DNA of 39,522 bases from an uncultured Bacillota bacterium. Its GTDB lineage: Bacteria > Bacillota > Clostridia > Christensenellales > Borkfalkiaceae. Below, piece after piece: positions 1-39,522 of this stretch. The stretch covers positions 1 through 39,522 of the forward strand of contig CASDTU010000069.1 of the NCBI GenBank assembly GCA_949283775.1. Reading direction: 5' to 3'. The notes beneath the pieces were generated by a model. It did no database searches. It was given only the letters and a program-made list of their open reading frames with translations, and had not been told where the DNA came from. A program made the position numbers and the translations under genes. Each line of letters starts with the position of its first letter. Position 1 is the first letter of the stretch.

Positions 1-32
1 GCCGCATTTTTTTATTTCTTGCCGTCAAATTT

Positions 33-275
33 TTATTTGCGGTTGAAATCGCATTTTCCGTCCGCAAGATCGATCACGATTTTTTGGCACACGGCGCAGC
101 GCCAGGCAACGACGGCAGGGCGCTTCCAAAAAGAATAGGCGCTCAAAACGGCGGAATCCTCCGAAAGACTCGCTTTTGCAAAAACTTTTTTCTTTTCGCC
201 TTTGACCCAGCTAATCTCTTTTGTGCTCAGGATCAAGCCCTTTTCCATCTCTTTTCCGCAATACGGACACTGCAT
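33..275 (-). CDS. Small zinc-ribbon protein (PF20097/DUF6487-like)
   Basis: The 80-residue product has two CxxC knuckles, C3-P-Y-C6 at the N-terminus and C60-A-V-C63 near the C-terminus, which would form one zinc ribbon. The spacing and the opening CPYCGKEME resemble the small PF20097 family, whose function is unknown. A good AAGGAGGG ribosome binding site lies just upstream of the ATG. It follows the DUF1292 gene by 57 nt on the same strand, so it is probably the third gene of the ruvX operon. No terminator is visible before the window edge, so further genes may follow. The zinc ribbon is clear from sequence; the role is unknown. Confidence 0.75.
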   Translation of the reverse strand: MQCPYCGKEMEKGLILSTKEISWVKGEKKKVFAKASLSEDSAVLSAYSFWKRPAVVAWRCAVCQKIVIDLADGKCDFNRK

Positions 276-332
276 CGTATCCCTCCTTTCACCGCCTGTG
301 ATGCGTTGTTGAAAGAATTCGGCGAAAGATTC

Positions 333-743
333 TTACTTTTCGTGTTTATGGTCATGATTTTTACAGCCGCAGCCGCAGCCTTCTTCATAATCGGTGTCCA
401 AAGACGCCGCTTCGTCCGCGTCGTCGTCCTCTTCCATCACGCGGCAGAATTCCTCAAAGACTTCGTCGAGCAGTTTGTCGTTCTCGATGGGTACGAGCTC
501 TTCCTTGCCCTCTTCCCCTACGATCTGCAAGATCGTAACTTCGTTTTCGTCGGCGCCGTCCTCTTCGTCCGCCGCCTGAAAACAAGCATACCAGCCGCCA
601 TTATATTCGATCGTTCCGATATGATAACATTTGTGCACCTTTCCCTGATCGTCCACAAGTTCCACCATGTTTACTTCTTCGTCGCAGCAGTCCTCGCAGC
701 CGCAGTCGCAATGCTCTTCATGCAATTTCTTTTCTTCGCTCAT
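333..743 (-). CDS. DUF1292 family protein with Cys/His-rich tails
   Basis: This acidic 136-residue protein has a DUF1292-like core (roughly residues 24-95, with a pattern of hydrophobic strands, YHIGTIEYNGGWYACFQ, and an acidic linker). DUF1292 proteins are common in Bacillota next to ruvX and have no assigned function. Two features are unusual: an N-terminal cluster HCDCGCEDCC and a C-terminal tail CGCGCKNHDHKHEK, both suited to metal binding. An ATG two codons further upstream (at 749) overlaps the ruvX stop, but the AAAGGAG site is only one base from it and seven from the ATG at 743, so I chose 743. It is translationally coupled to ruvX. Confidence 0.85.
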   Translation of the reverse strand: MSEEKKLHEEHCDCGCEDCCDEEVNMVELVDDQGKVHKCYHIGTIEYNGGWYACFQAADEEDGADENEVTILQIVGEEGKEELVPIENDKLLDEVFEEFCRVMEEDDDADEAASLDTDYEEGCGCGCKNHDHKHEK

Positions 744-745
744 GT

Positions 746-1174
746 TCATTCTCCTTTCTTTTTTTTATTCAAATACCCTTCCAAAATATAAGAAGCAGCA
801 ATACTGTCGATGGATTGTTTTCTGTTTTCACGCCGTACGCCGCCCGAGATCAAGACCCGTTCCGCCTCCATCGTCGTGAAGCGCTCGTCCTCGAATACGA
901 CGGGAACGTTCGTTTTCGTCTTTAAAAGTTCCACAAACCGGCGCGTCTTTTCCGTCTGGATCGATTCGCTCCCGTCAAAATTGAGCGGCAGACCGCATAC
1001 GATCAGCCCCGCATCCTTTTCCCGTACGATCCCGGCAAGATTTTCCGCATCCGTCTGCGCGCTTTTGGTTCGGAAATACGTCGTACCCGGCAAAGCAAAC
1101 GTATTGAACGGATCGCTCGCCGCAATTCCGATCCTTTTATCTCCGATATCAAACGCAATGATTCGCTTTTCCAT
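746..1174 (-). CDS. ruvX: RuvX/YqgF family Holliday-junction resolvase-like protein
   Basis: RuvX (YqgF) is an RNase H-fold nuclease implicated in Holliday junction resolution and in 16S rRNA 5' end maturation. The 142-residue length fits the family. The first strand carries the catalytic Asp in FDIGDKRIGIA (about residues 8-18), the middle has the VCGLPLNFDG motif, and the later VFEDERFTT segment supplies the conserved acidic residues; the final IAASYILEGYL helix holds a Ser in place of the usual Asp region. A promoter lies just upstream and the stop codon overlaps the next gene's alternative start. Head gene of a three-gene operon with DUF1292, a common Bacillota arrangement. Confidence 0.93.
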   Translation of the reverse strand: MEKRIIAFDIGDKRIGIAASDPFNTFALPGTTYFRTKSAQTDAENLAGIVREKDAGLIVCGLPLNFDGSESIQTEKTRRFVELLKTKTNVPVVFEDERFTTMEAERVLISGGVRRENRKQSIDSIAASYILEGYLNKKKKGE

Positions 1175-1215
1175 TCTTCTTTTCCGAAAAAACCTTCCCG
1201 CCGCAATTTTTAATC

Positions 1216-1244
1216 AGTATACCATAAACATTCGGCTCCGTCTA
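1216..1244 (-). promoter_or_regulatory. Promoter of the ruvX operon
   Basis: On the minus strand a TAGACG -35 box (1239-1244) and a TATACT -10 box (1216-1221) are separated by 17 bases, and TGG precedes the -10 as an extended -10 element. The expected start site is about 35 bases before the ruvX ATG. Confidence 0.7.
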
Positions 1245-1327
1245 CAATTTTTCAAAAAAAGATTTTCATTTCAAAAAGTTTTCTTTTTTTATCGCCCGTC
1301 TATCATGCGGCCCATCTCACTCTGCCC

Positions 1328-1390
1328 GCCTGCGGTCTCTCTGTCTGCCTGCGGCCGTCTCTCTGTCTGCCTGCGGCCGTCTCTCTGTCC
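1328..1390. repeat. 22-bp tandem repeat, three copies
   Basis: Three head-to-tail copies of a GC-rich, CT-biased unit (gcctgcggccgtctctctgtct): 1328-1346 (19 bases, shortened), 1347-1368 and 1369-1390. They lie between the ruvX promoter and the terminator of the upstream RNA, in a stretch with no supported gene. No dyad symmetry is seen within the unit, so a terminator role is unlikely. Confidence 0.85.
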
Positions 1391-1524
1391 GAGCGCGCTG
1401 CTGAAAAATATTTCTGCAAACTGCCTGCCAAAGGTCTTTTCTCCCTTATTTGTGTATCTTTTTATCTTTTTACGCGCCCTTTCCCGAAAAGGCGCTCTGC
1501 AAGCGCCGCCTGAAATGTGCATAG

Positions 1525-1551
1525 AAAAAAGCTTCCTTCATACAAGGAAGC
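1525..1551 (-). terminator. Intrinsic terminator of the structured RNA
   Basis: A perfect 8-bp stem (GCTTCCTT/AAGGAAGC, 1531-1551) with a 5-base loop is followed on the minus strand by six T residues. It ends the minus-strand transcript starting near 1815, and possibly read-through from the MFS gene. Confidence 0.85.
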
Positions 1552-1815
1552 CGAATTTTCTACGATCTTGCCGAAAAGGGCGATCCGTTTGCCCCTGCCG
1601 AGATCCCATTGATTTGCAGGCAGCATACGCAGAAACTGCCGCCGCAAAGTTGTTTGCGCGAAGGATTCCCCTTCTTCGCGCATTGTATCGTATAGCGGCA
1701 AACGAGCGATTTTCCTCAGCATCCTTTCCGCCGACGGGTGAACTGTTTTAAGAAAACGTTGCGCGCCGTTCAAAGACGACCTGCACGCGCCGTGAGGGCA
1801 TCGGCCCTTTTCTTT
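1525..1815 (-). ncRNA. Putative structured non-coding RNA (6S-like rod?)
   Basis: No credible ORF fills this interval, but it has its own extended -10 promoter and a strong intrinsic terminator. The 5' end (1800-1812) is complementary to 1573-1584 over 12 of 13 bases, the next segment (about 1795-1800) can pair with about 1590-1596, and TGCAGG near the 5' side can pair with CCTGCA near 1613-1620, giving a long closing stem with a bubble. Inside are further hairpins, including an 8-bp stem GCGCGAAG/CTTCGCGC (about 1656-1681) closed by GCCGC/GCGGC. The overall rod resembles 6S RNA, but at about 290 nt it is longer than usual. RNase P, tmRNA and SRP RNA signatures are not seen. The class is uncertain. 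Confidence 0.55.
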
Positions 1816-1821
1816 ATCTTT

Positions 1822-1830
1822 ATTGTACCA
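1822..1830 (-). promoter_or_regulatory. Extended -10 promoter of the structured RNA
   Basis: The minus strand reads TGGTACAAT, a TACAAT -10 box (1822-1827) with a TG extension. No consensus -35 is present at 17 bases; a weak GACA-containing element lies about 18-20 bases upstream. The start would be near 1815, at the base of the predicted closing stem. Confidence 0.6.
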
Positions 1831-1891
1831 AACAGATTTCAAAAACTTGTCTGTTTTTTCTCTCGGTTTGTAAAATTTTGTAAAAGATTTT

Positions 1892-3232
1892 TTACAATTT
1901 GGGGCTTTCTTCCGCTTTTGCAGACTGAACGGGCGTATGAGAGTTTGCCGCTTCGGGAAGCGCCGTTTTTTGCGAAAGGGCGGCTGCGTCTGCACTTTTG
2001 GAATAGCGGATCGCAAACACAAAGAGGACGAATCCTATCAGAAACATAACCGCCAGCGCGCCGACTCCGAAACTCTGCCGGCCTGTGATCTGGGATACGG
2101 CGGAAACGAGGATCGTACCCATAAACGCCGCGCCTTTGCCGAAAATATCGTAGATCCCGAAATACTCACCCGCTTTTTCCTGCGGTATGATCTTCGCATA
2201 ATAGGAGCGCTACATCGCCTGTATGGTGCCCTGAAACATTCCAACCCCCACAGCCAAAATCCAAAATTCGTACTGCTTGTCCAAAAAGATCGCATAGACG
2301 GTCAGGGCAAAATAGGCCGCGATGCAGACGATGATCAAATTCTGCGGTTTGACCTTTCTGGAAAGCATGCCCAGCAAGATCGCGGAAGGAAAAGCGACGA
2401 CCTGCGTGACGAGAAGCGCCAATAAAAGCCCCGTTCTGTCCAGATCCAGCGATTCCCCGTACGCCGTCGCCATGTCGATGATGGTATAGACGCCGTCGAT
2501 AAAGAAAAAGAAGGCGAGCAGAAAAAATAAGATCTTTTTGTTCTTTTTGAGCTCTTGAAAGACGCCGCCGAGATTTTTCAGCCCCGTCTTAACGGGATGG
2601 GAACTGCCTTCCACGCAATGCGTCTGCCGGTAACTGCGAAGGAGCGGCAAGGAACACGCCCCCCACCAGACAGCCGTGATCAGCAAGATCAATACGATCG
2701 CCGGAAATTCCGTCAAAAGGCCAAACGTATCGTAGCACAAAAACACGCCGATGCACACGATAAACGGCAGGCAGCTGCCGATATACCCCCACGCATAGCC
2801 GCGCGAAGAGACTTCATCCATTCTCTCGCGCACCGTAACGTCGCAGAGCATGGAATCATACACCACAAGGCTCAGCGAATACGCCGCCTTTGCCAGCGCA
2901 AAGGCGATCAAAAACCACAGCCAATGCCGAATAAACCCCAAGAGCGCGCAGGACACCGCCCCGATGCCAAGCACAACCGAAAAAATTTTCCGCCGCGCAC
3001 CGCGAAGATCGGAAAGCGTCCCCAACAAGGGACCCAAAATCGCGACCAAAATCGTCGAAGCCGCCGTCGCATATCCCCAATACGCCAGATAGGATACCTG
3101 CGACAGCCCCGCATCCATTGCCAAAGAATTGAAAAAGATCGGCAACAGCGTCGAAACGAGCAGGGTAAAAGCGGAGTTGCCTATATCATATAAGACCCAC
3201 TTTTTTTCCAAAGCCGTCAGTTTAAATTTCAT
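1892..3232 (-). pseudogene. MFS (UMF1/Atg22-like) transporter interrupted by in-frame TAG
   Basis: This 446-codon reading frame encodes a 12-helix-type major facilitator permease of the UMF1/Atg22-like group, a family whose substrates are mostly unknown. Residues 1-340 end in GMFQGTIQAM, then a TAG at 2210-2212, then the same frame resumes with RSYYAKIIPQEKAGEYFGIYD, the expected continuation of this motif. The family normally has a Ser where the stop lies, so one C-to-A change (TCG to TAG) explains it. rpsE in this window ends with TAG, so TAG acts as a normal stop here. The result is loss of the last two or so membrane segments (76-residue remnant from 2122). The ATG overlaps the end of the upstream phospholipase-like gene by 11 bases, so they are co-transcribed. 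Confidence 0.85.
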
Positions 3233-4076
3233 AGTTTTTTTCCTCTTCCGCCGATAAAACGGGCACGCTTTGCCAATCGGGAGCGGGACCGAACGTGTCC
3301 TTGAAAGCCGCAGGCAGCGGCCCTGCGCCGTCCAGATAGGCGAGATACTCTCCCGTCAAGGCAAGACAGGCCGTTTTTGCCTTCGCAAAGAGTTTTTTGA
3401 GCCGCAAATTGCTGTCCGCACACGCCGCCACGGGCTTTCTCGCGATCATCATGCCGTGCAGGCTCTCATACTTTCCCGCAAAGCGCATCGCCGCGCAGAT
3501 CGCGATCCGCTTGGGCAAGTGCGGCGCGCGCAGCAGGCCGTTGTAAAAGATCATCGAACGCATCGACTTTTCGATCTGCTTTCCCGTAAACATGGGAAAA
3601 AACTTCGCGATGACGTCCGCCGCCGCGCGGCTGGGTTCTATATGGTCTGTCAGGCGCGCCGAAAGCGGCTCTTTGCCCTCTTCTTCCAATAAAAAGCGGT
3701 CAAATTCCGTCTCGATCCGCGCGTGCGACAATCCCGATACGGCAATTTTCTTTTCTATGTAGCTGTGGCAGGCATGATCCAGCGAAAAATGGCATAAAAA
3801 CCCCAGAAGATAGGAAAGCGCCGCATCCTTATCCTCTGCTTGATGATAGACCGGCTTTGCTTCGGCAAAAAACTGTGCGGCAGGCTTTTCGTGCATCGCA
3901 AACCCGAACGAATTGACCGGATTTTTCGTCAGCGCCTTGTAGTAAAAAAACAGATCGGGTCCGTGCGCCCCGATCATATACAGTGCTTCGTTTTTCCGAA
4001 CGCATTCTGCCGCTTTCGCGCCGTATTCTTTAAAAACCTCTGCGGCAAATTTGTAATGTGCATATCCAGAAGGCAT
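3222..4076 (-). CDS. Zinc-dependent phospholipase C-like protein (paralogue 1)
   Basis: The 284-residue protein belongs to the zinc-dependent phospholipase C-like family of Bacillota (related to the P1-nuclease/PLC fold, all-helical, with trinuclear zinc site). Candidate ligands are H7, H38, D41 (GAHGPD), H62, and the cluster H96-x3-D100-H101-x2-H104-x3-E108, then H118 and E122. No signal peptide is visible, so a cytoplasmic or membrane-associated role is likely and the lipase activity is unproven. The start has GGAGGAAG seven bases upstream. It overlaps the MFS gene by 11 bases. A second member of this family lies at 36948-37880. Confidence 0.82.
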   Translation of the reverse strand: MPSGYAHYKFAAEVFKEYGAKAAECVRKNEALYMIGAHGPDLFFYYKALTKNPVNSFGFAMHEKPAAQFFAEAKPVYHQAEDKDAALSYLLGFLCHFSLDHACHSYIEKKIAVSGLSHARIETEFDRFLLEEEGKEPLSARLTDHIEPSRAAADVIAKFFPMFTGKQIEKSMRSMIFYNGLLRAPHLPKRIAICAAMRFAGKYESLHGMMIARKPVAACADSNLRLKKLFAKAKTACLALTGEYLAYLDGAGPLPAAFKDTFGPAPDWQSVPVLSAEEEKNYEI

Positions 4077-4099
4077 TTTCTTCTTCCTCCGATAGCTCT

Positions 4100-4108
4100 A
4101 TTATAGCA
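4100..4108 (-). promoter_or_regulatory. Extended -10 promoter of the PLC-like/MFS unit
   Basis: A perfect TATAAT (4100-4105) is preceded by TGC on the minus strand, an extended -10. The -35 region is poor. The start would be near 4093, giving a very short leader directly before the ribosome binding site. Confidence 0.65.
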
Positions 4109-4161
4109 TAATCTGCGCAAATTTTTTACGGTTTTTTCCCAAAATCCTGTAAAATTTATGT

Positions 4162-4193
4162 AAAAAAGCTCCGCAACAGAGCGAAGCTTTTTT
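4162..4193 (-). terminator. Bidirectional intrinsic terminator
   Basis: An inverted repeat AAAAAAGCT...AGCTTTTTT with an inner CGC/GCG pair encloses a short loop. It lies eight bases after the stop of the small membrane protein gene, and ends in T-runs on both strands. Confidence 0.85.
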
Positions 4194-4200
4194 ACCGCCT

Positions 4201-4428
4201 TTATGCCTTTTCTGCCGTCTGACGGGTCGACTTTCCCTTCTTTTCAGAGGCGCTTTCGCCGCCTGCGTTCACTTCCATCGCCGCAAGCTTTTCATCGATA
4301 TAGGCGTCCATCTTTTCGCGGACTTCTTCCTGCCCTTTCCTGACAAGCGCGCGCGTCTTGTTGCTGTTTGCAACCCACAATGCGCCCACTGCCGTGCCGA
4401 GCAGCATTCCCGCAATAAACTTTTCCAT
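4201..4428 (-). CDS. Small single-helix membrane protein, YtxH-like
   Basis: The 75-residue product starts with a hydrophobic helix containing Gly-rich spacing (FIAGMLLGTAVGALWVA, about residues 4-20), followed by a charged amphipathic segment and a Lys/Glu/Ser-rich tail. This layout is typical of YtxH-like Bacillota proteins, many of them stress-associated and of unknown function. The frame stays open upstream to 4683, but that part runs through a tandem-repeat array; the ATG at 4428 has a perfect GGAGGA seven bases upstream, so I chose it. It is monocistronic, with the terminator at 4162-4193. Family assignment is by architecture only. Confidence 0.7.
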   Translation of the reverse strand: MEKFIAGMLLGTAVGALWVANSNKTRALVRKGQEEVREKMDAYIDEKLAAMEVNAGGESASEKKGKSTRQTAEKA

Positions 4429-4777
4429 AGATCTTCCTCCGTATCGTCCGAACCGTTTCGGACCTGTTTTCAGTATGCGGAGGTTTTTCTTTTTTATTCT
4501 GTTTTTTCCGTAAATCCGACGCAAAAAATCAATTTTGATCCTTTTCACGGGGATATTTACCGATCTTTCGGCAAACAGCTTGTCCGGCTCTTTGCCGGCA
4601 AAGTTTGCCCCTGCGGCTTCCCCGCGCACCGCTCTTTGCGCACCGTTCTTTGCGCACTGCTCTTTGCGTACTTCCCTGCGCACTGCTCTTTGCGCACTTC
4701 CCTGCGCACTGCTCCCCGATATGAAGAAGCCGCCAAAAGCGCCGCCTCTATCGTTTATAAGCGGCCGTATTCATTTT
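4429..4777. other. Gene-free gap with promoter region and repeat array
   Basis: No supported gene lies in these 349 bases. They hold the leader of the small membrane protein (4429-4500, T-rich) and the seven-unit GCGCAC repeat array at 4622-4715. No clear terminator for the coiled-coil gene ending at 4778 is visible. Confidence 0.6.
4622..4715. repeat. Seven-unit tandem repeat, 14- and 12-bp units
   Basis: Seven consecutive units begin with GCGCAC or a one-base variant. Five are 14 bases (consensus gcgcacYgYtcttt: 4622, 4636, 4650, 4676, 4702) and two are 12 bases (gcgYacttccct: 4664, 4690). From the third unit on, long and short alternate, so a 26-base higher-order unit has been duplicated. 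Confidence 0.88.
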
Positions 4778-5434
4778 TTATCGTTCCTGCACGTTCGGCT
4801 GCGAGGAGGCGAGCATCGCCTTTTTTACCCTGGACGCGCGGCGCAGAAGTTCATTTTCTTCCGTTAGACGGCGTACGGTTTCCCGAAGCTGTCTGTTCTC
4901 TTCGCGCAGGGAAAAAGCCAGCCGATCGTACAGAGCGTTGATCTCCGATTCCAAACGCTTTTCCAGAAAACTCTTTTCTCTCCTTTTAACGACGCTGTCC
5001 GCCGGAAGCCCCGCCTTTTCCGCCGCGGCGCGGATCTGCTCCGGCTGATTTTTGAGCATGTTCCGATACTTGTTCTGATAGCGCAAAATCTTTTTGGCGT
5101 CCCCGCCGCAGACAGTAAAAATCGCGCGCCGCACCGACATCCCCTTTTTCTTTTCGTTCAAGATCTGCCGCAGCATCTCCTGCTTTTCCTGTTCCGTAAA
5201 GGGCGCTATTTTTTCCGCTTTTAAACTCTTGCCTTTTAACACGCTCTGCGCCGCTTCGCTGTCCGTCTTCAAAAGCTTATAATAATAGTTCCGCACGCTC
5301 CCTGCCGCCCTGCCGTGTTCTTTTCCGTAGCCGAAAAACAGGGAGGTGAGCGTCTTGCCTTCCTTGCGGCCCTTTTCGATATACTCAGTCAGTTCTTCCG
5401 CTTCACAGCGCTCGTATCCGTTAATTTTTTCCAT
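4778..5434 (-). CDS. Uncharacterised basic protein, putative HTH with C-terminal coiled coil
   Basis: I do not recognise this 218-residue protein. The N-terminal half is rich in Lys/Arg and Tyr, and two segments look like helix-turn-helix units: about residues 12-55 (LTEYIEKGRKEGKTL ... GRAAGSVRNYYYKLLK) and about 85-125 (EMLRQILNEKKKGMSVRRAI). Such tandem Myb/RsfA-like helices occur in clostridial regulators, so DNA binding is plausible. Residues about 155-205 form a heptad-rich coiled coil (EKRLESEINALYDRL ... LRETVRRLTEENELLRRA), suggesting a dimer. AAGGAG precedes the ATG. It is divergent from the plus-strand gene at 5543 and could regulate across the shared 108-base gap. Confidence 0.6.
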   Translation of the reverse strand: MEKINGYERCEAEELTEYIEKGRKEGKTLTSLFFGYGKEHGRAAGSVRNYYYKLLKTDSEAAQSVLKGKSLKAEKIAPFTEQEKQEMLRQILNEKKKGMSVRRAIFTVCGGDAKKILRYQNKYRNMLKNQPEQIRAAAEKAGLPADSVVKRREKSFLEKRLESEINALYDRLAFSLREENRQLRETVRRLTEENELLRRASRVKKAMLASSQPNVQER

Positions 5435-5469
5435 TTTTTATCTCCTTTTTTTTATTTTCACATTCTTTA

Positions 5470-5497
5470 TTGACATACATTCATTTTTTTATTCATA
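5470..5497 (+). promoter_or_regulatory. Possible promoter of the 5543 gene
   Basis: TTGACA (5470-5475) is followed after 16 bases by TTCATA (5492-5497), with a second candidate TAGAAT at 5496. The region also has flanking CATTCT/AGAATG half-sites (5461-5466 and 5498-5503) that form an inverted repeat around the promoter, suggesting operator control in the divergent gap. Confidence 0.4.
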
Positions 5498-5542
5498 GAA
5501 TGAAAAAAATTTATTTTTCAAATTTCAGGAGATCAAAAAGAC

Positions 5543-6511
5543 ATGCGCATCCATTTTTCCTCTTCAAGACCCTGCGCGCTGCGCCTCGGCGGAGCGCTTG
5601 CCGGCTTTTGCGACGAATGCGAAAAATTTGCGGAAATTGCGGATGACGACCCCGTTTTAGCGGAATTTTTGCCTGCCGACGGAAATTATCTGCCGCTTTC
5701 GTTTCTTCTCGATCGGCAATTTTTTGAAAATCCGCCCGATTTTTGCGACGTTTATCGCTATGACTGCGGCGCAGACATCGTTGCCGCACGCTTTTCAAAA
5801 CGCAACCCGACCATCTCCGTCCTCGCGCAGGAACGCTGCGGCGACGCCCTAGCGACCGTCTTTGAAGCGGGAACCGTGCAGCTCTCTTTGGAAAATTCCG
5901 CTAATTTTCGGACGGACTTTCTGCCCCGTTCAAAAAATTATGAAATACGGCGGCATACGCTGGGCGCATCCGAATTGATCGGCATATACTGCGCCTCCCC
6001 CGAAGGCAAAGACGATCAGACGCTGCTGCGCCTGTATGACAAAAATTTGCAGTGCGTCTTTGACGAACGGGCAAACAGTTTTTCATTCGGAGAAACGCTA
6101 AATGTGCGTTTTGCCTTCAACGATATTGCAGGACATATCGCGACGCAGATCTTTCGGGAAGAAAACGGCGCGATCGTACCCGTTTCCAGGCAAGTGCTTG
6201 CCGAACATCCCTGCGACGTCGAAAGCATGCACGAAACGCTCCTGCCCTTCGCGTTTTTTCAGGAAGTTTTATTACAGGGCGATCTTATCCCCTTCCTCGC
6301 GCCTTCCCTGGCGGAAAAGGCCGATTCCGTTTTGACGTATCTCGGCAATTTTTGCGGCGTCGCTCTCCCGAAAGAAATTTTTTACTTGACGCACGGAAAA
6401 ATCAATGCGGCGGGCCTCATTTATCCCGTCCGAAAAAATCTCTTCGAAATAAAATTCTTTGCCGTCCAGACGCAGGATCGGAAGATCACCAATATTTTAC
6501 CGGTAGAATGA
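5543..6511 (+). CDS. Uncharacterised protein, 322 aa
   Basis: I do not recognise this protein. It is acidic, has no signal peptide or membrane segment, and is rich in Phe, Asp and Cys. The N-terminal third (about 1-100) alternates short strands (LRLGGALAGFCDECEKF, NYLPLSFLLD), which could be a beta-rich domain; the C-terminal third (about 215-300) is helical (TLLPFAFFQEVLLQ, SLAEKADSVLTYLGNF). An AGGAG sits 11 bases before the ATG. It stands alone on the plus strand, divergent from the coiled-coil gene at 4778-5434. It reads like a cytosolic lineage-specific protein. Codon usage looks like its neighbours, so I see no sign of recent transfer. Confidence 0.65.
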   Translation: MRIHFSSSRPCALRLGGALAGFCDECEKFAEIADDDPVLAEFLPADGNYLPLSFLLDRQFFENPPDFCDVYRYDCGADIVAARFSKRNPTISVLAQERCGDALATVFEAGTVQLSLENSANFRTDFLPRSKNYEIRRHTLGASELIGIYCASPEGKDDQTLLRLYDKNLQCVFDERANSFSFGETLNVRFAFNDIAGHIATQIFREENGAIVPVSRQVLAEHPCDVESMHETLLPFAFFQEVLLQGDLIPFLAPSLAEKADSVLTYLGNFCGVALPKEIFYLTHGKINAAGLIYPVRKNLFEIKFFAVQTQDRKITNILPVE

Positions 6512-6835
6512 GAAGACTTTCGAATACGAATTTTCGGGCGTCTCGCCACAAGGCAGAGACGGCCGCTGTGTCAAAAAAGAAACCGTTTGATAAGCGTTTC
6601 CCGGCGATTTTATAAGCGTTTCCATCCGATAGAATAAGCTTCCGTACCGATTTTATAAGCGTTTCCGCGGCGAAATACTTCCTCACATAGTCCGCGGCGC
6701 CGCAAGACGCCTTTTGGCAAACCGATACCGCATTTTCATTGTGCGTTTGCGGCTTCTTTTGCCGCATTTTGCAGCGGCAAAAGAGATTGCGCCCTTTTAC
6801 AAAAAAGAATTTCGCCGCAATTTCTCCTTCGACGA
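6512..6835. other. Gene-free gap with direct repeats
   Basis: No supported gene. It holds a GAGACG inverted repeat at 6539-6561 without a T-run (a weak terminator candidate for the 5543 gene), the direct repeats at 6591-6666, and GC-rich sequence up to the YugP promoter. Confidence 0.55.
6591..6666. repeat. Direct repeats containing TAAGCGTTTCC
   Basis: Two exact 19-base copies of CGATTTTATAAGCGTTTCC lie at 6605-6623 and 6648-6666. A shorter TAAGCGTTTCC is at 6591-6601, and a degenerate copy (AATAAGCTTCC) is at about 6632-6643. The spacing is about 43 bases between the exact copies. Confidence 0.85.
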
Positions 6836-6865
6836 TTGATTTAATTGGGATTTTTGTGCTATACT
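6836..6865 (+). promoter_or_regulatory. Promoter of the YugP-type peptidase gene
   Basis: TTGATT (6836-6841) and TATACT (6860-6865) are 18 bases apart, with TGC before the -10 as an extended element. The AAGGAG ribosome binding site is 10 bases downstream of the expected start. Confidence 0.7.
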
Positions 6866-6889
6866 ACTTCTGTAAAGGAGAAAATTGTT

Positions 6890-7633
6890 ATGTTCAGCGA
6901 TCTTTATCTGATCTATCTGCTTTCGGGTCTCATCTTCCTGCCCTGTCTGCTGCTGTCCGTCTGGGCAAGCACAAAGGTGCATACGACTTTTGCCAAATAC
7001 AATTCCCTTCCGACTTCGACCGATTGGACAGGCAGCGATACAGCCCGTATGCTGCTGGAAAAAAACGGAGCTTCCCACATTCAAGTGGCGCGCGGAAAAG
7101 GGAAACTGACCGATAATTTTAACCCGAAAACTATGACGGTCACGCTTTCGGAAAGCACTTACGATTCCACTTCCGTCGCCGCCGTCGCAGTCTGCGCGCA
7201 CGAAGTAGGCCATGTCGTACAGCGCGAAAACGGCTACGCTTTCTATAAGCTCCGCACCATTCTCGTTCCCGTTACGAATCTGGGCACGTTTTTCGCGCTG
7301 CCACTGGTGATTTTGGGCGTTATCCTCGAATGGACGCTCACCGTGACGGAGATCGGAAACATCCTCGTCTTTATCGGCGTTTGCCTGTATGCTCTCTCTT
7401 CCGTCTTTATGCTCGTAACGCTGCCCGTAGAGCTGGACGCCTCCCGACGCGCAAAAAAGATGCTCGCCGAAACAGGCGTTCTCGTTACGGAAGAAGAAAA
7501 GAAAGCCGCATCCAAAGTACTCTCCGCCGCCGCCATGACCTATGTCGCAGCCCTTTTGACCTCCCTTTTGTATTTCCTGCGCTTTTTGCTCTACGTCTTC
7601 CTGCTGACAGGCGGACGTCGCAAAAACAATTGA
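6890..7633 (+). CDS. Zinc metallopeptidase, YugP family
   Basis: The 247-residue membrane protein has the HEVGH zinc-protease motif at 104-108, an N-terminal helix (about 7-26) and three or four C-terminal helices (about 124-150, 158-185, 214-240). This matches the YugP family of Bacillota, small integral-membrane gluzincins of unknown substrate. The active site sits between membrane segments, next to the VRENGYA-type sequence. The frame opens further upstream at 6845, but the ATG at 6890 has AAGGAG nine bases before it and lies after the promoter. It is monocistronic and converges on the lipoprotein gene at 7944, with a shared terminator. Confidence 0.9.
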   Translation: MFSDLYLIYLLSGLIFLPCLLLSVWASTKVHTTFAKYNSLPTSTDWTGSDTARMLLEKNGASHIQVARGKGKLTDNFNPKTMTVTLSESTYDSTSVAAVAVCAHEVGHVVQRENGYAFYKLRTILVPVTNLGTFFALPLVILGVILEWTLTVTEIGNILVFIGVCLYALSSVFMLVTLPVELDASRRAKKMLAETGVLVTEEEKKAASKVLSAAAMTYVAALLTSLLYFLRFLLYVFLLTGGRRKNN

Positions 7634-7691
7634 CCGAAGCGGACAGCAAATTTTTAAAAATATTCTTCCCTGTAAAAAGCCGTTCGCTTCT

Positions 7692-7766
7692 TTCAGACGG
7701 TACAACCCAAAATTTTTTCAGACGTTACAACTTGAAATTTATCAGCCGGACGGTACAACTTAAAAT
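7692..7766. repeat. Three degenerate copies of a TCAGACGGTACAAC unit
   Basis: Copies start near 7692, 7718 and 7742. Each reads TCAG(CCG)GACGGTACAAC or a variant followed by an AT-rich tail (TTGAAATTTA, CCAAAATTTTT, TTAAAATG). They lie just 3' of the YugP-type gene. Confidence 0.75.
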
Positions 7767-7770
7767 GTAT

Positions 7771-7816
7771 AAAGAGGCAGAGCTTAGCAAAATAAATTGC
7801 TAAGCTCTGCCTCTTT
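7771..7816. terminator. Bidirectional terminator, 20-bp perfect stem
   Basis: AAAGAGGCAGAGCTTAGCAA (7771-7790) pairs perfectly with 7797-7816 around a six-base AATAAA loop. It sits between convergent genes and could stop transcripts from both sides, although the T-run is only three bases before other pairs begin. Confidence 0.85.
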
Positions 7817-7906
7817 CGCCCGAAAAAAAAGAAAAGACTAAACAAAAAAGGAAAAGTCCGAAAAATAAAAGATTAAATAAAAAAAGAAAAATCCGAAAAA
7901 ATTTAT

Positions 7907-7930
7907 AGGCGCGGCAGTCTTGACGCGCCT
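7907..7930 (-). terminator. Probable terminator of the lipoprotein gene
   Basis: A 7-bp stem AGGCGCG/CGCGCCT with a 10-base loop is followed on the minus strand by ATAAATTTTTT. It lies 14 bases after the stop of the cyclophilin-like gene. Confidence 0.65.
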
Positions 7931-7943
7931 TTATCAGCTCGTC

Positions 7944-8861
7944 TTAATATTTCAAAACTTTTACTTCATCGATCACGATCTTTTCCGCAGGGACTTCAAA
8001 ATCGACCGTATAGGAAGTATCCGGCACCAAGCTGTCTTCGATCGTAACGTCTTCTTTCGTTTCGCTGAAAGAATCCAGCTCCATATCCGTCTTATAATCT
8101 TCGATCGCCTGCATCAGATCCTGCAAAGCCGTTTTGGAAGCATCGTCCGCAAGTTCGCCGAATACGCAGTAGCTTCCGGACGCCATCGTGGATTCGCTGG
8201 TGTAAATATAGAACATACTCGTCGTGCTGTTCTTATAATAGTCGCGAAGCACATACGCGTCCTTCGTGGTCTGTTTGCACCAAACCTGCACGTACGCGGT
8301 GGCCGTACCGTCCTCGTCGCGCGCCACAACCGTGTTGCCCTTCGTGAGATAGGTATACGTCCCGAGTGCGCCGTATTTATTGGTCAACCCGTTATTGTCA
8401 ACCGTATAACCGTTGTCCGTCGTTTCGCCGAACAGCCTGCCCGTAGGTATTTCGCGCGCCTCATCCTCCCAAACGGAAATGTTTTTCAGCTTTATGGAAT
8501 CCCCGTCACGGATAAATGCCTCATAGTCTAATGCTTCCAGCTCATCGGCGCTGCTCGTCTCTAAATTTTCATAGGTATACGCGCCGCCGACCATGCGATC
8601 GCTCTGAAAATCATGAATGACCGTTCCGTCATAGAAGTCCATATCGATCAATTCCAGATAATGCGCAACCGTCTGCTTGTACATATTCCGATACAATTTA
8701 TATTTCAGCGTGTACGTTTCGTCGTTGAAAGATATTTTCATCGATATTTCCGGATACTTGCTCTCGCAAGCCGCGAACATCACTGCGCAGCCAAGCAACA
8801 GCACGACCGAAAGAATTACGGAAAAGAATTTCGCAATTTTCCCGCCAAAGGTTTTTACCAT
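7944..8861 (-). CDS. Cyclophilin-like peptidyl-prolyl isomerase lipoprotein
   Basis: The 305-residue precursor has a lysine-rich N-terminus, a hydrophobic segment (about 12-28) and a lipobox ending at C32 (VMFAAC), so it is a predicted lipoprotein. The mature part begins with a beta segment and then HYLELIDMDFYDGTVIHDFQ and MVGGAYTY, which correspond to the cyclophilin pattern of a helix, FYDG, then H..., then GG. The usual FHR is replaced by IHD, so the catalytic Arg is missing and activity is doubtful. Later YCVFGELADDAS matches the end of a cyclophilin core. The frame opens to 8999, but AGGAGG lies five bases from the ATG at 8861. It has its own promoter and terminator. Confidence 0.78.
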   Translation of the reverse strand: MVKTFGGKIAKFFSVILSVVLLLGCAVMFAACESKYPEISMKISFNDETYTLKYKLYRNMYKQTVAHYLELIDMDFYDGTVIHDFQSDRMVGGAYTYENLETSSADELEALDYEAFIRDGDSIKLKNISVWEDEAREIPTGRLFGETTDNGYTVDNNGLTNKYGALGTYTYLTKGNTVVARDEDGTATAYVQVWCKQTTKDAYVLRDYYKNSTTSMFYIYTSESTMASGSYCVFGELADDASKTALQDLMQAIEDYKTDMELDSFSETKEDVTIEDSLVPDTSYTVDFEVPAEKIVIDEVKVLKY

Positions 8862-8937
8862 ACGTCCTCCTGATGAACTCATACTATTTCCGCATACAGC
8901 GGCATTGCCGCCCTTACTCTTTTTCGGATACTCTATT

Positions 8938-8966
8938 ATTTTAACTTTTATTTCGAAAATCGTCAA
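8938..8966 (-). promoter_or_regulatory. Promoter of the cyclophilin-like lipoprotein gene
   Basis: TTGACG (8961-8966) and TAAAAT (8938-8943) on the minus strand are separated by exactly 17 bases. The leader to the ATG is about 70 bases. Confidence 0.8.
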
Positions 8967-9327
8967 GCACTTTTCAGTGTTCTTACGAATTTCGCCCAAA
9001 CTTCCCTCTGTTTATCACATTTTTTGGCCTTATTCCGCCCGCTTTGCGTTTTTCCCCTTCCGTTTTTCGTACATGCGGCTACTTTGCGCTCTCCTTCTAT
9101 CGCCGCACTTTTTCACAATATTCCGATCCGTTTTTGCGAAAATTTTCAGCAAAATAAAATTACAGGCAAAATTACGGAATCTTGCTGTTTCCCCTGTACA
9201 AAACCCTTTCTCTTAAAAAACGCCGCGTTTCAAAAAATTTCGCTGCAAACCGCTTCGTTTTCAAAATCATCCCGATTTAAAAACCCGCTTTTTCAAAAAA
9301 CCGTCCGCATCAAAAGCTGTTTCGTTT
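8967..9327. other. Gene-free gap with degenerate A/T-GC repeats
   Basis: No supported gene in about 360 bases. From about 9200 to 9327 there is an irregular series of TTCAAAA-like and TTTAAAA-like blocks separated by CGC-rich blocks every 20-30 bases. I see no promoter or dyad besides the terminator that follows. Confidence 0.5.
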
Positions 9328-9360
9328 AAAAAAAAGTCCCGCTCTTTTTTGAGAGCGGGA
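9328..9360 (-). terminator. Terminator of the ribosomal superoperon
   Basis: A 9-bp stem TCCCGCTCT/AGAGCGGGA (9337-9345 and 9352-9360) with a six-base loop is followed on the minus strand by ACTTTTTTTTT. It lies 71 bases after the rplQ stop. Confidence 0.9.
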
Positions 9361-9431
9361 TGCAAATCTCTTGTCTTGTCAAACAAACCCTAAAAACGGA
9401 TCCTTTCGATATCGCCAAGCGAAAACTCGTC

Positions 9432-9947
9432 TTAAACGAGTTCGATGATCGCAATATCCGAAGCATCGCCGCGGCGCTGACCGAGGTTGATGATACGGGT
9501 GTATCCGCCCGCACAGTTCTTTTCGTCATTTCTCTGCGCATATTTGGGAGCGATCTCGTTAAAAAGTTTTTCGATGAGCGGGTGCGCTACGTCTTTCGTA
9601 CGTTCTTTGTATGCAGACTTGCTTTCATTGAACGCCTTGATCTCCTGCAAATCATACAATTTGCTCATAATTCTGCGGCGCGCCGCGAGCTTCTTCGCCC
9701 CGTCTTTTACAACGGTAACGGTAACCTCGCGTTCCTTTTTACCCGTCTTTTCGGTAACGACTTTGCTGCTTTCGATGGTATCGTCGTACGTGTTGATCGC
9801 CGCCGTGATAATTTTTTCAACGTAAGACTGCAACTCTTTTGCACGCGCTTTCGTCGTTTCTATTTTTCCGTACCAGAGAAGGCAGGAAGCCTGGTTTCTT
9901 AAAATAGCGACTCTCTGTTCGCTGGTTCTGCCCAATTTTCCCGGCAT
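9432..9947 (-). CDS. rplQ: 50S ribosomal protein L17
   Basis: L17 binds 23S rRNA near the peptide exit tunnel. The start is typical (MPGKLGRTSEQRVAILRN) and so is the end (GGYTRIINLGQRRGDAS...). At 171 residues it is about 50 longer than B. subtilis L17; the extra length is an internal charged insertion, about residues 58-80, before RRRIMSKLYD. It is the last gene of the superoperon and follows rpoA by four bases, the usual order. Confidence 0.97.
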   Translation of the reverse strand: MPGKLGRTSEQRVAILRNQASCLLWYGKIETTKARAKELQSYVEKIITAAINTYDDTIESSKVVTEKTGKKEREVTVTVVKDGAKKLAARRRIMSKLYDLQEIKAFNESKSAYKERTKDVAHPLIEKLFNEIAPKYAQRNDEKNCAGGYTRIINLGQRRGDASDIAIIELV

Positions 9948-9951
9948 AATG

Positions 9952-10920
9952 TTAATCCTCCTTTTTTTCTAATGAAAGTCCGTAGGATTCCAGTTTCAGG
10001 ATCACTTCATCCAACGACTTTCTGCCGAGGTTGCGGACTTTGAGCATCTCTTCCTCGGTCTTTTTCGTTAAGTCTTCGACTGTGTGAATATTGGCGCGTT
10101 TCAGGCAGTTATACGAACGCACGGACAGATCCATGTCTTCGATCGCCATCGCGAGCACCTGTTGTTGTTTGTCGTCCTCGTTTTTCACAAGAATATCCAT
10201 GCCCTTGATGGAATCGCTGAGATTCACAAACAGGCCGATATGATCCTGCATGATCTTTGCCGCGAGAGATACGATTTCCTTGGCGGAAAAAGCGCCGTTC
10301 GTCCAAACTTCCATGACGAGTTTATCGTAATCGATGCTCTGCCCGACGCGCGTGCTCTCGACGTTGTAATTGACTTTTTTAACGGGGGTATAAATGGAAT
10401 CGACCGGAATATAACCGATGGGATGGTTTTTATTCGAGCCGGCGCCCTTATAACCTCTGCCGCGTCCGATCGTGATCTCCATATCGATCTTTGCGCCTTC
10501 GTCGATATGGCAGATGTACTGCTCTTTGTTGATCACTTCCACTTCCGCATCCTGTTCGAGGTCCGCGCCCGTAATGTCGCAGGGACCTTCCTTGCAGATG
10601 TGAAGCGTCTTCACGTAATCCTTATCGGTCGAAGCCGTCTGGATCGCAAGCGTTTTCAAGTTCAGAATAATTTCCGGAACGTCCTCTTTGACTCCGGGAA
10701 GCGCGGAAAATTCATGCTTTACCAATCCGTCGGGGTAAAAGCGAATTCCCTGCACTGCCGCACCGGGAAGCGCAGACAGCAAGATCCTTCTCAGACAATT
10801 TCCTATTGTAAGACCGAATCCCTTTTCGAGCGGTTCGACGACGATTTTCGCATAGCTGCGGGGATACCCGTTTTCGTCCTTTTCCTCGACCTCGATTCTG
10901 GGCATATCCATTTCGATCAT
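9952..10920 (-). CDS. rpoA: DNA-directed RNA polymerase subunit alpha
   Basis: Alpha nucleates RNA polymerase assembly and contacts upstream DNA and activators. The N-terminal domain (about 1-230) shows EPLEKGFGLTIGNCLRR and LLSALPGAAV, and the C-terminal domain (about 250-315) has two helix-hairpin-helix elements, RSYNCLKRANIHTVEDL and VRNLGRKSLDEV. The 322-residue length is normal. AAGGAGG precedes the ATG at 10920. It sits between rpsD and rplQ as in Bacillota. Confidence 0.98.
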   Translation of the reverse strand: MIEMDMPRIEVEEKDENGYPRSYAKIVVEPLEKGFGLTIGNCLRRILLSALPGAAVQGIRFYPDGLVKHEFSALPGVKEDVPEIILNLKTLAIQTASTDKDYVKTLHICKEGPCDITGADLEQDAEVEVINKEQYICHIDEGAKIDMEITIGRGRGYKGAGSNKNHPIGYIPVDSIYTPVKKVNYNVESTRVGQSIDYDKLVMEVWTNGAFSAKEIVSLAAKIMQDHIGLFVNLSDSIKGMDILVKNEDDKQQQVLAMAIEDMDLSVRSYNCLKRANIHTVEDLTKKTEEEMLKVRNLGRKSLDEVILKLESYGLSLEKKED

Positions 10921-10953
10921 GGTTTTTTACCTCCTTGTAGCGGCTGTTACTCT

Positions 10954-11577
10954 TTACTTGGAGTACAACTCGACAATCATATGCTCAGCGATCTGACTGT
11001 CAACGTCTTCCCTCGTAGGAAGCGCAAGAACCTTTCCTTCCAGCTTTTCCGGATCGAATTCCAGCCATTTGGGCATCGTTCCGACTTTCGCCGTCTTTAT
11101 CTGTTCGAAATATTTGTCTTTCTTTCTGTTTTCCTTCACTGCGATCACATCGCCCGCCTTCACGATATAAGAAGGGATATTGACCGTTCTGCCGTTTACG
11201 GTGAAGTGCGCGTGATTGACGAGCTGTCTCGCCTGCGCGCGGGAACTGCCGATGCCCATCTTATAGACGACGTTGTCCAAACGGCGTTCCAAGAGGGAAA
11301 GCATGTTTTCACCCGTAATGCCTTTCATGCGGTCGGCCATCTCGTAGTATTTGCGGAACTGACCTTCCTGTACGCCGTAAATTCTCTTCGTCTTCTGTTT
11401 TTCGCGAAGTTGCAGGCCGTACTCGGAAACTTTCTTTCTCGCAGCGCCGTGCGCGCCGGGAGCGGCGGGACGCTTTTCGAACGCGCATTTGCCCGAATAG
11501 CATCTGTCACCTTTCAAAAAGAGTTTTGCGCCTTCTCTGCGGCAGAGACGGCATTTGGAATCTCTATATGTTGCCAT
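10954..11577 (-). CDS. rpsD: 30S ribosomal protein S4, zinc form
   Basis: S4 starts 30S assembly on the 16S 5' domain and in many bacteria represses its own mRNA. The N-terminus has four cysteines in zinc-knuckle spacing (C9, C12, C26, C31), and residues about 97-160 hold the S4 RNA-binding domain ([14 protein letters not shown] ... [21 protein letters not shown]). In Bacillota rpsD is often elsewhere; here it is in the alpha operon between rpsK and rpoA, as in many Clostridia. Confidence 0.98.
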
Positions 11578-11595
11578 TGCTTTTCTCTCCTTCTA

Positions 11596-11994
11596 TTATA
11601 CTCTGCGGCGCTTCGGAGGTCTGCATCCGTTGTGCGGGATGGGCGAAACGTCGGTGATAAGCGTAATTTCCAGCTCTGCTGCCGAAAGCGCGCGGATCGC
11701 CGCTTCACGGCCTGCGCCGGGACCTTTTACATACACTTCGACCGAACGGAGTCCGTGTTCCTTCGCTGCCTTCGCTGCGGTATCCGCAGCCATCTGCGCT
11801 GCGAACGGCGTACCTTTTCTCGATCCTTTGAAGCCGAGGCTGCCTGCGCTCGACCAAGAGATCGCATTGCCGTTCATATCCGTGATCGTAACCAAAGTAT
11901 TGTTGAACGAGGACTGGATATGCGCCTGACCTTTGTCAACTTTTTTAAGCTCTTTGCGCTTTCTGACTTGCGTAGCTTTTTTTGTCGCTGCCAT
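11596..11994 (-). CDS. rpsK: 30S ribosomal protein S11
   Basis: S11 lies on the 30S platform near the Shine-Dalgarno helix. The 132-residue product has the family core [17 protein letters not shown], the [14 protein letters not shown] loop and the basic end [13 protein letters not shown]. Spacing is 18 bases to both rpsM and rpsD. It is of usual length and there is nothing odd about it. Confidence 0.98.
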
Positions 11995-12012
11995 TTATCG
12001 ATCCTCCTTCTC

Positions 12013-12381
12013 TTATTTCTTCTTCTTCGCTACCGTGCGGCGCGGGCCTTTTCTCGTACGCGCGTTTCTCTTGGAGCTCTGACCGCGAACGGGAAGTCCC
12101 TTTCTGTGACGGATTCCGCGATAGCATCCGATTTCCATCAGACGCTTGATATTCAAGTTCACTTCGCTGCGAAGTTCGCCTTCTACGCGAAGGTTGTGAT
12201 CGATATATTCTCTCAATTTGGATACGTCGTTTTCGTCCAAATCTTTGACTCTCGTGTCGGGATTGATGCCCGTCGCAGCCAAAATCTGCTTCGACGTGGT
12301 AAGACCTATTCCGTATATATAGGTAAGCCCGATTTCCACCCGTTTCTCTCTGGGTAAATCTACACCGGCAATACGTGCCAT
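12013..12381 (-). CDS. rpsM: 30S ribosomal protein S13
   Basis: S13 forms the intersubunit bridge at the head of the 30S subunit and contacts P-site tRNA. The start [21 protein letters not shown] and the HhH motif YGIG are diagnostic, and the basic tail ([16 protein letters not shown]) reaches the tRNA. Length 122, normal. The gene follows rpmJ by 129 bases, the widest gap inside the alpha part. Confidence 0.98.
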
Positions 12382-12510
12382 TTGTCCTGTTGACCTCCGT
12401 TTGGATTTTTTTATTCTTTATTCGTATCTATATTCCGTTCAAACGCCCTTTTTGCGCCGATACTTTGGAATGCGCGCAGAAAAAGTATGCGTTTGAGATT
12501 GTTTTCGCGT

Positions 12511-12627
12511 TTAGCCCTGTCTTTGCTTATGGCTCTTGTTCTTGGAACAGATTACCATTACTTTACCGTTTCTTTTGATGACTTTGCATTTGTCGCACAT
12601 CGGCTTTACTGACGGTCTAACTTTCAT
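12511..12627 (-). CDS. rpmJ: 50S ribosomal protein L36, zinc (C+) form
   Basis: The 38-residue L36 starts [19 protein letters not shown] and ends NKSHKQRQG. The zinc ligands are C11, C14, C27 and H33, so it is the C+ form. The GGAGGAAAC site precedes the ATG. Its position between infA and rpsM is the usual one. Confidence 0.97.
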
Positions 12628-12700
12628 TTTTGTTTCCTCCGAAAAAATACTTGGTTCAAACTCTTTGTCTGTGAATCCTTGAAAAAATAGTTTGCTGCGG

Positions 12701-12922
12701 TTACGATTTGCTGCGCCATGTGATTCTGCCCTTGGTCAGATCGTACGGACTCATTTCCAGCTTTACCGTATCGCCCGGAATAATACGGATATAATTCATC
12801 CGAAGTTTTCCCGAAATATACGCTGTAATGACATGCCCGTTGGAAAGTTCCACTTTGAACGTTGCGTTCGGCAGCGCTTCCACGATCTTGCCTTCGGTTT
12901 CGATTACGTCGTCTTTGGACAC
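12701..12922 (-). CDS. infA: Translation initiation factor IF-1
   Basis: IF-1 is a 73-residue OB-fold (S1-type) factor that occupies the 30S A-site during initiation. The sequence runs [17 protein letters not shown] to a basic end ([11 protein letters not shown]), with the [12 protein letters not shown] strand. The start codon is GTG (12920-12922), supported by GGAGGG six bases upstream; no nearby ATG fits. It sits between the KOW protein and rpmJ. Confidence 0.96.
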
Positions 12923-12938
12923 AATACTCCCTCCGCCT

Positions 12939-13220
12939 TTATTTTTTTTCTGCGCCCTCCGCCGCTTTTATCAGCGCGGCGCGGATCTCACTGTTTTCGT
13001 CTTTGCCCTGCCCCAGCCGGTCCGTTATCTCCGGATAAAAATACGGCAAAAGCTCGACGTGCTTTCTGTTTTTGCTCTTTGGTTTTTCTGCCGGCCTGTA
13101 CTTTCCGTCCGCCAGCAATACCGCTTCGTCCGTAAGTCCCACGATCAGATACAACCGGCCTTTATCTCGCCCGGCACGGCTCTTCGCAATGCCGCCGATC
13201 TCGGGGTTTTGCACTTTCAT
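12939..13220 (-). CDS. KOW-domain RNA-binding protein (L14e/L19e-like)
   Basis: This 93-residue basic protein opens with a KOW-like stretch ([22 protein letters not shown], about 9-30), then [21 protein letters not shown]. It matches the KOW-domain proteins found between map and infA in many Clostridia, whose exact role is unproven; RNA or ribosome binding is the usual inference. A GGAGCGGGA site precedes the ATG. Gaps are 16 bases to infA and 24 to map. Confidence 0.88.
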
Positions 13221-13244
13221 TCCCGCTCCCGTTCCGCGCAGGCT

Positions 13245-13988
13245 TTACAGAGTGAGAATTTCTACTCCGTCTTCGCGGACAACTACCGTGTTTTCATAGT
13301 GCGCCGCAGGCTTTTTGTCCAGCGTTACCGCCGTCCAGCCGTCCTCCAACACGCGCACGTCGCGCTTTCCGGCCAAAATCATCGGTTCGATGCAGAGCAC
13401 CGTGCCCGCTTTCAGACGCACGCCCGTGCCGCGCTTTCCGAAATTCGGAACGGACGGATCTTCGTGCATCTCTCTGCCGATCCCGTGCCCCACGTACTCG
13501 CGCACGACGGAAAAACCGTTCTCTTCCGCATGCTTTTGCACGCTCGCGCCGATATCGAACAGCGGCGTACCGGCACGCAGATTCTCGATCGCTTTGAAGA
13601 AACATTCTTCCGTCACGCGGATCAGTTTCTTCTTTTCCGCGTCGATCTCTCCGACCGCAAACGTCCTCGCGCCATCCCCGTGAAATCCGTTCTTATACGC
13701 GCACAGATCCACGCTGATGATGTCGCCCTCGCGCAAAACGCGCTCGCCGGGAATCCCGTGAACCACCTCTTCGTTGACCGACGCGCAGATGCTCGCCGGA
13801 AATCCGCAGTACCCTAAACAGGAAGGCTGCGCGCCTCTCGAACAGATGTATTCGTAGGCATACGAATCGAGTTCCTTTGTCGTAACGCCGGGACGGATCT
13901 TCGAGCCGACATATTGCAGCGTATCGCGCACGATCGCGCACGATTCGCGGAGAAGTTCGATCTCCTGTTCCGTTTTGACCGTTATCAT
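13245..13988 (-). CDS. map: Methionine aminopeptidase, type I
   Basis: MAP removes the initiator Met from nascent proteins. The two-metal ligands are visible: D in IISVDLCAY, D in HGDGARTF, H in GHGIGREMHEDP, E in CIEPMI and E in the final HYENTVVV. The frame extends to 14027 but overlaps adk; the ATG at 13988 gives a normal 247-residue protein starting MITVKTEQEIELLRES, with a modest AGGCGG site. It follows adk by 22 bases, the common order. Confidence 0.96.
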   Translation of the reverse strand: MITVKTEQEIELLRESCAIVRDTLQYVGSKIRPGVTTKELDSYAYEYICSRGAQPSCLGYCGFPASICASVNEEVVHGIPGERVLREGDIISVDLCAYKNGFHGDGARTFAVGEIDAEKKKLIRVTEECFFKAIENLRAGTPLFDIGASVQKHAEENGFSVVREYVGHGIGREMHEDPSVPNFGKRGTGVRLKAGTVLCIEPMILAGKRDVRVLEDGWTAVTLDKKPAAHYENTVVVREDGVEILTL

Positions 13989-14010
13989 ACTGCCGCCTGC
14001 TTTTTCGCAA

Positions 14011-14634
14011 TTATTTTTTGAGCGCATCGCAGATCCGCGCGAATACTTCGTCGATCGTGCCGATGCCGTCTATATTGATGAGCACACCTTTTTCCGTGTA
14101 GTACTGAATCAACGGCGCCGTCTGTTCGCTGTACACTTTCAGGCGGTTTCCGACCGTCTCTTCATTGTCGTCCTTTCTCTGGTACAATTCCCCGCCGCAG
14201 CGATCGCAGGTCGTCTTGCCGTTTAGCCAACTGACGTGATAGCTCTCTCCGCATTCCTTGCAGACGCGGCGCCCGCACAGTCTGTCCATCAGCAGCGACA
14301 GGTCGATGTCGATGTTTAAAACTGCGTCTACCTTTGAGAATTTGTCCAGCTCTTCCGCCTGAAACAGGTTGCGCGGAAATCCGTCGAGCAGATACCCCGC
14401 TTTGCAATCTTCGTTTTGAAGGCGGTCTTTTACGATCTCGCACGTAACTTCGTCCGGAACCAATTTTCCGTTATCCGTGTAGGACTTCGCAAGAAGCCCG
14501 ATCTTTGTTTGGCGACGGATGTTGTCGCGGAAAATATCGCCCGTGGAAATGTGCGGCAGATTGTATTTTTCCGAAATACGCGTCGCCTGCGTACCTTTGC
14601 CGGCGCCCGGCGCGCCGAGAAGAATTATATTCAT
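14011..14634 (-). CDS. adk: Adenylate kinase, zinc LID form
   Basis: Adenylate kinase interconverts AMP, ADP and ATP. The P-loop GAPGAGKGTQ is at 7-16, and the NMP-binding segment STGDIFRDNIR and the LYDGFPRN-type motif (LLDGFPRNLFQ) are intact. The LID domain carries two CxxC pairs (RVCKECGE and CDRCGG), so it is the zinc-stabilised form of Gram-positives. Length 207. Separated from secY by 329 bases, but map follows closely. Confidence 0.97.
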   Translation of the reverse strand: MNIILLGAPGAGKGTQATRISEKYNLPHISTGDIFRDNIRRQTKIGLLAKSYTDNGKLVPDEVTCEIVKDRLQNEDCKAGYLLDGFPRNLFQAEELDKFSKVDAVLNIDIDLSLLMDRLCGRRVCKECGESYHVSWLNGKTTCDRCGGELYQRKDDNEETVGNRLKVYSEQTAPLIQYYTEKGVLINIDGIGTIDEVFARICDALKK

Positions 14635-14963
14635 ATGATCTCCTTGCGGTTCCGCCCGAAAGCGGAATCCCGTGATTTCGGAAACCCGTCCGGTGCCCGG
14701 TCAGCCTCTCGGGTTCGCTTGTCTTTCGGCTCGCAACTGTCTGTCAGTTTCGCTTACTTACGGCTTGATGGCACCTTTCGGATCTCTTTCCGCCCGCGCA
14801 CGCAGAGCCGATCGGCCTGCGCCCGCTGGGCTTGAAAGATGGATTTTGCTTTTTGTTTTTTACAGCCCCTGTAAACACTTCGAAATATCTTTTCTATTTT
14901 AGCAATTCATGCTTCCCCAAGAAAAATTCTATTTCGATGAACGGCCTGCAAAAATTTTATGGC
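14635..14963 (-). other. 329-base gap between secY and adk
   Basis: No gene in a superoperon whose other gaps are mostly under 35 bases. A 6-bp hairpin (TTCCGC/GCGGAA, 14650-14667) lies 16 bases before the adk ATG. Further up, at about 14685-14720, are overlapping CCGGTGCCCGG and TCTCGGG palindromic elements. No TTGACA/TATAAT pair is obvious, so I cannot assign a separate promoter. Confidence 0.5.
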
Positions 14964-16271
14964 TTATTTCAAAAAGCCTTTATAGTTTTTCATCATCAGC
15001 TTGGACTGCAACTCTTTGTCAAATTCGAGCGCAACCGAAACTACGATCAAAATACCTGTCGTAGAGAATACGTTCACAAACTCCGTTCCTACAAAACTGA
15101 ATACGAGAGACGGGATAAACGCAACCAACGAAAGGAAGATAGCGCCGAACAGCGTGATGCGGTTGGATATCTTTTTCAGATAATCTGCCGTCGGTCTGCC
15201 CGGACGAATACCGGGGATAAATCCGCCGTTCTGCTGAATGCTCTTGGAAATGTCTTCGGGGTTAAACTGGATCTGCGCATAGAAGAAGGAGAACGCGAAG
15301 ATCAGCAGGCAGAGCACCAGGATATAGACCCAGCCCCAAGAACCTTGGCCGCTGCTGATATAGGTGCCGTACCATTCATACGCGCTGCTGTTCGGCCAGA
15401 ACAATCCCATGATGAGATCGGGAAGGCTTATGATCGCAAACGCGAAAATAAGAGGCATAACGCCGCTGCCCGAAATCTTGATCGGGATGATCGTAGACTG
15501 ACCGCCGTACATCTTTCTGCCCTTCACCTGCTTTGCATACTGAACGGGGATGCGGCGTTCCGCCAGATCGACCGTTACGATAAGCGCGAAGATGATGACC
15601 GACAGGACGCAGAACACGATGACTTCCAACAAAGGCTGGAAGTTGAATCCGCCCGTAAACGCCGAGATGATCTTATCCAGCAAGGTGAGACCTGCCGTGG
15701 AAATGATACCGACGAAGATGATAAGCGAAATACCGTTGCCCACGCCGTATTCGGTGATGCGTTCGCCGAGCCACATGGTGAGCAGAGCGCCTGCCGAATA
15801 GATGATGGTCATGTAGATATACGCGAGCCACTTCTGATCCCAGAAGAAAGCGAATTTGATCGCGCCGTCATTACCGAAGTTGATAATGATGCCGATCGCC
15901 TGAATGATCGCAAGGAGTAAAGTCAAATAACGCGTGAGCTGAGCGATCTTCCGTTTGCCTTCCTCGCCCTGTTTGGACAGCCGTTCGAGCGCGGGAATAC
16001 CGACGCAGAGCAGCTGAATGATAATGGACGAGTTGATATAGGGCCCGATACCGAGCGCAAACAGTGTGCCGCTGGCGAGCGCGCCGCCCGTGACGGCATT
16101 CATGAGATTCAGAAAGTTGTTGCCTTCTACGATCGTGGAGAACTGCGCGCTGTCTAAGCCCGGAACGGGAATGTAGCAGCCCAGTCTGTACACGAGCAAA
16201 ATCAAAAGCATGATAAAGATTTTTTTTCTGATCTCTTTTACTTTAAAAGCGTTCTTTAAAGTCTCGAACAT
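14964..16271 (-). CDS. secY: Preprotein translocase subunit SecY
   Basis: SecY is the 10-helix channel that moves unfolded preproteins across the membrane with SecE and SecG. The 435-residue protein begins MFETLKNAFKVKEIRKKI, has the GLGIYPYI-like plug region (ALGIGPYINSSIIIQLL), and ends with the basic cytoplasmic tail. AGGAG precedes the start, and the usual neighbour adk is downstream. Only secE, at 33990, is present in the window; secG is not. Confidence 0.97.
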   Translation of the reverse strand: MFETLKNAFKVKEIRKKIFIMLLILLVYRLGCYIPVPGLDSAQFSTIVEGNNFLNLMNAVTGGALASGTLFALGIGPYINSSIIIQLLCVGIPALERLSKQGEEGKRKIAQLTRYLTLLLAIIQAIGIIINFGNDGAIKFAFFWDQKWLAYIYMTIIYSAGALLTMWLGERITEYGVGNGISLIIFVGIISTAGLTLLDKIISAFTGGFNFQPLLEVIVFCVLSVIIFALIVTVDLAERRIPVQYAKQVKGRKMYGGQSTIIPIKISGSGVMPLIFAFAIISLPDLIMGLFWPNSSAYEWYGTYISSGQGSWGWVYILVLCLLIFAFSFFYAQIQFNPEDISKSIQQNGGFIPGIRPGRPTADYLKKISNRITLFGAIFLSLVAFIPSLVFSFVGTEFVNVFSTTGILIVVSVALEFDKELQSKLMMKNYKGFLK

Positions 16272-16294
16272 CTTGATCTCCTAAAATTTGGCTG

Positions 16295-16314
16295 ACTCTC
16301 CGAAATCGGAGAGT
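16295..16314 (-). promoter_or_regulatory. Hairpin between rplO and secY
   Basis: A 9-bp perfect stem (ACTCTCCGA/TCGGAGAGT) with a two-base loop lies 24 bases before the secY ATG. It has no long T-run on the minus strand (TCAGCC follows), so it may be a stability or processing element rather than a terminator. Confidence 0.45.
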
Positions 16315-16352
16315 AAAGATTCCCCCTTCCGCTTTCGATGCGGAAAGCGAAA

Positions 16353-16799
16353 TCAGAGGATTTCGGCTTTTCCGCCCGCCTTTTCGATCGCTTCTTTTGC
16401 GGAAGCGGAGAATTTGGCAGCTTTTACGGTGATCGCGTTTTTCAATTCGCCCGTACCGAGCACTTTCAGTCCGGCATTGTCCTTGACCTGTTTGGCAAGA
16501 CTGTTCGCCATCACATATTCGTAATCGACGACCGCACCGGCTTCCACGTTTGCGAGCGCAGAGAGGTTCACGATCACGTATTCTTTGCGGAACTTATTGT
16601 TAAAACCGCGTTTGGGAAGACGTCTGTGGATCGGAGTCTGACCGCCTTCGAATCCGGGACGGACACCGCCGCCCGAACGCGCCCACTGACCTTTGTGTCC
16701 CTTGCCGCTCGTTTTTCCAAGGCCCGAACCGATCCCTCTGCCCAACCGTTTGGAGGGTTTGTTGGATCCGATTGCAGGCTGTATCGTATCTATTCTCAT
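16353..16799 (-). CDS. rplO: 50S ribosomal protein L15
   Basis: L15 is a late-assembly 50S protein. The Gly-rich N-terminus is diagnostic ([20 protein letters not shown]), and the globular C-terminus ([17 protein letters not shown] ... AIEKAGG) is intact. Length 148, normal. It follows rpmD by 12 bases and precedes secY. Confidence 0.98.
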
Positions 16800-16811
16800 A
16801 TTGCAAGCTCC

Positions 16812-16991
16812 TTACATCTTCTCGACCTTGACGAGGTGAGAAACTTTTTTGATCTGCCCCAAAATTGCGGGGGTGTCTTCGTGCAGGCGGAAAGAACGAA
16901 TCTTTTTCAAGCCCAGAGCCGCAACGGTCGCTTTCTGCGTGTCGGTGCAGCCGATGGTGCTCTTTACAAGCGTTACTTTGATCTGTGCCAT
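16812..16991 (-). CDS. rpmD: 50S ribosomal protein L30
   Basis: The 59-residue product starts MAQIKVTLVKSTIGC and contains LGLKKIRSFRLHEDTPAI, the L30 signature. It is too short for most ORF lists but fits exactly between rpsE (12-base gap) and rplO, as in most bacteria, with GGAGGAT before the ATG. Confidence 0.97.
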   Translation of the reverse strand: MAQIKVTLVKSTIGCTDTQKATVAALGLKKIRSFRLHEDTPAILGQIKKVSHLVKVEKM

Positions 16992-17003
16992 TTTCTTATC
17001 CTC

Positions 17004-17525
17004 CTAGCCGATGATCTCTTCCACAGTCTTGCCGCGCGCCGCAGCAACCTGCTGCACCGTCTTCAATCCCGCAAGGCCCGCGATCGTCGCTTTTACGCAG
17101 TTGACCGGATTGCTCGTGCCGTGGGATTTGGTGCGGATATCTTTAATGCCGACAGCTTCCATGACCGCACGGACGGGACCGCCCGCGATAACGCCGGTAC
17201 CTTGTCCGGCAGGCATGAGGTATACATACCCTCTGCCGAATCTGCCGTACACTTCGTGCGGGATGCTCGTTTCGACCATCGGAACCGTGATCAGATTTCT
17301 TTTTGCCTGCGCGGTCGCCTTTTCGATCGCTTCGGGAACTTCGTTCGCCTTGCCTGCGCCTACGCCGACTTTGCCCTTTCCGTCGCCAACCACGACCAGT
17401 GCGGCAAAACGCATGTTGCGGCCGCCCTTGACAACCTTCGTTACGCGGTTGACCTGGATGAGCTTTTTAATAAATCCGTCGTTTTCTTCCTGCTTTCTTG
17501 CAGGTCTTCTGTCTTCTCTTGCCAT
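17004..17525 (-). CDS. rpsE: 30S ribosomal protein S5
   Basis: S5 helps decoding accuracy and has mRNA helicase activity with S3 and S4. The core [16 protein letters not shown] and the C-terminal domain ([21 protein letters not shown]) are intact. The frame opens to 17579, but the ATG at 17525 with GGAGA upstream gives the usual 173 residues. The stop codon is TAG, which shows that TAG terminates translation in this genome. Confidence 0.98.
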
Positions 17526-17538
17526 TCCTGTTCTCCTC

Positions 17539-17907
17539 TCAGAATTTAAGTCCGGCTTCTCTAGCGCCGTCGGCCACACCCTTTACACGGCCCGTGTAAA
17601 TGTAACCGCCTCTGTCGAACACTACCGTTTCGATGCCGGCAGCGAGCGCTTTCTTCGCAGCTTCCGCACCGACGACCTTCGCCGCTTCCGTCTTGGTCAG
17701 ATTCGCGATCTTTTCCTTAACGGCCTTTTCCATAGTGGACGCCGATACGAGAGTGACTCCCTTCACGTCGTCGATAACCTGAACGTAAATGTGATTGAGG
17801 CTTCTGTAAACGTTGAAACGGGGCGTTTCCGCCGTTCCTGTTATCTTTTTGCGGACGCGCGCATGACGCTGCACTCTGTCCGCGTTTTTATCCATTTTCG
17901 ATATCAT
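17539..17907 (-). CDS. rplR: 50S ribosomal protein L18
   Basis: L18 carries 5S rRNA to the central protuberance. Length 122. Family segments are [30 protein letters not shown] and [13 protein letters not shown]. Two ATGs are possible; AAAGGAG is eight bases from the ATG at 17907, which I prefer. It sits between rplF and rpsE. Confidence 0.98.
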
Positions 17908-17920
17908 GTTTTACGCTCCT

Positions 17921-18460
17921 TTATTTACCGGCAGTCTTGCCTTCCTTGCGCTCGATCACTTCATCCTTATAGCGGATGCCGTAACCGTGGTACGGTTCGG
18001 GTTCGCGCAGCGCACGGATGTTCGCAGCCGTCTGTCCGACTTTCACTTTGTCGATACCGGAAACCGTGATTTCCGTCTGCGTCGGGCAATCCAATTTGAT
18101 GCCGTCCGTTTCGCTGAATTCGACTGGATGCGAAAAGCCGATGTTGAGAACGATCTTGTTTCCCTGTTTCGCCACTTTATAACCTACGCCGTTGATTACG
18201 AGACCTTTGCTGTACCCGCTCGTAACGCCCGTAACCATGTTATGCAGCAGCGCCCTGTACAGACCGTGTTTCGCTCTCAGTTCTTTGGAATCGTTCGCGC
18301 GCGTCAAAACAGCGTGGCCGTTTTCCACCGCGACGGAAATTCTCGTATCGATTTCCTGTTCCAGCGTTCCTTTCGGGCCCTTTACGGTCATTTTTCCGTC
18401 CTTGACGTCAACCGTAACGCCTGCGGGGATCGCAACAGGCATTTTTCCTATTCTGGACAT
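17921..18460 (-). CDS. rplF: 50S ribosomal protein L6
   Basis: L6 sits near the factor-binding site. The start MSRIGKMPVAIPAGVTV and the second-domain signature EPYHGYGIRYKDE are diagnostic. Length 179 is normal. Gaps are 11 bases to rpsH and 13 to rplR. Confidence 0.98.
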   Translation of the reverse strand: MSRIGKMPVAIPAGVTVDVKDGKMTVKGPKGTLEQEIDTRISVAVENGHAVLTRANDSKELRAKHGLYRALLHNMVTGVTSGYSKGLVINGVGYKVAKQGNKIVLNIGFSHPVEFSETDGIKLDCPTQTEITVSGIDKVKVGQTAANIRALREPEPYHGYGIRYKDEVIERKEGKTAGK

Positions 18461-18471
18461 TCGTTGCCTCC

Positions 18472-18864
18472 TTACCAGACGAAACAGAGCACTTCGCCGC
18501 CGACGTTGGCCGCTTTTGCCTGTTTATCCGTCATTATTCCTTTGGAGGTGGAAACGATTGCCGTTCCGAGTCCTCCCAACACTTTGGGCATCTTTTCCGC
18601 GCCGGAATACGTGCGCAGTCCGGGCTTGGAAACTCTCTTCAAGCCGGAAATAACCGACTGATTGTCTTCCGTGTATTTGAGCGCGATCACGATCTTGCCC
18701 GAAAGCCCGTCGTCGACAAACTCTACGTTCTTTACGAAACCTTCGTCCAAAAGGATCGACGCGATCGCTCTTTTCATATTGGATCCGGGAATCTCCACCG
18801 TTTCATGTTTCGCGGTGATTGCGTTCCGGATTCTTGTAAGCATATCTGCAATGGGATCTGTCAT
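18472..18864 (-). CDS. rpsH: 30S ribosomal protein S8
   Basis: S8 binds 16S helix 21 and, in E. coli, represses the spc operon. The N-terminus [16 protein letters not shown] and the C-terminal motif [24 protein letters not shown] are diagnostic. Length 130. The gene follows rpsN by 11 bases. Confidence 0.98.
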
Positions 18865-18875
18865 GATGTGCCTCC

Positions 18876-19061
18876 TTACCAGCTCGCCTTTTTCACGCCG
18901 GGGATCTGACCCTTGTACGCTAAGTTACGGAAGCAGATACGGCAGATGCCGTATTTACGCAATACTGCGTGCGGACGTCCGCAAATGCTGCATCTCGTAT
19001 ATGCTCTTGTGGAATATTTCGGCGTTCTCTGCTGTTTATTGATCATCGATTTTTTAGCCAT
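18876..19061 (-). CDS. rpsN: 30S ribosomal protein S14, type Z
   Basis: The 61-residue short form has two CxxC pairs (CSICGR and CRICFR), so it is the zinc-binding S14 of Gram-positives. It begins [17 protein letters not shown]. It lies between rplE and rpsH, the conserved place. Confidence 0.98.
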
Positions 19062-19075
19062 GTGTCCGTTTCTCC

Positions 19076-19633
19076 TTATTTCTTGAAGGGCATTCCCATC
19101 GCCCCGAGAAGCTCTTTCGCTTCTTCGTCCGTCTTCGCGGTTGTCACGAAGCAGATATCAAAGCCCCGAATCTTTTCGACCTGATCGTACGAAATTTCCG
19201 GGAAAATAAGCTGTTCTTTCACGCCCATCGCGTAATTTCCCCTGCCGTCGAAGGAATCGGCGGACACGCCGCGGAAGTCACGCACGCGCGGAAGCGCGAT
19301 CGACACGAATTTGTCGTAAAATTCGTACATTCTGTCCTTGCGGAGCGTCACTTTCAAACCGATCGACATACCTTCACGCACTTTGAAGTTTGCAACGGAT
19401 TTTTTCGCTTTCGTGATTACGGGTTTCTGACCGGAAATCGCCTTCAATTCGTCGTGTGCGATCTGAACGCTCTTCGCGTTGTCCTTGATGTCGCCCAGTC
19501 CGGAATTGATCACTATCTTGACGAGCTTGGGAACCTCGTTGATGTTCTTGTAATTGAACTTCTTGACGAGATACGGTACGACTTCGTTTTCGTACGCTTC
19601 CCTGACTCTGTTTTTATACACTTTTTCTGCCAT
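19076..19633 (-). CDS. rplE: 50S ribosomal protein L5
   Basis: L5 binds 5S rRNA and contacts P-site tRNA. Family stretches are [37 protein letters not shown] and [14 protein letters not shown]. Length 185 is normal (about 179-187). Sixteen bases follow rplX. Confidence 0.98.
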
Positions 19634-19649
19634 TTGGATTTACCTCGCC

Positions 19650-20081
19650 TCAGTCCTTCTTCTCTTCTGCTGCAGCTTCCGCCTTCGCAGTACGCTTGCG
19701 CGTTCTCTTCTTGGGAGCTTCTTCCGTCTTCGCAGCCGCTGCTTTCGTCTGTTTCTTGTAGGTCTTGTCTAACACGGCACCGCATTTGCAGACGCGAACT
19801 TTTTTCATCTTTCCGTCCACTTCTACGAAAGAATGCTTCACTCTCGTGGCTTTGCCGCACTTATCGCAGATGACCATCACGTTGGACGCGTCGATCGCGC
19901 CTTCGCGCTCTACGATCCCGGATACGTCGGTAGCCTTTCTTGCTTTTTTATGTTTCTTTTGGAGATTGACGCCCTGTACGGTCACGCGGTTTGCCTTCGG
20001 GGAAGTGGATACCACTTTGCCCGTTTTGCCCGCGTCTTTACCCGTCATGACGACTACGGTATCATTCAGTTTAACGTTCAT
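19650..20081 (-). CDS. rplX: 50S ribosomal protein L24 with Ala/Lys-rich extension
   Basis: L24 starts 50S assembly and lines the exit tunnel mouth. The KOW core VVVMTGKDAGKTGKVV is at about 8-23, and a CxxC...CxC ribbon (CDKCGKATR, CKCGAV) suggests bound zinc. At 143 residues it is about 40 longer than usual; the extra part is a low-complexity Lys/Ala/Thr/Glu tail (about 112-143). The ATG at 20081 is chosen because the open frame to 20114 overlaps rplN. Confidence 0.97.
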   Translation of the reverse strand: MNVKLNDTVVVMTGKDAGKTGKVVSTSPKANRVTVQGVNLQKKHKKARKATDVSGIVEREGAIDASNVMVICDKCGKATRVKHSFVEVDGKMKKVRVCKCGAVLDKTYKKQTKAAAAKTEEAPKKRTRKRTAKAEAAAEEKKD

Positions 20082-20094
20082 TGCGCAATCCTCC

Positions 20095-20463
20095 TTACAG
20101 CACTTCGGGAGCAAGGGAAATGATACGCATGTAATCTTTATCCCTCAATTCTCTCGCGATGGGCCCAAAAATACGGGTCCCTCTGGGCTGTTTCTGGTTA
20201 TCTATAATGACAGCGGCATTTTCATCGAAACGAATGTACGTTCCGTCCGCTCTGCGAATGCCTTTGCTGGTTCTGACGATAACTGCCTTGACGACTTCGC
20301 CTTTTTTCACTGCGCCGCCCGGCGTTGCGGTTTTAACGCTGGCGATGATCACGTCGCCGATGTTTCCGCTCTTGCGGAACGAACCGCCCAGAACCCGTAT
20401 GCACATAAGCTCTTTCGCGCCGGAATTGTCGGCCGCTTTAAGCCTTGTCTGTGGTTGTATCAT
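20095..20463 (-). CDS. rplN: 50S ribosomal protein L14
   Basis: L14 forms an intersubunit bridge and binds the silencing factor RsfS in many bacteria. [19 protein letters not shown] and [20 protein letters not shown] are the typical ends. Length 122. It follows rpsQ by 23 bases. Confidence 0.98.
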
Positions 20464-20486
20464 ATGGCTCTACTCTCCTTATACTC

Positions 20487-20741
20487 TTACTTCGCCTTTT
20501 CGACGATTTCGGCAACGCGCCAGCATTTGTCTTTGCTGAGCTTTCTCGTTTCTACAATGCGCACTTTATCGCCGACCACGCATTCGTTCGCTTCATCGTG
20601 GGCCTTGACCTTCTTGGTCTTGGTGATCGTTTTCTTATACAGCGGATGCTTGCTCTTATCTACGATCGCTACGACGATCGTCTTATCCATTTTGTCGGAT
20701 ACGACAAGCCCGACTCTTTCTTTTCTTAAATTTCTTTCCAT
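20487..20741 (-). CDS. rpsQ: 30S ribosomal protein S17
   Basis: S17 is a primary 16S 5' domain binder with an OB fold. The sequence [18 protein letters not shown] and [23 protein letters not shown] are the family signature. Length 84. It follows rpmC by 15 bases. Confidence 0.98.
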
Positions 20742-20756
20742 GACTATCTACCTTCC

Positions 20757-20957
20757 TTAAACCCTCGACTTGATCTCTCTCTCGCGGATCACCGTATTCA
20801 CGCGCGCGATGTCTTTCTTGCAGGACACGATCGTCATCGGATTGTCGAGCTGTCCCGAAGCATGACGGAAACGGAGGTTGAAAAGTTCCGTTTTGAGCTC
20901 GCCCAATTTGGTTTGAAGCTCCTGATCAGTCATGTTGTGAAGTTCTTTCCCTTTCAT
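20757..20957 (-). CDS. rpmC: 50S ribosomal protein L29
   Basis: L29 is a two-helix protein at the exit tunnel, near the trigger factor and SRP docking site. ELHNMTDQELQTKLGELK and LFNLRFRHASGQLDNP are diagnostic. Length 66. Its ATG overlaps the rplP stop by one base (TAATG), implying translational coupling. Confidence 0.98.
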   Translation of the reverse strand: MKGKELHNMTDQELQTKLGELKTELFNLRFRHASGQLDNPMTIVSCKKDIARVNTVIREREIKSRV

Positions 20958-21430
20958 TAACCTTCACCGCCTTCTGTTATTTTTTCACTGCCTTCGGGCA
21001 TCACTCCCGTTACGGGGTTTACCTGGCCTTTCAGCATGAACTTTGTCTTGATGGGCAACTTATGTCCTGCAAGGCGCATCGCTTCGCGCGCTACGTCTTC
21101 GGGAACGCCTGCCATTTCGAACAGCACTCTGCCCGGTTTTACGACCGCTACCCAATATTCCACGGCGCCTTTACCGGAACCCATACGGGACTCGGCGGGG
21201 TGGCGCGTGATCGGTTTGTGCGGGAAAATATCGATCCAGACCTGACCGCCACGTTTGATAAATCTCGTCATCGCGATACGGGCCGCTTCGATCTGGCGGG
21301 ACGTGATGCGCGCGCCGTCGACTGCGACAAGGCCGAACTCGCCGTATGCGACTTTGTTGCCCTTGTTCGCCTGCCCTTTAATGGTACCGCGATGCTGTTT
21401 TCTTCTCTTTACTCTCTTCGGAATTAACAT
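20957..21430 (-). CDS. rplP: 50S ribosomal protein L16
   Basis: L16 is needed for A-site tRNA placement and late 50S assembly. Family stretches are [29 protein letters not shown] and [11 protein letters not shown]. Length 157 is about 13-20 longer than normal because of a C-terminal extension ([21 protein letters not shown]). It overlaps rpsC and rpmC by one base at each end. Confidence 0.98.
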
Positions 21431-22089
21431 TACTGCTCTCCTCCTTCCTGCGTCTTGGCTCTGAGGATTTCGCCTTTGTAGATCCAGACCTTAACGCCGA
21501 TCATACCGAACGTCGTGTGCGCTTCGGCAACACCGTAATCGATGTCCGCACGCAGCGTCTGCAAAGGGATGGAACCCTCATGATACTGCTCGCAGCGCGC
21601 GATCTCCGCGCCGTCCAGACGGCCGGAAACCATCATCTTGACGCCCTTGACGCCCGAACGCATCGCCTTGCCGATCGCCTGCTTCATTGCGCGGCGGAAC
21701 GACATACGTTTTTCCAGCTGCTGCGCAACGCCTTCCGCAACGAGCTGCGCGTCGGAATCGGGTTTGCGAACTTCCGTTACGTTGATAACGATATTCTTGC
21801 CGCTCGTGAGCTTGGAGAGATCTTTTTTGATCACTTCGATCTCCGCGCCTGCCTTGCCGATCAGAACGCCCGGTCTGCCCGTGAACACGGTGACTACGAT
21901 CCTGTTTGCGGCTCTTTCAATGGTGATCTTGCTGATTGCCGCGGCATAATATTTGTTTTTAATGAATTTGCGGATCTCGTAATCCTCTTTCAGATTTTTG
22001 CCGAAATCCTTTTTGTCGGCATACCACTGGGTGTCCCAGCTCTTGATCACGCCGACTCTCAAACCGTGTGGATTAACTTTCTGTCCCAT
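21430..22089 (-). CDS. rpsC: 30S ribosomal protein S3
   Basis: S3 lines the mRNA entry channel. The KH domain (about 40-110, [20 protein letters not shown]) and the C-terminal domain ([22 protein letters not shown]) are intact, and the start [16 protein letters not shown] is typical. Length 219. Confidence 0.98.
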
Positions 22090-22101
22090 TGCGAACTCTC
22101 C

Positions 22102-22491
22102 TTACTTACTCTGTACATCCAGTACTACCGTGATGTGGCTGGTTCTTTTGAGGATGGAATGCGCTCTGCCCTTCGATACGGGGTTCATTCTTTTGAGCGT
22201 CGGTCCCTGATCCGCAAACGCTTCGGCTACGATCAGATCGCCTCTGTCCATTCCGAAGTTGTGTTCCGCGTTTGCCGCTGCGGAAAGGAGTACTTTCCGA
22301 ACAGGTTCTGCCGATACGATGGTGGCGTATTCCAAAATCGCCGCCGCCTCGTTGACGCTCTTGCCGCGAATCAGCGTGAGCGCTCTGCGTACCTTATAAG
22401 GAGACATACGGATATGTCTTGCGGTTGCATACGGACGTTTGTCCTTATTTTCCGCGATTCTTTTCGTCTTTTCACGAGTATTCTTCGCCAT
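22102..22491 (-). CDS. rplV: 50S ribosomal protein L22
   Basis: L22 lines the exit tunnel with a long beta-hairpin and contributes to macrolide binding. ARHIRMSPYKVRRALTLIRG and the hairpin GPTLKRMNPVSKGRAHSIL are conserved. The basic N-terminus (about 1-25) is a little longer than usual. Length 129. Confidence 0.98.
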   Translation of the reverse strand: MAKNTREKTKRIAENKDKRPYATARHIRMSPYKVRRALTLIRGKSVNEAAAILEYATIVSAEPVRKVLLSAAANAEHNFGMDRGDLIVAEAFADQGPTLKRMNPVSKGRAHSILKRTSHITVVLDVQSK

Positions 22492-22507
22492 TGCCTCTCA
22501 CCCTCCT

Positions 22508-22789
22508 TTACTTCTTGGCAGCGGTCGTCTTTCCGCCCGCGTGGCCTTTGAAGGTTCTGGTCGGTGCGAACTCGCCGAGCTTGCAGCCCACCATGTCTTC
22601 CGTAATGTATACGGGAACGTGCTTTCTGCCGTCGTGCACCGCAATCGTGTGTCCTACCATCTGCGGGAAGATCGTCGATGCTCTCGACCACGTTTTCAAT
22701 ACTTTTTTATCGTTCGCCGCGTTGAGATCTTCCACTCTTTTGAGAAGTCTCGCCTCAACGTAAGGCCCTTTCTTTACGCTTCTGCTCAT
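22508..22789 (-). CDS. rpsS: 30S ribosomal protein S19
   Basis: S19 is in the 30S head next to S13. [20 protein letters not shown] and [20 protein letters not shown] are the family signature. Length 93. It follows rplB by 16 bases. Confidence 0.98.
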
Positions 22790-22805
22790 TTCAGTTGATC
22801 CTCCC

Positions 22806-23633
22806 TTAATTGATCCGTTTCAGAATGAACTTATTGGTAACGTTCTTCTTCTTTCTGGTCTTGTAACCGAGCGCCGGTTTGCCCCAAGGAGTCATAGGAC
22901 CAGCATGGCCGACAGGGCTCTTGCCCTCGCCGCCGCCGTGCGGGTGATCGTTCGGGTTCATGACGGAACCGCGTACCGTCGGCTTCGTGCCCATGTGGCG
23001 CGTTTTGCCCGCTTTACCGATCGCGATGATCTCGTGTTCCACGTTACCGACCTGGCCGATCGTCGCGCGGCAGGACAGCGGAACCAGACGCATTTCGCCG
23101 CTGGGCATCTTCAAGGTCGCGAAAGCGCCTTCTTTTGCCATCAGCTGCGCGGAAATGCCGGCAGATCTCGCTACCTGGCCGCCCTTGCCGGGTTTGAGCT
23201 CGATGTTGTGCACCATCGTACCGACGGGAATGTTTTCAAACGGCAGGCAGTTGCCCGCTTTGATGTCCGCATTCGCTCCGGATACGACCGTGTCGCCCAC
23301 GTTCAACCCTACGGGTGCGAGAATGTATCTCTTTTCGCCGTCCGCATACTGCAAAAGCGCGATGTTTGCGCTGCGGTTCGGATCGTACTGAATGCTCTTT
23401 ACGGTTGCAGGGATATCGTCCTTATTTCTCTTGAAATCGATGATACGATATTTGCGTCTGTTGCCGCCGCCGATGTGACGAACGGTAATCTTACCCTGGT
23501 TATTTCTTCCGCCGGACTTTCTCATGTCCTCGACGAGCGATTTCTCGGGCTTCGTCTCGGTGATTTCATCGTACGCATGGACCGTCATGAAACGGCGCGC
23601 CGCGGATGTCGGTTTATATCTTTTAATAGCCAT
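22806..23633 (-). CDS. rplB: 50S ribosomal protein L2
   Basis: L2 is needed for subunit joining and peptidyl transfer. The conserved [13 protein letters not shown], the catalytic-site-proximal [17 protein letters not shown] and the end [12 protein letters not shown] are present. Length 275, normal. Twenty-nine bases follow rplW. Confidence 0.99.
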
Positions 23634-23662
23634 TTTACTGTGTTCCTCCGGTTTAACTCACA

Positions 23663-23953
23663 TTAAGACAGCGAATTGAAATATTCAATCGGCTTGCTGT
23701 CATCGGTAAGCTGAACGATCGCCTTTTTGTAGGAGGCAGTCAACCCTTCGTTTCTGCCCATTCTCTTCAACTTTCCGCGTACGTTGGATGTGTTTACGCT
23801 CTCTACTTTTACCCCGAAGAGCTTTTCGACCGCGAGTTTGATCTCCGTCTTGTTCGCTCCCTTCGCCACCTTAAAAGTGTATTTCTTCGACGAAATCCCG
23901 TCGTAACCTTTTTCGGTGAGGATGGGCTTAATGATAATGTCTTCCGCTCTCAT
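23663..23953 (-). CDS. rplW: 50S ribosomal protein L23
   Basis: L23 is the docking protein for trigger factor and SRP at the tunnel exit. DIIIKPILTEKGYDG and TEIKLAVEKLFGVKVESVNT are diagnostic. Length 96. Its ATG overlaps the rplD stop by one base. Confidence 0.98.
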   Translation of the reverse strand: MRAEDIIIKPILTEKGYDGISSKKYTFKVAKGANKTEIKLAVEKLFGVKVESVNTSNVRGKLKRMGRNEGLTASYKKAIVQLTDDSKPIEYFNSLS

Positions 23954-24579
23954 TATGCTCCGTAAACCTCCTGTATTTTCTCTACCGCGCCTTTCGTCAG
24001 AACGACTTTGCTGTTGGCAACCACTTCATAAGTGCTGATCTGCGCGACCGGGAGGGTGCTCAGATTTTCAATGTTGCGGCTCGCGAGGATAACGTTCACG
24101 TCGTCCGTATCCATTACGACGACCGTGCGTTTATCCAATTTGAGCGCATTGACGAATTTCACCATTTCTTTCGTCTTGGGTGCGGAAACTTCCAACTTGT
24201 CCACGACGATCAGCTCGCCGTCGGCAACTTTCTTGGAAAGAGCGGAGAACAGTGCGCCGCGCTTTGCTTCCACATTCATCTTTTTGGAGAAATCTCTGCT
24301 CTTGGGCGCGAACACTACGCCGCCCTTGATCCACTGCGGAGCGCGGATCGAACCCTGACGCGCACGGCCCGTTCCCTTCTGTCTCCAAGGTTTTACGCCG
24401 CCCCCGCGCACTTCCGTACGGGTAAGCGTGCTCTTCGTGCCCTGTCTCTCGTTCGCAAGACGCGTAACAACTGCCTGATGAATCAACGGTTCGTTGTATT
24501 CTGCGCCGAAAATCTTGTCGGAAAGCTGCATTTCGCCCGCTTCCGAACCATCCATTTTATATATCTTTACGCTAGGCAT
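23953..24579 (-). CDS. rplD: 50S ribosomal protein L4
   Basis: L4 has a globular domain plus a loop that enters the exit tunnel (KPWRQKGTGRARQGSIRAPQ, about 65-84). In E. coli it represses the S10 operon at transcription and translation, so it is a candidate regulator of the S10 leader at 25729-25973. Length 208. Confidence 0.98.
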   Translation of the reverse strand: MPSVKIYKMDGSEAGEMQLSDKIFGAEYNEPLIHQAVVTRLANERQGTKSTLTRTEVRGGGVKPWRQKGTGRARQGSIRAPQWIKGGVVFAPKSRDFSKKMNVEAKRGALFSALSKKVADGELIVVDKLEVSAPKTKEMVKFVNALKLDKRTVVVMDTDDVNVILASRNIENLSTLPVAQISTYEVVANSKVVLTKGAVEKIQEVYGA

Positions 24580-24593
24580 TTCTCTTTCTCTCC

Positions 24594-25226
24594 TTATTTG
24601 GACTTGACACTGTCACTGACCGTGACGATGCTGCCTTTCGGTCCGGGGATCGCTCCCTTGATGAGCAGCGCGTTTCTCGCAACGTCCACTTTCACGACTT
24701 CGAGATTCTGCACGGTAACTCTTTCGTGACCGTACTGTCCGGGCATGTGCATCTGCTTGAATACTCTCGCAGGGTTGATGGAACCGAACGAACCGACTTC
24801 CCTGTGTACAGGGCCTACGCCGTGCGTCTCTTTGAGGCGATGCTGATTCCATTTCTTGATAACGCCGGAAAATCCGTGACCTTTCGTCGTTCCGACGACG
24901 TCCACTTTCTCGCCCTCTTTGAAAGCCTCGACCGTTACGTCCTTGCCCACTTCGTACGAAGACAGGTCTGCAAGGCGGAACTCTTTGAGTACCTTCTGCG
25001 GTTTCACGCCGGCCTTTTTGAACTGGCCGAGTTCGGGCTTGTTCACGCGCTTTTCGCTGGTTTCGTCAAAACCGAGCTTCAATGCGGCATATCCGTCTTT
25101 TTCAACCGTTTTGATCTGTACTACGGGGCAGGGACCTGCTTCCACTACCGTTACGGGGATCACTTTCCCTTCCGGAGTAAAGATCTGCGTCATTCCGACT
25201 TTCCGTCCGATGATTGCTTTATTCAT
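24594..25226 (-). CDS. rplC: 50S ribosomal protein L3
   Basis: L3 starts 50S assembly and reaches the peptidyl transferase centre. [21 protein letters not shown] and [24 protein letters not shown]-like segments are present; the Gln in PGQ is the methylation site in E. coli. Length 210. It is preceded by an unusual 202-base gap after rpsJ that includes a possible promoter. Confidence 0.98.
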
Positions 25227-25246
25227 AGATAAAGTTCACTCCTTAA

Positions 25247-25276
25247 AGTATATTTTCGAATACCTTGACGAAACAA
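25247..25276 (-). promoter_or_regulatory. Possible internal promoter before rplC
   Basis: On the minus strand TTGTTT (25271-25276) and TATACT (25247-25252) are 18 bases apart. The -10 box abuts the AAGGAGTG ribosome binding site, so the leader would be very short. It follows a hairpin at 25298-25320. Confidence 0.4.
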
Positions 25277-25297
25277 AGTATTTCTTGACTGTTTTTT

Positions 25298-25320
25298 CAA
25301 AAAAGCGGCTGGCTTTTTTG
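25298..25320 (-). terminator. Hairpin with T-run in the rpsJ-rplC gap
   Basis: A 9-bp stem (CAAAAAAGC/GCTTTTTTG) with a five-base loop carries poly-T on its distal arm on the minus strand. The stem is AT-rich so termination would be partial. It lies between rpsJ and rplC, genes usually close together. Confidence 0.5.
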
Positions 25321-25428
25321 TCCGCAGCAAACGCTGCATTCTCTTTTTTTGCTTTTGTGTTCTTTTCCGCTTGCTTTTTCTATATACTAATACAGAAAAC
25401 CTATATCGAATACGGAAAACCGAATCGG

Positions 25429-25728
25429 TTACAGTTTGATCTTGATATCAACGCCGGCGGGCAGATGAACGCTGTCCAAAAGTTTTGCGTTGGGACTGTA
25501 AATGTCGATGATCCTCTTATGCGTGCGGATCTCGAACTGCTCGCGGCTGTCCTTATATTTATGGGGCGAACGGAGAATCGTAACGATTTCCTTTTCCGTG
25601 GGCAGCGGAATGGGTCCGCTGATCTTTGCGCCCGATTTCTGCATCGCGTCTACAATGCGCTGTGCCGCCAAATCTACGAGTTCATGATCGTAGGCAACGA
25701 GTTTGATTCTGATTTTCTGACTTGCCAT
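25429..25728 (-). CDS. rpsJ: 30S ribosomal protein S10
   Basis: S10 is part of the 30S head and, with NusB, of antitermination complexes. The 99-residue product runs [19 protein letters not shown] to [10 protein letters not shown], with the loop [20 protein letters not shown]. It is the first gene of the superoperon, behind a 245-base leader. The usual upstream gene tuf is absent. Confidence 0.98.
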
Positions 25729-25973
25729 TTTTGAAAGATTCCTCCGTTTTTATACTAACTTTCTGTCAACTGTGCCGTGTGTGTCGAAGTACCGCAGAAA
25801 ATAAAAAACCATTCGATAAAACTATTGAATGGCTGTACTTCGGTTAGTCGCAGAGGTCAAGCCTCCACATTTGTCGGCATAAATTATCTTCGCAAAGGGC
25901 GCGATTGTGCTGTATTTATCCTCGCAACCCAATGCGTTTGAAGTAACTTTATACCTCAACCCTATTACACAGC
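25729..25973 (-). promoter_or_regulatory. S10 operon leader with intrinsic terminator (attenuator)
   Basis: Between the promoter and rpsJ lies a 245-base leader. It contains a terminator hairpin (CCATTC/GAATGG plus ATA/TAT, 25809-25832) followed by TTTTTTATTTT on the minus strand. The terminator is nested within an outer pair CGAAGTAC/GTACTTCG (25785-25792 with 25835-25842). A smaller GAGG/CCTC hairpin is upstream (about 25852-25866). The layout fits attenuation, possibly by L4 as in other bacteria; the ligand is an inference. Confidence 0.65.
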
Positions 25974-25979
25974 TTAGTT

Positions 25980-26008
25980 ATAATACCATATCCGTCAAGA
26001 TAAGTCAA
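25980..26008 (-). promoter_or_regulatory. Promoter of the S10-spc-alpha superoperon
   Basis: TTGACT (26003-26008) and TATTAT (25980-25985) are 17 bases apart on the minus strand, and TGG precedes the -10 as an extended element. It is the only strong promoter found for the 16 kb downstream. Confidence 0.85.
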
Positions 26009-26010
26009 AC

Positions 26011-26057
26011 AAAAAGGGCTGATTTTTCAAAGTTTTTTTGAAAAATCAGCCCTTTTT
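26011..26057. terminator. Bidirectional terminator, 21-bp perfect stem
   Basis: The arms 26011-26031 and 26037-26057 are perfectly complementary, with a five-base loop. It ends the M48 gene's transcript on the minus strand and sits only three bases from the S10 -35 box. It could also block plus-strand transcription. Confidence 0.88.
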
Positions 26058-26268
26058 TCTTCTTTTTATCCTTCCCCGCCGCCGCCCCGTTTTTCGGCAA
26101 AAATCGGCATTTTTTTAAACTTTCCGCTTGCTCCGCCTTATATAGAGCGGCAGAAAAGCGCAAAGCGCATGCACGGAAGGATACGCTCAGACTGCAAAAG
26201 CAAGATCCGTTTCGCGGCAAAGACCGCCGTCGATCCGCAAAGTCCCGCCGAAACCGCGGCAAAGCCCT

Positions 26269-28284
26269 TTATGTTTTGGAATAAACCTTAAATTGCGGAT
26301 CCCGTTGCATTGCTTTCAGCTCCCGGCGGAAATGAGAATCGTATAAAGTAAAATCCTCCTGTCCGATGCAGTCCAGATACGCATACGTTTTTTGATACAC
26401 CTCGTACTGTTTTTCACCGGAAACGCCCTTCGCGTATTCGAGCAAGACCATGTGGCACTGCTCGTTCCCTTCCCCGAAACTCGCCAGATAGATCGCCGTT
26501 ACCTCGTCCGAACACAGCGATCGTATCTTTTCGACGATCTCGTCTTTCTTTTCCTTCGGCAGCGAGCACTCCCGCAAAACCGTCTTTTTGTTCCAAACCG
26601 TCTGCTGCCCTTCTTCGATCGCCTTTTGCACGATATCGGCAACGTCCGAGCGGTACCGTTCCAGCAACTCGGCGTCGCCCGTTTTCAGCGCAAACCGACC
26701 GACACAGTCCATGCACTCTTCTGCAAGATTGCGATTCGACTTCGCCGCCGCGTAAAAATGCTCCACGCACGCCGGATCGTCCGCATCATACAGCAATCCG
26801 CCGAGGTAATAATGCCCGAACGCCGCATCGGGATCCTTTTGCAACATTCCTTCGGCAATTTCCCGCACTTTCCCGTCATCGATCCCGTAAAAGGCCTTCA
26901 TGCTGCGCATCAGCTCGTCGTTGGAAAGCTCTTCCCCCGCCGCTTTCGCTGCGTCATACCGCTCCATCTGCTCTTTCCTTTCCTGATACATCTGCTTGCG
27001 GTATTCGCCGTAGTTTCCTTTGATCACCTCGCAAAGCTGCTTGTCCCCCTCCGCAAGAAACGCCTTCTGCTCGGCAATGTACGCACCGTCCGTTTCCCGC
27101 GTCAAATCGTCGAACGCGGCAACGCCCGCATTCTCCATCCGCATCCGAAAGGTCGGGTGCGAACTCACGCGCGCCGGAAGCTCCTTTTTCATCTGTTCCA
27201 GCCACCGATCGCGATACTTTTCCCGATACGCACAGAAGGTTTCCAGCTCCTTTGTCATCAGATCTTTCGGCGGCTGTTCGTTTTCGTAAATATCATACGA
27301 AAGTTCCCTCTGCGGCATTTGCTGAAAACGCAAATACATATCCGCTTTGGACGTCGCATTGATGTACGTTTGCGCGTCGCCGAATTTTGCAACCACTTCA
27401 TCCGCCCGGATTTCATGATAGCGCGAAGCGAGCAGATCGTACAGCGCGATCGAAAGCATGATTTTCTGCCCGAACGCCGACAAAAACAGACCGCCTAAAA
27501 AGCCCATATTGGTCGTATCTCCCCAAGTGGCCGCCGCCTTGGAAAACCGATGAAACCGAGATATATCGATATTGACGATATGCCCGAACTCATGCAAAAA
27601 TACGGTATACAATTCCTCCCTCGTCAGCAGATTTACCTCGACGGGATTGAGAAAGACGAGCGCGTTGCCGCGGTATTGGTTGATCGAGATTCCGTCCGAA
27701 GACAGAAAGAGCAAAATTCCGCCCGTATATCCGACCGCTTTCGCCGCACGGAAAGCTGTCTCTCTAAGAAGCGGATATTTCTTTTCGTCCAATAAAAGTC
27801 CGTTTTCCGGCATCGGCGAATCGCCGGGCATCAGCAGAGCGTTTATAATGCCGGACAGCAAAAAAATCCCGGCGATTGCAGAGACGATAGCCGCGTTGTT
27901 GTGTCCGCGCCCGATACAGAACAGAAACAGCAGCAAAAGCGCCAAAACGGTTACGGCATACACGTATCCGACGGCGAGCAGGCGAAAAACCGCTTTTTCC
28001 GCGCGCCGATAATCCCGTTCGATCTCCTTTTGCACCTGTTTGCTCCACTCATACCCAGCGCGCATATCCATCGCGTTCATTTTTTTCTTAAATGCGCCGG
28101 CCATACACAAATTGACGACCATGACGGCGATCACGATGCCGCCGATGATACACGCAAGGATATTCCATGCCAACGTATCCGCCGAAGCAGTCAGATATCC
28201 TGCCAGCCAAGCCACATACGTCAGCGCAAGCGCCAACAGAAAACTGATCGCAAATACCAATGCCTTTTTCTTTCCTGCGTTCAT
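26269..28284 (-). CDS. M48-family membrane metalloprotease with long C-terminal extension
   Basis: The 671-residue protein starts with two membrane helices (about 7-30, 38-62) followed by a cytosolic basic stretch, then two more (about 103-125, 131-152). The zinc motif HEFGH is at 231-235 and the third ligand is E291 in EIRADE, as in M48 (HtpX/Ste24-like) proteases. After about residue 350 the rest is helical and Tyr/Ala/Glu-rich, with TPR-like pairs (MLQKDPDAAFGHYYLGGLLYDADD). This extension is not typical of HtpX and may bind substrates. It has its own promoter and the terminator at 26011-26057. Confidence 0.85.
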   Translation of the reverse strand: MNAGKKKALVFAISFLLALALTYVAWLAGYLTASADTLAWNILACIIGGIVIAVMVVNLCMAGAFKKKMNAMDMRAGYEWSKQVQKEIERDYRRAEKAVFRLLAVGYVYAVTVLALLLLFLFCIGRGHNNAAIVSAIAGIFLLSGIINALLMPGDSPMPENGLLLDEKKYPLLRETAFRAAKAVGYTGGILLFLSSDGISINQYRGNALVFLNPVEVNLLTREELYTVFLHEFGHIVNIDISRFHRFSKAAATWGDTTNMGFLGGLFLSAFGQKIMLSIALYDLLASRYHEIRADEVVAKFGDAQTYINATSKADMYLRFQQMPQRELSYDIYENEQPPKDLMTKELETFCAYREKYRDRWLEQMKKELPARVSSHPTFRMRMENAGVAAFDDLTRETDGAYIAEQKAFLAEGDKQLCEVIKGNYGEYRKQMYQERKEQMERYDAAKAAGEELSNDELMRSMKAFYGIDDGKVREIAEGMLQKDPDAAFGHYYLGGLLYDADDPACVEHFYAAAKSNRNLAEECMDCVGRFALKTGDAELLERYRSDVADIVQKAIEEGQQTVWNKKTVLRECSLPKEKKDEIVEKIRSLCSDEVTAIYLASFGEGNEQCHMVLLEYAKGVSGEKQYEVYQKTYAYLDCIGQEDFTLYDSHFRRELKAMQRDPQFKVYSKT

Positions 28285-28315
28285 ATTCCCTCCGCATTAC
28301 GATCGTATTGGTTCC

Positions 28316-28344
28316 ATTATACCCTACTCTATTTTGCTTTTCAA
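28316..28344 (-). promoter_or_regulatory. Promoter of the M48 protease gene
   Basis: TTGAAA (28339-28344) and TATAAT (28316-28321) are 17 bases apart on the minus strand. The leader to the ATG is about 25 bases and includes GGAGGG. Confidence 0.82.
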
Positions 28345-28386
28345 CTCCTTTTTCGCTTTTCCCTTCTTTTCATTGCATACGGCGCA

Positions 28387-28418
28387 TAAAAAAAGACGGA
28401 GATGAATCCGTCCTTTTT
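28387..28418 (-). terminator. Terminator of the leucine-rich-repeat lipoprotein gene
   Basis: A 6-bp GGACGGA-type stem (GACGGA/TCCGTC, 28395-28400 and 28407-28412) with flanking A/T is followed by seven T residues on the minus strand. It lies 26 bases after the stop. Confidence 0.85.
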
Positions 28419-28443
28419 TATTTTTGCCAAGAAAACGCTCATT

Positions 28444-30021
28444 TTACCAAGCAGAAAGACCGCTGAAATTTTTTCCGCTCACGATATTTTTGTTGACCCC
28501 CCAACCGCTTTCTTTTGTAATCTGGAACCATTCTGTTTTTGTGCCGTTGTATACGAAACTTGTTATAGAAGTGCACTGCCCGAACGCATACGACATGATA
28601 TATTCGAGTCCGCTCCCAAGCATCACCGTTTTCAAAGAAGAACACTCATAAAAAGCGTACTTACAGATGGTCTTGACGCTGTCCCCGATCGTCAAGGACT
28701 CCATAGCGCAATATTCAAAAGCATTCCAACCGATATACTCGACCCCGCTGCCGAGATCCACGGTTTTTAAGCCCGTACACTTGGAGAATGTATAATCCTC
28801 AATCCTTGTTACGCCATTAGGGATCAAAATCTCTGTAAACGCCTCGCATCCCTGGAACGCAAACGCGCCGATCTCGAGCAAGCCCGTCGGCAACACGACG
28901 TTGGATAGGTTCTTACAATGACTGAATGCACTCTCGTTTATATATTTTAAATTTTCCGGTAAATTTACTGTTGTCAAAGCGCTGCAATTATAAAATGCTT
29001 TTTGCGCAATTCCAACCGTATCGCTGCGCAAATTTGCCTCGGTAATCGATGCATCACAGCTTACAGCCCATTTCCCTACATAATTTACTCCATCTTCTGT
29101 TTCTATTACACCGGTGCCGCAATTTTTAAAAACATCGCTTCCGACATATGTAACACTATCGGGTAAGTTGATTTTCGTCAGATTATAACAACCCGCAAAT
29201 GCTTCCGCTGAGATCGTTTCATACCCTTCCGGAATGGTCACGCTCGTAATGGAACAATATTGAAAGGCAGCGGTACTGATTCCTTTAACGGGCAATCCTT
29301 CGTATTCCGTAGGCAAATAGATCTCCGTATCCTCCACGCTGCCGATCCCGTCCACATAACAACAATCATCGCCCACATTCATCTCAAGGCCCACAGTCGG
29401 CGTATAGCCGCATCCCGTGCAAGTCCCGTCTACATAGGTATGATTTGTTTTCGCAAGCACGACGCTTTCCTTGTCCACGATTTCGTTCTGTCCCGCCGCG
29501 TCCGAAAAATATTTGCCGCAGCTTTCGCAGACATAATACTCGATGTTCCCTTCCTTCGTGCAAGACGCAGCCGCCGCATCCACCTTTGTCAGCGTATGCG
29601 ATTTGGGTATGACGACGCTCCCCTCGTCCGCGATCTCGCTTTGACCCGCCGCGTCCGAGAAATATTTGCCGCAGCTTTCGCAGACATAATACCCGATGTT
29701 TCCTTCCGCGTCACACGTCGCCGCGCGCTCTTCCACATAAACAAGTTCATGCGTATGCGCTGCCGCCGCCATTGCATAGCCGCAGACATCGCATTTTCCG
29801 TCCCCGTCTTCGTCCGTATGCGCCTGCTTGTCTGCGATCTTCTGATCGCAGCCCGGATTTTGACATTCATGCCAATGATACTCTTCGTCCGCTTCCCAAT
29901 CGGTACCGTAATCGTGCATATGTTTGCCGGAAGAACTGCTCTCTTCACAGGCGGCAAGGCCGAACGCGCAAACCGCAACGCACGCCAGCAAAGCCACGAA
30001 AAGCATGACCCGTTTCTTCAT
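28444..30021 (-). CDS. BspA-like leucine-rich-repeat lipoprotein with zinc-ribbon-like repeats
   Basis: The 525-residue precursor has a lipobox at C25 (FGLAAC), so it is a predicted surface lipoprotein. Residues about 35-210 are built from Cys/His-rich units (HWHECQNPGCD, CDVCGYA, then two near-identical YYVCESCGKYFSDAAGQ units). Residues about 225-500 hold roughly ten BspA-type leucine-rich repeats, for example AFYNCSALTTVNLPENLKYI and AFSHCKNLSNVVLPTGLLEI. Such proteins in gut Bacillota often bind host or microbial surfaces; the ligand here is unknown. Own promoter and terminator; not linked to the ribosomal genes beyond position. Confidence 0.92.
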   Translation of the reverse strand: MKKRVMLFVALLACVAVCAFGLAACEESSSSGKHMHDYGTDWEADEEYHWHECQNPGCDQKIADKQAHTDEDGDGKCDVCGYAMAAAAHTHELVYVEERAATCDAEGNIGYYVCESCGKYFSDAAGQSEIADEGSVVIPKSHTLTKVDAAAASCTKEGNIEYYVCESCGKYFSDAAGQNEIVDKESVVLAKTNHTYVDGTCTGCGYTPTVGLEMNVGDDCCYVDGIGSVEDTEIYLPTEYEGLPVKGISTAAFQYCSITSVTIPEGYETISAEAFAGCYNLTKINLPDSVTYVGSDVFKNCGTGVIETEDGVNYVGKWAVSCDASITEANLRSDTVGIAQKAFYNCSALTTVNLPENLKYINESAFSHCKNLSNVVLPTGLLEIGAFAFQGCEAFTEILIPNGVTRIEDYTFSKCTGLKTVDLGSGVEYIGWNAFEYCAMESLTIGDSVKTICKYAFYECSSLKTVMLGSGLEYIMSYAFGQCTSITSFVYNGTKTEWFQITKESGWGVNKNIVSGKNFSGLSAW

Positions 30022-30069
30022 AAAATTTCCTCCTTTTGTTTCTCGATCATGAATTTTGAACCGTTTATT

Positions 30070-30098
30070 ATTTTAGCACAAATTGTTAACGTTTGCAA
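30070..30098 (-). promoter_or_regulatory. Promoter of the leucine-rich-repeat lipoprotein gene
   Basis: TTGCAA (30093-30098) and TAAAAT (30070-30075) are 17 bases apart on the minus strand, and TGC precedes the -10 as an extended element. The leader is about 45 bases. Confidence 0.8.
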
Positions 30099-30466
30099 GA
30101 AATCAAATCTGAAAAACCAAAAAATATACAAGTTTTTTCATATAATATAGTATTTTTAAGTACTTAAAAACGCAATAAGATAACGTGAATCCTCGTTTAT
30201 ATACTTACGATACGGCGCTGAATAAATATAAAAACCGTCAAACAAAATCCGCTGAACGGTTCCTGCAAGGCAAACGATCCTGCCGAGCGAAGCGGGCCCG
30301 AATTTTGAAACACACACCAAGGGTAAACCGCAAGAAGCACACTCCCCGCAAGACAAAAGAGCCTGCCGAGCGATCGAAGCGGAAAAAAGGAGAAACGTTG
30401 CTCCGTTCATGCAACGCGCGGCGGAAAAAAAGCAAATCTTTTTGGACAGCAACAGGAACAAGACAA
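30099..30466. other. Gene-free gap with two degenerate direct repeats
   Basis: About 370 bases without a supported gene. The first 60 bases are very AT-rich. Two degenerate copies of a 32-35 base unit occur at 30265-30296 and 30348-30382, sharing CCTGCCGAGCGA and flanking GCAAG/GAAGCGG. A minus-strand frame across it looks like chance. Confidence 0.55.
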
Positions 30467-30497
30467 CAAAAAACCCTCCCGCAACGTTTTGCGGGAG
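30467..30497 (-). terminator. Terminator after rplL
   Basis: A 9-bp perfect stem CTCCCGCAA/TTGCGGGAG (30476-30484 and 30489-30497) with a four-base loop is followed on the minus strand by GGTTTTTT. It ends the rplJL transcript. Confidence 0.92.
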
Positions 30498-30588
30498 AGT
30501 TTTCTCTCCTTTTGCCGTGTTTTCGCTTTGTGCAAGGAAAACACTTTTCAAATCGGACTTGATTGAAAGCGCTTACCGCTTTTCAAAA

Positions 30589-30963
30589 TTAGTCGATCGT
30601 AACTTCTGCGCCGGCTTCCTTCATGCGAGCAGCGATCTTGTCTGCTTCTTCCTTGTTGACGCCTTCTTTGATCACGCCGAGGCCTTCAACCAAAGCCTTT
30701 GCTTCTGCGAGGCCCAAAGAAGTGAATTCACGGACAGCTTTGATAACTTCGATCTTCTTAGCGCCGATGTCCTTCAATTTCACAGTGAATTCCGTCTTTT
30801 CTTCCACAGCTTCAGCAGCAGCGCCAGCAGCGGGAGCAGCAGCAACAGCAACGGGAGCAGCAGCGCTTACGCCGAACTCCTCTTCCAAAGCCTTTACGAG
30901 CTCGTTGAGCTCAACAACCGTCATACCTTTGATCTCTTCGATAAACTTAGCGATATCAGCCAT
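30589..30963 (-). CDS. rplL: 50S ribosomal protein L7/L12
   Basis: L7/L12 dimers form the stalk that recruits translation GTPases. The N-terminal dimerisation helices ([23 protein letters not shown]), the Ala-rich hinge (about 36-50) and the C-terminal domain ([28 protein letters not shown]) are in order. Length 124. It follows rplJ by 100 bases; the stalk gene is last in the unit. Confidence 0.98.
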
Positions 30964-31063
30964 TTTTAATTTCCTCCGAAAATTTTCTAAATTTGATTTT
31001 TCCGCGCTCTTTTACGCCGCGGCGGACCGGCGGCGGCTTACGCCGCAATCTTTCGGGTGCGAA

Positions 31064-31588
31064 TTACGCTCCCTTCTTTTCCGCGATCGCGTTGAGCGCG
31101 ACCACGACTCCTCTGAGCATTGCAGAAAGCACTCCCGCAAAATTGGCGATCGGCGCCTGCATGGAACCGAGCATCTTTGCAATGAGTTCTTCCTTGGAAG
31201 GCATATCCGCGAGTGCTTTGATGCCCTTAGCGTCGATGTACGCGCCGTCGACGTAAGCGCTCTTCGGAATCACCTTTTCCGGCATAGCCTTTACCGCTTC
31301 CGCAAAGATCTTCGCCGCCGCCGTTTCGTCGGGGCTGAATGCGGTCGCCGTAGGGCCGTTCAAGTCATTATCGAAAGCAGAAACGCCCAATTCGTTGAGT
31401 GCCTTGCGAACCAACGTGTTTTTATACACTTTGTACTCGACACCCGCCGCTCTGAACTTATTGCGAAGTTCGGAAACTTCCGCAACCGTAAGTCCCTTAT
31501 AATCGACAAACACGACCGACTTACTGTTGGAAATCTTTTCCTTGATCTCTTCCACGATCTGCTTTTTCGCCTCTAAGTTAGCTGACAA
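31064..31588 (-). CDS. rplJ: 50S ribosomal protein L10
   Basis: L10 is the stalk base that binds 23S rRNA, L11 and several L7/L12 dimers, and it often represses its own leader. Family stretches are QIVEEIKEKISNSKSVVFVDYKGL and VYKNTLVRKAL. The reading frame extends to 31624 with other starts, but AGGAGG lies eight bases before a TTG at 31588, giving a 174-residue protein starting M-S-A-N-L-E-A-K. I therefore assign a TTG start codon. Confidence 0.96.
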   Translation of the reverse strand: MSANLEAKKQIVEEIKEKISNSKSVVFVDYKGLTVAEVSELRNKFRAAGVEYKVYKNTLVRKALNELGVSAFDNDLNGPTATAFSPDETAAAKIFAEAVKAMPEKVIPKSAYVDGAYIDAKGIKALADMPSKEELIAKMLGSMQAPIANFAGVLSAMLRGVVVALNAIAEKKGA

Positions 31589-31844
31589 TGTTTTTACCTC
31601 CTGTAATATTTTTGCAAAGAACAATCAAAAAGCCGACTGCCTTCGCGCCTGCCAAAGCGCTGCGCGGCAGATTTTTTACGCTCGCCGCCCCCGCTTTGCA
31701 ATAAAAAAGTCCTCATGCCGCGCGGCATAAGGACTTGAATGCAAAATCATGCAATCCGTTCGACTTATCACCTGAGCGGGCCGTATCGCTACGATTAAAC
31801 CTTGCGGTGCCTGCCTTCTGCGGCAATCAACGATTCAATTTTTC
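31589..31844 (-). ncRNA. Ribosomal L10 leader (autoregulatory attenuator)
   Basis: The transcript from the 31851-31879 promoter runs about 255 bases before rplJ. It includes a structured part with a CCGCAAGGTTTAA segment (about 31790-31803), as in Bacillota L10 leaders, and then a terminator hairpin AAGTCCT...AGGACTT (31707-31736) with an inner ATGCCGC/GCGGCAT stem, followed by six T residues. Known L10 leaders bind L10(L12)4 to stop rplJ transcription. Position and terminator strongly fit; I did not match a covariance model. Confidence 0.75.
31701..31736 (-). terminator. Attenuator hairpin in the L10 leader
   Basis: Stem AAGTCCTyATGCCGC/GCGGCATrAGGACTT with one mismatch (31707-31736) is followed on the minus strand by TTTTTTATT. 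It lies about 120 bases before the rplJ start. Confidence 0.88.
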
Positions 31845-31850
31845 TCAAAC

Positions 31851-31879
31851 AGTATACCGCCGATCGGGCGATCTGTCAA
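31851..31879 (-). promoter_or_regulatory. Promoter of rplJL
   Basis: TTGACA (31874-31879) and TATACT (31851-31856) are separated by 17 bases on the minus strand, the best -35 in the window. It splits rplJL from rplKA. Confidence 0.88.
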
Positions 31880-31958
31880 ATGTTTTTGCAGCCTTTTTGC
31901 AAATTTCCGCAAAAAGAATCCGGATCCGGTTTCTTTTTGAAACCGTTACCCTGTTTCC

Positions 31959-32648
31959 TTACAGTTTCGCGTAATTGATCTTGACGCCGGGGCCCATCGT
32001 GCTGGAAACAGCGACGCTCTTGATATACTGGCCCTTCGCCGAAGCGGGTTTCGCCTTTACGATCGCATCCATCAGAGCCGTGAAGTTTTCCAAAAGTTTT
32101 TCCTTTCCGAAGCTCTTCTTTCCGATCGGGCAGTGAATGATCGCCGTCTTGTCCAATCTGTATTCGACTTTACCGGCTTTCACTTCCGCAACCGCTTTGG
32201 CAACGTCCATCGTGACAGTACCGGACTTCGGGTTCGGCATCAAACCTTTCGGGCCGAGCACTTTACCGATACGTCCGACGACGCCCATCATGTCGGGGGT
32301 CGTAATCACAACGTCAAAATCAAACCAGTTTTCCGTCTGGATCTTCTGGATCATTTCCTCTGCGCCGACAAAATCGGCACCGGCCTGCTGCGCGATGTCC
32401 GCACGTTCGCCCTTTGCGATGACCAAAACTTTTTTGGTCTTACCTGTGCCGTTCGGAAGAACAAGCACGCCGCGGACCTGCTGATCCGCTTGACGAGGAT
32501 CGACGCCCAAACGGACGTGCAGTTCGATTGTTTCGTCAAATTTTGCTTTCGCGGTATCGACGGCAAGAGCAAGCGCTTCGTTTGCGTCGTATAATTTGGA
32601 ACGATCGTATGCCTTCAAGCTGTCGGCATATTTTTTCCCGTATTTCAT
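31959..32648 (-). CDS. rplA: 50S ribosomal protein L1
   Basis: L1 forms the mobile stalk at the E-site and can repress rplKA translation by binding its mRNA. Family signatures are [36 protein letters not shown] and the long FDETIELHV segment. Length 229. It follows rplK with a 57-base gap. Confidence 0.98.
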
Positions 32649-32705
32649 TCTTATTTACCTCCTTGTGGTACCGACGAGAAAATTTCTCTCCCACATTCTC
32701 CTTAT

Positions 32706-33131
32706 TTACTCTTCTACCGTGATACCCATACTGCGAGCAGTACCCTTTACCATGCTCTTTGCGCTTTCGAGCAGCGTGGTGTTCAGGTCGGGCATTTTGA
32801 GCTTCGCGATCTCTTCAACCTGTGCGGCGGTAAGTTTTGCAACTTTGTCGCGGTTCGGTCTCGCGCTTCCGCTCTCGATCTTGCACGCTTTCTTGATAAG
32901 CACGGGTACGGGCGGCGTTTTCAGAATAAACGTAAACGATCTGTCCTGATAAATAGTGATGACAACGGGGATGATAAGCCCCGCCTGATCGGCAGTTTTC
33001 GCGTTGAATTCTTTGGTAAAGCCGGGAATATTGATTCCGTGCGGACCGAGCGTCGAACCGACGGGGGGACCCGGGGTAGCTTTACCTGCGGGCAGCTGCA
33101 ATTTAACTACCGCAGTGATTTTTTTAGCCAT
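32706..33131 (-). CDS. rplK: 50S ribosomal protein L11
   Basis: L11 forms the GTPase-associated centre and is the sensor for the stringent response with RelA. The start has [26 protein letters not shown], and the C-terminal domain ends [13 protein letters not shown]. Length 141. It is 222 bases downstream of nusG, in a stretch with a hairpin but no gene. Confidence 0.98.
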
Positions 33132-33353
33132 AAGTTCTCCTCCTGGATTGTGGTTTTAACAAAGCGCCCTGAATATTTGCGCTTCTCCCACTTATTAAAC
33201 AAAGGCCTGCGCCTTTATTCGCAAAATGTATGCTTGCGTTCCGCTTCAAAAAACGCTTCCTGAAAAAACAGGCTCCTCTTGCAGCGCTTCCCCGTTTTTT
33301 TGTTCCGCGCCTTGCAGGCACTCGCCTTTCCGCGTTTTTGCTGCGGCCATTCT

Positions 33354-33926
33354 TTATTCTTGCGGCTTAGCGTCCGCCGCCGCATCCTGCGCCGTATTGA
33401 TCTTGCGCAGTTGCAGGTATTCCACTTCCACGTCCGTATTTCTCCCGAACATCAGGACGTTTACCTTCGCTTTCTGCGCCGTATCGTTGAGTTCCTTTAC
33501 TTTACCGACGAATCCTGCCAGCGGGCCTGCGTCGATGCTCACGTCGTCGCCGACCGCAAAATCCGCCTCGATCGGACGGCTCTCCAACTGCATCTTGCGC
33601 ACTTCCTCCTCTTTCAAGGGAAGCGGCCTGCCCTGCGGTCCGACAAATCCCGTTACGCCGCGCGTATTCGTTACAAGATACCAAACCTGATTGGTATAGA
33701 TCATTTTAATAAAGACATAGCAGGGCAGAAGTTTTCTTTCCACGACCTTCCGCTTGCCGTTCTTCTCTTCAATGGTCTGTTCCATCAAGATCTTCAAATC
33801 AAAGATATTGTCTTTCAGGTTATTGTTTTCAATCAATTTTTCCAGGCTGTCCTTGACCATCATCTCATACCCGGAATAAGTATGGAGGACGTACCACTTC
33901 GCCTGACTTTCAAGAGAATTTTCCAT
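33354..33926 (-). CDS. nusG: Transcription antitermination protein NusG
   Basis: NusG binds RNA polymerase beta' and couples it to Rho or ribosomes. The NGN domain (about 8-110, AKWYVLHTYSGYE ... PCYVFIKMIYTNQVWYLVTNTRGVTGFVG) and the KOW domain (VGDDVSIDAGPLAGFVGKVKEL, about 135-160) are present. Length 190. It has a short basic tail (NTAQDAAADAKPQE). Next to secE as usual. Confidence 0.98.
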   Translation of the reverse strand: MENSLESQAKWYVLHTYSGYEMMVKDSLEKLIENNNLKDNIFDLKILMEQTIEEKNGKRKVVERKLLPCYVFIKMIYTNQVWYLVTNTRGVTGFVGPQGRPLPLKEEEVRKMQLESRPIEADFAVGDDVSIDAGPLAGFVGKVKELNDTAQKAKVNVLMFGRNTDVEVEYLQLRKINTAQDAAADAKPQE

Positions 33927-33989
33927 AAGCTCCCCTTATGATGCGCGACTTTGCGACAGCGGCAAAACGCCGCGCGGCAACCGCGCAGT

Positions 33990-34214
33990 TTATGCCAGAT
34001 TCGTGATCAGCCCGAGCAACGTATTCAGTCCGTAATTGATTGCGGTAAACACGATCAAAAATACGAGCACGACCGCAATGACCACGCCCGTGGATTTGAC
34101 GACCTTGCCGAACGTAGGCCAGGTCACTTTTTTAAGCTCAGAAAAAACTTCTTTGATCTTTCTGCCCATCCGCACAAATATGTTGGGCTTTTTTACAGCT
34201 GTTTTCGCTTTCAT
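33990..34214 (-). CDS. secE: Preprotein translocase subunit SecE
   Basis: The 74-residue single-helix form of SecE, typical of Gram-positives, clamps SecY. A basic amphipathic helix (RKIKEVFSELKKVTWPTFGK) is followed by the membrane helix (about 42-62). The motif KVTWPTFGKV is diagnostic. It follows rpmG and precedes nusG, the conserved order. Confidence 0.97.
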   Translation of the reverse strand: MKAKTAVKKPNIFVRMGRKIKEVFSELKKVTWPTFGKVVKSTGVVIAVVLVFLIVFTAINYGLNTLLGLITNLA

Positions 34215-34274
34215 TTTAACCTCTGCTATTTTTGTGACAGAGCCGAACTTTCCCCCTCGGCCCGTCCGTTTCCG

Positions 34275-34436
34275 TTATTTGGATTCTTTGTGTACGGTAT
34301 GCTTCTTGCAGAAAGGACAATACTTTTTAAGCTGCAATCTTTCCGGATCGTTCTTCTTATTCTTCATATTGTCATAATTTCTGTGCTTGCATTCGGTGCA
34401 TTCAAACGTTATTTTCGTTCTGTTAATGGCAGCCAT
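34275..34436 (-). CDS. rpmG: 50S ribosomal protein L33, zinc (C+) form
   Basis: The 53-residue protein has two CxxC pairs (CTECKH and CPFCKK), so it is the zinc form. It begins [28 protein letters not shown]. The open frame extends to 34466 but passes through a hairpin; the ATG at 34436 has only a weak AGAAAG. It is the first gene of the rpmG-secE-nusG unit. Confidence 0.93.
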
Positions 34437-34463
34437 CTTTCTAAAAACTCCATGCAAAAAAAT

Positions 34464-34481
34464 CACACCATCGGCGGTGTG
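34464..34481 (-). promoter_or_regulatory. 5'-terminal hairpin of the rpmG-secE-nusG transcript
   Basis: A 6-bp stem CACACC/GGTGTG with a six-base loop is followed on the minus strand by ATTTTTTT. Since the transcript is expected to start near 34482, the hairpin forms at its very 5' end. It could be a short attenuator or a stabilising cap; it also resembles a bidirectional terminator for the gap. Confidence 0.6.
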
Positions 34482-34488
34482 TTTTTAA

Positions 34489-34517
34489 AGTTTATCATAT
34501 TCCTTTTTCATTGTCAA
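34489..34517 (-). promoter_or_regulatory. Promoter of rpmG-secE-nusG
   Basis: TTGACA (34512-34517) and TAAACT (34489-34494) are 17 bases apart on the minus strand, with TGA before the -10 as an extended element. Confidence 0.8.
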
Positions 34518-34607
34518 TCGATTTTTATCCCCCTTCCGTTTTTTTTCACTTTTTTGCGCGGAAATTACCGCCATTTTTCTTTTTTTTGCGTATTTCATGC
34601 AAAACCC

Positions 34608-34636
34608 TTGCGCATTTTACCCCTTTCGTTTATAAT
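34608..34636 (+). promoter_or_regulatory. Promoter of the flavodiiron protein gene
   Basis: TTGCGC (34608-34613) and TATAAT (34631-34636) are 17 bases apart. A second candidate (TTGTAT at 34735, CATAAT at 34759, 18-base spacer) lies closer. Between them is a gap rich in TTGCAA and GCAAGG words, possibly a regulatory leader of about 160 bases. Confidence 0.6.
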
Positions 34637-34806
34637 ATTTGCAAGTTGCAAGGCCGCGGCAGGCGCAAATCGATTGCAAGGGCAACGCCTTCGGCCGGCG
34701 GCAGATTTTTTGCACGTCGCAAAATCGTCGATCATTGTATGACCCGATTTTACTCTATCATAATTTATACCAATATATATAATAGTAAGGAAAGGAGATA
34801 AGTACC

Positions 34807-35976
34807 ATGAAAGCAATGCAGATCGCACAAAATATATACTGGGTCGGCGCCATTGATTGGAATTTACGCAATTTCCACGGCTATGAGACCGAAAAGGGAA
34901 CGACCTACAACGCCTACCTCGTTTTAGATGAAAAAATCACTCTCATCGACACGGTCAAAGAAGGCTTCTTCGGAGAAATGCTGGAACGGATCCGGTCGGT
35001 CGTAGATCCCGAAAAGATCGATATCATCGTATCCAACCATGCCGAGCCCGATCACAGCGGCTGTTTGCCCGCGATCGCCAAAATCGCGAAAAACGCCAAA
35101 ATTTACACAGCCGCACCCGCCGGGATCAAAAATCTTACCGCCTATTACGGCGATCTCGGATATATCGGCGTCAAAGCAGGCGATTCTTTGCCGCTCGGAG
35201 CGCAGACGCTGACTTTTGTTCCCACGCCGATGGTACACTGGCCGGACAATATGGTTTCGTTCCTGACCCCCGCCAATATTTTGTTTTCCAACGATGCGTT
35301 CGGCCAGCATTACGCTTCCGACGAGCGGACGGACTCCGAATGCGATTTGCCCGAAGCTTATATTCAGGCGCGCAAATATTATGCGAACATCGTGCAGCCC
35401 TACGGCATGCAGACGGGGAAAGCTCTCGCAGCCTGCGCAGATCTTCCCATTCAGACGATCTGTCCCAGCCACGGCATCGTCTGGACAAAACATATTCCCG
35501 ATATTGTGAACCTCTACAAAAGCTGGGTCGCCAATGAACAGGATGATACGGCGATCATCGTATATGACACGATGTGGCATTCCACAGAAAGCATGGCACA
35601 CGCCATCGAAAATGCCTTCCTCGCCTGCGGTCTCAAACCGCGCCTCTATAATCTGCATTACTGCCATAACTCCGACATTATCGCGGATGCCATGACCAGC
35701 CGCTTTATCGCCGTGGGTTCCCCCACGCTCAACAATACCATGATGCCGTCCGTCGCCTCTTTCCTGACCTATTTTAAAGGGCTGAACGGAAACAAGAAAA
35801 AATTCATCGCTTTCGGTTCTTACGGCTGGGGCGGTCAATCCCCCGACCAGGTTTTTGAAGCGCTGTCCGCCTGCAAATGCGAACCGCTTCTGCCTGCCAT
35901 CAAGCTTACTTTCAAGCCTTCCAAGGAACAGTTGGACAAGATTACGGACGACGTCGTTTCCGCCCTCCAAAAGTAA
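34807..35976 (+). CDS. Flavodiiron protein, FprA family
   Basis: Flavodiiron proteins reduce O2 to water or NO to N2O and protect anaerobes. The 389-residue protein has the beta-lactamase-like diiron domain: H78-x-E80-x-D82-H83 (HAEPDH), H144 (HWPDN), D163 (SNDAFG) and H222 (SHGIVW), so all canonical ligands are present. The C-terminal flavodoxin domain starts near 245 (AIIVYDTMWHSTESM), with the GSPTLNNTMMP FMN loop. No rubredoxin domain is fused. AAGGAG precedes the ATG. It is monocistronic on the plus strand. Confidence 0.97.
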   Translation: MKAMQIAQNIYWVGAIDWNLRNFHGYETEKGTTYNAYLVLDEKITLIDTVKEGFFGEMLERIRSVVDPEKIDIIVSNHAEPDHSGCLPAIAKIAKNAKIYTAAPAGIKNLTAYYGDLGYIGVKAGDSLPLGAQTLTFVPTPMVHWPDNMVSFLTPANILFSNDAFGQHYASDERTDSECDLPEAYIQARKYYANIVQPYGMQTGKALAACADLPIQTICPSHGIVWTKHIPDIVNLYKSWVANEQDDTAIIVYDTMWHSTESMAHAIENAFLACGLKPRLYNLHYCHNSDIIADAMTSRFIAVGSPTLNNTMMPSVASFLTYFKGLNGNKKKFIAFGSYGWGGQSPDQVFEALSACKCEPLLPAIKLTFKPSKEQLDKITDDVVSALQK

Positions 35977-36473
35977 GGAGCGGCCTATGTACGTCGCGGC
36001 TGTGCGACAAAAGTTTGGTCACGTTTTTAAAAAGTCGTACCGCTCATCCTCGGACTAAATAAAATTACGACAGATGATCGGATCCGCATTTTGAACCGCA
36101 CTGCATACGCAAACAATGGCGCGCAAATTTTGCCGCAAAAAATGAAAACCAAGCAAAAAATAAAAATACCTTAAATACGTCGCCATTTTTTCAGTTGCAC
36201 AGCTAAAAAATGGCGATGCTTGTTTTTTTAATATTTGCGTGCAGGTTCGACAAAAGACAGAAACGGCAGAAAAAAGTAAAACCGTATCTCTTGCGTCCTG
36301 CCTCTATCGCTTTCAAATTTGTTTTCAAGTTTACTTAGCTTTGATCAATTTTTCGAGTATTTTTCTTTGTATCCTTTGTGCTGTTTTTATTTTTTCACTC
36401 TCCCGAAAGATTGCATACGGTGCAAAACCGTGCGCAAAAGCTCGGCGCGTTTCCGTAAAACCCCGCAAAGCAA
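35977..36473. other. Gene-free gap after the flavodiiron gene
   Basis: No supported gene in about 500 bases. A strong inverted repeat CGCCATTTTTT/AAAAAATGGCG (36181-36191 and 36205-36215) is followed by ATGCTTGTTTTTTTAA, a probable plus-strand terminator about 200 bases after the stop. An upstream plus-strand small ORF candidate (36239-36514, GTG start) has no ribosome binding site or recognisable sequence. Confidence 0.6.
36181..36230 (+). terminator. Probable terminator after the flavodiiron gene
   Basis: An 11-bp stem CGCCATTTTTT/AAAAAATGGCG with a 13-base loop is followed after ATGCTTG by seven T residues. It is the only candidate before the convergent genes. Confidence 0.65.
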
Positions 36474-36683
36474 TTACGGCCGCACAGAAGCTGCGTCGTT
36501 TAAAAATTTTGTGATCTGATTGCCTTTCCCGATCAATTTCATATTTTTATCGTACGTCTTGTCACTTGCCGGATAATAATATCCCATAACCTGATAATCG
36601 GAGTCGTAGGCCGTTATTCTTCCCGTTGCGCTCGTAGCCGTATATCCCACGATCTGCATATTCGAATCATAAAGTCTTTGCAT
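36474..36683 (-). CDS. Small tandem-repeat protein (Y-D-x-x-M-x-x-x-G motif)
   Basis: I do not recognise this 69-residue protein by name. It holds three or four copies of a short unit: YDSNMQIVGYT, YDSDYQVMGYYYP, YDKNMKLIGKG, and a weaker middle copy. This looks like a strand-loop repeat that may stack as a small beta structure, as in small proteins of gut Bacillota. The frame is open to 36737, but GGGAGG lies eight bases before the ATG at 36683, so I chose it. The C-terminus is NDAASVRP. Its function is unknown. Confidence 0.65.
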   Translation of the reverse strand: MQRLYDSNMQIVGYTATSATGRITAYDSDYQVMGYYYPASDKTYDKNMKLIGKGNQITKFLNDAASVRP

Positions 36684-36886
36684 TTTTTCTCCCTCCCAAT
36701 TCTGATTGTAACGCCTGCGGAGCCCTTTTTCCAGCATTCATGCCACTTTTCTTGCCACAGCTTGCTCGGCCGCTCGCCGCAAGCACCAGATGAAAAGCCC
36801 TTCCGCTGCGAAAATCGTTGCGGCCTTATCGAGAAAAGCCGTACATTCTTTGTCTCATAAAAATGCACAAAAGGCAGATCTTACAG

Positions 36887-36936
36887 CAAAACCCTGCCCT
36901 TGCAATGCGCATAACGATTGCAAGGGCAGGGTTTTG
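36887..36936. terminator. Bidirectional terminator, 20-bp perfect stem
   Basis: Perfect arms 36887-36906 and 36917-36936 (CAAAACCCTGCCCTTGCAAT and complement) flank a 10-base loop. It ends the phospholipase-like gene transcript from the right, 12 bases after the stop; the T-run is short (TTTTG). Confidence 0.85.
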
Positions 36937-36947
36937 TCCGCATAATT

Positions 36948-37880
36948 TTATTTTCCCTTTGAGATAACACGCTTTTTGGCCGGACGGATTTCTTCATCAA
37001 TGCCGGTTAAAAGGCCTTTCCCGAAAACTTCTTTGGAAAGCCTTGCTCCCTGCCGCACGCTCTCAAAAAATTCGATGATCAGCTGTGTTCCCACACGCAC
37101 CGCCCTGTCAAACAGCGCGTCCGCATCTTCGGCGGAAACAAAATTGCTGTCAGACGGATTTTTCCACTGCTCACGCGCTGCGTTCAAACAGTCTCTGTCA
37201 TACTCCGGACGGCGGAACAACACGGATAAAACGTGCGGAACATGAAAAAACGTTTCCAATCCGTTAAAGAATTTTCGCTTCCACAATCTTTTGTCCTGAA
37301 AAAAATGTTCAAACCGAAAAAATCTGTCGATCGCGACCCGAATGGCTCGCTTTGAAATTTTAAAGCCGTCTTTCCCCTGAAACGCATTACCAAACAGCTC
37401 CGAAAGCGTCTTCGCCCGCATCGCCTGGTCATCTACCGGACAGATATACTCCTGCACCGGTATATTTTTCTCTCTTTCAATAAAATAGGCATCCAAATCG
37501 CTCTCGATATAAGCATGCCGTTTCCCCTTCCAATGCGGCTGCCGCGCAGCAAAACGCTCGACAAGCGCATATACAAAAGGATGAAACACGGTATCTCCGG
37601 CATAATGCGTAATATAGCCCGCAATGTAAGAACAGACGGAAGCATCTCCCCTCTCTGCCGCTTTTTTAAACGCATTGAATACGGCAAACACGTCGCGGTT
37701 GTGCAGGCGAGTCCCTAAGTTTTTATATTTCCCCTGCCGCATTCGGAAAAAATAATAGACATCGCCTCCCTGCGCGCCAAGATAGTACGCTGGAAAATCC
37801 GAAATTTTTTGACGAATATCCTCCGGTAAAAGACCGAATATTTTTTCCGCCAGCAGCTGATGTGTATATTGAGCCGGCAT
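36948..37880 (-). CDS. Zinc-dependent phospholipase C-like protein (paralogue 2)
   Basis: This 310-residue protein is a paralogue of the gene at 3222-4076. Candidate ligands are H7 (YTHQLL), D40 (GAQGGD), H60, then H92, D96 and H100 (THYAGDTVFHPF), and H122 with E126 (HAYIESD). Here GAHGPD is replaced by GAQGGD, so one histidine ligand is lost, and the activity may differ. No signal peptide. GGAAGG precedes the ATG. It ends at the terminator at 36887-36936. Confidence 0.8.
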   Translation of the reverse strand: MPAQYTHQLLAEKIFGLLPEDIRQKISDFPAYYLGAQGGDVYYFFRMRQGKYKNLGTRLHNRDVFAVFNAFKKAAERGDASVCSYIAGYITHYAGDTVFHPFVYALVERFAARQPHWKGKRHAYIESDLDAYFIEREKNIPVQEYICPVDDQAMRAKTLSELFGNAFQGKDGFKISKRAIRVAIDRFFRFEHFFQDKRLWKRKFFNGLETFFHVPHVLSVLFRRPEYDRDCLNAAREQWKNPSDSNFVSAEDADALFDRAVRVGTQLIIEFFESVRQGARLSKEVFGKGLLTGIDEEIRPAKKRVISKGK

Positions 37881-37937
37881 CGCTAATCCCTTCCTGCTAT
37901 TTGCTTTTCACAAATCATTTTTTTTGTACATATAGTA

Positions 37938-37943
37938 TTATAT
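37938..37943 (-). promoter_or_regulatory. -10 box of paralogue 2
   Basis: A perfect TATAAT lies on the minus strand 58 bases before the ATG in an AT-rich region. No good -35 is seen at 16-18 bases, so this is tentative. Confidence 0.45.
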
Positions 37944-38065
37944 CCTATTTCTTCAATTTTGTTTATATTTTTTTCTGATTTATCACTTTGATTCCGCAAT
38001 TTTAAACCAAAAACCGCACCTTGCTCTAAAAAAACAAAAAATTTAAAAAAAATACTTGAAAATAC

Positions 38066-38094
38066 TTGCCTTTTCCTTTCTTTTTTGATATAGT
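38066..38094 (+). promoter_or_regulatory. Promoter of the tRNA array
   Basis: TTGCCT (38066-38071) and TATAGT (38089-38094) are separated by 17 bases; TGA precedes the -10. The first tRNA begins 17 bases downstream. Confidence 0.75.
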
Positions 38095-38110
38095 ATATAA
38101 GCGTTCGAAC

Positions 38111-38186
38111 GGAAGTTTAGCTCAGTTGGGAGAGCATCTGCCTTACAAGCAGAGGGTCATAGGTTCGAGCCCTATAACTTCCACCA
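38111..38186 (+). tRNA. tRNA-Val (anticodon TAC)
   Basis: Acceptor GGAAGTT pairs with AACTTCC, the anticodon stem TCTGC/GCAGA encloses loop CTTACAA with TAC, and the T-arm has GGTTCGAGCC. The CCA end is encoded. It is the first gene of the array. Confidence 0.97.
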
Positions 38187-38223
38187 TCACAATACCTAAT
38201 AAAGTAAAGTGCGGAATCAAAAT

Positions 38224-38298
38224 GCGGGAATGGCTCAGAGGTAGAGCGTCACCTTGCCAAGGTGAATGTCGCGAGTTCGAATCTCGTTTCCCGCTCCA
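38224..38298 (+). tRNA. tRNA-Gly (anticodon GCC)
   Basis: Acceptor GCGGGAA pairs with TTCCCGC, the anticodon stem TCACC/GGTGA encloses TTGCCAA with GCC, and CCA is encoded after a T discriminator. It is 37 bases after tRNA-Val. Confidence 0.97.
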
Positions 38299-38321
38299 AT
38301 TCAATTCCGCACTTATTTTTT

Positions 38322-38396
<75 letters not shown>

Positions 38397-38406
38397 AGAA
38401 TAAAAG

Positions 38407-38440
38407 CCTCCGCTTCGCCGTAGCGAAGCGGAGGTTGTTT
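38407..38440 (+). terminator. Terminator of the tRNA array
   Basis: A 12-bp perfect stem CCTCCGCTTCGC/GCGAAGCGGAGG (38407-38418 and 38423-38434) with a four-base loop is followed by TTGTTTC. It lies between tRNA-Cys and the tRNA-Leu fragment. Confidence 0.85.
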
Positions 38441-38558
38441 CTCTACTTTGAACTATTATCCGCTGAATTTTTATGCCTGAGCCCTTTTTAGAGTTTCCGT
38501 TGAACGTAAACGGCGATCTTTGCATTTTTACCTGAATCGGAATTCTTTTAAGCCGCTT

Positions 38559-38591
38559 TGGCAAAACGGAAAACGCACAGGACTTAAAATC
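38559..38591 (+). repeat. Partial tRNA-Leu copy (anticodon arm fragment)
   Basis: The 19 bases 38573-38591 are identical to 38671-38689 of the intact tRNA-Leu (D-stem end and anticodon stem-loop). The similarity extends left to about 38559 with a few changes. The flanking bases do not restore a full cloverleaf, so this is a fragment and not a tRNA gene. Confidence 0.85.
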
Positions 38592-38648
38592 AGACGGCAT
38601 CCTCTGTTTTTGATCAAAAATAACTATAATTGAATACATTTTTCATAT

Positions 38649-38735
38649 GCCCGCGTGGCGGAATCGGCAGACGCACAGGACTTAAAATCCTGAGGAGTAA
38701 CATCCGTATCGGTTCAAGTCCGATCGCGGGCACCA
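38649..38735 (+). tRNA. tRNA-Leu (anticodon TAA)
   Basis: The 87-base type II tRNA has acceptor GCCCGCG/CGCGGGC, an anticodon stem AGGA/TCCT around TTAA with TAA, a variable arm (TGAGGAGTAACATCCGT) and the T-arm GGTTCAAGTCC. CCA is encoded. No promoter is seen after the array terminator, so it has its own or an internal one. Confidence 0.97.
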
Positions 38736-38831
38736 CGGAAAAACCACTATATATGGTAGATTTTAGATTTAATTTGCTGTATATTGTGGTTTTTTCTTTT
38801 TGTCTTTTTTACGTCTTTCATCCCCTCTATA

Positions 38832-38938
38832 TTCCCCAAAAAACAAAATGTTAAATGTTTGATTTTAACACGCCAAATTCACAAAAATTCGAGCTAAAAT
38901 CCGTGAAACACCGCTTTTGGGGAAAGTTTTGGGGAATA
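38832..38938. repeat. TTTTGGGGAA sites between tRNA-Leu and the recombinase
   Basis: TTTTGGGGAA occurs at 38915-38924 and again at 38927-38936 (direct, 12 bases apart), and once inverted at 38834-38843. The inverted pair extends to 12 bases (TATTCCCCAAAA and TTTTGGGGAATA). The geometry suits binding sites for the recombinase or its excision factor, which is an inference. Confidence 0.7.
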
Positions 38939-38970
38939 AATTGTATGTTTTTTACATTTTTTTAGGCCGT

Positions 38971-39522
38971 TTACGGGACATAATCAAACTTTGCAATCTC
39001 ATCCAGCTGTAGCTGCTCGTTGAATTCCAAGTGGGTATAAATTAAGCTCGTTATGCTTGAATCGGGAGCGTGCCCCACCCACAGAGAAACGATTTCTCTT
39101 CGGATAGCAACTTCCTGCGCACGCGTGATAAAGGTATGACGCAGATCGTGCGTACGATGCCCTTCAAAATAATCTTTCACGTGGCGTGCAATGGCATCCG
39201 AGCTCAGCTTTACAATCTCGTCTATCCGAATGAGCGGTAAAAAGCGCTTCAGATTGGGCGATACGGGAATACGCCGTATTTTGTCTTTTAAGCCCTTTCT
39301 GCCCTTCAACGATACAGCGCGCACCCAGTCCCCTTCCATGGTCACAGACGCCAGTTCTCCGACGCGTAAGCCCGTATACAGAAGGAATACAAGCGCCTGC
39401 GCGTAAATGCTGCCCGTCCGTTGCAGTTCATCAAGCAAGTGTCTTTCTTCCACGCGCGTGAGCGGCATTCCCACTCTCTTATCATACTTGGGCAAAACGA
39501 TCTTGTCCATCGGATTGCGCGG
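38971..39522 (-). CDS. Tyrosine recombinase (integrase), catalytic domain, partial
   Basis: The C-terminal catalytic domain of a phage-type integrase: R49 in GLRVGEL, a Lys in the GRKGLKDK beta-turn, H121-x-x-R124 (HDLRHT), H147 (GHAPD) and the nucleophile Y158 in YTHLEF (numbered from the Met at 39510). The reading frame stays open to the window edge with residues PRNP before that Met, so the N-terminal arm and core-binding domains lie outside. It faces tRNA-Leu with a 235-base gap that contains the TTTTGGGGAA sites, the classic layout of an element inserted beside a tRNA gene. Confidence 0.9.
   Translation of the reverse strand, partial: PRNPMDKIVLPKYDKRVGMPLTRVEERHLLDELQRTGSIYAQALVFLLYTGLRVGELASVTMEGDWVRAVSLKGRKGLKDKIRRIPVSPNLKRFLPLIRIDEIVKLSSDAIARHVKDYFEGHRTHDLRHTFITRAQEVAIRREIVSLWVGHAPDSSITSLIYTHLEFNEQLQLDEIAKFDYVP

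Follow-up and report, generated by a model that had tools for sequence, protein, structure and literature searches.

A candidate small structured RNA gene between an MFS/Atg22-like gene and ruvX in Candidatus Borkfalkia, and its possible kinship with an RNA locus of the genus

Introduction

The space between an MFS/Atg22-like gene and ruvX, which lie on the same strand, raises a simple question: what kind of element is found there, and does it have relatives? The window, which is the whole stretch of DNA that was analysed (39,522 nucleotides), belongs to the genus Candidatus Borkfalkia. A sequence-only reading had placed a structured RNA gene of an open class in this gap. In kind, the element is ordinary, a bacterial small RNA, and it is unmatched in Rfam. 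Among the literature matches listed, which came from a weak search and are no proof of absence, there was no small-RNA study of Borkfalkia.

Signals and Predicted Fold of the Element

The element looks like the gene of a small structured RNA that has a promoter and a terminator of its own (Table 1). The extended -10 that had been claimed for the minus strand can be read directly in the sequence (TGGTACAAT, hexamer 1827-1822), and the strong intrinsic terminator is also present, as a hairpin at 1552-1530 with a mean pair probability of 0.98 and a U-run behind it. The long-range closing stem, described earlier as 12 of 13 complementary bases, was recovered as 12 pairs and one bulged base. Nine Watson-Crick pairs join 1812-1804 to 1573-1581 (mean probability 0.93), and the remainder joins 1802-1800 to 1582-1584 (0.91). 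A stem with nine or more Watson-Crick pairs around an interior of at least 200 nt was found in 55 of 3000 dinucleotide shuffles. The several internal stems of the sequence-only reading are likewise predicted and consist of an inner rod (1705-1688 with 1585-1601) and three hairpins. The longest inverted repeat found lies in this rod (1586-1596 with 1694-1704). One of the hairpins, at 1682-1655, is similar by eye to GCGCGGAAG-GGGGAAAA-GGCTTCCGCGC of the relative locus L052; the other two lie at 1648-1613 and 1788-1761 on the minus strand.

The fold beats chance by a moderate margin and is not extreme. The predicted energy is -106.0 kcal/mol against a mean of -93.8 (sd 5.0) for 200 dinucleotide shuffles, which corresponds to a z of -2.45, and one of these shuffles folded as well as the whole element. 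When the terminator was taken out, the z was -1.80 and 12 of 300 shuffles were as good. The overall shape had been likened to a rod with a bubble, but the predicted fold is multi-branched.

Table 1. Coordinates of the features of the RNA candidate in the window
Feature	Position	Strand	Basis or remark
Promoter repeat region	1828..1878	-	Register of four pstS 11-nt repeats and 7-nt spacer
Repeats	1878-1868, 1867-1857, 1856-1846, 1845-1835	-	Only the first (TTTTACAA) is good
-10 hexamer TACAAT, extended by TGG	1822..1827	-	Sequence
Predicted RNA, about 290 nt	1524..1816	-	Start placed from the -10; fold z -2.45; terminator
Closing stem, 5' arm	1800..1812	-	Pairs with 1573-1584, mean probability 0.91-0.93
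CAACGTTTTCTTA	1749..1761	-	One mismatch from 3'-element core; misplaced, without hairpin
GAGGAAAATCG, loop-hairpin motif	1707..1717	-	Common to L045, L047, L048, L052, L144 and L212
Inner rod, 5' arm	1688..1705	-	Pairs with 1585-1601, mean probability 0.89-0.94
Hairpin TGCGCGAAG / CTTCGCGCA, loop AAGGGGAATC	1655..1682	-	Fold prediction
Inner rod, 3' arm	1585..1601	-	Fold prediction
Closing stem, 3' arm	1573..1584	-	Partner of 1800-1812
Intrinsic terminator	1524..1552	-	Hairpin 1552-1530, 9 pairs, loop 5, then U-run

The MFS-ruvX Gap in Relatives

The order of the MFS gene and ruvX is kept in the 23 loci of relatives that were examined, with gaps of 138-1984 nt, and the loci of the genus cluster together by ruvX. 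Hairpins with a GGAAAA loop are present in these gaps. Four of them (L055, L040, L044, L043) contain a pair of RNAs. The upstream RNA has a U-run terminator of its own, and the one downstream of it carries a conserved 3' element. Other relatives, with gaps of 138-160 nt, have lost the RNA. Judged from the sequences, the relatives' gap often holds an RNA locus that is apparently switched on by phosphate shortage.

A single-gene tree of 38 ruvX sequences, rooted at the midpoint and given without support values, nests the window genome, G000, among carriers of the 3' element, where it groups with G019 and G022. G014 and G004, which are also without the element, nest among the carriers as well.

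The surroundings of the gap show some further features. The MFS/Atg22-like gene of the window has an in-frame TAG at 2210-2212 on the minus strand, past which the frame of the relatives continues; a nonsense change, an assembly error and recoding are not distinguished here. Between the RNA and ruvX lies a perfect tandem repeat of 22 nt in 2.5 copies (1335-1389), and the gap of L057 contains repeated units that resemble a ruvX promoter.

The 3' Element

The 3' element, which is composed of CUCACACnCnnnAACAACUUUUUCUUACGG / CAACUUUUUCUUACGG and a covarying hairpin, occurs in 22 of the 40 genomes of the genus and in each case lies upstream of ruvX. Across 21 sequences, 10 of the 13 hairpin pairs have changes on both sides. 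A model of the element, R1, was run on 301 genomes of the family. Its matches that reach 49 bits number 23 and come from 22 genomes; all belong to this genus and lie on the ruvX strand, and those in G025 and G006 are outside the training set. Below about 50 bits R1 is noisy: at E ≤ 0.01 it matches 183 of the 301 genomes, and most of the matches looked at were strong hairpins. The exact motif pattern occurs once each in 16 of 40 genomes, and its reversed control in none.

The element can also stand behind a gene. In G015, G018, G029 and G031 it comes directly after the stop codon of a gene for a large secreted protein, and the G031 protein, the one that was searched, contains a choice-of-anchor I domain (E 1.4e-69). 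In G035, where a gene lies between the 3' element and ruvX, the RNA and a gene of the secreted type (by eye) are both present, with promoter scores of 33.7 for the RNA and -9.3 for the gene. L054 and L057 contain tiny ORFs that by eye resemble vestiges of the secreted-protein gene. The position right behind a secreted-protein stop was seen at L120, L123, L126, L130, L140 and L145, and the choice-of-anchor I domain at L140. In another genus of the family, G218 carries the element twice in tandem (39.8 and 39.1 bits; L211, 1223-1601, minus strand), flanked by a phosphoribosyltransferase-like ORF on one side and a response-regulator/kinase pair on the other, both named by eye; a third R1 match in this genome (43.8 bits) is a plain terminator hairpin.

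In the window, the 3' element is absent: the best R1 match in the whole stretch has 1.2 bits and an E of 10. Since R1 is unmatched, the window is not filed in the 3'-element family and is treated as no more than a probable copy of the upstream RNA. R1 fails to recognise CAACGTTTTCTTA at 1749-1761, and such matches with up to two mismatches number two in the window against 1.95 expected, so that this one is possibly there by chance. A moved copy elsewhere in the window genome was considered and rejected, the best match (33.9 bits, C3:17947) being a GC-rich hairpin without the full motif. Three matches to the 17-base core in viral contigs were set aside as well, as they are about what chance would give by our own estimate.

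Pho-Box-Like Promoters

The 27 pstS promoters share four 11-nt repeats (TTTATTACAAC-like), then 7 nt, and then TATAAT or TATACT, a layout of repeats, spacer and -10 that we take to be that of the PhoP box. Left out in turn, these sites score 41.2-76.8 with a PWM of the 27 promoters. In the ruvX gaps, a pstS-like site is present in 13 of 23, with scores of +6.9 to +47.5; the best sites of the other ten score -4.3 to -43.5. The contrast is partly built in, because a pattern demanding TTACA and a -10 served to select the training sites.

The promoter of the window has its -10 in register and scores -11.9, which ranks fifth among 78,930 positions with a background mean of -87.0 (sd 16.6) and is lower than all the pstS sites and the 13 good gaps. 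The top position, at -2.0, lies on the opposite strand of the same AT-rich stretch (1855-1911). Around the -10, the window reads TACAATAAAGATA, as against TAGAATAAAGATA, TATAATAGAGATA or TATAATAAAGGCA at the like place in relatives. The first of these is the context in L055 and L040, where the two best PWM sites in the gap exclude the upstream promoter; in L043 and L044 the two best sites include it (45.7 and 21.1). Because its repeats are degenerate, and because the close relatives L055 and L040 show no such box at the corresponding promoter, it is uncertain whether the window copy is under Pho control.

Similarity Between the Window and Its Relatives

A blastn search of the element against 101 genomes returned the window and three short matches only (G021, G062, G073). 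These were rejected as chance matches, all of them lying within long open frames. Phages gave no match to the element.

The window keeps the GAGGAAAAUCG motif, a terminator and a syntenic but degenerate promoter. Its loop-hairpin motif is exact, with a short stem that includes one U-G pair. In 12 aligned sequences, window included, the loop-closing pair is A-U in seven and G-C in five, and the covariation score of the hairpin was reached by 8 of 500 shuffles; pairs with double changes number 2 against a shuffle mean of 2.6 and are not above the shuffles. A pairing of the loop with the 3' element appeared possible by eye and was dropped, as no clean compensation was found.

A second model, R2, was built from the loop hairpins of 11 relatives, with the window left out. 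It finds 11 of 24 loci, including L044, which is outside the training set (27.9 bits, E 4e-4). Across the genus, it matches 22 of 40 genomes at E ≤ 0.05, where the top 11 matches are training sequences, the only non-training match at the locus is that in G009 (27.9 bits), and the remainder look like noise. In the window, the segment 1728-1675 is the second of eight matches in the whole stretch, with 10.7 bits and an E of 1.7, which is not significant, and at genome scale nothing was listed in G000.

Under strict local alignment with 15 relatives, L045, L047 and L212 match the same window segment with p of 0.009, 0.002 and 0.001, and the other 12 give p > 0.01; the best score with any relative was reached by 14 of 1000 shuffles. 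When only the body was aligned with the upstream RNA of L055, L040, L044 and L043, the summed p was 0.016 or 0.004 depending on the scoring scheme, for four relatives that were chosen after inspection and thus partly post hoc; singly, p ranged from 0.005 to 0.197 and exceeded 0.1 in two of the four. Lenient local alignment found nothing collinear in 16 gaps. In 15 of them z was at most 1.4, and in L048 it reached 4.6, but that alignment does not start at the promoter. Taken from the sequences, kinship of the window with the relatives' locus is weakly supported.

Origin and Possible Role of the Window Copy

The chances seem to us about evenly balanced that the window holds a non-coding RNA gene which is a copy, since diverged, of the upstream RNA in the Borkfalkia MFS-ruvX small-RNA locus. 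The shared gap, the register of the promoter, the local and body-only alignments and the nesting in ruvX speak for this reading. Against it stand the missing 3' element, the low promoter score, the R2 E-value of 1.7, the null result of the lenient alignment, the absence of the promoter from 10 of 23 gaps, and a pairing with pstS that found no support.

The promoters of the relatives' locus carry the pstS repeat pattern, and the RNAs would most likely be made when phosphate is short, with PhoP presumably binding to the repeats. The RNAs would then most likely pair with mRNAs through the unpaired stretches between their stable hairpins, and the window copy would be homologous, transcribed and functional. 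As a pairing target, pstS was rejected. In silico, shuffled leaders paired as well in fractions of 0.10-0.81 (11 of 12 genomes, G033 left out), and in all 11 genomes the pstS leader paired less strongly than control leaders did on average.

The nearest working analogy is provided by the csRNAs of the streptococcal CiaRH two-component system, as they appear in extracts of three papers (PMC3091779, PMC8186281, PMC4507080). Like them, the RNAs of the Borkfalkia relatives seem to be short, to have promoters with repeats resembling those of a response regulator and, as can be assumed for Borkfalkia, to pair with mRNAs. However, the regulator and the genus are different, and the repeats of the window are degenerate. 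A fuller picture is offered tentatively, as something that would sooner surprise us than not: a phosphate-controlled Borkfalkia locus whose 3' element resides in a free RNA or in the 3' UTR of the mRNA of the secreted choice-of-anchor I protein, with the window copy as a rebuilt version, which would have given up the 3' element and kept an upstream RNA of larger size. If this is true, gut Clostridia of this genus own a phosphate-responsive small-RNA locus that changes too fast for ordinary sequence search, and a 3' element can reside in a free RNA or in the tail of an mRNA. Such a locus would also offer a definite case in which the origin, splitting and loss of small RNAs can be studied.

The same divergence can be read as decay. 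The promoter, hairpins and terminator might be leftovers that are no longer selected, and the copy, diverged as it is, may be in decay. The 3' element was lost inside a group that has it, the promoter repeats are degenerate, the MFS gene next to it contains a TAG in frame, the sequence is hardly alignable, and other relatives with gaps of 138-160 nt have lost their RNA. Nevertheless, the fold is still better than that of shuffles, and both the terminator and the extended -10 are intact; we regard a mere remnant as unlikely. The weak similarity to relatives would also suit a structured RNA or leader that arose independently and shares nothing but its place with the relatives' locus. Against this stand a -10 context, a promoter register and GAGGAAAATCG that are all shared at the same place, and an independent origin appears improbable to us.

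Coding Potential

A protein gene, with the hairpins as by-products, has to be weighed against the diverged RNA copy. One minus frame is open over 1830-1462 and contains an ORF of 86 aa that runs from the ATG at 1722 to 1462. The earlier statement that the element has no credible ORF must be adjusted to this extent, although its substance, that coding is unsupported, stands. An open frame of this length in one of three frames is rare (0.45% of 2000 mononucleotide shuffles), and in L041 a short ORF follows the same promoter site. However, the 86-aa ORF reads through the predicted terminator, its codon score is exceeded by 97% of gene windows, and 26% of the windows in a wrong frame equal or exceed it. 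It had no match in Pfam, NCBIfam, PHROGs, PDB or plasmids, and a search of 201 genomes found, apart from the window, two weak matches that are both interrupted by a stop. Coding by this frame is unlikely on its sequence properties, and a short protein gene is a very improbable account of the element.

On the plus strand, an open frame of 313 aa (810-1751) runs antisense to ruvX and the RNA and was taken as spurious.

Known RNA Classes

The label of an unassigned structured RNA fits the element, as an Infernal-type check against Rfam gave no match; four matches with E of 0.37-7 were all far below the cut-off (a Plasmodium snoRNA, another snoRNA, a microRNA and a Salmonella sRNA). The call of an RNA gene by the sequence-only reading was sound, and its guesses at the class were not. 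A divergent 6S RNA (RF00013) would share with the element a free-standing structured RNA and a long-range closing stem, and a raiA motif RNA (RF03072), which an extract of one paper presents as a structured RNA of Bacillota (PMC11706538), would share the structured nature, with 209 model positions against about 290 nt. The length and the closing stem are all that speak for these two classes. The covariance model RF00013 finds nothing at the locus, the 6S RNA of this genome lies on another contig (C47, 53.2 bits), and the predicted fold is multi-branched. RF03072 is unmatched in the stretch at E ≤ 10 and in the genome at E ≤ 1; a control search of this family gave weak matches in 4 of 14 genomes and passed the cut-off in 0 of 14. 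We thus give hardly any credence to a 6S or raiA RNA. The third guess, something new, holds in part: the relatives' syntenic RNA locus is without an Rfam match (one relative scanned at E ≤ 10, four matches far below the cut-off), but the window lacks the best-conserved part of that locus. RNase P, which was prompted by the motif GAGGAAA, was discarded, as the RNase P of this genome lies at C86 (270.6 bits).

Hairpin loops with GGA recur in relatives and could suggest a CsrA sponge, which is next to incredible because CsrA is absent from all 40 genus genomes (0 of 40, in a search that matched 3 of 14 reference genomes as a control).

Other Features of the Window and the Genome

Elsewhere in the window, an L10 ribosomal protein leader (RF00557) lies at 31694-31841 on the minus strand, with 46.9 bits against a cut-off of 44, and four tRNAs lie at 38111-38732 on the plus strand. 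In a frame of 322 aa at G000:C1:3801-4667 (L176), the matches to PBP_like_2 occur in swapped order, with profile positions 129-266 before 6-126. The same order is also found in pstS loci of the genus and, from the sequences, looks like a circular permutation.
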